Positions 1-45,371 of a stretch of 45,371 nt of DNA are shown in pieces (the stretch's first letter is position 1; each line of letters opens with the position of its first letter). The position numbers and the translations under genes are program-made. The notes beneath the pieces are model-generated. The model did no database searches. It was not told the DNA's origin and saw only the letters and a list, made by a program, of their open reading frames with translations. This DNA comes from Rubricoccus marinus (GTDB lineage: Bacteria; Bacteroidota; Rhodothermia; Rhodothermales; Rubricoccaceae): positions 1 through 45,371 of the forward strand of contig NZ_MQWB01000001.1 in NCBI RefSeq assembly GCF_002257665.1, in the 5' to 3' direction.

Positions 1-128
1 AATCCAGAGTGGCGTCTGGTGTTCTCGCCGGAGGCCTCTGGCGTTGCAGGGAGGGAAAGGTCGTGGTAGGACCGCCTCTGGCGTGCGTCCTGAGCAGAGA
101 TAGCAACCGGTGAGGCGTTCCCACTACC

Positions 129-156
129 CTGGATTCCCGCCTACGCGGGAATGACG
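129..156. repeat. ATTCCCGC...GCGGGAAT hairpin repeat
   Basis: A small inverted repeat (ATTCCCGC-CTAC-GCGGGAAT) flanked by CTGG and GACGG. A reverse-strand relative lies at 2131-2160 and a decayed one near 2427-2452. This type of short hairpin is dispersed in intergenic DNA of many bacteria. The rest of 1-221 holds two single GCCTCTGGCG copies (34-43, 74-83) and no gene that I can support. Confidence 0.6.
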
Positions 157-204
157 GCTGGGAGGTGAGAGTCATCCCGGCCCGCGGGGCCTCCGGCGCA
201 AGGA

Positions 205-222
205 GCCTCTGGCGCCAGAGAC
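205..222. repeat. Near-perfect word palindrome abutting the pirin stop codon
   Basis: GCCTCTGGCGCCAGAG followed by AC rather than GC; its last base is the first base of the complement of the pirin TAG stop. It probably serves as the 3' hairpin of the pirin transcript. Confidence 0.6.
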
Positions 223-965
223 TATTTCCAGAGCATCGGCGCGTCCATGCGCACGTCGAATAGGAGGATCTCCGTGTCGGCCTCGAAGGCGAAGTCGAGC
301 GCGTCCGCGTCGGTGATGCCGACGCCGTCGCCCTGCTCCAAGACCACGCCGGCGACACGTGCGCGGCCGTTCACGATCTGCACCCACGCGCCGCGGCCCG
401 GCGCCAGAGGCCGCGAGACCGTATCGCCAGAGGCGAACAGGCCGGCGTAGACGAACGCGTCCGTGTTGATGGGCATGGAGTCCTCGCGGCCGTCCGGCGA
501 GACGTAGAGGCGGAACTGGCCCTGTCGCGCCTCTGGCGAGAACGTCTTGTCGTAGTAGGCGAACGTCGTGCCCGGCCGGTCCGGAACGAGCCACATCTGG
601 TAGTTGTGCTCCATCACGTCGTGGAGGTTCTCCTCGGAGTGGACCATCCCGGCAGCGCCCGCGCTGATAAGCTGCATCCCGCCAGAGGAGACGCCGAACT
701 GATTGCCGAAGCTGTCTCCGTGCGTGAGCGTGCCCGCGGCCACGTACGTCAGGATCTCCACGTCGCGGTGCGGGTGCGCCGGAAAGCCGGAACGCGGCTG
801 GATGTGGTTCTCCACGATGACGCGGAGCGGACCGAAGTGGACCCACTCGGGGTCCTGGTAGCTCGCGAACGAGAACGTCGCCCACATGTCGGTCCAGCCG
901 TGATCGGCAAAGCCGCGCTCGTGGCTGCGGCGGAGGCGGAGGGTGGGAGCGGCGACGTCGGGCAT
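222..965 (-). CDS. Pirin family protein (cupin; possible quercetinase)
   Basis: A 247-residue bicupin of the pirin/YhhW family. The N-terminal cupin carries the metal ligands: His64 and His66 in FPAHPHRDVE, and His109 and Glu111 in GMVHSEE. Their spacing matches the four iron ligands of human pirin (56, 58, 101, 103) with a constant offset of eight, so the site looks intact. Family members are metal-binding proteins, some with quercetin 2,3-dioxygenase activity in vitro; the physiological substrate here is unknown. Predicted cytoplasmic, with no signal peptide. It lies 79 bases downstream of the aldo/keto reductase on the same strand, so the two may share a transcript, although a long word palindrome lies between them. 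The SPEARQG and FASGDT stretches are encoded by copies of the dispersed word. Confidence 0.93.
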   Translation of the reverse strand: MPDVAAPTLRLRRSHERGFADHGWTDMWATFSFASYQDPEWVHFGPLRVIVENHIQPRSGFPAHPHRDVEILTYVAAGTLTHGDSFGNQFGVSSGGMQLISAGAAGMVHSEENLHDVMEHNYQMWLVPDRPGTTFAYYDKTFSPEARQGQFRLYVSPDGREDSMPINTDAFVYAGLFASGDTVSRPLAPGRGAWVQIVNGRARVAGVVLEQGDGVGITDADALDFAFEADTEILLFDVRMDAPMLWK

Positions 966-980
966 TTCAGAAGAGGAAGG

Positions 981-1036
981 GGCCCGCCAGAGGCGCCTCT
1001 GGCGGGCCGGTCGGGGAGCGCCAGAGGCCTCTGGCG
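981..1036. repeat. Two consecutive word palindromes between aldo/keto reductase and pirin
   Basis: 981-1008 is a perfect 28-base palindrome built from CGCCAGAGGC and GCCTCTGGCG back to back with GGCC extensions. 1019-1036 is the tail-to-tail form CGCCAGAGGCCTCTGGCG. Together they could form a cruciform or a strong RNA hairpin between the two genes. There is no U-tract, so termination is uncertain. Confidence 0.75.
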
Positions 1037-1044
1037 CCAGCGGC

Positions 1045-1968
1045 TCAGGCGGGCTGGGCGAGGAGGTCGTCGATCTCCGCGAGGTCGGCGTCGGTGAGGT
1101 GCCACGAGGCGGCCTCCACGTTGGAGCGGATCTGCGACGGCTTGGTCGCGCCCGCGATGACCGAGGCGACGGGCTCGTGCGCCAGAAGCCACGAAAAGGC
1201 GAGATCGAGGATCGTGTGGCCGCGGCTCTCGGCCCAGCCGATAAGGCGCTCGACGGTGTCGAGGTTGGTCTCGGTCAGGAGCGAGTCGCCCATGGACTCG
1301 AACTTGCTGCCTTCCTTGCCGCCTAGGCGCGAGCCCTCAGGTGCGGCGTCGCCGCGGCGGTACTTGCCGGTCAGCAGCCCGCTTTTGAGCGGGAAGTAGG
1401 GCACGAACGCCAGGCCGAGGTCGCGGCAGGCCTCCAGCGTGCCCTCTTCGGGCTCGCGGTGGAGCAGGCTGTACTCGTTCTGGAGCGCCACGAACTGCGC
1501 GTCGCCAGAGGCCTCGCGGGCCTCTTTCAGTTGGGCGGGCGAGAAGTTGGAGCACGCGATCTCGCGCACCTTGCCCTCCTCGACGAGCGTCGCGAGCGCG
1601 CCAAGCGTGTCGGCGATGGGCGTGTCCTCGTCGGGCTTGTGGAGGTAGTACAGGTCGATGCGGTCGGTCCCGAGGCGCGAGAGGCTGGCCTCGACGGACG
1701 TGAGGACGGCCTCTGGCGAGGCGCCGCCGCCCATCCCGAACTTGCTCGCGAGCACGACGTCGTTGCGGCGCGCACCCAGCGCGCGGCCGACCATCTCCTC
1801 GCTCGCGCCCTCGCCGTATACGTCGGCCGTGTCGAAGTGCGTGATGCCGGCGTCGAGCGCGGCGTGGATGACCTCGCGAGAGGCCTTTTCGTCGATGTGC
1901 CAGCCGAAGTTGTTGCAGCCGAGGCCGACGGTGGAAACGGTGAGCGATCCGATGGGGCGGGTATCCAT
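1045..1968 (-). CDS. Aldo/keto reductase
   Basis: A 307-residue cytoplasmic NADPH-dependent oxidoreductase of the aldo/keto reductase superfamily, (beta/alpha)8 barrel. The catalytic tetrad is visible: Asp46 and Tyr51 in FDTADVYGEG, Lys76 in LASKFG, and His110 in LYYLHKPDED. The C-terminal part carries the expected cofactor region (VIAGATKPSQI). An ATG ten codons upstream exists, but the family alignment begins at MDTRPIGSLTVS, so that start was chosen. There is no Shine-Dalgarno sequence. The gene is probably co-transcribed with the downstream pirin gene. The substrate cannot be deduced; the family includes YajO/PhdK-like general aldehyde reductases. Confidence 0.93.
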   Translation of the reverse strand: MDTRPIGSLTVSTVGLGCNNFGWHIDEKASREVIHAALDAGITHFDTADVYGEGASEEMVGRALGARRNDVVLASKFGMGGGASPEAVLTSVEASLSRLGTDRIDLYYLHKPDEDTPIADTLGALATLVEEGKVREIACSNFSPAQLKEAREASGDAQFVALQNEYSLLHREPEEGTLEACRDLGLAFVPYFPLKSGLLTGKYRRGDAAPEGSRLGGKEGSKFESMGDSLLTETNLDTVERLIGWAESRGHTILDLAFSWLLAHEPVASVIAGATKPSQIRSNVEAASWHLTDADLAEIDDLLAQPA

Positions 1969-2023
1969 GTCAGGGAGGAGATGTGTTTGTTGCAACAACG
2001 AACTGCATCCAGATCGGATCCGC

Positions 2024-2041
2024 GCCTCTGGCGCCAGAGGC
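2024..2041. repeat. Perfect word palindrome GCCTCTGGCGCCAGAGGC
   Basis: Head-to-head pair upstream of the aldo/keto reductase; a third single copy follows near 2053. Confidence 0.9.
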
Positions 2042-2130
2042 GGTGTGTGGGATCGCCAGAGGCCTCTGCCCAGTCCCTCTCGTTAGGCAGGGGAGGATCC
2101 TCCCGCAAACGACGCCTCCTCACCTACCTC

Positions 2131-2160
2131 GTCGTTCCCACGAAGGCGGGAATCCAGCAT
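2131..2160. repeat. ATTCCCGC-type hairpin repeat, reverse copy
   Basis: GTCGTTCCCACGAAGGCGGGAATCCAG is the reverse complement relative of the copy at 129-156. The arms are TTCCC/GGGAA with imperfect flanks. Confidence 0.55.
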
Positions 2161-2267
2161 ACCGGATGGTGTCGCGACCCTAATCGGTATGCGGAGGACG
2201 CGCGCCAGAGGCGGTTCCTCCCCGCTGTTTGCTAGAGTGGCAGACTCTGGCGTCCCCCCAAACCGGT

Positions 2268-2351
2268 GTCATCGCGAGGAGCGCAGCGACGGGGCGATCC
2301 CTTGGTTCAGCGCTCGGCGGGGCGAGATCGCCGCGCTTCGCTCGCGATGAC
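2268..2351. repeat. GTCATCGCGAG inverted repeat element
   Basis: It begins GTCATCGCGAGGAGCGCAGC and ends with the inverse, CTCGCGATGAC, with internal GGCGATCCC/GAGATCGCC arms. Folded, it makes a long hairpin of about 84 bases. Elements of this kind (GTCATTGCGAG...GCAATC) are dispersed in many unrelated bacterial genomes and behave like palindromic mobile repeats. Confidence 0.7.
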
Positions 2352-2510
2352 AACATCCTGGATCACGTTGGGCGGTTACAACGCCCCGCGCGTTCGCACT
2401 CTGACTTGGCTAGCGCCTTCCCTGCCGGGGTCCCGCCTTCGCGAGAATGACGTACGCCATGGATGGAGCAGGGCGCCGCACTAAGACCGCCTAACAAAAC
2501 CCCTATTGGT

Positions 2511-2620
2511 GTCATCGCGAGGAGCCCGTTCGGCTGCGCTCAGGGCAGGCTCCGCGACGCGGCGATCCACTCTCTCCGTGCTCGACTGGACGAGATTGCG
2601 TCGCTGGCGCTCGCAATGAC
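2511..2620. repeat. GTCATCGCGAG inverted repeat element, second copy
   Basis: The ends GTCATCGCGAGGAG and GCTCGCAATGAC pair as terminal inverted repeats. Internal GGCGATCCA/GAGATTGCG arms match the element at 2268-2351, with a longer middle section. Confidence 0.7.
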
Positions 2621-2656
2621 AGCCGGTGTTGTTAGGGCGTCTAGAGGCGCGCCGTC

Positions 2657-2674
2657 CGCCAGAGGCCTCTGGCG
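2657..2674. repeat. Tail-to-tail word palindrome at the nadE stop
   Basis: CGCCAGAGGCCTCTGGCG directly abuts the nadE stop codon (complement at 2675-2677). It is a probable 3' hairpin of the nadE message. Confidence 0.75.
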
Positions 2675-4405
2675 CTACTCCGCGTGACCCACCGCCTCGG
2701 CTTGCGCCTCTGGCGCCACGTCGGCGGTCTCGCCGTCCGGCGCGATGCGGGTCCGCTGCATCACAATCGGCAGGCGGCGTCCGATGCCGAAGGCCTTGGA
2801 CGAGATGCGGAGGCCGGGGGCGGCCTGCCGGCGCTTGTACTCGTTGCGGTCCACCATGCGCGCGATGCGCTCGACCGTCGCGCGGTCGAAGCCTGTGGCC
2901 GCGACGATGGCCTGGGGGGATTCGTGGCGCTCGACGTAGCGCAAGAGGATCTCGTCGAGCACCTCGTAGGGCGGGAGCGAGTCGGAGTCCTTCTGGTCGG
3001 GGCGGAGCTCGGCGCTGGGCGGCTTGGTGATCGTGTTCTCCGGGACGATCTCGCGGCCCTCCCGCTCGTTGATGTGGCGCGCGAGGGCGTAGACCTGCTC
3101 CTTGAACACGTCTGAGAGCACGGCGAGGCCGCCGCTCATGTCGCCGTAGAGCGTCGCGTAGCCGACGGCCATCTCGGACTTGTTACCCGTGGTCAGCAGC
3201 AGGTGCCCCTCGGCGTTGGAGATCGCCATCAGCGTCAGGCCTCTGGCGCGGGCCTGGATGTTCTCTTCCGTCACGCCGCTCGGCGGTCCCGCCAGAGGCT
3301 CGTTGAGCATGGCGTGGAAGGCATCGACGGCCGGGCGGATGCTGACCTCGTGGAACTCGATGCCGAGGTTGTCGGCGAGGTCGCGGCTGTCGTCCACGCT
3401 GCCGCCAGAGGAGTACGCGCTGGGCATGGTCACGCCGACCACGCGGTCGGGCCCGAGCGCTTCCGCGGCGAGCGCGCAGGTCACCGCCGAGTCGATGCCG
3501 CCCGAGAGGCCGATCAGCGCTTTCTCGAAGACGCCCTCGCCGGTTTTGCGCACGTAGTCGCGGATCCCGAGAACGAGCGCGTCGTGGATCTCGGCAATCG
3601 TGTCGGCGTCGCGCCGCCCGCCGCCCGAGGCCTCTTGCGTGGCGGTGTCCCAGACGGCGTAGTCCTCGCGCCAGAGGCTGAGGCGCAGGACCTCCTCGCC
3701 CGCCTCGTTGTGCACGCGGCTGTCGCCGTCGAAGATCAGCTCCGTGTTGGCGCCGACCGTGTTGACGTAGACGAACGGGACGCCGTGCTCGCGGCAGGAC
3801 TCCGCGATGATCTCGGCGCGCTCCTCGGGCTTGCCGACGCAGTACGGGCTGGCCGAGATGTTGACGAACAGGTCGATGCCCTGGGCCGCCAGCTCGTCGA
3901 TGGGGTTGGCCTTGTAGAGGTGGTAGGGGGCCTGCTCCTCGTTGTTCCACATGTCCTCGCAGACGTGCAGCCCCAGCCGCAGCCCGGCGACCTCGACGAC
4001 GCGCCGCTCGTCGGCGGGCTCGAAGTAGCGGTACTCGTCGAACACGTCGTAGGTAGGCAGGAGCGTCTTGGAGACCTGGCCCACGATCCGCCCGCGCTCG
4101 ATCACGATCGCGGCGTTGAACAGCCGCTTGCCGTGGGGCGTGGTGTTCTCGACCGGGGCGCCGACGATGATCGCGAGGCCCTCTGGCGTCTCGGCCATGA
4201 GGTGATTCAGCGCGTCGCGCACGTCTTGGAGGAACGCCGGTCGGTCCAAGAGGTCCATCGGCGGGTAGCCGGTGACGCACAGCTCGGGGAAAACGGCGAT
4301 GCGGGCGCCGTCGCGCGCGGCGCGGTGCGCGCGGCCGAGGATGCGGGCGCAGTTGCCCGCGAGGTCCCCGACGGTGGGGTTGATCTGGCAGAGGGCGATT
4401 TTCAT
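2675..4405 (-). CDS. nadE: Glutamine-dependent NAD+ synthetase
   Basis: A 576-residue cytoplasmic enzyme making NAD+ from deamido-NAD+, ATP and glutamine, the last step of NAD synthesis. It is a two-domain fusion of the glutamine-hydrolysing type. The N-terminal carbon-nitrogen hydrolase domain (about 1-260) has the Glu41 (FPELCVTGYPP), Lys113 (SKTLLPTYDVFDEYRYF) and Cys149 (HVCEDMW) triad. The C-terminal ATP-pyrophosphatase domain (about 285-545) has the P-loop SGGIDS at 301-306 and the TGNKSE signature. The start MKIALCQINPTVGD is the family start; an in-frame upstream extension of 24 codons is Arg-rich and unlikely. The C-terminal tail VAPEAQAEAV is partly encoded by a word copy. Confidence 0.97.
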   Translation of the reverse strand: MKIALCQINPTVGDLAGNCARILGRAHRAARDGARIAVFPELCVTGYPPMDLLDRPAFLQDVRDALNHLMAETPEGLAIIVGAPVENTTPHGKRLFNAAIVIERGRIVGQVSKTLLPTYDVFDEYRYFEPADERRVVEVAGLRLGLHVCEDMWNNEEQAPYHLYKANPIDELAAQGIDLFVNISASPYCVGKPEERAEIIAESCREHGVPFVYVNTVGANTELIFDGDSRVHNEAGEEVLRLSLWREDYAVWDTATQEASGGGRRDADTIAEIHDALVLGIRDYVRKTGEGVFEKALIGLSGGIDSAVTCALAAEALGPDRVVGVTMPSAYSSGGSVDDSRDLADNLGIEFHEVSIRPAVDAFHAMLNEPLAGPPSGVTEENIQARARGLTLMAISNAEGHLLLTTGNKSEMAVGYATLYGDMSGGLAVLSDVFKEQVYALARHINEREGREIVPENTITKPPSAELRPDQKDSDSLPPYEVLDEILLRYVERHESPQAIVAATGFDRATVERIARMVDRNEYKRRQAAPGLRISSKAFGIGRRLPIVMQRTRIAPDGETADVAPEAQAEAVGHAE

Positions 4406-4510
4406 CGGGCCGAGGCGGTGCGGGCGGGAACGGTACGGGCACAAACGGACGCCCGAAGATCGGGTTCGGCGGCGCATGACGTTCCTTGCACTGTTCTCGC
4501 CTCTTGCGCC

Positions 4511-5191
4511 ATGCTCCGTTTTCTCCTGCCTCTGGCGCTCGCGGCGCTCTCGCTGTCACCGCCCACGCCGCCCGCCTCTGGCGCCAGCGGCCCCATCGGA
4601 CTCGGCTTCGTCCTCGTCGGCAGCGAAACCGTGGCGCCTCCGGATTCCGTCGCTCTGCGGTTCTACGCCTCGCCAGAGGCCCCGCGTCCCGAGCACGAGA
4701 TCACGGTCCACCTCGGCGGGGATGAGGTGACGGCGCCTGCGCCTGCGTGGCTGCGTCCAGAGTCGTGGTGGCCGGACTACTACCTGTTCGCCTTCCGCGC
4801 GCTGGAGGTGCGCGGGGACTGGGCGCGCGTCGTCGTCCACGAGGAAACTGGCCGTACGCTCTGGCTGCGGACCGGCGGGGCTGTGACCTTCGCGCCGTGG
4901 GAGACCTTTCTGACCCGGCACGTCACCATCGTGCAACGCGAAAATGCTGAGGCCAACCCGGTCCGCACGGCGCCAGAGGCCGATGCGGAGGCGGCACACG
5001 TCCCCGAGATCATTGCGGGGGAGGACTGGATCGGAGACTGCTGGGTGCCCGCCGAAGTGAGGGGGGACTGGGTGCGCGTGCAGCCCTCGGATTTGTGCCG
5101 CGCCGACTGGACCGAGCCCGCAGAGCCGATGGGCTGGATCCGCTGGCGCGAGGGCGACCGGCTACTCATCACGTGGGGCCTGACCTGCTAA
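4511..5191 (+). CDS. Secreted protein with SH3-like repeats, function unknown
   Basis: A 226-residue protein with an N-terminal signal peptide (MLRFLLPLALAALSLSPPTPP, followed by ASGASGP encoded by a word copy). The mature part has two similar stretches, EVRGDWARVVV near residue 100 and EVRGDWVRVQP near 195, that look like the core of bacterial SH3-type domains. It ends with a Cys two residues after LLITWGL. I do not recognise a family. It is divergent from nadE with a 105-base gap and converges on the TonB receptor gene. The ATG at 4511 gives the best signal peptide; the same frame stays open far upstream only because of the high GC content. Confidence 0.75.
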   Translation: MLRFLLPLALAALSLSPPTPPASGASGPIGLGFVLVGSETVAPPDSVALRFYASPEAPRPEHEITVHLGGDEVTAPAPAWLRPESWWPDYYLFAFRALEVRGDWARVVVHEETGRTLWLRTGGAVTFAPWETFLTRHVTIVQRENAEANPVRTAPEADAEAAHVPEIIAGEDWIGDCWVPAEVRGDWVRVQPSDLCRADWTEPAEPMGWIRWREGDRLLITWGLTC

Positions 5192-5260
5192 GACGCCCTC
5201 GCACAACCGGTGTCTATTCGCGCGCGAAGCCGTCTCGTGCAGGCGAGCCCCGGCGAACCC

Positions 5261-5292
5261 GATCGCCGCGTCGCTGCGCTCCTCGCGATGAC
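5261..5292. repeat. GTCATCGCGAG-type repeat, half copy
   Basis: GATCGCCGCGTCGCTGCGCT followed by CCTCGCGATGAC is the reverse complement of the start of the elements at 2268 and 2511. The other arm, near 5208-5230 (GGTGTCTATTCGCGCGCGAAG), is decayed. It lies between two convergent genes. Confidence 0.6.
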
Positions 5293-5338
5293 ACCTGCGA
5301 GGTTCAACCGAGCCGGCCTAGGCCTCTGGCGGCGTGTC

Positions 5339-5356
5339 GCCTCTGGCGCCAGAGGC
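5339..5356. repeat. Perfect word palindrome overlapping the TonB receptor stop
   Basis: GCCTCTGGCGCCAGAGGC; its last base is part of the complement of the TAG stop of the receptor gene. It lies between convergent genes and is a likely hairpin terminator or 3'-end stabiliser. Confidence 0.8.
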
Positions 5357-7254
5357 TAGAACAGCAGGCGGACGCCGCCCGTGCCGGCGCGGCCAGGCAT
5401 CGGCGCGCCGAAGACCTCGGCGTACTGCGCGTTGGTGACGTTGCGGACCGAGAGCTGGACCTCACCTCTGGCGCCGCCGACGGGGACCGCGAAGCTGAGC
5501 TGCACGTCCGCCACCGCGACCGAGGGCAGGTCCAGCCGCTCTTTCCAGAGGCCGTCCACGCCGAGGCGGGTGGTGCCAACTCCCAGCGAGAGCCGCGCCT
5601 GGACGAGGTGCGGCGAGTGGCTCAGCGCGTACTTGTAGACCGCGCCCGGCGCGGTGCCGTCTAGCTGGATGTCGGTGTAGGTGTACGCAGCCTCCGCGCG
5701 GAGCGTGGCGCCAGAGGCGATCTCGCGCTGGGCTTCGGCGTGGAGTTCGAAGCCTGCCGCGCGCGCCTCCAGCACGTTCTGCGCGAGGAAGAACTCGGCC
5801 TCTGGCGAGAGCCGCGCGAAGTCGATGAGGTCGGTCGTGCGGCGCCAGAAGCCGGTGGCCCGCAGCGCGAGGCCCGCCCCGGCGAACAGGTCGGCGCCGG
5901 CCTCGGCGTTCCAGGCGCGTTCGGCGCGGAGGTCCGGGTTGCCGAGGTTGCCGCCGGGGCGCGGGGCCTCCGTGTTGAAGTACCGCTCCACGTACGTCGG
6001 CGCGCGCACGGCGCGTCCGCCAGAGGCCCGGAGCGTGAGCGCGGGCGCGGCTTCCCACGCGAGCGAGAGCATCGGCGTGGGCTCGATGCCGTAGATGGGG
6101 TCGGCGTCCACGCGGCCGCTGGCGGTGAGCGTGACGCCTCGGGCGGCCTGCCACCGCGCGAGGGCGAACACGCCGCCCGAGGCGTCGGTGTGCGCGCCCT
6201 GGTTGTTGGAGTCGATGCCGCGCACCTCGCCCGAGGCGCCCGCGCCGAGCGTGAGGCCGCCGCGCACCTCGCGAGAGGCGTCCGCCGTCAGCGTGCCTCT
6301 GGCGGTGACGTGCGTGTTCGGCGCGAGGCCCGGGTAGTAGGTGTAGCGGTCGCGGTGGAGCCGCCCTGCGCTCTGCACGCGCCAGCGCGTGGCGCCAGAG
6401 GCCCCCGCGAGGCCGAGCTGCGCCCAGGCCGTCGAGGTGGCCTCGCGGGCGCTATCGCTCGCGAACGGGGTGTAATACTGGAAGGCGTTGAAGTGCCGCG
6501 TGTCGCCCGCGAGGCGCGCCGTCAGGCGCGCGCCGCCGAGGTCCGTCGCGCCCGCGAGCGTGAGCGCGTGGCGCGAGAGGTCGGTCCGGACCTCGCCGCC
6601 GCTGCCTACGATGGGCGCGCCCTCGGCATCGCGGATGGGCTCGCCGCCGATGTCCAGCCCTTCGTAGGCCACGCTCCAGGCGCGCGCCGCGCTTCGGCCT
6701 CTGGCGGCAGCCTCGAAGCCCCACAGGTCTGGGTCGCCGTTGCGGATCCCGACCTCGCCAGAGGCGCCCCCCTCGTTCTTGGCGAGGGCCGTCTTCGTGA
6801 TCACGTGGACCACGCCGCCGAGCGCGTCCGGCCCGTACACCGCCGAGGCGGGCCCGCGCAGGATCTCGATGCGCGCGATCTCCGCTAGAGGGATCGGGAA
6901 GTCGCTCAGGAAGTGCCCCGTCATCGGGTCGTTAAAGCGGGCGCCGTCCACGAGGAAGAGCACGCCGTTGAACGTCGCGCCGCGCACGCTGATGTCGGCC
7001 TGGGCATCCCCGCGCGAGGCCGTTTCCACGCCGGCTGCGAAGCGCAAAAGGTCGCTCACGCTCCGCGCCGGGCTCTGCGCGATGTCGGCCTCGGTGATGA
7101 CCGTCGTGTGGCGGCCGGTCTGGCGGGCGGCGTCCAGCAGGCGGCTGGCGGTGACGACCACCTCCGAGCCGAGGTCGCCGGCCTGGACGGAGTCGGCGGG
7201 TTGGGCGCGGGCGCCAGAGGCGAGGAGCAGGGCGAGGGCGAAAAGCGTGCGCAC
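5356..7254 (-). CDS. TonB-dependent outer-membrane receptor
   Basis: A 632-residue outer-membrane receptor. It has a signal peptide (VRTLFALALLLASGARA, cleaved before QPADS), a plug domain from about 35 to 150 (VVVTASRLLDAARQ, ISVRGATFNGVLFLVDGARFND, IEILRGPASAVYGPDALGGVV), then a beta barrel ending in Phe (GGVRLLF), as outer-membrane assembly requires. The best start is GTG at 7252-7254, just before the signal peptide; an ATG at 7389 would add an Arg-rich 45-residue extension. It is smallish and BtuB/FepA-like. It is divergent from an iron-binding-type lipoprotein gene with a 190-base gap, which suggests iron or siderophore uptake, but I see no clear Fur box. Many barrel segments contain PEA, ASG or PLA encoded by the dispersed word. 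Confidence 0.9.
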   Translation of the reverse strand: MRTLFALALLLASGARAQPADSVQAGDLGSEVVVTASRLLDAARQTGRHTTVITEADIAQSPARSVSDLLRFAAGVETASRGDAQADISVRGATFNGVLFLVDGARFNDPMTGHFLSDFPIPLAEIARIEILRGPASAVYGPDALGGVVHVITKTALAKNEGGASGEVGIRNGDPDLWGFEAAARGRSAARAWSVAYEGLDIGGEPIRDAEGAPIVGSGGEVRTDLSRHALTLAGATDLGGARLTARLAGDTRHFNAFQYYTPFASDSAREATSTAWAQLGLAGASGATRWRVQSAGRLHRDRYTYYPGLAPNTHVTARGTLTADASREVRGGLTLGAGASGEVRGIDSNNQGAHTDASGGVFALARWQAARGVTLTASGRVDADPIYGIEPTPMLSLAWEAAPALTLRASGGRAVRAPTYVERYFNTEAPRPGGNLGNPDLRAERAWNAEAGADLFAGAGLALRATGFWRRTTDLIDFARLSPEAEFFLAQNVLEARAAGFELHAEAQREIASGATLRAEAAYTYTDIQLDGTAPGAVYKYALSHSPHLVQARLSLGVGTTRLGVDGLWKERLDLPSVAVADVQLSFAVPVGGARGEVQLSVRNVTNAQYAEVFGAPMPGRAGTGGVRLLF

Positions 7255-7444
7255 GGGGCAGTGGAAAGGCGAGCGCGAAACTACCGGCCTCTGGCGCTCG
7301 CCTGCCCCGGCGTCGGCAGGCCCGCGCGCAGTCCGCCGCCGGGATTGCCTGGCCCGCGGCGCGCCAGAGGCCGCGCGTTCCGATTTCACCGCCGTTGGAG
7401 GTGCCGCCAGCTATCCTTTTCGGTCCTGTCTCCTAACAGTCTCC

Positions 7445-8527
7445 ATGGTGCGAACCCTCTCTCTCCTCGCGTCTTTGTGCCTGCTCTCCGCCTGCGGTGG
7501 GCGGGCCGACTCCGTGCCACCGGAGACCCCCGCAGACACCGCGCGCGTTGTCGCGCTGCCGACCTCGCAACTGCCGGAGGACGCCGAGGGGCCGCTTGTG
7601 GTCTACACCGGCCGCTCGGAAGGCCTCGCCGCGCCGCTCATCCAGAGGTTCCGCGAGAGAACGGGGCTAGAGGTCGAGGTCCGCTACGCGGACGATGCGG
7701 CGCTGCTGGCGATGCTCGCCGCGGAGGGCTACCGCAGCCCCGCCGACGTCCTGTGGGGCAACTCGGCGGGCGCGATGGGCACCGCGGCGGCGCGCAACCT
7801 GCTCACCGTCCTGCCGGACTCGATGCGCGTGCTCCCCGGCCAGTTCGTGCCCATCAGCGGCCGCTGGCTTCCGCTCACCGTCCGCTTCCGCGTTCTCGCC
7901 TACGCGCCGGACCGCGTGGACAAAGCCGCGCTGCCCACGTCGATCATCGGCCTCCCGGACGTGGCTGTCCTCAACGGCCGCTTGGGCTGGACGCCCGCGT
8001 ATTCCTCGTTCCAGGACTTCCTCACCGCCGTCCGCCTCGAGGGCAATGACAACGTGGCCGCAGACTGGCTGGACGCCATGATGGCCTCTGGCGCGAAAGC
8101 GTACGCCTCCAACGAGCAGATGCTGAACGCCCTGGCCACAGGCGCGATCGACGCGGCATTGATCAACCACCACCACGTGCTGCTCGCGAACGAGGACGGC
8201 GCCGACCTGGCGTTCCACACCTTCGCGGCCGGCGATCCCGGCAACCTCGGGACGGTGACCGGAGCAGGCGTTCTTGACACGTCGGCGCGCCAGCGGGCCG
8301 CGCGGCAGTTCGTCTCGTTCCTGCTCTCGGCCGAGGCGCAGACGTTCGCGGCGGAGAACACGAAGGAGATCCCCGTCGTGGCCGGCGCCGAGGTCCCGTC
8401 GGGCTACCTCACCTTCGAGGCCGCCGCCGAGCTCGCCCCGCGCCTGGACGTGGAGCGCTTCCGCGATTTCGACGGCACGCTCGCGCTGCTCCGTACGAAG
8501 GGCTTGATGCCGGAGGCCGCTCGGTAG
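7445..8527 (+). CDS. Extracellular solute-binding lipoprotein, Fe3+ (FbpA/FutA) type
   Basis: A 360-residue lipoprotein: signal MVRTLSLLASLCLLSAC with the lipobox Cys at 17. The mature part begins with a Pro/Thr-rich tether and then LVVYTGRSEGLAAPLIQRF, RTGLEVEVRYADDAALLAML and SPADVLWGNSAGAMG, which are hallmarks of periplasmic iron-binding proteins of ABC importers. The later VTGAGVLDTSARQRAARQFVSFLLS also fits. No permease or ATPase gene lies beside it, so the transporter partners must be elsewhere. It is divergent from the TonB receptor and may share its regulation. Iron specificity is inferred from family similarity; the Tyr ligand pair of FbpA cannot be assigned with certainty. Confidence 0.85.
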   Translation: MVRTLSLLASLCLLSACGGRADSVPPETPADTARVVALPTSQLPEDAEGPLVVYTGRSEGLAAPLIQRFRERTGLEVEVRYADDAALLAMLAAEGYRSPADVLWGNSAGAMGTAAARNLLTVLPDSMRVLPGQFVPISGRWLPLTVRFRVLAYAPDRVDKAALPTSIIGLPDVAVLNGRLGWTPAYSSFQDFLTAVRLEGNDNVAADWLDAMMASGAKAYASNEQMLNALATGAIDAALINHHHVLLANEDGADLAFHTFAAGDPGNLGTVTGAGVLDTSARQRAARQFVSFLLSAEAQTFAAENTKEIPVVAGAEVPSGYLTFEAAAELAPRLDVERFRDFDGTLALLRTKGLMPEAAR

Positions 8528-8534
8528 GCAACGG

Positions 8535-8552
8535 GCCTCTGGCGCCAGAGGC
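8535..8552. terminator. Word palindrome between convergent genes
   Basis: A perfect GCCTCTGGCGCCAGAGGC eight bases after the lipoprotein stop and between two convergent genes. A single copy (CGCCAGAGGC) also overlaps the sigma factor stop at 8584. It has no strong U-tract, so its role as a terminator is inferred from position. Confidence 0.5.
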
Positions 8553-8583
8553 CGAGGCTCACGGTTGCGTTTCTCGCCAGAGG

Positions 8584-9426
8584 CTATCCGCCGACGTGGT
8601 TTTCCAGCTCCTCACGGCGGTGCTTCTGGCGAAGCTTGCGCAGCGCCTTTTCCTTGATCTGGCGCACGCGCTCGCGCGTCAAGCTGAAGTTCTGCCCGAT
8701 CTCCTCCAGCGTTAGCGGGTGCTCGCGGCCGATGCCGAAGTAGAGGCGCGTAATCTCGGCCTCTCGCGGGTCGAGCGTGCCCAGCGCGCGCTCGATGTCC
8801 TGCTTGAGGCTTTCGTCGAGCAGTGCCTCGTCCGGGGGCACGTCGGCCTCGTCCGCGAGAACGTCCAAGAGGTTGTTGTCGTCCTCCTCACCGAAGGGCG
8901 CGTCCATGGAGACGCTCCGGCTCTGGTGGACAAAGGCGTCCTTGATCTTCTGGACCGGGATGTCGAGGTCGGCTGCGAGTTCCTCAGCGGTCGGCGGGCG
9001 GTCGTGGATCTGCTGCAGGCGCGCTGTCGCCTTGCGGATCTTCGAGATCGTCCCGATCCGATTGAGCGGCAGCCGCACCACGCGGCTCTGCTCCGCGAGC
9101 GCTTGCAGGATGGCCTGCCGGATCCACCACACGGCGTACGAGATGAACTTGAAGCCACGCGTCTCATCGAACCGTTGCGCGGCTTTGATCAGCCCGTAGT
9201 TCCCCTCGTTGATGAGGTCCGCGAGCGAGAGCCCCTGCCCCTGGTACTTTTTCGCGACCGAGACCACGAACCGGAGGTTCGCGCGGACCATCTGGTGCAA
9301 CGCCGCCTCGTCGCCTTGCTTGATGCGTACGGCCAGCTCCACCTCCTGCTCAGGCTTGAGGAGATCAATGGTTCCGATCTCCTGGAGGTACTGGTCCAGC
9401 ATCCGCTGGCTGCGAGGAACGAACAT
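8584..9426 (-). CDS. rpoD: Primary RNA polymerase sigma factor (Bacteroidota-type sigma-70)
   Basis: A 280-residue sigma-70 factor of the short form found in Bacteroidota and relatives, lacking the long region 1.1 and the non-conserved insert. Region 1.2 is [14 protein letters not shown]. Region 2 (about 45-115) has [31 protein letters not shown] and [13 protein letters not shown], covering core binding and -10 recognition/melting. Region 3 follows. Region 4 (about 215-270) has [20 protein letters not shown] for -35 contact. It directs housekeeping transcription. The gene is free of the dispersed word internally, as expected for a protein under tight selection; one copy abuts the stop codon. 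It is divergent from folP. Confidence 0.95.
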
Positions 9427-9573
9427 GCTCAGAGGCGTTGGGGGTGGGACCGGAGAAGCGGCGCGCGCGTGGCGCGAGTCCGAAGGTATGTGTAGACCGC
9501 GTGAGGGGGCGAGGGTTCCACTTGTGGCGGGGGCATAACGCGTCGCCAGAGGCCTCTCGCGCCCGTCGGGTCG

Positions 9574-9581
9574 TACCTTTT
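9574..9581 (+). promoter_or_regulatory. Possible -7 element for the folP operon
   Basis: TACCTTTT, 24 bases before the folP ATG, matches seven of eight positions of the Bacteroidota -7 consensus TAnnTTTG. No TTTG is visible at the expected -33 distance, so this is weak. Confidence 0.25.
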
Positions 9582-9605
9582 TGCCCCGTCCCGTACGCCC
9601 CCCCG

Positions 9606-10622
9606 ATGCCCATCCCCGCCTCCTCTGCCGACCCCGCCGCGCGGTGGGTGCTGGACTGCCGGGGCCGCGCGCTGGACTGCCGGCCGGGCCGCGCGCACGT
9701 GATGGGCATTCTCAACGTGACGCCGGACTCGTTCTCGGACGGCGGGCGCTACGCCGGCGTCCAGGCTGCGCTGGACCGCGCGGGCGAGATGGCGGCCTCT
9801 GGCGCCGCGATCATCGACGTGGGCGGGGAGAGCACCCGGCCAAAAGGGAAGACGTACGGCGCCGGCGCCGAGGCGGTGAGCCTGGACGACGAGTTGGAGC
9901 GCGTGATCCCAGTCGTCGAAGCCATCGCGCGGGAGCTGCCGCACGTCCTGATCTCCGTCGACACCTACAAAGGGCCCGTTGCCCGGGCGTCGCTGCGGGC
10001 CGGCGCGCACCTCGTCAACGACGTGACCGGCCTGCGCCACGGCGTCGGGACGGCCACGGCCGCCACCGATTACGGCGCACCGCTCGTGGTCATGCACGCC
10101 GTCGGCAAGCCGGGGGAGATGGTGCACGTGCGGGCTTCTGGCGACATCGTAGGCGAGGTGGAGGCGTCGCTCGCGCGGTCCGTCCGCGCGGCGCACGAGG
10201 CGGGCGTGCGCGACGTGATCGTGGACGCGGGCTTCGGCTTTGGCAAAACCTCGGAGGACAACCTCCGGCTCGTGGACCAGACCGACGCGCTCCGCCAGAG
10301 GCTGGGCCGGCCCGTGCTCGTGGGCGCCTCGCGCAAGAGCACCATCGGGCAGGTCCTCGGCGGGGACGGGGACCCCGCGCCCGTCGACCAGCGCGCGTGG
10401 GGCTCGGTTGGGCTCGCGGTCTTGGCGGCGTTGCGCGGCGCAAGCATCCTCCGCGTCCACGACGTGCGCGAGACCGCCGAGGCCGTCCGTCTCGCCCTCG
10501 CCGCGCAAGAGGCCTCTGGCGCGTTCCAGGCGCACCCGCCTGCGGAAGTGCCGGGGACCGACCGCTCCGCCCGGAATTCGGCTGCGCCTCAACGGCCCGC
10601 GCCTCTGGCGCCAGAGGCATGA
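9606..10622 (+). CDS. folP: Dihydropteroate synthase
   Basis: A 338-residue cytoplasmic enzyme joining p-aminobenzoate to dihydropterin pyrophosphate in folate synthesis; the target of sulfonamides. Visible signatures are [29 protein letters not shown] and the C-terminal [15 protein letters not shown]. The TIM barrel ends near residue 300. A roughly 35-residue Pro/Ala-rich tail follows and ends APLAPEA, written by a perfect word palindrome whose final base is followed by ATGA. The stop TGA overlaps the ATG of cdaA by two bases, so the genes are translationally coupled. folP next to a diadenylate cyclase gene is a common arrangement in Bacteroidota. Confidence 0.96.
10601..10618. repeat. Perfect word palindrome inside the 3' end of folP
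   Basis: GCCTCTGGCGCCAGAGGC encodes the last residues of FolP and immediately precedes the ATGA overlap with cdaA. A hairpin here would lie across the folP stop and the cdaA start and could affect coupling. Confidence 0.85.
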
Positions 10623-11467
10623 GCGGCGTTCTCGGCATTATCGACATCTGGTTCCTGCCGGTCGGCTGGCGGGACATCATCGACGTGGCGGTGGTCACGC
10701 TGCTGGTGTACCAGGTGTACCGCCTGATCCGCGGGACGATCGCGGTGCAGATCGCCTTCGCGCTCCTCGGGCTCTACATCCTCAACGTGGCCGTGAGCGC
10801 GCTGGGGCTGACCACGCTCAGGACGCTGTTCGGCGTTGTGGGCGACGTGTTCGTGCTCGCGCTCATCATCGTGTTCGCGCCCGAGATCCGGCAGGCGCTC
10901 TTCCTCGTGGGCCGCAACCCCATCGTGCGGCGCTTTGTGGCGACGGCGCCGCGGCAGAAGATCACGGCCGAGATCGTGGCCGCGCTCGACGAGATGAGCC
11001 GGACGCGGATGGGCAGCCTCATCGCGTTCGCGCGCAGCACGGGGCTGCGCAACTACATCGAGAGCGGGACGCGCATCCAGGCCGACGTAGAGCGCGACCT
11101 GCTGGTCAGCATCTTCTGGCACAACTCGCCGCTCCACGACGGCGCCGTGATCGTGCAGGGGCAGAAGATCGAGGCCGCCCGCTGCATCCTGCCGGTTTCG
11201 GACGCGCGAGAGCTGGACCCGCACCTCGGCCTCCGCCACCGCGCCGCCATCGGGCTCAGCGAGCGGACCGACGCCTTCGTGATCGTGACGAGCGAGGAGA
11301 CCGGCCGCATCTCGGTCGCCGAGGGCGGCAAGCTGGACGTCGGCCTCTCGCTCGGCGAGGTGGAGGCGCGCCTCAACGCCGCCTTCTCGCCCGACCGTGG
11401 GCGCACCACGCCGGCCTCTGGCGCCGAAGCATCCTCCAGCGATTCGGCGGCGACGCCAGAGGCCTGA
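10619..11467 (+). CDS. cdaA: Diadenylate cyclase (c-di-AMP synthase), CdaA type
   Basis: A 282-residue membrane-bound enzyme making cyclic di-AMP from two ATP. There are three N-terminal membrane helices within about 15-90 (DVAVVTLLVYQVY, VQIAFALLGLYILNVAV, VVGDVFVLALIIVFAPEI), then the DAC domain with the catalytic DGA (LHDGAVIV) and RHR (LRHRAAIGLSE) motifs. Length fits the CdaA/DacA family. The tail TPASGAEASSSDSAATPEA is low-complexity and made of word-encoded pieces. Its TGA overlaps the pcm ATG by one base (TGATG). The core is almost free of word copies. It probably links cell-wall and osmotic homeostasis, as in the family. Confidence 0.95.
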   Translation: MSGVLGIIDIWFLPVGWRDIIDVAVVTLLVYQVYRLIRGTIAVQIAFALLGLYILNVAVSALGLTTLRTLFGVVGDVFVLALIIVFAPEIRQALFLVGRNPIVRRFVATAPRQKITAEIVAALDEMSRTRMGSLIAFARSTGLRNYIESGTRIQADVERDLLVSIFWHNSPLHDGAVIVQGQKIEAARCILPVSDARELDPHLGLRHRAAIGLSERTDAFVIVTSEETGRISVAEGGKLDVGLSLGEVEARLNAAFSPDRGRTTPASGAEASSSDSAATPEA

Positions 11468-12129
11468 TGCGCAACGCCGCCTTCCTGCGCCGTGAACTCG
11501 TGGAGCTGCTCCGCGCGAAGGGCATCGCGGACGAGCGCGTGCTGGAGGCCATCGGGACGGTCCCGCGGCACGTGTTCATCCCGGACAGCAGCTTGCAGCA
11601 CCGCGCCTACGAGGACGAGGCGATCCCCATCCGGCGCGGTCAGACCATCTCGCAGCCGTTTACCGTGGCGTACATGACGGCGCTGCTGGACGCGCAGCCG
11701 GGCGAGCGCATCCTGGAAGTGGGGACGGGCAGCGGCTACCAAGCTGCTGTTCTCGTCGCGCTCGGCGCCCGCGTGTTCTCCGTCGAGCGGCACAAGCCGT
11801 TGCTGGACCAGACCCGCGGCGTCCTTGCGGAGCACGGCATCTCGGTCCGCACCCGCCACGGCGACGGGATGGAAGGCTGGCGCGCCTACGCGCCGTACGA
11901 CGCCATCATCGTCACCGCCGCAGGGCCGGACGTGCCGCCGGACTTGGTAGAGCAACTCCGCGCGCCGACTGAGACGAAGCCCGGCGGCCGCCTCGTCATC
12001 CCCATCGGCGAGCACGACGGACAGCAGCAGATCTACCGCATCCGCCGCACGGGCGCCGACGAGATCGAGACGGAGCCTCTGGCGAAGGTCCGCTTCGTGC
12101 CGCTCCTCCCCGGCACGCCGGGGGCCTAG
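11467..12129 (+). CDS. pcm: Protein-L-isoaspartate O-methyltransferase
   Basis: A 220-residue SAM-dependent methyltransferase that starts repair of isoaspartyl damage in proteins. It has RNAAFLRRELVELLRAKGI at the N-terminus, VPRHVFIP, the GQTISQPFTVAYMTALL substrate motif, the SAM-binding motif ILEVGTGSGYQAAVLVALG, and the downstream GGRLVIPIG. The start codon overlaps the cdaA stop by one base, giving a three-gene coupled operon folP-cdaA-pcm. Cytoplasmic. The gap to the next gene is 113 bases and rich in word copies. Confidence 0.95.
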   Translation: MRNAAFLRRELVELLRAKGIADERVLEAIGTVPRHVFIPDSSLQHRAYEDEAIPIRRGQTISQPFTVAYMTALLDAQPGERILEVGTGSGYQAAVLVALGARVFSVERHKPLLDQTRGVLAEHGISVRTRHGDGMEGWRAYAPYDAIIVTAAGPDVPPDLVEQLRAPTETKPGGRLVIPIGEHDGQQQIYRIRRTGADEIETEPLAKVRFVPLLPGTPGA

Positions 12130-12242
12130 CGCGCCGGCCCTCGCGGTCTCTTCGGTTGCCGCCAGAGGCCGGAGGCCGGACCTTGAGCCGCCTCTGGCGC
12201 CGCTCTTCCTTTCTCGCCAGAGGCCTCACCCGCCCGCCGACC

Positions 12243-13238
12243 ATGTCCGATCCTTCCTGGCGCCGCGCGCCGCTCCGCTTTCTCCAGGGCCTGCTCATGG
12301 GCTCCGCCGACATTATCCCGGGCGTGAGTGGCGGCACGATGGCGCTGATCGTGGGCATCTACAAAGACCTCATCGCCGCCATCGGCGACGGGTTCACGGC
12401 GGTCGTCACGCTCGTGCGCGGGCGTCCGCGAGAGGCCTGGGCCCAGCTCCGCGAGATTCCGTGGCCGCTGCTCGCGCCTCTGGCGGTGGGCATCGGCGTG
12501 GCGATCGTGATCGGGAGCCTGATCGTGCCGGAGCTGCTGGACACGTACCCGATCCAGTGCCGCGCGCTCTTTTTCGGGCTCGTCGCCGCCTCGCTCGTGA
12601 TCCCGTGGCGCGAGCGGCACGAGCACCGCACGTGGCACTACGCCGTCGCCGTGGTGGCCGCGCTCGCGGCGTTTTTCCTCGTCGGCCTCCCGCGCAGCGG
12701 CGACGCTGCGGACCCCGGTTTTTTCCGCATCGCCGCCACGGCCGCGGTCGCCATCAACGCGATGATCCTGCCGGGCGTGAGCGGCGCGTTCCTCCTCGAA
12801 GTCCTCGGGCTGTACCGCCCCACGCTGGAGGCGCTCCGCAGCCTGGACGTCGGCTACGTCCTCACGTTCGCGCTCGGGGCCGGGCTGGGCCTCGGCCTCG
12901 CCGCCAAAGCTCTCAGCTGGCTCCTCGACCGCCACCACGACGTGACCATGACCGTCCTCGTCGGGCTTCTGGCGGGCTCGCTCCGCGCACTCTGGCCGTG
13001 GGTCGGCTTCGCCGAGCACACCGGCTCGGACGGCATCGTGGAGCGCGTGCCGGACCCGTCCACGCTCCTCAGCCCCAACGCAGATCCCGCGCTGATGCTC
13101 GGCAGCGGCGTGGGCTGGGCGCCGGCGCTCGGCCTCGCGCTGCTCGGCTTCGGCATCGTGGCCGCGCTGACGTACGCCGGCCGCAAGAGGCTCGGGACCG
13201 GCGCGGATGAGCCCGTCGCGGACCTGCCCGAGAACTGA
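12243..13238 (+). CDS. popT: DUF368 membrane protein, PopT-type undecaprenyl-phosphate transporter
   Basis: A 331-residue inner-membrane protein with about eight to ten hydrophobic segments. It has the family signature twice, as expected of an internal duplication: GSADIIPGVSGGTMALIVG near residue 20 and NAMILPGVSGAFLLEVLG near 175. DUF368 proteins were recently shown to flip the lipid carrier undecaprenyl phosphate back across the membrane for reuse in envelope synthesis. The chosen ATG gives the typical short N-terminus; an upstream in-frame extension is Arg-rich and made of word copies. It may be read together with pcm. The link to cell-wall homeostasis fits the nearby cdaA. Confidence 0.9.
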   Translation: MSDPSWRRAPLRFLQGLLMGSADIIPGVSGGTMALIVGIYKDLIAAIGDGFTAVVTLVRGRPREAWAQLREIPWPLLAPLAVGIGVAIVIGSLIVPELLDTYPIQCRALFFGLVAASLVIPWRERHEHRTWHYAVAVVAALAAFFLVGLPRSGDAADPGFFRIAATAAVAINAMILPGVSGAFLLEVLGLYRPTLEALRSLDVGYVLTFALGAGLGLGLAAKALSWLLDRHHDVTMTVLVGLLAGSLRALWPWVGFAEHTGSDGIVERVPDPSTLLSPNADPALMLGSGVGWAPALGLALLGFGIVAALTYAGRKRLGTGADEPVADLPEN

Positions 13239-13256
13239 GCCTCTGGCGCCAGAGGC
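13239..13256. terminator. Word palindrome directly after the popT stop
   Basis: A perfect GCCTCTGGCGCCAGAGGC beginning at the base after the TGA stop, between convergent genes. A likely 3' hairpin for both; there is no strong U-tract. Confidence 0.5.
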
Positions 13257-13276
13257 CGCGCCGCGAGGCAGGGTGT

Positions 13277-14527
13277 TTACCGGAAGCGGGGGTTGACCGT
13301 CTGGTTGAAGATGGAGCCGAAGGAGTACGTGATCCCGAGGTTGCCGAAGTAGCGGAAGTTGGTGGCCAACTCGCGCTGCTGCGTCAGGATCTCCTCGGGC
13401 GACCGGTCGCCAGCGGCCAGCGAGAGCTGGTTGCGGATGTAGCTCGCCGAGGCGTACACGTCCACCTGCAGGCCGCGCGCCACGCGGACGTTGAAGCCAC
13501 CGTTTAAGCCGGCCTGGTACTTATCCGGCCGGGAGAGGTACTGCTGGCCGAACACCGATACGTCCACCGAGCCCCACGGCTGCGAGAGGTTGGTGCCGAT
13601 CTCCACGGCGTGCCGGGGGAGCACCTCGCGGATCTCCCCGAAGATGGTCGTGTCCGCGTAGGCCGCCACCTCCACGCCCAGCCCGTACTTTGCCGTGACG
13701 AGCCGCTGCGTGGACTCGCTGTACGGGTACAGGCTGTACTCGACCGCCGGTCCGGCGATAAACCGCGCGTCGAAGTTGGAAAACGTGTTCCGGTTGACCG
13801 ATCCCTCGAAGCCCGCCGTGAGGTGCTCGGAGAGGCTCCGCGCCACGAGCCCGCTGCCGCCCTGGCTGGAGGTCTCGCTCACGATCGTCGTCACGCTGTC
13901 GATGTCGAACGCGTCGCGGTTGTAGCTGCTAAAAACGTTCAGCCGTGTTTTCCAGGCCTCCGTCGTCCGCTCGGCGCTGAAGTTGCCGTAGCCGTTAAAC
14001 GACGACGACCGCGACTGCCCTTGGAAAAACGACGAGCCGCTCAGGCTGAACACCCACCCGTTCCACGGGTCGGCCTCGGGCACCGCCGCCTCGCCCGTGG
14101 CCTCTGGCGCGGCGTAGGCGATGGTCAGCCGCTCCGCCAGAGGCGTCCGCGCGACGTAGCCCGTCAGCCCGAGGCGCAGGCGCGAGAGCAGCGCGCGCCG
14201 CGCGTCGTCCTCCGTCGCGTCGGCGGGGACGGAGACGTTCAGGCGGTTTGTCTGGCCGTCGTACGTGTTCCGGCCCGAGAACGCGAGCGCATACCGCTGC
14301 CCGCCTCCGCCCGTGCTCTCGCTGGTGATGAGCACGAACACGTCGGCGTCGCCCTGGTCGCGGACGAACTGCACGTAGGGCAGTTCGGTCTGGAAGAAGT
14401 CCCGGTCGCAGCCGCCGGTCTGGCAGTCGTACGCCACGCGGAGCGTGCCCGTCGGGGCCTCTTGCGCCAGAGGCGCCGAGGCGAGGAACGCGAGCATCAA
14501 GAGGAGGGAGGCGGCGCGAAACGGCAT
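13277..14527 (-). CDS. Outer-membrane beta-barrel-like protein, unknown role
   Basis: A 416-residue protein with a signal peptide (MPFRAASLLLMLAFLASAPLAQ). The mature N-terminus has VAYDCQTGGCDRDFFQTELP and YVQFVRDQGDADVFVLITSE, a two-Cys region seen in uncharacterised proteins of Bacteroidota and Gemmatimonadota. It continues with a region like a periplasmic alpha/beta domain to about 135 and a linker. From about residue 155 to the end are alternating amphipathic strands typical of a 10-12-strand barrel, ending FNQTVNPRFR. I do not know an experimentally studied member. It is alone on its strand and divergent from the cNMP/CBS protein gene with a 266-base gap. Confidence 0.8.
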   Translation of the reverse strand: MPFRAASLLLMLAFLASAPLAQEAPTGTLRVAYDCQTGGCDRDFFQTELPYVQFVRDQGDADVFVLITSESTGGGGQRYALAFSGRNTYDGQTNRLNVSVPADATEDDARRALLSRLRLGLTGYVARTPLAERLTIAYAAPEATGEAAVPEADPWNGWVFSLSGSSFFQGQSRSSSFNGYGNFSAERTTEAWKTRLNVFSSYNRDAFDIDSVTTIVSETSSQGGSGLVARSLSEHLTAGFEGSVNRNTFSNFDARFIAGPAVEYSLYPYSESTQRLVTAKYGLGVEVAAYADTTIFGEIREVLPRHAVEIGTNLSQPWGSVDVSVFGQQYLSRPDKYQAGLNGGFNVRVARGLQVDVYASASYIRNQLSLAAGDRSPEEILTQQRELATNFRYFGNLGITYSFGSIFNQTVNPRFR

Positions 14528-14793
14528 AGACGTAGGGAGGGTTCGATTCGGATAGAATACAGCGGAAAGCGCTTCCGGTACGCACCGTCCTACGAAGTGC
14601 CTGGCGCAGGTTACGCGGCGCGTGCAATCGCACGAGGGCCGCCGGGAAGGGGCCGTCCGTCTGCACCGGGGACCGTTGGGAGGCCGCGGAGTTGCTGGCC
14701 GCCAGAGGCCTGCTCGGCCCGGGCCTCTGGCGCTGCGGATCCGAGGCGCACCGGGCGCGTCCTACCCCGTCCCTCTCCGCCCGCACGTCCCCG

Positions 14794-16683
14794 ATGGCTC
14801 TCTCGATTGCTTCTCAGGTCGCCGACCTCCTCGCGTCCACCGCTCCCTTCGACTCCCTCTCCGACGCCGAGCGCGCGTCGCTCACGGAGAAGATGACGCT
14901 GGAGATCTACGCGCCGGGCGAGGTCGTGCTCGAGCAGGGCGAAGACATCCACCGCGCGCTGTACTTCGTCGCCGAAGGCCTCGTGCGGCTGACCGACGCT
15001 GAGGAGGACCGCTTGGTGGACATGCGCGGCTCGGGCTCCACCTTCGGCTCCTACGGCCTCATGCAAGGCGGCGCGCTCCCCTTCGAGGCGCGAGCCGTGG
15101 AGCAGACCACGTGCGCCCTCATCGCCGCCGACGCGTTTAAGCGGCTCCGGGGCGAGAACGATGCCTTCGCGTCGTACTTCGAGGAGGACATGAAGCGCTA
15201 CGTGCGCGGCCTCGACACCGAAACCGACGCGCAGGGCGCGTTCCTCCTGTTCGACACCACGCTGGGATCGGTCGTCCGCGAAGGGACCGTGGCTGTGACT
15301 CCCGAGACGACCGTGCGCGACGCCGTCCGCCAGATGTGCGCCGCCGAGCGCGACGCGGTCGTGATCGTACAAGCTGGGGCGCCGGTGGGGATCATCACCG
15401 AGGGCGATGTCGCCGAAAAAGTTGTGGCCGGCACAGCAGACGCCGACGGACCTGTCATGGCGCTCGTCGAGCGCCCGCCCATCGCGCTCCGCACCGAGGC
15501 CCGTCTTTTCGACGCCGTCCGCACCATGATGGCGCACCGCGTCCGCCGCGTCGTCGTCACCGGCGCCGACGGCAAGCTCGCCGGGCTCCTCTCCAGCGAG
15601 GACATCGCGCACGTCCGCGGCCTGGACCCCGTGGCGACGACCGAGCGCATGGAGCGCTCGCCCACCGTCGCGGACCTCGCGGCCATCCGCGCCGAGAGCA
15701 CCCGCCGCCTGGGCCGCCTTGCCGGCCAGGGCGTGCAGAGCGAGGATCTCCTCTCGGTCACGACCGAGGTAGACGATCAGCTCAAGGAGCGCCTGTTCCA
15801 CCTCGTCGAAGAAGAGCTCCGGAGCGAGTGGAAAGAGACGCGCCCCAACGATGTCGTGGACGGCGCGTGGGCGTGGCTCGCGTTTGGCCCCGCCGGCCGC
15901 CTCGAAAGCGCCCTCAACGTGGGCCAGGACAACGGGCTCGTTTACGACGACGCCTCTGGCGAGCACGCGCCGGCCTACTACGAAGAGCTCGCGACGCGCA
16001 TCGTGGCCGCGCTGGAGCGCTGCGGCTTCCAGCCGCCGGACGAGGGCGTGACCGCCCGCGCCGAAGCGTTCCGCCAGCCTCTGGCGGCGTGGCGCGCGGC
16101 CTACGCCCATTGGGCGAGCGCGCAGGACGCCGACGCCACCTCGCGCGCGGCGCTGTGCTTCGACCTCCGCGTGCTCCACGGCGACGACGCGCTTGGCGAC
16201 GCGCTGATCGAGACCATCCGCGAGCACCTGCCCAATGAGCGGCTCGTGCGCGTCCTCGCCAGCGGCGGCACCAACACCAGCCTGCCGCTGAGCACTTTCA
16301 ACCGCTTCGAGACCGACGAAGGCCCGGACGGCCGCGAAGGCATCGACCTCCGCCACCGCGTGCTCCAGCCCATCGTGCAGATGGCGCGCGCGATGGCCGT
16401 AGACACGGACTTTTTCCGCTCCGCCAACACCTTCGACCGGCTCCGCCACGTCGCCGAGTCCGATCACAAGGCCTCTGGCGTGGCGCAGTCGCTGCTCCCC
16501 GCCCTCGCGACGCTCGTGGACCTCCACCTCCGCGAGCAGATGGCCGTCGCCGAGCGCGGCGGCACGCCGACCGACCGCCTCGATCCCGGCCGCCTGCACC
16601 AGAGCCAGCAGAACCTCCTCAAGGAGACGCTCAAGACCATCGGCAAGGCGCAAAAGGACCTCGGCAAGCTCTACGGCACCTGA
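14794..16683 (+). CDS. cNMP-binding / CBS pair / DUF294 nucleotidyltransferase-like signalling protein
   Basis: A 629-residue cytoplasmic regulator. Domains in order: cyclic-nucleotide-binding-like (about 15-115; IYAPGEVVLEQGEDIHRALYFVAEG); a tandem CBS pair (about 160-275; TVRDAVRQM...IITEGDVAEKV and RLFDAVRTMMAHRVRRVVV...LLSSEDIAHV); a GlnD-like nucleotidyltransferase domain (DUF294, about 320-450) with FGPAGRLESALNVGQDNGLV; and a C-terminal helical substrate-binding domain (about 470-620). The usual GS of the nucleotidyltransferase motif is GP here, while the QDN acidic part is kept, so activity is uncertain. The family is thought to act as a nucleotide-sensing switch. The start ATG is that preceding MALSIAS; the upstream in-frame extension is word-derived. 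Confidence 0.88.
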   Translation: MALSIASQVADLLASTAPFDSLSDAERASLTEKMTLEIYAPGEVVLEQGEDIHRALYFVAEGLVRLTDAEEDRLVDMRGSGSTFGSYGLMQGGALPFEARAVEQTTCALIAADAFKRLRGENDAFASYFEEDMKRYVRGLDTETDAQGAFLLFDTTLGSVVREGTVAVTPETTVRDAVRQMCAAERDAVVIVQAGAPVGIITEGDVAEKVVAGTADADGPVMALVERPPIALRTEARLFDAVRTMMAHRVRRVVVTGADGKLAGLLSSEDIAHVRGLDPVATTERMERSPTVADLAAIRAESTRRLGRLAGQGVQSEDLLSVTTEVDDQLKERLFHLVEEELRSEWKETRPNDVVDGAWAWLAFGPAGRLESALNVGQDNGLVYDDASGEHAPAYYEELATRIVAALERCGFQPPDEGVTARAEAFRQPLAAWRAAYAHWASAQDADATSRAALCFDLRVLHGDDALGDALIETIREHLPNERLVRVLASGGTNTSLPLSTFNRFETDEGPDGREGIDLRHRVLQPIVQMARAMAVDTDFFRSANTFDRLRHVAESDHKASGVAQSLLPALATLVDLHLREQMAVAERGGTPTDRLDPGRLHQSQQNLLKETLKTIGKAQKDLGKLYGT

Positions 16684-17621
16684 GCCGCCCCCGCGCGAGC
16701 CTCTAGCGCCAGAGGCTCGCGCGCCGGTCCGCGGAACACCTCGCGGCGGTGCCACGCCGCAGAGGGCTCCGCCACGCGGTAGCCGCTCTGCACGGGCTGC
16801 GCCAGAGGCCGCCCGTGGTAGGCGAGCAGCCAGCGCTCGAAGCCCTCGCCCCCGTGCGCGTCCTCGGCCACGTCGACAATTATCTCGTGCGAGGACGACG
16901 GCGCGAGCGTGTACGCGCCGCGGTCCAGTAGCCGGTGGTGGAGCGCACACAGCGCGAGGCCGTTCGGTACCTCGTCGGCGCCGCCCGCTTGGTGCCATTT
17001 CACGTGCGCGGCGTCCAGCCCGACAAGCGTGCGACCGACGCGGGTCTCGAAGCCGCACACAGCGCAGCGGTAGCCGTACGCGCGGAGCACGGCCTCGCGA
17101 AAGGCACGGTCCCGCTTCCGCCTCTGGCGAGGCGCGCCAGAGGCCCCGAGCGCGTCGAGGTCCAGCCCGACGGCGTCCAGGATCGGCTCGTGGAGCGTCG
17201 GGGCGAAGTGGGCGTCCAGCAGCAACCTAGCAATGTCCGCGATTGATTCGGGCCTCTGGCGAAACGTCTCCTCTACTGCTGGTGCGAAGCCCCCGGATGG
17301 GTTCACGGTGCGCAAGGATGTGATCGTCGGATCGCCAGAGGCTGTGAACACGATCCCCTCCGTCGGAATGACCTTCCAAACGCCGTCTCGCTGCAACCGC
17401 CAGAACGGGTAGTGAGGGTTTGGGCGGGACTGAGAGCGGCCGAAGTCCACTAGCAACTCTGCCAGTGGCCCTTCAACGGAGGCGTAGGGGAGTTGTGGCT
17501 CGCTAGAGGCGAAGCGCCCAAGCGCGTGCAGAAGCAGCAAGGGCTTGTGGGGCGCTCGTTTGCTACCGTTTTCCCAGACGGTTAGGCTCGAAAAAAGGCG
17601 TGTCAGATCGTCCGGGCTCAT
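16671..17621 (-). CDS. HNH endonuclease with N-terminal sulfur-binding domain (phosphorothioate-DNA restriction type)
   Basis: A 316-residue protein. The N-terminal half has WENGSKRAPHKPLLLLHALG and NPHYPFWRLQRDGVWKV, the hallmark of the sulfur-binding domain of ScoMcrA/SprMcrA-type enzymes that recognise phosphorothioate-modified DNA. The C-terminal HNH domain (about 185-260) has FREAVLRAYGYRCAVCGFE, GLDAAHVKWHQAGG, NGLALCALHHRLLDRGAYTL and ends with AWHRREVFRGP. Metal and catalytic residues look intact. These type IV enzymes cut invading sulfur-modified DNA. No dnd or ssp modification genes are in the window. The 3' end overlaps the convergent upstream neighbour by 13 bases, and the last residues are encoded by an inverted repeat. 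The role is inferred from family resemblance. Confidence 0.88.
   Translation of the reverse strand: MSPDDLTRLFSSLTVWENGSKRAPHKPLLLLHALGRFASSEPQLPYASVEGPLAELLVDFGRSQSRPNPHYPFWRLQRDGVWKVIPTEGIVFTASGDPTITSLRTVNPSGGFAPAVEETFRQRPESIADIARLLLDAHFAPTLHEPILDAVGLDLDALGASGAPRQRRKRDRAFREAVLRAYGYRCAVCGFETRVGRTLVGLDAAHVKWHQAGGADEVPNGLALCALHHRLLDRGAYTLAPSSSHEIIVDVAEDAHGGEGFERWLLAYHGRPLAQPVQSGYRVAEPSAAWHRREVFRGPAREPLALEARAGAAQVP
16693..16722. repeat. Extended word hairpin with one changed base
   Basis: Arms GCGCGAGCCTCT and AGAGGCTCGCGC flank AGCGCC. It is a palindrome variant (CTCTAGCG instead of CTCTGGCG) whose arms extend beyond the word. It lies inside the last codons of the HNH gene and just past the stop of the DUF294 gene, and may terminate both. 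Confidence 0.7.
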
Positions 17622-17635
17622 GGGCCGAACCTACC

Positions 17636-17653
17636 GCCTCTGGCGCCAGAGGC
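17636..17653. repeat. Perfect word palindrome between M19 and HNH genes
   Basis: GCCTCTGGCGCCAGAGGC in the 38-base gap just after the stop of the M19 gene and upstream of the HNH start (both minus strand). It may stop read-through into the endonuclease gene. Confidence 0.85.
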
Positions 17654-17659
17654 CGGGCG

Positions 17660-20089
17660 CTAGTTGCGCCGGATCGTGCCGCGCCGGATCACGCGCGCGG
17701 GCCCTCGCTGGATCTGCGGTGTGCCCAGGGCGGGGGCGCCGAGAAGCTGCACCGAGCGGTCGTACGTGCGCTCCCACATGCGGATAAAGTTCTCCGCCGA
17801 CTGGTCCAGCCGGTCCGTGCCGGGCGTGTTGAGCACCTTCAGGTCTTGGTGGAAGCCGGGCAACAGGCCGACGTGCGCGATGCCTCGGGCCGCCGCCTCG
17901 CGCGATGCTGCGGTCGAGCCTGGCTGGATCGCGCCGGCCTGGGCGGGTCTTGCCGTAACCTGAGGACGTGCCGTTCCGGGCCGTGAGACACTCGGCCGTG
18001 ACGTGCTAGGCCGCGAGACGCTGGGCCGTGACGTCCCAGCTCGCACGGGCGTTCTCGATACCGCCGGGCGTCGGGCGGTACCGGCCGCTGGCGCCGTTCC
18101 GAGGAACGAGAACGCGTCCGCATCCGGACCTTCGCGTGGACACGCGTCATCGCCCGTGCGCGGTCCCGTCTGGTGGATGTTGCCGTTCAGGTCCGTGCCG
18201 TACGCGATGGGGAGGCCGCGCTGGTCGGCGTAGTCGATGAGTTGCGCGAAGGACTTTGCCGAGCCGTCGCAGTCGTTCGCGACGGCGGGGCCGGAGGCTC
18301 CGCTCCGGTTGGGTGCGCTCAGAATGGCGTTGTTGCCCGTCCGCACGCCCACCATGCCCCCCACGTCCAGGAAGAAACCGATCTGCTCATCGGTGGTGAC
18401 GAACTCGCGCTGCTTGGCCTGCGTTTCCGCGTCGAGCAGCGGCTTGAACCGGGAGTGTGAGGCGTAGAACGGGTACTCGTCGTACTGGCCCACCATCACC
18501 CCGTGGAGATCGCGGACGGCTTGCTCCGACATGTGGGACACGTCTACGATCATGTTGCGGCTCACCATCCGTTGCACCAACTCATGCCCCTGCGGCTTGA
18601 GCCCGATCGAGTTCTTGCACTCGGGGTCATTCGAGGAGCATCCAGATTCGTAGTTGAAGCCTCCGAACCCTGCCTCGCCGTCCACCAGAGACGAGAGCGC
18701 CGTCGTCGGGTAGCGGAGCGCTTGGAACACCTCGAAGGGGACCTTCATGTGGGGAGCGGCGCCGGCGAACCGGCTGTCCACCTCGTGCGCGAGTTGGAGC
18801 GAGCGGACGCCACGCGAGTACACGTCGCCGAGCTGGGTATCCAGCGGGCCTTCGCTCGCGGGAAACATGTTGCTGCTCTCGATGGAGAGCACGACGGCCA
18901 GCTTTCCCTCGTGGATGATCTTGCGAGCGTGCCAGGGGTGGACGGCGATCTCGTACCAGTCGTTGGCCTCGTCGAAGTCGAGGAGCGCTTCGAGTTGGCG
19001 CTCAATGCTGGCGCCGTCCTCGCACTGCTGGTTCGCGATGTGCGGGTGCAACTCGCGCACCATGCGGCAGAGCGGCTGGTTGTGCACGATGGAGACCACC
19101 GCGAGGTTGAGGCCGTTCCGGTGCGCGGCGCGAAGCCAGTTGCGGTGCACCTGCTGGTGCGCGATCTCCTCGTGCGAGGGCCACGTGCTGAAATCGCGCG
19201 GCCCGCTGCCGTGATCGATCCGCTCCGCGCCGAGGTCGACCGAGACCGGGACGGCGTGCTGGCTCGGGTTGGTGCCGATGGGAATCAGCTGGTCCACGAC
19301 GGCACCCGTGAGGGTCGTGTGATCGCAGATCTCGGCCGCGTTCGCGTCCACGGCGTGCGAGCCCCAGTACCACCCGCTGCCCTGCGCGAGGTCGGCGGCT
19401 TGGTGCAAGTGGAGATCGGCGAAGCCTGTGGCCGGGTAGTCCCACCGCACCGGCTCGGTGGAGTACGAGATCTCGTACTCGAAGCGGTTGAGCGGGTTGG
19501 TCGGGTTGCCGTTGATGTTGACCGCGATCATGCGCCCGTTGGCCCCGGTCACGTCCAGCCGCTCCGGGCCGGGGTCCGTGTTGCGGCCTCTGGCGAAGGA
19601 GCGCCGCGCGATCACCTCCGAGCGTCCGTCGCGGTCGTACGCGCAGACCGTGACCTCCGTCGGCGCCTGGCCGCCTTCCTTGTCGACCGTGACGGTCGTG
19701 CGGGAGAACACCGGCGCGACCCCGACAAACGTCCGGGCGGTTTGGCCCTGAATGGTGCCGCTCTGGACCTCTGGCGTCAGCCGCCGCGGTCCGATCGTCG
19801 CCCAGCTGTTGCCGACGGCCGAGTTCCACCAACCGACGAGGCTGCTGCTGAGCCCCGTCGTGAAGTGCGCGGCGGCGCAGAAGCCGGTCTTCACCCCGAG
19901 CCCGGTGCGGAGGGCGCAGCCCGCGTTGAGGGCTTGCTCCTCGAACTCGTCCCACACGTCCTCCATCACCGGCCCGGCAAAGGCACACGTCTGCGCGTCG
20001 GAAGACGCCGCCGGGTCCGATGCCGAGGGGCCGCTCTGTGCAAAGGCGGGGAGCGCGGCGAGAAGCAGGACGACGGGAAGGACTCTCAT
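17660..20089 (-). CDS. Secreted peptidase M19 (renal dipeptidase-like) protein with low-complexity insert
   Basis: An 809-residue secreted protein; signal MRVLPVVLLLAALPAFA. About 200 residues of a Cys-containing N-terminal region precede the metal-binding TIM barrel. Barrel features are the His/Asp pair in FADLHLH (225-229), Glu404 in LSIESSN, His519 in IVDVSHMSEQ, His545 in YASHSRF, GTDLNG at 631-636 and IAHVGLLPGF at 737-746. Family members hydrolyse dipeptides at a zinc pair. Between GTDLNG and IAHVGLLPGF is a roughly 70-residue Pro/Arg/Ser-rich insert containing SRPSV/SRPST repeats, unusual inside the catalytic domain. Full activity is therefore unproven. Word copies are few here. Confidence 0.85.
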   Translation of the reverse strand: MRVLPVVLLLAALPAFAQSGPSASDPAASSDAQTCAFAGPVMEDVWDEFEEQALNAGCALRTGLGVKTGFCAAAHFTTGLSSSLVGWWNSAVGNSWATIGPRRLTPEVQSGTIQGQTARTFVGVAPVFSRTTVTVDKEGGQAPTEVTVCAYDRDGRSEVIARRSFARGRNTDPGPERLDVTGANGRMIAVNINGNPTNPLNRFEYEISYSTEPVRWDYPATGFADLHLHQAADLAQGSGWYWGSHAVDANAAEICDHTTLTGAVVDQLIPIGTNPSQHAVPVSVDLGAERIDHGSGPRDFSTWPSHEEIAHQQVHRNWLRAAHRNGLNLAVVSIVHNQPLCRMVRELHPHIANQQCEDGASIERQLEALLDFDEANDWYEIAVHPWHARKIIHEGKLAVVLSIESSNMFPASEGPLDTQLGDVYSRGVRSLQLAHEVDSRFAGAAPHMKVPFEVFQALRYPTTALSSLVDGEAGFGGFNYESGCSSNDPECKNSIGLKPQGHELVQRMVSRNMIVDVSHMSEQAVRDLHGVMVGQYDEYPFYASHSRFKPLLDAETQAKQREFVTTDEQIGFFLDVGGMVGVRTGNNAILSAPNRSGASGPAVANDCDGSAKSFAQLIDYADQRGLPIAYGTDLNGNIHQTGPRTGDDACPREGPDADAFSFLGTAPAAGTARRPAVSRTPVRAGTSRPSVSRPSTSRPSVSRPGTARPQVTARPAQAGAIQPGSTAASREAAARGIAHVGLLPGFHQDLKVLNTPGTDRLDQSAENFIRMWERTYDRSVQLLGAPALGTPQIQRGPARVIRRGTIRRN
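17978..18037. repeat. Four tandem 15-base repeats within the M19 gene
   Basis: Units resemble GGCCGTGACGTGCTA and encode SRPSV, SRPST, SRPSV, SRPGT on the minus strand. An in-frame minisatellite, liable to change copy number. Confidence 0.7.
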
Positions 20090-20228
20090 GGGAGGAGGGG
20101 AGGGGGCTGTGTACCCATACGACGCCCCTCGCCAGACAGGACCATCGCGCCAGAGGCCTGCGCCCGCCTCTGGCGCGAGATTGCACCCCGACCCTCCCGC
20201 CTCTGGCGCTCACCCGCCGGCCACCCCT

Positions 20229-20978
20229 GTGCAGAACGAAGCCGACTGGCGCCCCTCCAAGTTTGTCCAGACCCGCCGCGGCCTCCGCGCCTCGCGCGAC
20301 CGCGCCGAGGTCTACGTCGGCAGCCGCCTCTCTGCCGATCAGTCCGCGCAGGCGCTGGAGCGCGCGATCCGCGAGCACGCCAGAGGCCGCCTGCTGGATC
20401 TCGGCGCGGGCAAGGCGCCGCTCTACGGCACGTACCGCCCGCTCGTGGACACGGTGACGTGCATCGACTGGGCGCGCTCCCTGCACGGCACGGACTACCT
20501 GGACGCCACGGCCGACCTCAACGAGGGCATCCCGTATCCGGACGGCTCGTTCGATACCGTTCTCTCGTCGTCCGTCTTCGAGCACCTCCGGCGCCCGCAG
20601 TTCGCCTTCGAGGAGACGGCGCGCGTGATGGCCTCTGGCGGGTCGCTGATCCTGCACGTGCCGTTCTACTACTGGCTCCACGAGGAGCCGCACGACTACT
20701 ACCGCTTTACCGAGTACGCCCTGCGCGACCTGGCCTCTGGCGCCGGTCTACGCGTCGAAAGCGTGCGCACGACGGGCGGCGGACTCTACGCGCTCGCAGA
20801 CCTGATGGCGCGCGCGCTCGGCCCGGCAAAGCCTCTGGCGGCGGCGTGGGTCGGCGCCAGCGGCTGGGCGCTCTCGCGGACGCCGCTGCGCAAGCTGACC
20901 GAGGGCGACCGCGCGCGCCGCTTCCCGCTGGGGTACTGCATGGTGGCGCGGAAGGAGGGAGCGGCGGGTAGTCACTAG
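20229..20978 (+). CDS. Class I SAM-dependent methyltransferase
   Basis: A roughly 249-residue cytoplasmic methyltransferase. The SAM-binding motif I is GRLLDLGAGKAPLYGTY, followed by the acidic CIDW loop, YPDGSFDTVLSSSVFEHL (motif IV region) and ARVMASGGSLILHVPF. The HEEPHDYYRFTEYALRDL stretch is typical of methyltransferases found in glycan or envelope gene clusters. The start is uncertain: GTG at 20229 gives a sensible N-terminus (VQNEADWRPSKF), and there is no ATG between it and the upstream repeat-rich DNA. It converges on the glycosyltransferase-like gene. The substrate is unknown. LASGAG and MASGGS are word-encoded. Confidence 0.85.
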   Translation: MQNEADWRPSKFVQTRRGLRASRDRAEVYVGSRLSADQSAQALERAIREHARGRLLDLGAGKAPLYGTYRPLVDTVTCIDWARSLHGTDYLDATADLNEGIPYPDGSFDTVLSSSVFEHLRRPQFAFEETARVMASGGSLILHVPFYYWLHEEPHDYYRFTEYALRDLASGAGLRVESVRTTGGGLYALADLMARALGPAKPLAAAWVGASGWALSRTPLRKLTEGDRARRFPLGYCMVARKEGAAGSH

Positions 20979-21004
20979 GGTGCGCCTCGCCAGAGGCCGC
21001 GGTG

Positions 21005-21985
21005 CTACGCCCGGCCGATCGCGCGGTTGACGATGCCTTTGGCGCGGATCCACCAATCCTGCGATCGGTGCCTCAGCGGCACGGGAGCGGAGCCAAGGGT
21101 TGGCTCGCGCCCCGAAGGAGGCGCATCCGTGCGGCCCGGCTGGCCTGTTTGGAGGTGTTCGAGGACGATCTCGAAAAGGTAGGTGGGGACCCAACTGAGG
21201 TTGAGAGCGCCGAAGCGGTCCCAGGCCGTCAGGTCCGCCCGTTGGGCCCAGAACGTCCCGTTCTCCCCGAGATGCACCCGCTTGACGACTTGCCCGGATC
21301 CCAGCCGCTCGGTCGTGTACCCGGCGGGGAAGCACAGGCCGTCGTCGAACGCGATCCCATTGACAGGGGCCGTGAGCGGGCGCGCGGTCACGTCGGTCTC
21401 CTCGCGCCAGGACTCGAAGGCCCGCATCTCGGTAAACGCCCACGATGGCTGCTCCTCGTCGAACTCGCGCTGCTGCGCGGCGAGGTAGTCTGGCCGTTGG
21501 AACAGCGCGTTGATGTGGCGGACGTAGGAGCCCACCACGTCGGCTCCGGCCACGTAGCCGTTCATGCAGCTTCCGTTGCACTGCACAGTGCAGTCCACGG
21601 CGCTCAGCGAGGGCTCCGCCTGCGCGAGGCTCGTCGCGATCATCACGTCGGAGTCGAAGTGCCAGAACGGCGACGCGCTTTCGGACGCGACGAAGTTGCG
21701 CACGAAGAACCACCGCTCGAACACGAAGCGGAGCCAGTCCCTTCCCCCTTTGTGCTGCCGGTGCAGGCGCCCCTGGACCGGCCGGAACACGCGGTCAAAC
21801 GTCTCCCAGTCCTCGCCGTACGCGTAGCGCTCGAAGTGGACGTGCCGCACGCCTGCCTGAGCGGCGGTGGCCTCGTTCGCGCCGTCCCCGAGCAGCACGA
21901 CCGGGCGGTCCGGGTTGGTGAGCCTCGCGCTCTGGAGCGTGTAGCGCAGGTACGGGGCGTCGCCGTAGTGGCAGAACACGATCAT
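21005..21985 (-). CDS. Glycosyltransferase-like protein (nucleotide-diphospho-sugar fold)
   Basis: A 326-residue protein without signal peptide. It begins MIVFCHYGDAPYLRYTLQSARLTNPDRPVVLLGDGAN, the start of a GT-A-like Rossmann fold, and has a DxD-type motif in FWHFDSDVMIATSL. Four Cys occur in the middle (VDCTVQCNGSCMNGY). I cannot place it in a numbered family. It may modify surface glycans together with the neighbouring methyltransferase, but the two are convergent. The gene holds no copy of the dispersed word that I could find, unlike most neighbours, so it may be a more recent arrival. Confidence 0.7.
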   Translation of the reverse strand: MIVFCHYGDAPYLRYTLQSARLTNPDRPVVLLGDGANEATAAQAGVRHVHFERYAYGEDWETFDRVFRPVQGRLHRQHKGGRDWLRFVFERWFFVRNFVASESASPFWHFDSDVMIATSLAQAEPSLSAVDCTVQCNGSCMNGYVAGADVVGSYVRHINALFQRPDYLAAQQREFDEEQPSWAFTEMRAFESWREETDVTARPLTAPVNGIAFDDGLCFPAGYTTERLGSGQVVKRVHLGENGTFWAQRADLTAWDRFGALNLSWVPTYLFEIVLEHLQTGQPGRTDAPPSGREPTLGSAPVPLRHRSQDWWIRAKGIVNRAIGRA

Positions 21986-22014
21986 GGCAGCAGGCGGGGC
22001 GGTGGGGGCATCGG

Positions 22015-24084
22015 CTACTCCGTCAGCGCCCAGAACACCCCGAAGCGGAGCTGCGACGTCGCCAGAGGCTCGCCCTGCACGAGCGCGGCGCCGTCGTAGA
22101 GGACGCCCGCGAGGACGTTGTCGAGGCGGATCATGACCGTCGCGCGGCGGCTGAACGTGACGCTCGCGTCGAGGTCCAAGACGGGGCGGGCGGGGAGGCG
22201 CGCAGCGTCCTCGTTCGCGAGCGCGAGGAGGCCTGTGGCCGGGTGGACGCGCACGCCGCGGAACGCGCTCCAGCCTCTGGCGACGATCCCGAGGTCCAGC
22301 GCCGCGGTCCCCGTCCCCACGCGCGTCGCGCGGTAGCCCAGCCGCCCCGTCCCGTACACAGAAGGCGTGGCCTCGCCGACGCGCCGCGCCAGCGGGTTGT
22401 CACCGCCCCAGGTGGAGAGCGCGAGCGAGAGCGTGCCGTAGAGGCCGCCAGAGGCCTCCTCGCGCCAGCCCAACTGGCCTCGGGTGCCGAGGTGCGTGAG
22501 AGCGCCCGCAGCGCGGTCGTAGCCGAAGGCCGCCTCGTCCGCGGCGGCGGTGCTCACGTCTTCCAAGACGACCAGCCGCGCGGCGTCCGTCACGATCTGC
22601 CCGAGCGCGCGCGTGCGGAACGAAAAGGCGCCGAGCGAGCCTCTGGCGCCGAACTCGGCGTGCATCGTCCGTTCCCGTCCATCTGGAGCGGCGCCTACGC
22701 CTACGCCCGGCCCGATGGCGAAGGCCTCGCCGGAAAGGGCCGGCGCGAAGCCCGTCTGCTCGATTCGGCCCGGAACGGCGGCGGCGTACGAGAACGCGGC
22801 GTGGAACCCGCCGCGTTCAGCGCGGAGCGCGACGGCGGGGTCGAACCCGCTCGACTCGCCGGAGACCCACTGCACGCCGGTTTGCAACGCGAGGCGAACG
22901 CCTCCGAGCGAGAGTGTGTCCATGAGCGCGGCGTGGGCCTGGAGGCGGGCGTTCCCATCGCCGAGCGGGTCGAAGCGGCCCCACGGATCGTCCTCCAGCG
23001 CGGTCCAGGCGTTCAGCGTGGAGCCCAGCACGCCGATCCATTGCGTGGCGCCGGCTGCGTAGCGGTTGCCGGAGACCGAGAGCGTATCGGCGCCGCTGCC
23101 CGGCGTGTAGCGCGCCGTCTGGCGCGTCCACGAGGTCCAGACCGCCAGAGGCCGCGAGCCGGCCAGCGGCACGCGGGCGCTCAGGGCCACCTCGTTGCGC
23201 AAGAGGCGGCGCTCCGCGCTGGGGTCGAGGACGGACGCGCGGAGCGGGTCGTAGAGGTTGGCGTCGATCGCGACGCCTCGGCGCGCGCCCTCGGTGCGCT
23301 CGGTGTAGTGCTCGGCGAGTTCGGCGCCCCAGCGCGGCGCGGCGATGGCCAGCCGCGCGATGGCGTGCGCGTGCCGGAGCCTCGCGCCCAGGACGGGGCC
23401 GTTGGCCTGTCGTCCCGCGAAGTGCGCCGTCGTCGTCATCCTCGCGCGCGGCCCGCCGAGCCCGAAGAGGCTCCGACGCATCTGCGCGTGCGTGCCGGAG
23501 ACCACCTGCAGGCCGCTCTCGCCCGGCAGGTACCGCAACTCCGTGACGGGCACGCCCAGCCGGAACGGCCGCAAGCCCGCCAGAACGCTCACCACGCTCC
23601 CGCCTCTGGCGTCGGCCAACGCCAGGCGGTCGGCGGCTTCCCACGGGAGCACGTCCAGGCGCGGCGCGCCCGTCGCGAGGTCCGCCAAAGGCCGCCCGTC
23701 GAGCGAGAGCGTGAGCCGCGCCGGAGCGATGCCGTCGAGCGCGAGGCCCGCCGTCCGGCCGGGCGTGCCGAGGTCGTAGGCGAAGCCGGCCTCGCGGAAC
23801 AGGTCGGCGGCGTCGAGCGCGAACGTGACCGCCGGGACGGGCGTGGCGGGCCGTCCCGCCAGGGGCCGCGCGGGCGCTACAAGGCTGCTGTCCCGCGCCT
23901 CTGGCGCGATCTCTGTGACCGGCCTCTGCGCCTCTGGCGCAGCAGCCGAGTCGGGCGCGGTCGTGGGGGGCGCGGGTCGTTCGGGCGTTTGGGCGCTCGC
24001 GCCCGCGGCCAAGAGCGCCAGGACAAGCGCGACGGCGTGCCTCTGGCGCCAGAGGCGCGCGCGCCGACGCTGCCCGCTTCTCAT
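22015..24084 (-). CDS. Porin/TonB-receptor-like outer-membrane protein
   Basis: A 689-residue protein with a signal peptide that has a strongly basic N-region (MRSGQRRRARLWRQRHAVALVLALLAAGASA). A Pro/Ala-rich linker to about residue 80 is followed by a plug-like domain (about 85-170; LTLSLDGRPLAD, DVLPWEAADRLALADARGGSV) and a long beta barrel of Ala/Gly/Arg-rich strands ending LRFGVFWALTE. It resembles the putative porin or receptor proteins of Bacteroidota without a clear ligand. The start ATG overlaps the stop of the deoxynucleoside kinase gene (ATGA), so its translation is coupled to that gene. RLWRQR in the signal is written by a perfect word palindrome. Confidence 0.8.
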   Translation of the reverse strand: MRSGQRRRARLWRQRHAVALVLALLAAGASAQTPERPAPPTTAPDSAAAPEAQRPVTEIAPEARDSSLVAPARPLAGRPATPVPAVTFALDAADLFREAGFAYDLGTPGRTAGLALDGIAPARLTLSLDGRPLADLATGAPRLDVLPWEAADRLALADARGGSVVSVLAGLRPFRLGVPVTELRYLPGESGLQVVSGTHAQMRRSLFGLGGPRARMTTTAHFAGRQANGPVLGARLRHAHAIARLAIAAPRWGAELAEHYTERTEGARRGVAIDANLYDPLRASVLDPSAERRLLRNEVALSARVPLAGSRPLAVWTSWTRQTARYTPGSGADTLSVSGNRYAAGATQWIGVLGSTLNAWTALEDDPWGRFDPLGDGNARLQAHAALMDTLSLGGVRLALQTGVQWVSGESSGFDPAVALRAERGGFHAAFSYAAAVPGRIEQTGFAPALSGEAFAIGPGVGVGAAPDGRERTMHAEFGARGSLGAFSFRTRALGQIVTDAARLVVLEDVSTAAADEAAFGYDRAAGALTHLGTRGQLGWREEASGGLYGTLSLALSTWGGDNPLARRVGEATPSVYGTGRLGYRATRVGTGTAALDLGIVARGWSAFRGVRVHPATGLLALANEDAARLPARPVLDLDASVTFSRRATVMIRLDNVLAGVLYDGAALVQGEPLATSQLRFGVFWALTE
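24039..24056. repeat. Perfect word palindrome within a signal-peptide coding region
   Basis: GCCTCTGGCGCCAGAGGC encodes the RLWRQR part of the basic N-region of the porin-like protein, beginning about 28 bases after its start codon. An RNA hairpin this close to the start could affect initiation. Confidence 0.9.
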
Positions 24085-24809
24085 CCCTGGTCCCCCTTGC
24101 CCATCTCGGCGCCAGAGGCGGCGGGCTCGGGGAAGAGGCCGTAGAGGCGGCTCTCGACGCGGCTGAGGATCTGGAACCGGTCCTCCGGCTCGTTGACGAA
24201 GTCCAGCGTGTCGGTCTCGATCACCATCTTCGGGTGCGGGTACCGCTCGATCCAGTCCTCGTAGAGGCCGTTAAGCCGCTCCAGATAATCCAAGCGGATG
24301 CCGTTCTCGAAATCGCGGCCGCGGCTCTGGATCTGGCGGACGAGCGTGGGCACGCTCGCGCGGAGGTAGACGAGCAGGTCCGGCGGGCGGAGGTACGCCG
24401 TCATGATGGCGAACAGCGCCGCGTAGTTCTCGTAGTCGCGGCTGTCCATCAACCCCATGTAGTGGAGGTTGCGGGCGAAAATCTCCACGTCCTCGTAGAT
24501 GCTCCGGTCCTGGACCACGGAGATGGGCTCGCGCTCGATGTCCTTCTGGTGCCGGAAGCGGCTGGAGAGGAAGTACACCTGGAGGTTGAAGCTCCAGCGC
24601 GGCATGTCCGCGTAGAAGTCCGCGAGGTACGGGTTGTCGTCCACGCTCTCGAAAAACGGGCCCCAGCCGAAATACTCCGCGAGGATGCGCGTCAGCGAGC
24701 TCTTGCCCGCGCCGATGTTGCCCGCCACGGCGACGTACAGTTTGCGCTTGCCGCTGGCGTCGGTCGCGGGCGGGGCGTCGTTCTGGCGGAGGTCGAGGGG
24801 GATCTGCAT
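24081..24809 (-). CDS. Deoxynucleoside kinase
   Basis: A 242-residue cytoplasmic enzyme of the dNK/dGK/dCK family, phosphorylating deoxynucleosides in nucleotide salvage. P-loop VAGNIGAGKSSLT at about 28-40; FFESVDDNPYLADFY binds substrate; the DRS motif is in VVQDRSIYEDVEIF; LVYLRASVPTLVRQIQSRGRDFE forms the lid region. The tail AASGAEMGKGDQG is partly word-encoded. The start MQIPLDL fits the family. Its stop TGA overlaps the ATG of the downstream outer-membrane gene, an unusual functional pairing. Upstream, 182 bases separate it from the PIG-L gene and contain a decayed GTCATCGCGAG-like repeat near 24931-24970. Confidence 0.93.
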   Translation of the reverse strand: MQIPLDLRQNDAPPATDASGKRKLYVAVAGNIGAGKSSLTRILAEYFGWGPFFESVDDNPYLADFYADMPRWSFNLQVYFLSSRFRHQKDIEREPISVVQDRSIYEDVEIFARNLHYMGLMDSRDYENYAALFAIMTAYLRPPDLLVYLRASVPTLVRQIQSRGRDFENGIRLDYLERLNGLYEDWIERYPHPKMVIETDTLDFVNEPEDRFQILSRVESRLYGLFPEPAASGAEMGKGDQG

Positions 24810-24991
24810 CGGTGCGAGGAAGGTCGCGGCGAAGGTACGGGAGGGCGTGGGCGGACCGGGCGCGCGCGCCCCTAAACGATGGCGAAGACGGCCTCTGGCG
24901 GGGTGCTCGCGCCAGAGGCCGCCGCGAGCGCCGGATGGCGAGATCGCTGCGCCTCCGGCGGTGGTGATGTCCCGGGTGGCGTCGGGCGGCC

Positions 24992-25708
24992 TCAGCCGCG
25001 CGACTCGAAGTGGTCGGTGATCGTGTCCAGAACCGTTTCGTGCGTCTCGTTGAAGAGCACGAACGCCACCCCGTCCTCCACGAGCGCCAGAGGCCGGTGC
25101 TCGGCGACGACCTCGGCGTAGGTCTCGTAGCACGCAATGGCGCGCTGCGCCGCCTCCATGTCCTCGGGCTCGAACGTCACGCGCGCGCCGATGGCCTCTG
25201 GCGGGGAGCCGTGGAGGTGGCTCTCGGCGCCCTCCATCTCGCCCTGGACGAGCGTGAACAGCGCGAGCCGCTTCGGGCCGCGCGCCGCCAGGTCGTCGTG
25301 CGTCTGGCAGTACGCGCGCTTGACGACGGCGTGCGTGGTGAGGTGGTCCGGGTGGACGCTGTTGCCGTGCACGGCGTACGTCACTACGACGTCCGGCTTG
25401 ACGGCCGTGATCTTGCGCTCGATGATGTTCTCCAGATCGCGCGGGTCCATGTCCACCAGGCCGCTATCCGGATAGTCCAGGACCGTGAGCTGGACGCCGA
25501 GTTCGTCCGCGGCGGCGGCAAGCTCACTCTCGCGGACCTCGCCCATCTCCTCAACCGAGAGGTCCAGCCGGTGCCGCTGCTTCGTTGCGCCGCCCTTGGT
25601 GAGCGTGAGCAGGTGGACGTCGTGGCCCTCGCGGACCTGCCGCGCCATGGCGGGGGCGGGGCCGAAGCACTCGTCGTCGGGGTGGGGGAAGATGTAGAGG
25701 AGCGTCAT
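24992..25708 (-). CDS. PIG-L/LmbE family deacetylase
   Basis: A 238-residue zinc-dependent N-deacetylase. It starts MTLLYIFPHPDDECFG with the HPDDE zinc/catalytic motif at 9-13. The third zinc ligand lies in GNSVHPDHLTTHAVV. The DYPDSGLVDMDPRDLENII region is typical. Family members remove acetyl from N-acetylglucosamine conjugates, as in bacillithiol, mycothiol or natural-product pathways. BshB function is possible, but no other bsh gene is nearby. Cytoplasmic. The upstream in-frame start nine codons earlier was rejected because the fold begins at MTLLYIF. It may be in one transcript with the ferredoxin-like gene 82 bases upstream. Confidence 0.9.
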   Translation of the reverse strand: MTLLYIFPHPDDECFGPAPAMARQVREGHDVHLLTLTKGGATKQRHRLDLSVEEMGEVRESELAAAADELGVQLTVLDYPDSGLVDMDPRDLENIIERKITAVKPDVVVTYAVHGNSVHPDHLTTHAVVKRAYCQTHDDLAARGPKRLALFTLVQGEMEGAESHLHGSPPEAIGARVTFEPEDMEAAQRAIACYETYAEVVAEHRPLALVEDGVAFVLFNETHETVLDTITDHFESRG

Positions 25709-25790
25709 CGCGAGAGGGGAAGGGACCGCGTTCACGCGGGGCCTCTGGCGTCCGTTTCACCCCGGCCCAGGCGGGGCGCCAGAGGCGGCG

Positions 25791-26018
25791 TTAGCGCGCG
25801 GCCTCTGGCGCGGGCTCGTCCTCCTCGGTCACGACGCGGTGGAAGACCGTCTGCCCAGTTCGGAGCATCCGGCGCACGTACGGGTGGCACAGCTGGCAGC
25901 CGTGGCCGAAGTCGATCGCGTCCTGGAGCGCCGGGATCGTCTCCGCGCCCGACGCGCACGCGGCCTCCGCCATGTCGGCGTAGAGCGTTCCGTGGCAGAG
26001 GCAGCGGTCGATGGTCAT
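25791..26018 (-). CDS. BFD-like [2Fe-2S] protein
   Basis: A 75-residue protein with Cys6 and Cys8 (RCLCHGTLY) and Cys41 and Cys44 (GCQLCHPY). The CxC-x32-CxxC spacing is that of bacterioferritin-associated ferredoxin and related domains, which bind one [2Fe-2S] cluster. In BFD the cluster passes electrons to bacterioferritin for iron release; in other proteins the domain serves redox enzymes. No bacterioferritin is nearby. It lies 69 bases downstream of the B12-uptake lipoprotein gene on the same strand and may belong to that operon. The tail PAPEAAR is word-encoded. Confidence 0.85.
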   Translation of the reverse strand: MTIDRCLCHGTLYADMAEAACASGAETIPALQDAIDFGHGCQLCHPYVRRMLRTGQTVFHRVVTEEDEPAPEAAR

Positions 26019-26087
26019 GGCAGCGCCAGAGGCGTGCGGCGAGAAACCTGGGCCTCTGGCGCATCACCGCGCCAGAGGCCGCGCGGA

Positions 26088-27164
26088 TTAGTCGAGGGCG
26101 ACGGCGAAGGCGGCGGGGACGATCCCGGCGTCGAAGGAGCCGGCGAAGTTGCCGCTGCGTTCCTGGATGGAGACCGTGCCGTTGTCGGAGAACGGGTTGT
26201 CCGGGTCCAGCCGCGCGAGGTAGAACCGGCCGCCCGCGAAGCCGACGCCCGAGAGGTCACCGCCGGAGACGGGGCTCTCGGCCTCGAACGCGTTGAGCTG
26301 CGTATCGAAGCGGAAAATGGCGTCGTCGGCGTTGGGGTTGGACTGGATGACGTAAAGGAAGCCCGCGGCCGCGTCGAAGGCGGCATCCTGGCCCAGCGCG
26401 GCGCCGCCGAGCAGCCCGCTGCTGGGGAACCGCGCGACGATCCCGCGAGAGGCCGCGTTGACGGCGAGCACCTGGCCCGGCTCGGTGACCTCGCCGGTGG
26501 AGAAGTCCGATGTGCCGTTGCATACGACCCAGATGTCGCCGTCGGCGTCCGCGATGACTTCGTTGGGGCTCGCGCACGTCAACTCGACCGTCTCGGTCAC
26601 GGCGCTCGTGCTCGTGCTGATCACCGAGAGCGTGGTCCCCGTGCCGAAGCCGGAGTTGGCGACGAACAGCTCGTCGCCAGAGGCCACGATGCCTTCGGGG
26701 TTCTCGCCGACCGGGATCGGCGTGCCGGCCGTGCCGCTGGCGAGGTCGATGGGCGTCACGCTCGCGCCGTACAGGTTGGTGACGTACGCCGTACCGCCGA
26801 CGAACGCGATGCCGCGCGGCGTGCCGACGTCAATCTGCCGTTCGGTCGCGCCCGTGGCGACGTCGATGATGTCCACTCGGCCGCTGCCGGTGGAGAACGA
26901 GTCCGAAAAGTTGAGGAGCAGGTACAGCTTCCCGTCGCGGATGGCACCGGCCTGGACGAGGCCGCCGGGGGCCGTGAGGGCGCTGGCCGTCATCGTCTCG
27001 GGGTCGTAGACGGTCACGCCGCCAGAGGCGTCGTTGCCGAAGGCGCCCTGGTTGAGGACGTAGACCCCCGCGACGTCGGCGTTGCCTTCGGGGTCGGTGG
27101 AGTCGCAGGCGGCGAGGGCCAGGGGCAACGCGAGGAGGAGGGCGAGGCGAGAAAGGCGGGGCAT
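26088..27164 (-). CDS. YncE/DUF5074-like beta-propeller surface lipoprotein (BtuG-like)
   Basis: A 358-residue lipoprotein: signal MPRLSRLALLLALPLALAAC with lipobox Cys20. The mature start is VAGVYVLNQGAFGNDASGGV, followed by regularly spaced blades (GTPRGIAFVGGTAYVTN, GENPEGIVASGDELFVANS, SPNEVIADADGDIWVVCNG) of a seven-bladed propeller. In Bacteroides such a propeller, BtuG, sits beside BtuB and captures cobalamin at the cell surface. Here the gene begins at the base after the stop of the BtuB-like receptor and follows a cobalamin riboswitch, so the same role is likely. B12 binding is inferred from context rather than seen in residues. Confidence 0.82.
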   Translation of the reverse strand: MPRLSRLALLLALPLALAACDSTDPEGNADVAGVYVLNQGAFGNDASGGVTVYDPETMTASALTAPGGLVQAGAIRDGKLYLLLNFSDSFSTGSGRVDIIDVATGATERQIDVGTPRGIAFVGGTAYVTNLYGASVTPIDLASGTAGTPIPVGENPEGIVASGDELFVANSGFGTGTTLSVISTSTSAVTETVELTCASPNEVIADADGDIWVVCNGTSDFSTGEVTEPGQVLAVNAASRGIVARFPSSGLLGGAALGQDAAFDAAAGFLYVIQSNPNADDAIFRFDTQLNAFEAESPVSGGDLSGVGFAGGRFYLARLDPDNPFSDNGTVSIQERSGNFAGSFDAGIVPAAFAVALD

Positions 27165-29135
27165 CTAGAGCGTGAGGGTGAGGGAGCCGCGGAGGTGCCG
27201 CGGCGGCATGACGTACGTGGGGACGACCTCGTAACGGGCGCCCAGGAGGTTTTCGGCGGCGAGGCCGAGCGCGAGCCGGGACCCCGCGATCTCGCGCCAG
27301 AGGCGCACCTGCCCGCGCACGACGGCGTGGGCCGGGAGCGCGAGCGAGCCGCTGTCGGTCGTGGAGCGGCGGCCAACGGCCTGCACGCCGAGGTCGAGGC
27401 GGAGCGTGGTGCGGCGCAAGAGGCCGCCTCTGGCGAGGCGCGCGACTTCGAGGCCGCCCCAGGCGCTCGCGGTCCAGCGCGGGACGAGCCGGAGCTGCTG
27501 CCCGAACGAGCGGGCGCCAGGCGTGGACCGGTCCCGAGCGTCGGTCAGCGTGCCGACGGCGCCGAGGTCGAGAAGCGCGTCGCGCGAGAACAGCCGCGCC
27601 GTGCGAGCAACGCGGCCGCTGGCCTCCAGGCCGATGGCGCGCGTGCGCGTGAGGTTGACCGGGCTCCATACCCCGCCCGCCAGAGGCCGCCACACGATCT
27701 GATCGCGCGTGCTCGCGGCAAAAACCGTCAGTTCGGCACCGCTCGTGCCAGAGGCCCACGCGAGGCCGAGGTCACCGGAGGCGGACCGCTCCGGGAGGAG
27801 GTCGGGATTGCCGCCGGGGCGCCAGAAGCGGTCGTTGAGCGTCGGCATCCGGAAGGCGGTCCCGGCGCTGGACTTGAGGTGAAAGCCTCTGGCGAGGCGG
27901 AGGTTGGCGCCGAGCCGCGGGCTCAGCGCGGTCTGCGTCTCGCCGCCTGCGGGCACGTGGTGGTCCAGGCGGAGGGCGGGGTAGAGCCGCAGCCGGCCGC
28001 GAGCGGAAGCCGCCGAGAGCGCGAAGCCGAGCCGGTCGTCGGTCGCGCCAGAGGCCAGGCTGGGATGATCGGCGGTGCCTCTGGCGCCAGAGGCCACGGC
28101 GGAAAGCGTCCAGGTGCGGGCATCGAAGTCCGCGCGGAGGTCTCCCGAGGCGACGCGCGTGCGCCCCGTGTCGTCGATGGGCGCCGCGCCTGTGGCCTGC
28201 GCCGTACCCAGGTCGAACGGGCTGGCGTAGCGCAAGAGGCCGCTCTGGAACGCCGCCGACGTGCCGAGCGCCAGAGGCCCGCGGCGCGTGCTCGCGGCGA
28301 CGGCGAGGCGCCCCATCCGGTCCCACTGCCGCGCGCCGACCGAGTCCGTCCCGCCCAGCCCGCGCTCGGCGTCGACTCCCCACGCGGTCACGCTCGCCGC
28401 GCCTCTGGCGCCTTCGAGCGAGAGCCGCGCGACGCCCGCCCGCCTCTGGCGGTCCCAGCCTGCGCGGCGGTCCACGCGGCCGTCCAGGCGCGAGGGGTCC
28501 ACGATGCCGTAGTCGTCGTCGGCGCCCTCGGTCTCGGCGGCGGCCATCGCGCGCCAGCGGCCCACGCGCGTCAGGTGGCTCGCGTGCGCCGTCGCGCCGA
28601 GCGTCCGACGCCCCCACGCGCCTGCGCTCGTCGTCAGCGCCAGAGGCGAGCGCGCCTCGGGCGAGCGCAGGCTGACCACGCCGCCGACGGCGCCGGAGCC
28701 GTACAGGTGCGCGCCGCCGCCGTGGAGCACCTCGGCACCGCCGAGCAGCGCCGTTGGAAGCAGCGAGAGATCGAGCTGGCCGAGTTGCGGGTCCGCCAGC
28801 GGCTGCCCGTCCAGGAGCACGAGCGTTTGCGACGCCGAGGCGCCGCGCACCGTGATCGTCGCGAGGCCCGCCGGGCCGTATCGCCGGACGTGGAGCGGCG
28901 CGCGGGCCTCCAGCCACTCGGCGAGGGTCGTGGCGCCGGCCTCTTGCGCGCTCTCGGCGCTGAGGACGGTGGCGCGCGCCGGGGCCTCTGGCGTCGGCAG
29001 CGGCACGCGTGCGGCGCTGACGCTGATCGCGGCCAGGCTGTCCTCGCGCACTTCCTGCGCCCGGGCAGGGGACAGGGCGCCGGAGGCGGTCACGCCAGAG
29101 GCGAGGAGCAGGAGGAGAGCGGCGAAGCGGTGCAT
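27165..29135 (-). CDS. btuB: BtuB-like TonB-dependent cobalamin receptor
   Basis: A 656-residue outer-membrane receptor. Signal MHRFAALLLLLASGVTASG; TonB-box-like region near ISVSAARVP; plug domain about 40-155 (ATITVRGASASQTLVLLDGQPLADPQLGQLD, AEVLHGGGAHLYGSGAVGGVV); then a beta barrel ending RGSLTLTL. The length is close to E. coli BtuB (614). A cobalamin riboswitch with a terminator touching the start codon lies directly upstream, and the BtuG-like gene follows without a gap. Vitamin B12 uptake is therefore well supported by context. The barrel contains many word-encoded PEA, ASGA and PLA stretches, including one perfect palindrome. Confidence 0.92.
   Translation of the reverse strand: MHRFAALLLLLASGVTASGALSPARAQEVREDSLAAISVSAARVPLPTPEAPARATVLSAESAQEAGATTLAEWLEARAPLHVRRYGPAGLATITVRGASASQTLVLLDGQPLADPQLGQLDLSLLPTALLGGAEVLHGGGAHLYGSGAVGGVVSLRSPEARSPLALTTSAGAWGRRTLGATAHASHLTRVGRWRAMAAAETEGADDDYGIVDPSRLDGRVDRRAGWDRQRRAGVARLSLEGARGAASVTAWGVDAERGLGGTDSVGARQWDRMGRLAVAASTRRGPLALGTSAAFQSGLLRYASPFDLGTAQATGAAPIDDTGRTRVASGDLRADFDARTWTLSAVASGARGTADHPSLASGATDDRLGFALSAASARGRLRLYPALRLDHHVPAGGETQTALSPRLGANLRLARGFHLKSSAGTAFRMPTLNDRFWRPGGNPDLLPERSASGDLGLAWASGTSGAELTVFAASTRDQIVWRPLAGGVWSPVNLTRTRAIGLEASGRVARTARLFSRDALLDLGAVGTLTDARDRSTPGARSFGQQLRLVPRWTASAWGGLEVARLARGGLLRRTTLRLDLGVQAVGRRSTTDSGSLALPAHAVVRGQVRLWREIAGSRLALGLAAENLLGARYEVVPTYVMPPRHLRGSLTLTL
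28077..28094. repeat. Perfect word palindrome inside the receptor barrel
   Basis: GCCTCTGGCGCCAGAGGC encodes ASGARG in the VASGARGTAD stretch, probably a loop. It shows that even the paired form can be accommodated in a coding region. Confidence 0.9.
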
Positions 29136-29136
29136 G

Positions 29137-29172
29137 AAAAAGCCCGCGCCTCAAAAAGAGAAGCACGGGCCA
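29137..29172 (-). terminator. Riboswitch expression-platform terminator at the btuB start
   Basis: On the minus strand, GCCCGUGC and GCGCGGGC pair (one G-U) across a U-rich loop and are followed by UUUUUC and then the AUG of the receptor. It is a classic intrinsic terminator. When cobalamin is bound, this hairpin is expected to form and stop transcription before the gene. Confidence 0.85.
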
Positions 29173-29297
29173 GCACACAGCGCCGCCGGGGCGTCTGCGA
29201 ATGGGGGCCGCGCCTCGGGTCCCGGAGGCGGTGGAGCGAACGTGGCCGTGGGGCCACTCGTCTCGGGCAGGTCTCCTGGCTCGCGGCCCGTCGCGCA

Positions 29298-29315
29298 CGC
29301 CAGAAGCCTCTGGCG
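29298..29315. repeat. Imperfect tail-to-tail word palindrome in the riboswitch
   Basis: CGCCAGAAGCCTCTGGCG, one mismatch from perfect, within a longer GAGCCGCTCG-type hairpin arm between the CAACTGT core and the B12 box. Confidence 0.8.
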
Positions 29316-29427
29316 CGAGCGGCTCGGCTGGCTCGGCGCGCGTCCTTCCCCCTGTCGGAGTGAACGCGCGCGTCGGCACCGGCCGAGCGGGCCGCCTACA
29401 GTTGCGGGGTCAGCGCCGGAATGGACG

Positions 29428-29445
29428 GCCTCTGGCGCCAGAGGC
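29428..29445. repeat. Perfect word palindrome in the riboswitch
   Basis: GCCTCTGGCGCCAGAGGC lies between the GGTG and GCTGACCC core segments, a place normally occupied by a short peripheral stem, and lengthens that stem. Confidence 0.9.
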
Positions 29446-29505
29446 GCAGAGGGCGGTCGTCACCGGCTTCCCTATTGTCCGCGGCGTGCGCGGACCCGAG
29501 GCGGA

Positions 29506-29558
29506 ATGGAAAAGAGCGAGCCGCCAGAGGCGACGGCCCCAAGGTAGGGACGGCTCGC
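29506..29558 (-). terminator. Intrinsic terminator of the upstream secreted-protein gene
   Basis: Minus strand: arms GCGAGCCG (29551-29558 complement) and CGGCTCGC (29516-29523 complement), then CTCTTTTCC. The loop holds one GCCTCTGGCG copy. It separates the gene ending at 29598 from the riboswitch transcript. Confidence 0.6.
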
Positions 29559-29580
29559 GCCGACGCCACGGGAAGTTGCG

Positions 29581-29598
29581 GCCTCTGGCGCCAGAGGC
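29581..29598. repeat. Perfect word palindrome at a stop codon
   Basis: GCCTCTGGCGCCAGAGGC; its last base is shared with the complement of the TAG stop of the gene at 29598-30320. Confidence 0.9.
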
Positions 29599-30320
29599 TA
29601 CTCGATGCGCGAGACCTCCAGGCCGTCGAAGTAGAACTGCTGGTCTTCGGACGAGAGGTACAGCGTCGTCATGCCGGACCACGGGGCCTCGACGACCGCG
29701 AGAAGGTGGTGCGCGCCGGCCTCGAACGGGTGGAGGCTGTTGAGGCCCGCGCCGCTCAGCTTCAGGGTGCCGCCCCTGCTCCCGCCTCCCACGTCGATCC
29801 GGAAGTCCAGGAGGTAGCGCGTCCGGCTCTCTAGTTCCAGCTCCACCTCCAGGCGCGGCGTGTACCGGTCCGTCTTCGGGGGGAAGAGCGCGTAGTTGCC
29901 GGTGCTGCTGCCGTTGTCGTAGGTCGTGATGCTGGTCTCGACCACGCTCGCCCCGTGGAAGTTGACGCGCCCGAGGTCGCTGTACGGGCGCTGAGCCGTG
30001 AGCTCCAGCTCAGTCAGGACGGCGCGAGGCGAAGGCTCTGAGGCCGTGCCTTCGGTCAGGATGGCGGCCCGCATCGCGTTGTCGAGCCGTGCGGCCGGAG
30101 ACGTCATCCGGTCGGGAGCACCAAGCGGGACCGTTACCCGCCGGAGCGTGGCCCGTGAGACGGCCGGGAGGTTGTTGACCCGCACCTGCGGCGTGATCTG
30201 GACCTGCGGGCGGGACTGGATCTGGACGCGGGGGCGCGTCTGCGGCTTCTGCGCGATGGCCTCTGGCGCGATCACCGCGGCCAGCAGGAAGAGAGAAGCG
30301 AGGGGGCGGAGCATCGGCAT
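29598..30320 (-). CDS. Secreted protein, unknown function
   Basis: A roughly 240-residue protein with a signal peptide (PMLRPLASLFLLAAVIAPEAIA, with APEA encoded by a word copy). A basic, Gln/Val/Pro-rich segment with repeating RPRVQIQSRPQVQITPQV follows. The remainder is a beta-rich region (RVNFHGASVVETSITTYDNG, RLEVELELESRTRYLLDFRIDVGG, MTTLYLSSEDQQFYFDGLEV) resembling a lectin-like jelly-roll fold. I do not recognise a family. The ATG at 30320 was chosen for the best signal peptide; 30314 is equally possible. It ends at a word palindrome followed by an intrinsic terminator. Confidence 0.75.
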   Translation of the reverse strand: MPMLRPLASLFLLAAVIAPEAIAQKPQTRPRVQIQSRPQVQITPQVRVNNLPAVSRATLRRVTVPLGAPDRMTSPAARLDNAMRAAILTEGTASEPSPRAVLTELELTAQRPYSDLGRVNFHGASVVETSITTYDNGSSTGNYALFPPKTDRYTPRLEVELELESRTRYLLDFRIDVGGGSRGGTLKLSGAGLNSLHPFEAGAHHLLAVVEAPWSGMTTLYLSSEDQQFYFDGLEVSRIE

Positions 30321-30409
30321 GGCAACGGGGAGCAGTGGCAGAGCGCGATGGAGAGGGTGAGCCTCCATCTCTACCTACCGGACCCCGCGCCGATGCCCGT
30401 CATGCCCCA

Positions 30410-30427
30410 GCCTCTGGCGCCAGAGGC
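30410..30427. repeat. Perfect word palindrome abutting the metallo-hydrolase stop
   Basis: GCCTCTGGCGCCAGAGGC begins at the base directly after the TAG stop (minus strand). A probable 3' hairpin. Confidence 0.9.
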
Positions 30428-31825
30428 CTACAGCTCTACGGTCTCGCCTCGGGCGGGCGCCGAGACCTTCCCGCCGACGCCAGCGGCCTCCATCGCGCTC
30501 GTGAGCTTGGCCTGCCGCTCCGGGTCGCCGTGGACGAAGAAAGTGCGCTGCAGCCTCTGGCGGTCCAGCTTGCCGATCCAGTCGATCAGGCCTGGCTCGT
30601 CGGCGTGGGCGGAAAAGGTGTTCATGACCTCCACCTCCATCTTGCGGCGGTGGACCTGCCCGAAGATCTTGACCTCGTCGCGGCGCTCTACGAGGCGGCG
30701 TCCCAGCGTGTGCTCGGCCTGGTAGCCGACGATGAGGACGGTCGAGCGCGGGTCCCCGATGGTGTGGCGGAGATGGTGCAGGATGCGGCCGTGCTCCGCC
30801 ATGCCGCTGGCGCTGATGACGACGTAGGGCGTCGTCATGTCGTTGAGTTCCTTGGAGCGCGCGGCCTTGCGGACGTACTCCAGGCGCTCCCAGCCGAACG
30901 GGTTGGGGTCGCTGCGCAGATACTCCAACAGATCGGCGTCGTAGCACTCGGGGTGCTGACGGAAGATCTCCGTCGCGTTGACGGCCAGCGGGCTGTCCAC
31001 GAAGACCGGGATGGGCGGCAGCGTGCCCTCGTTTTCCAACTGGTCCAGGTTGTAGACCAACTCCTGCGTACGCCCGACCGCAAACGCCGGGATGACCACG
31101 CGCCCGCCTCTGGCGGCGGTGCGCTTGACCACCTCGCCCAGCCTCGCCTTGGCCTGGTCGACGGGCTCGTGCTCTTTGCCGCCGTAGGTGCTCTCCGAGA
31201 TGAGCCAGTCCACAGGCGGCATCGGCGCGGGGTCGCGGAGGATGGGGCGGCCGGGGTTGCCGAGGTCGCCGGTAAAGCCCAGCCGCTTCTGGCGCCCGTC
31301 CTCGGTTACGGTGAGGGTGACCGTCGCCGAGCCCAGGATGTGGCCCGCGTCGCGGAAGACGCACTCCACGCCCGCCAGAGGCTCGAAGGGTGTGTCGTAG
31401 TCCAGGCTCACGAAGTGCGCCATCGCGCTCGCGGCATCCTCTTCGGTGTAGAGCGGCTCGACAGGCTCCTGGCCCTTTTTGCGGATCTTGCTGTTGAAAA
31501 AGTCGGCGTCCTTTTCCTGGATGTAGCCGCTGTCGCGCAGCATCAGCGCGCACAGGTCGCGCGTGGCGTGGGTGGTGTAGACGCGCCCGCGGAAGCCTTC
31601 GCGCCAGAGGCGCGGGATCAGCCCGGCGTGGTCGATGTGCGCGTGCGAGAGGACCACGGCGTCGATCGTGGACGGGTCGGCGGAGAACTCGCGGTTGATG
31701 GTCCGGGCCTCAGCGCGGCGGCCCTGGAAGAGGCCGCAGTCCAGCAGGATCTTGCCGCCGGCGACCTCGACGAGGTGCTGCGAGCCGGTGACGGTGTGGG
31801 CGGCGCCCCAGAAGGTGAGCTTCAT
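30428..31825 (-). CDS. Metallo-beta-lactamase fold beta-CASP hydrolase (RNase-like)
   Basis: A 465-residue cytoplasmic protein of the YsH1/CPSF73-like beta-CASP group. The metal-binding motif is SHAHIDHAGLIP (His61, His63, Asp65, His66). Further ligands are in RDAGHILGSATV and FTGDLGN. The beta-CASP insert spans about 230-370 (RVVIPAFAVGRTQELVYNLDQL, PVFVDSPLA, VVISASGMAEHGRILHHLRH). The end has TFSAHADEPGLIDWI and RTFFVHGDPERQ. Such proteins are usually RNA endo/exonucleases. The ATG at 31825 gives the standard start MKLTFWGAAHTVTGS. Divergent from the large T9SS protein. Confidence 0.92.
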   Translation of the reverse strand: MKLTFWGAAHTVTGSQHLVEVAGGKILLDCGLFQGRRAEARTINREFSADPSTIDAVVLSHAHIDHAGLIPRLWREGFRGRVYTTHATRDLCALMLRDSGYIQEKDADFFNSKIRKKGQEPVEPLYTEEDAASAMAHFVSLDYDTPFEPLAGVECVFRDAGHILGSATVTLTVTEDGRQKRLGFTGDLGNPGRPILRDPAPMPPVDWLISESTYGGKEHEPVDQAKARLGEVVKRTAARGGRVVIPAFAVGRTQELVYNLDQLENEGTLPPIPVFVDSPLAVNATEIFRQHPECYDADLLEYLRSDPNPFGWERLEYVRKAARSKELNDMTTPYVVISASGMAEHGRILHHLRHTIGDPRSTVLIVGYQAEHTLGRRLVERRDEVKIFGQVHRRKMEVEVMNTFSAHADEPGLIDWIGKLDRQRLQRTFFVHGDPERQAKLTSAMEAAGVGGKVSAPARGETVEL

Positions 31826-32075
31826 GGCGATGGGGAGAGGTGCGGCGCCAACATAGCCGCGCGCCCGCCACCTCTGGCGCGGCTGCCAGGCCTCTGGCGT
31901 TACCGTACGCGCCGGCGCGGTGGCCTCGCGGCGAGGGTGGGCAGGGTCGATATACAGTCGGCCTCCACGCAATCCTGTGGCTTCTGACCCCAGCGGTGTT
32001 CCTCTCCCTCTGGAAGGCATGGCAGCCATCGGGGTTTGCAGCTACTCTTTCGTCCATTCCTTTACGACTGAATCG

Positions 32076-34511
32076 ATGCGTCTCCTCGCTACCCTGCTCA
32101 TTCTCATTGCTCCTCTCGAGGCCATCGCCCAGTGGGAACGGGTCGACACATTCCTCGGCATTGAGCGCGGGTTTCAGGGAGATAGGGTTGGAGCGAGTGA
32201 TAGCCACGTTTTCTTCTCCGCACGTTCTGACCTAGGGTACGGGTATCGCATCTACCGATCAGCCGATGACGCTGCAACCTGGGAAGTCGCCTTCGAGGGG
32301 TTTCGTGACTTCTCAAGAAGCGCTTTCCTAGGCCCTCTGGGTAACCAGGTCGGCGCGCTTTTGATTGCCGACCGGGAAACTGCGCTGCTCGTCTCCAGCG
32401 ATGATGGGGAGACCTGGACTGAGCCCCTTCCTCGCCTCCCTGCTACAAACATCAGGGATGTGGCTTGGCTCGGCAGCGAGTACGTCATCATAGGCACGGA
32501 CTCGACATATCTGTCCGCCGACGTACGTACGCGATGGGTGTCGTTTCCGGTCACCGAGCCTCACCTCAGGGTGGCTGTCTATCGTGGTGTGGCATACGCT
32601 CTGACAGACGGCGGAACTGTACAGTCGTTGCGGTCGGAGGCGTGGATGGAGACAGGCGCCCCCGCAGCGACAGACCTGTGGGTGTCCGGCGAGAGTCTCT
32701 GGATCAAGACCGAGGATGGCGCGCTCTATACATCCCGTGATGGTGCGACTTGGGTCGCTAGGCAAACGGCTCAGCAGATGGCCTGGAACCACGTGGCACT
32801 GGCTCCTGGAATGCGTTTGCCTTGGGTCTTGGCAGACACCTCGCGGGCTTCCGAAATCTATCTCACGGACGATGAGGGGCAGTCAGTGGCATCTATCTCG
32901 GCCGGCTACCCTCAGGAGGATGGCGCACCATGCCCGTCAACCTTCGCCGTCACGCCCCGAGTCGTCATTGCGTACGTGTCCGGGTGTGAGGGGGCAAGCG
33001 AAAGGCACAACGAAGTCCTGCGCTATCCCTTTGAGACTCCGCAGACACTCGCTCTGCTCGACCCCTCGTTTGGTATCAGCGGGAAATCTGTGACGCCAAT
33101 AGCAAACGCAGGTGCAAGCGTTGTCGCAATATTTCAGCCCTCAGACCCTTCAGGCAGCGTCACCCTTCTCGGCAGCGGGGGTGAGGTGATTCGCATCCTC
33201 AACAATGGGGCACGAGACCTTGACTATGGGGCTCCCCGTAGCACACCGCCTGGAGTGTCACGTGCGCGAGACGCAGACATGGATGAGAAAGGCCGGGTTT
33301 ACGTATATGGTCAGGTGACCGAGCCTGCTACGGGTGCGCTTTATAGTATATGGCGTATCGGATTGGATGGTCGGCTAGACACGGCGTTCGGGAACGGAGG
33401 GTACGGCCTCCTCGCCGAGGATTTTTTCCAGTACATCACGACAGATGGTGCACGGTTACCGGACGGGTCGTTCATTCTCAAGGGCTCGCACCGACGCCAA
33501 GCCGCGTTTTATAAAGTGACGCCGGAGGGGTTGTTGGATCCATCCTATGGATCCAACGGTATCGTCTTCAATGGCGCTGGAGGGTCCGAGGACCCATTTG
33601 CAGTGGATGCTCAGGGACGTGTATTACAGGTTCGGAATCGTTTTGGTAAAGCACCGGACATCATTCGTTACATGGTGTCTGGCGAACGTGATATGACGTT
33701 CGGGACAGATGGAGCGGCCACGGTTTCACATCCTGACGGTGTATTCAACGCAACGGAAATCCGCATCGGACCGCAGGGGCGCATCTTCCTGGCTGGCGAC
33801 GATGGTGAGAGCCAGAGCCAGATAAACGCTGCTCATGTGGCTCGCTTCTTGTCCGATGGGCAGATCGACACATCCTTCGGACAGGGGTTCGGAGTGGCCC
33901 GGATCCTCATAGAGGGAGAAGAGATTGGCGCGATCTCGACCGCCGCGGTGACTGACGATGGGGGCGTGTACCTCGTAGGATCACGGTCGCGAGGCCGCTT
34001 CTCGGATTTTCTCGCGCTTCGGACCGACAGCGATGGGCTTCACGATATGACCTGGGGCGAAGATGGGCGTGTTCAACTCGATCTCGCATCGTCGCACGAC
34101 TATGGTGACGTGGTCGACATCGATGCAGATGGAAGAGTGCTGATCGGTGGGAGCATATTTGCTTGGGACCAAGAGAATCTGCGCCGCGAGATAGGTCTGG
34201 TTCGATTGCTACCGATGGAGCCTGTCGCAGCCGGCCCCCAACCGCCTGAGTCCTCTGGCGCGCTGACGCTCGCGCCCAACCCGACGCGCGGCCCTGCATC
34301 GGTTTGGTTGGAACTCTCAGCGCCAGAGGCCCGGGCTACCGTCGTCGTGTACGACGCGCTCGGCCGCGAGGTCGCATTGCTTCACGACGGGCCTCTCGCA
34401 GGCGGAAATCACGCCTTCGAGACGCCCGGTGGGATAGCGGCAGGAGTGTACCTCGTTCGGGCATCCCTAGGGGCGCGGGCTGTAACGCGCGCCTTTACCG
34501 TCGTGCGCTAA
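32076..34511 (+). CDS. Large secreted T9SS protein with BNR-like and delta-60 repeats
   Basis: An 811-residue protein with signal MRLLATLLILIAPLEAIAQ. Residues about 20-330 hold BNR/sialidase-like units (SSDDGETWTEPLP, TSRDGATWVAR). Residues about 380-700 hold delta-60-type repeats (LDTAFGNGGYG, LDPSYGSNGIV, RDMTFGTDGAA, IDTSFGQGFGV, HDMTWGEDGRV). The last 85 residues are a type A sorting domain for type IX secretion (LTLAPNPTRGPASV, VVYDALGREVALL, GGIAAGVYLVRAS, TRAFTVVR), so it is exported across the outer membrane and anchored or released. The body has lower GC (33 of 60 in one sampled line) and no dispersed word from the start to about 34250; the sorting domain has two copies, one per strand. 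Confidence 0.88.
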   Translation: MRLLATLLILIAPLEAIAQWERVDTFLGIERGFQGDRVGASDSHVFFSARSDLGYGYRIYRSADDAATWEVAFEGFRDFSRSAFLGPLGNQVGALLIADRETALLVSSDDGETWTEPLPRLPATNIRDVAWLGSEYVIIGTDSTYLSADVRTRWVSFPVTEPHLRVAVYRGVAYALTDGGTVQSLRSEAWMETGAPAATDLWVSGESLWIKTEDGALYTSRDGATWVARQTAQQMAWNHVALAPGMRLPWVLADTSRASEIYLTDDEGQSVASISAGYPQEDGAPCPSTFAVTPRVVIAYVSGCEGASERHNEVLRYPFETPQTLALLDPSFGISGKSVTPIANAGASVVAIFQPSDPSGSVTLLGSGGEVIRILNNGARDLDYGAPRSTPPGVSRARDADMDEKGRVYVYGQVTEPATGALYSIWRIGLDGRLDTAFGNGGYGLLAEDFFQYITTDGARLPDGSFILKGSHRRQAAFYKVTPEGLLDPSYGSNGIVFNGAGGSEDPFAVDAQGRVLQVRNRFGKAPDIIRYMVSGERDMTFGTDGAATVSHPDGVFNATEIRIGPQGRIFLAGDDGESQSQINAAHVARFLSDGQIDTSFGQGFGVARILIEGEEIGAISTAAVTDDGGVYLVGSRSRGRFSDFLALRTDSDGLHDMTWGEDGRVQLDLASSHDYGDVVDIDADGRVLIGGSIFAWDQENLRREIGLVRLLPMEPVAAGPQPPESSGALTLAPNPTRGPASVWLELSAPEARATVVVYDALGREVALLHDGPLAGGNHAFETPGGIAAGVYLVRASLGARAVTRAFTVVR

Positions 34512-34522
34512 CTGCTGGTGCG

Positions 34523-34855
34523 CTACCGCACGCGCTGGCGCGGTGGCCTCGCGGCTTCTTCCTCTGCCGAGAACTCCAACGTCGACGCCAGAGGCGCCCC
34601 CGTCAGCGCGCGCCGCGCGTCGCGCTCCAGGTCGAACCCCTCGTCGGTCACGATGGCCTCGACGGCTTCGAGCCGCTGGCGGAGGCGGGCGACCTCGGCC
34701 TCGGTTTCCCCGAGCGTGGCTTTAAGCGCGTCTGCGCTTTTCCCGCTCGCCTCTCGCTGCGAGCGCGAGAGGTGCTGCAACACCATCACGAAAAACCACC
34801 CGACGAAGACGACGGAGAGAATGTTGACGATGATGCTGAGAGCGACGGAATCCAT
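34523..34855 (-). CDS. Small PspB-like membrane protein
   Basis: A 110-residue protein: one N-terminal membrane helix (SIIVNILSVVFVGWFFVMVL), a Ser/Arg-rich link, then a coiled-coil region (ALKATLGETEAEVARLRQRLEAVEAIVTDEG) ending DLERDARRAL and a Glu/Arg-rich tail. The layout is that of PspB, which signals envelope stress to the Psp response; the LEAVEAIVTDE stretch is similar. No pspA or pspC is nearby, so the name is tentative. The start ATG at 34855 puts the helix at the N-terminus; the long in-frame upstream extension is not credible. Confidence 0.65.
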   Translation of the reverse strand: MDSVALSIIVNILSVVFVGWFFVMVLQHLSRSQREASGKSADALKATLGETEAEVARLRQRLEAVEAIVTDEGFDLERDARRALTGAPLASTLEFSAEEEAARPPRQRVR

Positions 34856-34908
34856 ACCTGGACGCTGGGGAGGCAGACCGAATATCGGCTCCGTCCCCGA
34901 CGGCTTTA

Positions 34909-34926
34909 GCCTCTGGCGCCAGAGGC
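34909..34926. repeat. Perfect word palindrome in a divergent intergenic region
   Basis: GCCTCTGGCGCCAGAGGC between the divergent PspB-like and GGDEF-EAL genes. One of the few paired copies not at a gene end. Confidence 0.9.
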
Positions 34927-35000
34927 CTGGCCCGGCTCTGCTCGCGGGGCCTGGTGCCCCGGGTGCTGGGCATCGCTGCGCCTGCCAAGCCGGGGCGCTA

Positions 35001-35021
35001 GCGGACCGATATCGCGTCCGC
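35001..35021. promoter_or_regulatory. Dyad upstream of the GGDEF-EAL gene (possible operator)
   Basis: Arms GCGGAC and GTCCGC surround CGATATCG, itself palindromic. It sits 59 bases before the start codon. An operator is possible; no regulator is identified. Confidence 0.3.
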
Positions 35022-35079
35022 CTTAACTGGGAGGGCCGATCTGCGATACCGAGAGCCACGTCTCCCGGAGCCCCACCAC

Positions 35080-37182
35080 ATGAGCATCCACACCTGGCAC
35101 CTCCTCGGTGTTGCCGTCCCGTACGTCCTCATCGCGACCGCGCTGTGGGGGATCGCCTCTGGCGCCGTCAAAGACGCCGTCGCGGTGGGCTCGCTCCCAG
35201 CCCGGTTCACGCTCGGCCGCGCCACCCTCCCAACCGTCCCCGTCGCCTACGTGCTCGGCTTCGCGGCAGTGGCGTTTATCTACGGCTGCGCGCTAGACCG
35301 CAACCACATGGGCGCCGCGCTCGGGGCGGACCCTCACGCGATGGCCCCGGGCGCCGACGCGTACCTGTACGGCCTCGCAGCGGCCTCGTGGCTCTCCGCC
35401 GTGCTTCTCGTGGTCCCGTACCTCTGGCTCCGGCGCGGCACGCGCGCGCTTCTTTCCGCCCCCGCCGAGCGCGACCAGGCCGAGGCCCGCTACCGCCTGC
35501 TCGCCGAGAACCTCACCGACCTGATCTGCCACCACCAACCCGACGGCCGGTACGAGTGGCTCAGCCCCTCGGTAGAGGCCATCCTGGGCTACGCGCCAGA
35601 GGCCCTCGTGGGCGAGGACCCCTATGAGCTGTTCCACCCCGACGACTGCGAGCGCATCCGCACCGAAAGCCACGAGCAGATCCTGAACGGTCAGGAGGCC
35701 AACACGCTTATCCAGTACCGCATCCGCCACAGCGAGGGCCACTACGTCTGGCTGGAATCGCTGACCGAGACGCTCCGCGACGCCAGCGGCGAGATCGTAC
35801 GGCTTCAGGTCACCTCGCGCGATGTCACCGAGCGGCAGGCCATCGAAGAGGAGCTGCAGCGGCAGGCGCACCACGACCCGCTCACGGGGCTCGCCAACCG
35901 CACGTTGCTAACCCTCCGCCTGGACGCCCTCGTGGCCTCTGGCGAGACGGACTTCGCCGTCCTCTACCTCGACCTTGACCGGTTTAAGGCCGTCAACGAC
36001 ACGCTGGGGCACAGCGTCGGCGATGAGCTTCTGGTCCAGCTCGCGTCGCGGCTGCGCCGAGAGGCTCGGCAGTGCGACACCGTCGCGCGGATCGGCGGCG
36101 ACGAGTTCGCGCTGTTGCTCACCGAGATCGAGAGCGAGGACGACGCCGTGGCCGCGGCCGCGCGCGTCTCCCACGCGGTCCACGCCCCGTTTGACCTCGG
36201 CGGGACGCTGCGCGAGGTCACGCTCTCGGTCGGCATCGTGCTCGGGCGCGAGGACCAGCAGGCCTCTGGCGACGTGCTCCGCGAGGCCGACCTCGCCGCG
36301 TACGACGCCAAGAAGAACGGCCGCGCCGGGTGGCGGCTGTTCACGCCCGCGCTGCGCGAGGCCAGCGACCGCCGCCGCCGCCTGGAAGCCGACCTGGAGC
36401 GCGCCGCCGAGCGGAACGAGTTGCGCGTGGCCTACCAGCCCATCGTGCGCCTCTCGGACGGCGCGCTGAGTGGCATGGAGGCGCTCGTGCGCTGGCAGCA
36501 CCCGGAGCTCGGGCTGCTCTACCCCGACGTGTTTATCAGCATCGCTGAGGAGATCGGCCGCATCGGCGAGGTGGACCGGTGGGTGATGCAGGAAGGCCTG
36601 CGCCAGTTCGAGCGCTGGGAGGCAGAGATGGGCCGCGAGATCGACCTCACGCTTTCGGTCAACTGCTCGGCCCGGGACCTCCACGAACCGCGCTTCGCCG
36701 AGCGCGTCCGGGGGATCGTCGGCGCGGAGCCGCGGCGCGCCGAGCGCCTCACGCTGGAGATCACCGAGAGCCTGCTCGTGGACGACCCGCAGCGCGCCGC
36801 CGCCGTGCTCCACGAGCTCCGCCGCGATGGCCTCCGCTTTTCCATGGACGACTTCGGCACGGGCTACTCCTCGCTGAGCGTGATCCACGCCCTGCCGGTG
36901 GACACCGTAAAGGTGGACCGGGCGTTCGTGCAGCGCATGCACGAGGACGCGTCCGCGCTCGCGATGGTGAACAACGTCGTCGGCTTCGCGCACACGCTGG
37001 GCAAGGACATCGTCGCCGAGGGCATTGAGACGCCTGAGCACCTAGTGGCGCTGCGGGAGATGGGCTGCGAGTACGGCCAGGGCTACCTCTTCGGCAAGCC
37101 TCTGGCGCCCGACGTGATGAGCACCCTGGTACGCGCCGATGTCCCCTCGTGGGCGCCGCTCTGGGAGTCCGTCCGGGCGTAG
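35080..37182 (+). CDS. Membrane PAS-GGDEF-EAL cyclic-di-GMP enzyme
   Basis: A 700-residue inner-membrane protein. Three hydrophobic segments lie in the first 125 residues. A PAS domain (about 135-265; LTDLICHHQPDGRYEWLSPSVE, GEIVRLQVTSRDVTERQ) is followed by GGDEF (about 275-435), with RIGGDEFALLL at 337-347 and an upstream RQCD inhibitory site at 330-333 at the correct five-residue spacing. The EAL domain (about 445-695) has E467-A468-L469, DDFGTGYSSL and EGIETPEHL. Both catalytic halves look intact, so it may make or break c-di-GMP depending on signals. The gene is oriented away from the PspB-like gene. ASG and PEA word-encoded pieces are common. Confidence 0.95.
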   Translation: MSIHTWHLLGVAVPYVLIATALWGIASGAVKDAVAVGSLPARFTLGRATLPTVPVAYVLGFAAVAFIYGCALDRNHMGAALGADPHAMAPGADAYLYGLAAASWLSAVLLVVPYLWLRRGTRALLSAPAERDQAEARYRLLAENLTDLICHHQPDGRYEWLSPSVEAILGYAPEALVGEDPYELFHPDDCERIRTESHEQILNGQEANTLIQYRIRHSEGHYVWLESLTETLRDASGEIVRLQVTSRDVTERQAIEEELQRQAHHDPLTGLANRTLLTLRLDALVASGETDFAVLYLDLDRFKAVNDTLGHSVGDELLVQLASRLRREARQCDTVARIGGDEFALLLTEIESEDDAVAAAARVSHAVHAPFDLGGTLREVTLSVGIVLGREDQQASGDVLREADLAAYDAKKNGRAGWRLFTPALREASDRRRRLEADLERAAERNELRVAYQPIVRLSDGALSGMEALVRWQHPELGLLYPDVFISIAEEIGRIGEVDRWVMQEGLRQFERWEAEMGREIDLTLSVNCSARDLHEPRFAERVRGIVGAEPRRAERLTLEITESLLVDDPQRAAAVLHELRRDGLRFSMDDFGTGYSSLSVIHALPVDTVKVDRAFVQRMHEDASALAMVNNVVGFAHTLGKDIVAEGIETPEHLVALREMGCEYGQGYLFGKPLAPDVMSTLVRADVPSWAPLWESVRA

Positions 37183-37187
37183 CCCGC

Positions 37188-37757
37188 TCAGCCTCTGGCG
37201 CCGGCTTCCGGGTGCGCGCCAGGGGCCAGGCGGCGCCAGGCGCGCCACGCGTTCGCGAGACCCCCGAGCAAGGCGAGGCCACCAACACCGAGGCGCCAGA
37301 GGCTCACGCGGTTGCCTGCGTGTAGTACGGCGGTGCCCGGCCGGGCCGGATCGAACCGGACCTGCACGGCGCGGCCGGCGGCATAGCGCGCGGCCACCTC
37401 GCGCGCGCGCGCGGCGCTCCGGTAGCCTCTGGCGGAGCCCGGCGAGATCTGGTCCGAGAGGTACGGCGTGCCGCCCACGGCGTAGCGGTAGCGCACCACG
37501 GCGCGGTGCTCCAGGCTCCCGAGCGGCCACAGGCCGAGATGCCTCTGGCGGAGCGGGGCGCGGCGGCCCACGCCCGAGTAGATCACCTCGCCCGGGACTG
37601 TAGGCCATGCCGCGAGCTCCTGCGCGCGGAGCACCCTCGCGCCTTCCGTCCACAGCGCGTGCCCGCCCGCAACAGCGAGGAGGGCGCCGAGCGCGAGCGC
37701 AGCGAGAGAACGGAGGCGGCGAGGCGGCACGAGGGGGGATGGCGTCACGCTGCCCAT
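37188..37757 (-). CDS. DUF3592 membrane protein
   Basis: A roughly 189-residue protein with one membrane helix near the N-terminus (SLAALALGALLAVAGGHAL) and another near the C-terminus (VSLWRLGVGGLALLGGLAN). Between them is the DUF3592 region: AWPTVPGEVIYSGV, HRAVVRYRYAVGGTPYLSDQISPGS and AARYAAGRAVQVRFDPARPGTAVL. Function unknown; the family is common in membranes of Gram-negative bacteria. Start uncertain: ATG at 37757 or GTG at 37784. It follows the aldehyde dehydrogenase gene by 34 bases on the same strand. The end HPEAGARG is word-encoded. Confidence 0.82.
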   Translation of the reverse strand: MGSVTPSPLVPPRRLRSLAALALGALLAVAGGHALWTEGARVLRAQELAAWPTVPGEVIYSGVGRRAPLRQRHLGLWPLGSLEHRAVVRYRYAVGGTPYLSDQISPGSARGYRSAARAREVAARYAAGRAVQVRFDPARPGTAVLHAGNRVSLWRLGVGGLALLGGLANAWRAWRRLAPGAHPEAGARG

Positions 37758-37791
37758 GCGTCGCCCCGCCGGGTAACGGACCACACAAAGC

Positions 37792-39162
37792 CTAGCCCTC
37801 TATCCAGATCGTCTTCTGGTTCACAAACGAGCGGATGCCCTGCCGCGCCAGCTCGCGCCCGACGCCAGAGGCGCCGATGCCGCCGAACGGCAGCGCCGGG
37901 TGGCTCTTGGTCATCTGGTTGACGAAGACGGCGCCAGAGGCCATCTGCCGCGCCACGCGCTCGCCTCTGGCGCGATCGCCGGTGAAGACGGCGCCGCCGA
38001 GTCCAAAGCGCGTCGCGTTCGCGAGCCGGATGGCGTCGGCCTCGTCCTCGGCGACGGTCAGCGAGGCGACGGGGCCGAACAGCTCCTCGCGGAAGGGGAG
38101 CATGCGCTCCGTGACGCCTGCCAGAACCGTCGGCGGGTAGTACCAGCCCTCGCCCGATGGGATCTCGCCGCCGGTGAGGACCTCGGCGCCCTCGGCCCGC
38201 GCCCGGCTCACCTGGTCTTGCAACCCGTCGCGCAGGTCCTCTCGCGCCAGAGGCCCGAGGTCGGTGGCCTCTTGCGTGGGATCGCCGACGGTCAGCGCCT
38301 CCATCGCGGCGACGAAGCGCTCGGTAAACGCGTTGGCGATGTCCCGGTGGAGGATGAACCGTTTGGCCGCGATGCAGCTCTGCCCGTTGTTCTGCGTCCG
38401 CGAGGCCACGCCGATCTCGACGGCGCGGTCCAGGTCCGCGTCGTCCAGGACGACGAACGCGTCCGAGCCGCCGAGCTCCAGCACGCACGGCTTGAGCGCT
38501 TCGCCCGCGGCCTTGCCGACCGCGCGCCCCGCGCGCTCGCTGCCGGTCAGCGTGACCGCCGCCACGCGCCGGTCGTGGATGATGCCGTCTACCTTTTCGA
38601 CCGGCACGATGATGTGCTGGAACACGCCTCTCTCGAAGCCGGCGTCGTGGAACAGCTGCGCAAGCGCGTCGCCGCAGCCGAGCACGTTTTCGGCGTGCTT
38701 GAGCAGGCCCACGTTGCCGGCCATGACGGCAGGCGCGGCAAACCGCATGGCCTGCCAGTAGGGGAAATTCCACGGCATGATGGCGAGGACCGGCCCCAGC
38801 GGCTCGAACGCGACGCCGCTCCACTCGGCCTCGGTCTCGGCGGGCTCGTCGGCCAGAAAAGCGGCGCTGTGTTCGGCGTAGTAGCGGCACACCCACGCGC
38901 ACTTCTCGGCCTCGGCCTTGGCCTGCGCCAGAGGCTTGCCCATCTCGCGCGTCATCAGCGCCGCGTGCTCGTCGGCGTTTTGCTCCAGCAAATCCGCCAC
39001 GCGGCGGAGGCCGTCGGCCCGCTCCGCCAGAGGCCTCTGGCGATGGCGCGTCCACGCGTCGTGCGCGGTCTGGAGCGCAGCGTCGAGCGCGGCGTCGGAA
39101 AGCGCGGGGTAGGAGCCGAGCGTCTCGCCGCTGGCGGGGTCCGTCGTGGTGAAGGCGTGCAT
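37792..39162 (-). CDS. Aldehyde dehydrogenase, succinate-semialdehyde type
   Basis: A 456-residue NAD(P)-dependent enzyme. The catalytic Cys263 is in NNGQSCIAAKR, the general base Glu229 in LELGGSDAF, and the oxyanion Asn132 in PWNFPYWQ. VTLTGSERAG marks the cofactor site. The sequence is closest in feel to the short succinate-semialdehyde dehydrogenases (GabD1/Sad; PALPFGGIGASGVGREL near the end), so it may feed GABA or succinate semialdehyde into the TCA cycle, but substrate specificity is inferred. Cytoplasmic. RQRPLA at 41-46 is encoded by a tail-to-tail word palindrome. It is divergent from the RNase III gene. Confidence 0.93.
   Translation of the reverse strand: MHAFTTTDPASGETLGSYPALSDAALDAALQTAHDAWTRHRQRPLAERADGLRRVADLLEQNADEHAALMTREMGKPLAQAKAEAEKCAWVCRYYAEHSAAFLADEPAETEAEWSGVAFEPLGPVLAIMPWNFPYWQAMRFAAPAVMAGNVGLLKHAENVLGCGDALAQLFHDAGFERGVFQHIIVPVEKVDGIIHDRRVAAVTLTGSERAGRAVGKAAGEALKPCVLELGGSDAFVVLDDADLDRAVEIGVASRTQNNGQSCIAAKRFILHRDIANAFTERFVAAMEALTVGDPTQEATDLGPLAREDLRDGLQDQVSRARAEGAEVLTGGEIPSGEGWYYPPTVLAGVTERMLPFREELFGPVASLTVAEDEADAIRLANATRFGLGGAVFTGDRARGERVARQMASGAVFVNQMTKSHPALPFGGIGASGVGRELARQGIRSFVNQKTIWIEG
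39025..39042. repeat. Tail-to-tail word palindrome inside the aldehyde dehydrogenase gene
   Basis: CGCCAGAGGCCTCTGGCG encodes RQRPLA in the N-terminal helical part of the enzyme. Confidence 0.85.
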
Positions 39163-39304
39163 AGAAGTGTGGAAGCGTTCAGAATCGGACCCGAACGGGC
39201 GTGTAGGGATCCAGACGCGCTTGCCCTCGGCGCGGCATGTGGGGACATTGAGCCCCCTGGCGAGCCCACACCCTTCCGCCTATTTCGCGTTCGAGACCCT
39301 GACT

Positions 39305-40255
39305 GTGGACGGTACCCCCCGACGAGGCACGCGCCTCTTCCGATCCTGGACCGGCGCTGCCCGCACCGCGCTGACGGGCGCGCTACGCGTGCCCGCCAAA
39401 CCGCTCCGCCGCGGCCTGGACCGCTTCCGCCAGAGGCCCGGCAGTTCGGTCGGCGAGGTCTCACCGCTGGGCGTCCAGCGCGAGGACGTGGAGCGCTTGG
39501 TCGGCGGGCCCATCGGCTCGCTGGACCTCTACGAGCACGCGCTGCGGCACCGCTCCATCTTCCGCGGTCAGCCGACCGACGGGACAGAGAGCAACGAGCG
39601 ACTGGAATTTTTGGGCGACGCCATCCTCGGCGCCGTCGTCGCCGAGCGGCTCTACCGGCGCTTCCCGGACCACGACGAGGGCTTCCTGACGCGGACGCGC
39701 GCGAACCTCGTCAACGGCAAGACGCTCGCCACCTTCGCGACGGCCATCGGCCTCGCGCCGCTGGTGCTCATCTCCGACAACATGGAGGCCTCTGGCGGGC
39801 GCACCAACGCCACGATCCTCGCCGACGCCTTCGAGGCCGTCGTCGGCGCGATCTACATCGACAAGGGCTTTACGGCCGCGCGCACGTTCGTGCACGACGT
39901 GCTGGACCGGTGCGTGGACCTCAACGCCGCGGCGGAGCAGCGGACCAACTTCAAGAGCCAACTCCTGGAGTTCGTCCAGGCCCGCGCCCTCGGCCAGCCG
40001 ACCTACGACGTGATCGCGGAGGAGGGCCCGAGCCACGACCGCCAGTTCACCGTCGAAGCCGTCGTGGACGAGGTCCCGCGCGGGCGCGGCACGGCGCGTT
40101 CCAAAAAGCAGGCGGAGCAGCACGCCGCCCGCGAGGCGCTGACCACGCTCCGCGCTAGCCTGAACACCTCCGGCGACGGCGCCGCGGGTACCCCGGCCCC
40201 CACGCCAGAGGGCGACGCGCCGAGCAAGATGATCGGGCGCCCCGAGGACAACTAG
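39305..40255 (+). CDS. rnc: Ribonuclease III
   Basis: A roughly 316-residue double-strand-specific endoribonuclease for rRNA and mRNA processing. It has a basic N-terminal extension of about 55 residues, then the nuclease domain with the signature NERLEFLGDAILGAVVAERL, LTRTRANLVNGKTLA and the second metal-ligand region DAFEAVVGAIYIDKG. The C-terminal dsRNA-binding domain has NFKSQLLEFVQ, GPSHDRQFTVEAVV and RSKKQAEQHAAREAL. A Pro-rich tail follows. The start is uncertain: GTG at 39305 is the first plausible codon, and there is no ATG before the nuclease domain. Cytoplasmic. It is a natural candidate for cutting the many word-hairpins seen in transcripts. Confidence 0.92.
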   Translation: MDGTPRRGTRLFRSWTGAARTALTGALRVPAKPLRRGLDRFRQRPGSSVGEVSPLGVQREDVERLVGGPIGSLDLYEHALRHRSIFRGQPTDGTESNERLEFLGDAILGAVVAERLYRRFPDHDEGFLTRTRANLVNGKTLATFATAIGLAPLVLISDNMEASGGRTNATILADAFEAVVGAIYIDKGFTAARTFVHDVLDRCVDLNAAAEQRTNFKSQLLEFVQARALGQPTYDVIAEEGPSHDRQFTVEAVVDEVPRGRGTARSKKQAEQHAAREALTTLRASLNTSGDGAAGTPAPTPEGDAPSKMIGRPEDN

Positions 40256-40261
40256 GAGAAG

Positions 40262-40281
40262 GCTCCCCCAGACTGGGGAGG
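40262..40281 (+). terminator. Hairpin after rnc
   Basis: CTCCCC and GGGGAG arms around CAGACT, a few bases after the rnc stop; no U-tract. Unrelated to the dispersed word. Confidence 0.35.
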
Positions 40282-40329
40282 CTAGGGGAGAGCCCGGGAG
40301 CGTTCTTGACGCCTGCCCTCTCCGTCCCC

Positions 40330-41283
40330 ATGCGCACCCTCCTCTTTGCCCTTGCGCTGGCCTCTGGCGCCGCCGCGCAGCCCCTCACGCCCTTTCCCGC
40401 TCCTGAGCGCGCCAGCGAGGGGGTGTGCACCCAGCACGAAGCCTTGCGCGTGTGCCGTGCCGAGGCAAACGGCGAGGCCACGATACGCGTCGACCGAGGC
40501 GCGCAACGCCTCGCGCGATGGCCCGTCGCCGCAGGTGTTCAGGCCGGCGACTTCGCCGCGTTCGAGGCCGATCTGGACCGCGACGGCGAGCGCGACCTGA
40601 TCGTCGCCACGCAAGAGGCGGTCTCCAACGGACTCGCGGTCGCCTACTGGCGCGTGGACGTGCTGGCCTCTGGCACGAGCGGCCCCGCCTATTCCTTTAC
40701 CGTTGAGGACTTCGACGCCAGCGGCCAGTCGTTCGCGCACGACGGCGCGCGGCTCGTGCTCTGGGCGACGGACTGGATCTCGGGGCCAGACCCCCGCGGG
40801 CGTCGGCCCGAGGGGATGTACGTCGTCGGGCGCCCGTTCTATCTCGCCTCTGGCGGACTGGTCCCCGCCAGGGGCCTCCCGCTCCGCGCCCGGCGCCTGC
40901 TCCACAGCTTCTCGCGCGATGCCGGCGAGGGGCCCGTCGGATGGCTTTCGGACCGCCGCGCGGAAAGCCTGCGCACCGACCTCGCGCTCGCCGGCTGTCG
41001 CCAGAGCTCTCGCGAGGTCACCGTCGGCTCCGCCGAAACCCGCGAGGACGAGCAGGGGGAGGCCTACACCGCGCTCTCGCTGGGCGGTGGGGAACTGATC
41101 TACACCCGCGGCGCCTACGTCCCTGACGCCGAGGCCATCACGCACCTCGGCGACGCCGCGAGCGGCCGCCTTTTCCCGCCGGACTACGCGCCTCCCGGCC
41201 TCCCCGACAGGTTGAAAGGCCCGCGCCGCCTGACCACCTGCGCCTCTGGCGACTGGGTCCAGGCGCGCGTGCTCTGGATGTAA
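40330..41283 (+). CDS. Secreted protein with one FG-GAP-like calcium loop, unknown role
   Basis: A 317-residue protein with signal MRTLLFALALASGAAAQ, where ASGA is word-encoded. DFAAFEADLDRDGERDLIVAT resembles an FG-GAP/VCBS calcium-binding loop (DLDRDGERD), and LGGGELIYTRGAY and others suggest a beta-rich fold. Four Cys occur in the mature part (near 41, 50, 231 and 307), perhaps disulphide-bonded. I do not recognise a family. It follows rnc by 74 bases and a hairpin and converges on the Lrp regulator gene. Confidence 0.75.
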   Translation: MRTLLFALALASGAAAQPLTPFPAPERASEGVCTQHEALRVCRAEANGEATIRVDRGAQRLARWPVAAGVQAGDFAAFEADLDRDGERDLIVATQEAVSNGLAVAYWRVDVLASGTSGPAYSFTVEDFDASGQSFAHDGARLVLWATDWISGPDPRGRRPEGMYVVGRPFYLASGGLVPARGLPLRARRLLHSFSRDAGEGPVGWLSDRRAESLRTDLALAGCRQSSREVTVGSAETREDEQGEAYTALSLGGGELIYTRGAYVPDAEAITHLGDAASGRLFPPDYAPPGLPDRLKGPRRLTTCASGDWVQARVLWM

Positions 41284-41305
41284 CGCGCGCGGCGTGGGGC
41301 GCTCG

Positions 41306-41323
41306 GCCTCTGGCGCCAGAGGC
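41306..41323. terminator. Word palindrome between convergent genes
   Basis: A perfect GCCTCTGGCGCCAGAGGC in the 44-base gap between the secreted protein and the Lrp regulator. Probably a shared 3' hairpin. Confidence 0.5.
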
Positions 41324-41327
41324 GGGC

Positions 41328-41795
41328 TCAGTCCTCGCCCGAGGCCACAGCGCGGCGGTGGTCAAACAACAGCGCGGTCTCGATGCGCGCCACCTCGTCG
41401 CGGTCCGTGAAGGCCTCTAATGCGAGCTGGCGTAGGTGCTCCGGGTTGCGGACGGCGACGTGGACGAGGAAGTCGCTCTGGCCCGTCGTGTGGAAGACTT
41501 GCACCACCTCGGGGAGCGCGAGCGCGTGCGCCTGGAACGCTTCCACGAGCGGGCGCTGGTGGCGCCGCAATGAGACCGACACGAGCGCCTGCAACGGCGT
41601 GCCTCTGGCGGCCAAGTCCACCTCCGCGTGGTAGCCCGCGAGGACGCCCTCGCGCTCCAGCCTGCGCGTTCGCTCCAGCGCCGTCGAAGGCGCGACGCCG
41701 AGCCGCGCGGCCAACTCCTTGTTGGAGAGCCGCGCATTGTTCTGCAGATGCGCCAGGATCTGGCGGTCGGTTCGGTCGAGGTCTCGCTGAGGCAT
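41328..41795 (-). CDS. Lrp/AsnC family transcriptional regulator
   Basis: A 155-residue DNA-binding regulator. N-terminal helix-turn-helix (about 8-60): LDRTDRQILAHLQNNARLSNKELAARLGVAPSTALERTRRLEREGVL. The C-terminal RAM/ligand domain (about 68-145) has LVSVSLRRHQRPLVEAF, LPEVVQVFHTTGQSDFLVHVAV and ETALLFDH. It likely binds an amino acid and controls the divergent trans-sulfuration gene 79 bases away, as MdeR controls methionine gamma-lyase in Pseudomonas. A dyad in the shared region fits an operator. The tail ASGED is nearly word-encoded. Confidence 0.93.
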   Translation of the reverse strand: MPQRDLDRTDRQILAHLQNNARLSNKELAARLGVAPSTALERTRRLEREGVLAGYHAEVDLAARGTPLQALVSVSLRRHQRPLVEAFQAHALALPEVVQVFHTTGQSDFLVHVAVRNPEHLRQLALEAFTDRDEVARIETALLFDHRRAVASGED

Positions 41796-41831
41796 GGTGG
41801 GTCGAATAGACTTCGGGCGGGGTGGAAACAG

Positions 41832-41866
41832 CCGGACAGGATTCTACCATACGGTACATCCTCCGG
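41832..41866. promoter_or_regulatory. Candidate Lrp operator in the divergent region
   Basis: The inner dyad TACC-ATAC-GGTA (41845-41856) lies within outer arms CCGGACAGGAT and ATCCTCCGG, so the 35-base site is nearly symmetric. It sits 9 bases before the start of the PLP enzyme, between the divergent genes. Confidence 0.45.
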
Positions 41867-41874
41867 ATAGACGC

Positions 41875-43086
41875 ATGCAGATCCCTTCCCGCCCCGACCT
41901 CGAAACGCGCGCCGTCCACGCTGGCCGCGAGGACCTCCGCACGCTCGGCGTCCACGCCCTCCCGCTGGACCTCTCGTCCACGTACCCGTTTACCGATCTG
42001 GACCGCGCCACGGCCAGCCTGGACGCGCTCGTAAGTGGAGACGCGACAGCGGAGAACCCGGTCTACGCCCGCCTCCTCAATCCGACGGTCGCGCGCTTCG
42101 AGAACGCGCTCGCGGACCTGGAAGGCGCCGAGGCCGCGGTCGCGTATTCCAGCGGCATGGCGGCGCTGACGGCCGTGCTTCTGGCGGCCAAGATGGAGGG
42201 CAAGAACCACGTCGTCGCGACCCGCCCGATCTACGGGACCACGGACCACCTGCTCTCGTGCGACCTGCTCGGCGTCGAGACCACCTGGGTCTCGCCAGAG
42301 GCCGTCGGCGACGCCATCCGGCCCGACACGGCGCTCGTGATGACCGAGACGCCGACCAACCCCACGCTCGCCCTCGTGGACATCGAGAGTGTGGTCCGGC
42401 AGGCCGCTGGCGTGCCCGTCCTGGTGGACAGCACGTTCGCCACGCCCGTATTGCAGCGGCCTCTGGCGCATGGCGCCGCGATGGTCATGCACAGCGCCAC
42501 GAAGTACCTCGGCGGCCACGGCGACGTGGTGGCGGGCGTTGTGGCCTGCGGCGAGGCGTGGGCGCGCAAGCTCCGTCAGGTACGCGTGGCGACGGGCGCG
42601 CTGCTCCACCCGCTCGGCGGCTACCTCTTGCACCGCGGGCTCCAGACGCTCCCGGTCCGCATCGAGCGCGCGCAGACCACCGCGTCCGATCTCGCACGTC
42701 GCTTGAGCGCGCACCCCGACGTGCAGCGCGTCTACTTCCCCGGCCTGGACGGGAACGCGCACCTACTGGGCACGCAGATGGACGGCCCGGGCACGATGGT
42801 CGCCTTCGAAGTCGCCGGTCACGAGATGGCCTCTGGCGTGCTCCGCAGCGTCCAGCTCATGACGCCCGCCGTCAGCCTGGGCTCGGTCGATACGCTGATC
42901 CAGCACCCGGCCGGGCTCACGCACCGCGTCGTGGGCGAGGCCGGTCGCGCGCAAGGCGGCGTGAGCGAAGGCCTCTTGCGCGTCTCGGTCGGGCTGGAAA
43001 GCGCCGACGCGCTGTGGGCCGATCTGGAGGGCGCGCTCGCAAGCGCGGCACGGCTCGCCCCCTCTGGCGCGGTCCTAGCAGAGTAG
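41875..43086 (+). CDS. Trans-sulfuration PLP enzyme (cystathionine gamma-synthase/lyase family)
   Basis: A 403-residue cytoplasmic enzyme of the Cys/Met metabolism PLP family. The Schiff-base lysine is Lys210 in MHSATKYLGGHGD. The cofactor and substrate sites are YARLLNPTVARFENALADLEGAEA, YSSGMAAL, ETPTNPT and VDSTFATPVLQRPL; the C-terminus has LRVSVGLESADALWADL. It may act as methionine gamma-lyase or cystathionine gamma-lyase/synthase. The Cys that marks methionine gamma-lyase after the active-site Tyr-Gly is a Thr here (IYGTTDHLL), which argues against a standard methionine gamma-lyase. It is divergent from an Lrp-type regulator, implying amino-acid-responsive control. Confidence 0.93.
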   Translation: MQIPSRPDLETRAVHAGREDLRTLGVHALPLDLSSTYPFTDLDRATASLDALVSGDATAENPVYARLLNPTVARFENALADLEGAEAAVAYSSGMAALTAVLLAAKMEGKNHVVATRPIYGTTDHLLSCDLLGVETTWVSPEAVGDAIRPDTALVMTETPTNPTLALVDIESVVRQAAGVPVLVDSTFATPVLQRPLAHGAAMVMHSATKYLGGHGDVVAGVVACGEAWARKLRQVRVATGALLHPLGGYLLHRGLQTLPVRIERAQTTASDLARRLSAHPDVQRVYFPGLDGNAHLLGTQMDGPGTMVAFEVAGHEMASGVLRSVQLMTPAVSLGSVDTLIQHPAGLTHRVVGEAGRAQGGVSEGLLRVSVGLESADALWADLEGALASAARLAPSGAVLAE

Positions 43087-43178
43087 AAGGAGGGGCGCTG
43101 ATCGACGCGCCAGAGGCCGTTTGGAACGTCCGCTTGCGGAGCCGCCAGAGGCCTCTTGCGTGATGATAGGGTGAAGCG

Positions 43179-43228
43179 GCGCCATTGGCGCACGATCTTG
43201 CAACGGCGACGTGCGCGCCGCATACAAC
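43179..43228 (+). promoter_or_regulatory. Possible promoter and operator of the fused TA-like gene
   Basis: The dyad GCGCCA-T-TGGCGC (43179-43191) lies just before TTGCAA (43198-43203) and TACAAC (43223-43228, spacing 19). The layout would suit autoregulation by the gene's own XRE domain. The dyad may also be a decayed word palindrome. Confidence 0.3.
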
Positions 43229-43250
43229 GGGCACACATTCCCGACTCTCT

Positions 43251-43838
43251 ATGATCGCGTTCGCCGAACTCGCCCCCTTCGCCTCCCGCCGCCCCGACCG
43301 TCTCGCTGACGAGGCGTACCGCAAGCTCCTCATCCGCCTCGGCCAATACCCCGACGCCGGTGAACTCGTGGAGGGCTCGGACGCGTGGCGCGAGGTTCGG
43401 TGGGCGGACCGGAGCCAGGGCAAGCGCGGCGGCGTCCGCCAGGTGCGCTACTTCGTGGAGTCGCCCGAGCGCATCCTGCTCGGCGACGTGTTCTCCAAGA
43501 CGGAGAAGCCCGAACTGACCGCCGCTGATTCCGCGTCGTCCTCCAAGGCCGTTCGCGAGGTCGTCTACGACGGCGGCGTGCTCGTGGAAATCCGCGAGGG
43601 CGGCAAGACCACGTTCAAGCTCGCCGACGCCCGCGCTGAGGACCCGAGCGACTTCGCCTCGGTCCGCGAGGCGCTGCGCCAGACGCAGGAGGGCATGGCC
43701 GAACTGATGGGCGTCAAGCTCGCCACGGTCCGCAACTGGGAGCAGAAGCGCCGCATCCCCCGCGGTCCAGGCGCCCAACTCATCAAGGTGGCCGCTACGC
43801 GCCCCGACGCGCTCCTCGCGCTCCGCGGCGACGACTGA
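43251..43838 (+). CDS. Single-chain HigB-like toxin / HigA-like antitoxin fusion
   Basis: A 195-residue protein. Residues 1-92 match RelE/HigB-type toxins (the family usually encoded upstream of NadS/HigA): LADEAYRKLLIRLGQYPDAGELVEGS, REVRWADRSQGKRGGVRQVRYF and LLGDVFSKTEKPELT. Residues 93-132 are a linker. Residues 133-192 are an XRE helix-turn-helix like the antitoxin: DFASVREALRQTQEGMAELMGVKLATVRNWEQKRRIPRGPGAQLIKV. In usual systems these are two adjacent genes; here they form one uninterrupted frame. In the toxin half the Tyr of the common VYxKxE motif is Phe (VFSKTEK), while the KRGGVR stretch is kept. It could be a self-inhibited toxin, a detoxified regulator, or a protein needing cleavage. 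Confidence 0.8.
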   Translation: MIAFAELAPFASRRPDRLADEAYRKLLIRLGQYPDAGELVEGSDAWREVRWADRSQGKRGGVRQVRYFVESPERILLGDVFSKTEKPELTAADSASSSKAVREVVYDGGVLVEIREGGKTTFKLADARAEDPSDFASVREALRQTQEGMAELMGVKLATVRNWEQKRRIPRGPGAQLIKVAATRPDALLALRGDD

Positions 43839-43875
43839 GCCCGGCTTCTGGCGCCAGAGGCGGATCCGAAGCACG

Positions 43876-43913
43876 AAAAACCCCGCCAGAGGCCGAGCCT
43901 CTGGCGGGGTTTC
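43876..43913. terminator. Bidirectional intrinsic terminator made from the dispersed word
   Basis: AAAAA, then CCCCGCCAGAGGC, CGA, GCCTCTGGCGGGG, then TTT. The stem is the inverted pair of the word with C/G extensions. A-tract and T-tract flanks make it work on both strands, between the convergent fusion gene and amidase gene. It shows directly that the word can be the stem of a terminator. Confidence 0.9.
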
Positions 43914-43933
43914 TGTGGTGGGAGGGGGGCGTG

Positions 43934-45371
43934 CTACCGCACGCGCACGCCGTCTGCGATCACGACGTAGCCGCCGGTGGTCCAGCGGGAGAGCATCACG
44001 CGGTTCCAGCCTGCGGTGAAGGAGTACGTGCCCAGCGTGTTCCACTTGCCGCCGTTGGCCTGCATGTTCACGTTCTTCGAGCCGACCGTGGAGCCGCTGG
44101 CGTTGTACATGATGAACGGCGCCGAAGGGGCCCGGTTGGTCCCGGCCACCCACCACGCGTCGATGGTCTTCGTGCCGGCGGTCGGCATGTAGAACCAGAA
44201 CGAGGCACCGTCCGAGACGGCGGCGGTCTGCGCCCACCAGTAGCCGGTCTGGTAGTCCGTGCTGTGGCTGGAGGAGCTCCAGTTGGAGGAGACGCTGATG
44301 TAGCCCTTGTTGGTGTCGTTGAGGTTGTTGTTGCTGTCGATGATGATCTCGCCGGAGGGCGCCGAGGAGCCGCAGGCGGTGTTGATCCGGTTGAGGTAGT
44401 CCGTCCAGGGCCAGTTCGCGCCGGGGTCGGTGCGGTTGTACGGCTGAAGCTGGCCGTGACCCACGAAGTGGTACTGGTCGCGCGGGAGGTTGTAGTCCTC
44501 GCTCAGCTCACAGGAGAGCTCGGCCGAGGCCTGGATCATCCCCGTGTTGAACGACGACTGCGAGGCGTACCCGGCGTGCTCGATACCGATGGTGAAGTTG
44601 TTCGAGCTCTGTCCGTTCTTGTCGCTCTGCGTGCCGCCGTTGAGCGAGCTGTTGTAGCTCGCGCCGATGTGCCACGCCTTCCGGTTCTCGCGCACCAACT
44701 GCGTGATCTCGCTACCGGTCTCGTTGACCACGTAGTGCGCGCTCACGCCCGACTGGGAGTTGGCGAGCCAGCCCCAGCAGCCCGCGTACGAGCCCTCACA
44801 GGTGTGCGCGATGACCATGCTCGGGGTCGTGCCCGAGGGGCGCGCGCTGTTGTTGGGCGACGGGCGCCAGATGGCCGGGCCGTAGTCCGTGCTCTTCTGC
44901 AGCGAAGCGGCGGACTCCTCCGGCTCGAAGTCCGCGGCGACGGTGCGGGGCGCGATGGTGCCGCGCACGCTGCCGTCGGCGTCCCGAACCGTTACGCCTT
45001 CGTTCAGGGCGCGGTACACGGCGCCGTGCACGTACGCCGACTGGGCGGCCTGCAACTCGATCCCGCTGTACGCCGCTGCGACCGGCGCCCACGCGCCGAG
45101 GTCGGAGCGGTCGATGCCGAGGTTGTCGGCCTCGCGGCTGAGCCACGCTGCGGCTGCGCGGACGTTGGCCTGCACGTCGCTCTTGGCGGCCTCTTGCGAG
45201 ACGCCGGCAAGGCGGGCGCCGTCGGCGAGGCGCGCGTCGCGGAGCGCCATCACGCCAGAGGCGGCGGCCATGCCCTCAAACTCCTGGTGGCCGTCCACCA
45301 TTTCCCAGCGGGTCTCGGCGTAGGCGATGGAGGCGAGAAGGTCTGCCGGCACGCCGAACTCGGCGCCGGCG
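43934..45371 (-). CDS. N-acetylmuramoyl-L-alanine amidase with golvesin-like C-terminal domain (partial)
   Basis: About 479 residues visible; the 5' end lies beyond the right edge. The frame is open to the last base (AEFG precedes VPADLLASIAYAETRW), so the GTG at 45352 is probably internal. The first roughly 120 residues are a lysozyme-like helical region (SIAYAETRWEM, GVMALRDARL). The zinc amidase domain (about 165-330) has MVIAHTCEGSYAGC, SAHYVVNETG, IGIEHAGYA and FVGHGQLQPYNRTDPG. A Ser/Asn-rich linker precedes the C-terminal golvesin-like domain (about 340-472; TGYWWAQTAAV, ASFWFYMPTAGT, VMLSRWTTGGYVVIADGVRV). It should cut peptidoglycan between muramic acid and the peptide; it is presumably secreted. 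The gene is almost free of the dispersed word apart from one copy near 45253. Confidence 0.9.
   Translation of the reverse strand, partial: AGAEFGVPADLLASIAYAETRWEMVDGHQEFEGMAAASGVMALRDARLADGARLAGVSQEAAKSDVQANVRAAAAWLSREADNLGIDRSDLGAWAPVAAAYSGIELQAAQSAYVHGAVYRALNEGVTVRDADGSVRGTIAPRTVAADFEPEESAASLQKSTDYGPAIWRPSPNNSARPSGTTPSMVIAHTCEGSYAGCWGWLANSQSGVSAHYVVNETGSEITQLVRENRKAWHIGASYNSSLNGGTQSDKNGQSSNNFTIGIEHAGYASQSSFNTGMIQASAELSCELSEDYNLPRDQYHFVGHGQLQPYNRTDPGANWPWTDYLNRINTACGSSAPSGEIIIDSNNNLNDTNKGYISVSSNWSSSSHSTDYQTGYWWAQTAAVSDGASFWFYMPTAGTKTIDAWWVAGTNRAPSAPFIMYNASGSTVGSKNVNMQANGGKWNTLGTYSFTAGWNRVMLSRWTTGGYVVIADGVRVR

Follow-up and report, generated by a model that had tools for sequence, protein, structure and literature searches.

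A cobalamin riboswitch of Rubricoccus marinus was found to hold, in two of its variable peripheral arms, inverted dimers of a short word that is repeated thousands of times in the genome. The window, i.e. the whole stretch of DNA analysed, comprised 45,371 nucleotides. The riboswitch has an intact conserved core and ancestral arms, the word is lineage-specific, the arms and the leader are longer than in relatives, and the genome's RNase P RNA has a matching pattern; these points could be shown. The best overall explanation, favoured with moderate confidence, is a word like a DNA uptake sequence (DUS), tolerated in the variable arms of an ordinary cobalamin riboswitch.

The cobalamin riboswitch and its surroundings

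The cobalamin (B12) riboswitch aptamer was identified by cmscan as RF00174 at positions 29249-29514 on the minus strand, with a length of 266 nt. The full-length covariance model was matched, with all of model positions 1-189 covered, and the score of 58 bits (E 6.2e-12) compares to a gathering threshold of 31.5. The intact core claimed in the first-pass annotation was hereby confirmed. The span given there, 29235-29490, cut off the 5' end of the aptamer, since the aptamer runs from 29514 to 29249.

Two word dimers are present in the aptamer. Arm A is a variable insert in the hairpin loop after GGGAAGCCGGTG, where the perfect 18-nt dimer GCCTCTGGCGCCAGAGGC (29428-29445) is placed between GGTG and GCTGACCCC. 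Arm B precedes the B12 box and holds a 16-nt tail-to-tail pair, GCCAGAaGCCTCTGGC (29299-29314), which is one mismatch off the standard 16-nt dimer. A perfect palindrome and an imperfect pair had been reported at these two places, both in variable peripheral arms, and all of this was borne out. Another word is found in the leader (29523-29531, minus strand). It is part of a block, about 17-18 nt long, which the alignments place between the aptamer and a promoter-like box, TACCTTGG (29539-29546, minus strand). The box is unchanged across six aligned genomes, and we take it to be similar to the -7 promoter element of Bacteroidota. Another perfect 18-nt dimer (29581-29598) is found further upstream, where it begins at the stop codon that ends the preceding gene (29598-30368, minus strand).

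A conserved hairpin, CCGCCTCCGGGACCCGAGGCGCGG (29208-29231, minus strand; stem sequences CCGCCTCCGGGACC.GAGGCGCGG), is located downstream of the aptamer, ahead of the terminator, and is near-identical in all six aligned genomes. The expression platform is an intrinsic-terminator-like hairpin (29141-29171, minus strand) immediately 5' of the start codon, and relatives have a counterpart of it. The downstream gene (27165-29135, minus strand) encodes a TonB-dependent receptor (Pfam PF00593 and PF07715), with a putative BtuB-like role and cobalamin as its candidate substrate. A search of the receptor against GTDB contigs resulted in distant homologues only, their best segments being 22-44% identical, and none came from a closer strain. 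The receptor gene itself holds a perfect 18-nt word dimer (28077-28094), in-frame within ASGARG and in a gap-free alignment to the family member G004. A tRNA-Ala predicted by ARAGORN inside the receptor gene (28198-28287) was unconfirmed by Rfam and is likely to be spurious. Within its family the riboswitch is ordinary, and it is probably functional. From what is known of the riboswitch class, the conserved hairpin downstream of the aptamer may be a candidate kissing-loop partner of the aptamer. As a separate observation, a 12-nt perfect complement exists between the 5' strand of the aptamer (29492-29503) and the conserved hairpin (29211-29222), and relatives are without a complement of this length.

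The arms and the leader in relatives

The word was absent from the riboswitch in all nine relatives compared. An arm at site A was present in each of the nine and in further members of the order, with lengths of 16-87 nt, some exceeding the arm observed here and usually folding into a hairpin. At site B, an arm was present in most of the nine relatives and in many of the wider set of order members. Because the relatives have arms without the word, the arms are ancestral and their content alone is word-derived. This content is lineage-specific and, judging from the genomes aligned, was gained in this lineage. The proposal that the word had colonised the riboswitch is correct for the content of the arms and incorrect for the arms, which predate the word. 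Ancestral arms not derived from the word had been named as evidence against that proposal; the arms did prove ancestral, site A being occupied in every relative, and their content here proved word-derived.

Compared to the same-genus genome, G001, both arms are extended, arm A to 42 nt from 24 nt (+18 nt) and arm B to 60 nt from 43 nt (+17 nt). Against the family members G007 and G008, both are of ordinary length. The word-bearing leader block of about 17-18 nt after TACCTTGG is missing in four family members (G004, G006, G007 and G008) whose flanking sequences could be aligned, and this block is the clearest insertion-like site. The longer arms and leader suggest insertion or growth in this lineage.

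The word in the genome

The word, GCCTCTGGC/GCCAGAGGC, was found in 172 copies in the window, compared to 1.5 in shuffles, and in 14,385 copies in the 4.43-Mb genome, compared to 195 for the reversed control. This is a density of 3.25 per kb of genome. The two strands are used equally, with 7161 and 7224 copies against 97 and 98 for the control. In 605 kb of the genome a tenth position was found to be fixed, G following GCCTCTGGC in 99% of the copies, which gives the full word CGCCAGAGGC. This word is non-palindromic, as it differs from its own reverse complement. A literature search for the word itself returned unrelated papers only.

Inverted neighbours in the 605-kb sample occurred at exactly two spacings, 131 pairs abutting to form an 18-nt palindrome and another 90 forming a 16-nt palindrome through an overlap of two bases, and inverted pairs at all other spacings were at background. 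Perfect dimers hold about one in five word copies, leaving approximately 81% outside them, and one- and two-mismatch dimers are numerous. The 18-nt dimers in the sample, for which gene calls were crude, were largely intergenic (89/131). They were densest in the first 25 nt past stop codons, at 3.96 per kb, versus 1.17 per kb over the 25 nt at the 5' ends of genes. No T tract was observed downstream of the dimers, and they therefore look unlike classical terminators. The flanks of single words showed no excess of hairpin-extending complementarity over expectation; forming a hairpin is therefore not a general property of the word.

Gain of words and dimers

The word could be a miniature mobile hairpin that spreads when a palindromic unit of 18 or 16 nt is inserted, with the riboswitch arms as insertion sites. 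The two dimer spacings, the +18 and +17 nt of the arms and the leader block with its alignable flanks all agree with such a unit. Coding regions were studied by alignment of proteins to G001, a fragmented draft of 91% completeness; alignments were made at the protein level, as nucleotide alignments with lax gap penalties had exaggerated the gaps at words. An insertion here coincided with 22 of 182 single words and with 9 of 15 dimers (P = 5e-5), the latter a small sample that includes repeat alignments of one gene, and the random rate of such coincidence was 5%. When flanking conservation was matched, the excess at words persisted in most classes. The residues of a PEASGG dimer (gene 560940-563820 in the joined 605-kb sample) are missing in both G001 and G006, and the dimer is therefore polarised as a gain here, again in favour of an inserted unit.

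Other results argue against it. Most single coding copies, 160 of 182 (88%), were aligned without an insertion here, and the large share of words outside perfect dimers and the many mismatched dimers fit poorly with a palindromic unit. Coding dimers were located in poorly conserved segments. Indels near words were also raised in the opposite direction, and since they are raised in both directions, words occupy indel-prone segments. In an unsystematic look, neither target duplication nor a carrier gene was noticed. Spread as a mobile hairpin is hence considered unlikely.

In the first-pass annotation it was suggested that the word arrives as pre-formed hairpins. As a rule this failed, given the words outside perfect dimers, the single words without hairpin-extending flanks and those without an insertion, and such arrival fits a minority of words at most. 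The observation behind the suggestion is real, and its interpretation is half right. Our reading of the alignments is that the majority of words come about, or are selected, with length unchanged, and that dimers are more often tied to a gain in length.

Words of the relatives

Among 39 relatives, the highest copy number of the word is 136, in the same-genus genome, G001. Sampled stretches of the relatives were searched for enriched words. CCGCCAGC was enriched in G001 (1187 vs 85 expected) and in G007 (148 vs 11.7), and CCGCCTCGG was enriched in G004 and G006 (61-63 vs 6-7). No clear enriched word of their own was found in the smaller samples of G002, G003, G005 and G009, and the sample of G008 was too small to judge. 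From these sequences, the words of the family relatives look like dialects. Arm B of the riboswitch in G007 was observed to carry the word of G007 itself (L032:3932).

Iterated sites can also be seen in the cyanobacterial HIP words, which reach 1000-2000 per Mb and have given way to different words in certain related genomes (PMC4390886). The word could correspondingly be a HIP-like site resulting from biased mutation or repair associated with a DNA methyltransferase, and its core, GCC-AGA-GGC, is almost symmetric. HIP sites are however palindromes, which neither this word nor the enriched words of G001 and G004 are, and an origin of this kind is quite improbable.

Words in functional RNAs

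The RNase P RNA of the same genome (L220:1501-1890) holds three words, all of them peripheral. It measures 390 nt compared to 351 nt in G001 (L219), a difference of 39 nt. The RNase P RNA repeats the riboswitch pattern of words confined to peripheral elements. The tmRNA and four tRNAs of the genome contain zero words, and the search of the assembly yielded no 16S rRNA.

The number of words in the aptamer, three, is close to the 2.2 expected from the intergenic density (P = 0.38). The notable feature is where they are placed, namely in variable arms only. The confinement of two dimers to the arms, a small sample from one aptamer, could be due to chance at roughly the 5% level by our own estimate. 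Self-complementary inserts had been proposed to extend the helices of the arms. This agrees with the predicted fold of arm B, a word-with-word stem of 9 bp with a 4-nt loop. It does not agree with that of arm A, in which pairing between the two words of the dimer is predicted to be absent (summed pair probability 0.0004) and the partner of the second word is an imperfect word immediately upstream. A recruitment of the word for tuning of the riboswitch, for example by arm stabilisation, would be consistent with arms A and B being more stable than shuffles when folded in context, but it is very improbable, as hairpins at the same sites in relatives are without the word, the number of words equals the intergenic expectation and the palindrome of arm A is predicted not to pair with itself.

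Proposed mechanism and significance

That the word is tolerated in the riboswitch arms is very probable. That it is also a sequence for DNA uptake is about evenly balanced. The riboswitch would most likely repress the TonB-dependent receptor gene by transcription termination in response to its ligand. Two peripheral arms, free in length and sequence across the order, have been filled and lengthened by CGCCAGAGGC in this species only, presumably as a neutral change without any action of the word on the riboswitch. The genome-wide accumulation would most likely be due to preferential uptake and recombination of word-bearing DNA, and selection would purge the word from the RNA core and spare the arms. 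ComEC is present, as are PilT-family and secretin homologues that are below curated cut-offs, but competence genes occur so widely that their presence is not discriminating.

More tentatively, and with somewhat less than even confidence, a lineage that does not belong to the classically competent families may have uptake-sequence dialects of its own, at a density exceeding the top value of the DUS survey (PMC3630211), which rewrite the variable arms of the riboswitch and the RNase P RNA within one genus and whose inverted dimers are gained as units of 16-18 nt. Uptake-sequence-like dialects are also indicated in a family for which the literature searched holds no such report. Within one genus, this riboswitch and the RNase P RNA can each be compared with and without the iterated word. 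Two questions thus become open to testing: at which places a functional RNA accepts extra sequence, and whether words of the uptake type spread through substitution or through the insertion of dimers. The lasting interest is in the combination of a lineage-specific, uptake-sequence-like word with a clean comparison of functional RNAs.

Comparison with known systems

The riboswitch resembles other members of RF00174 in its core, its B12 box, its place ahead of a TonB-dependent receptor gene and its terminator-type platform. It differs in that the variable arms hold a species-specific iterated word. Repeats in such functional RNAs have precedents. Rickettsia palindromic elements (RPE) are fused into tmRNA and RNase P RNA, and are similarly tolerated within both functional RNAs and reading frames; they are however 105-146 bp long with terminal inverted repeats, whereas the unit here is 9-18 nt and mostly single (PMC2229807). 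In pneumococcus, a BOX element is located between two T-box riboswitches, and an interspersed repeat is thus part of a riboswitch leader that is still seemingly functional, but BOX is far longer and lies between riboswitches and not within an aptamer (PMC3049150). HIP1 and the alternate HIPs of cyanobacteria share the extreme copy number and the replacement by other words in related genomes, and differ in being palindromes tied to methyltransferases (PMC4390886).

The nearest published parallel is the DUS of Neisseriaceae, with thousands of short non-palindromic copies, dialects by which related species carry different words, and inverted pairs near gene ends that are associated with terminators (PMC3630211). 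The 14,385 copies in 4.43 Mb exceed the top DUS density of that survey, 5918 copies in 2.4 Mb (PMC3630211), although the word counted here is shorter. Compared to DUS, the word belongs to another bacterial group and its dimers are not followed by a T tract.
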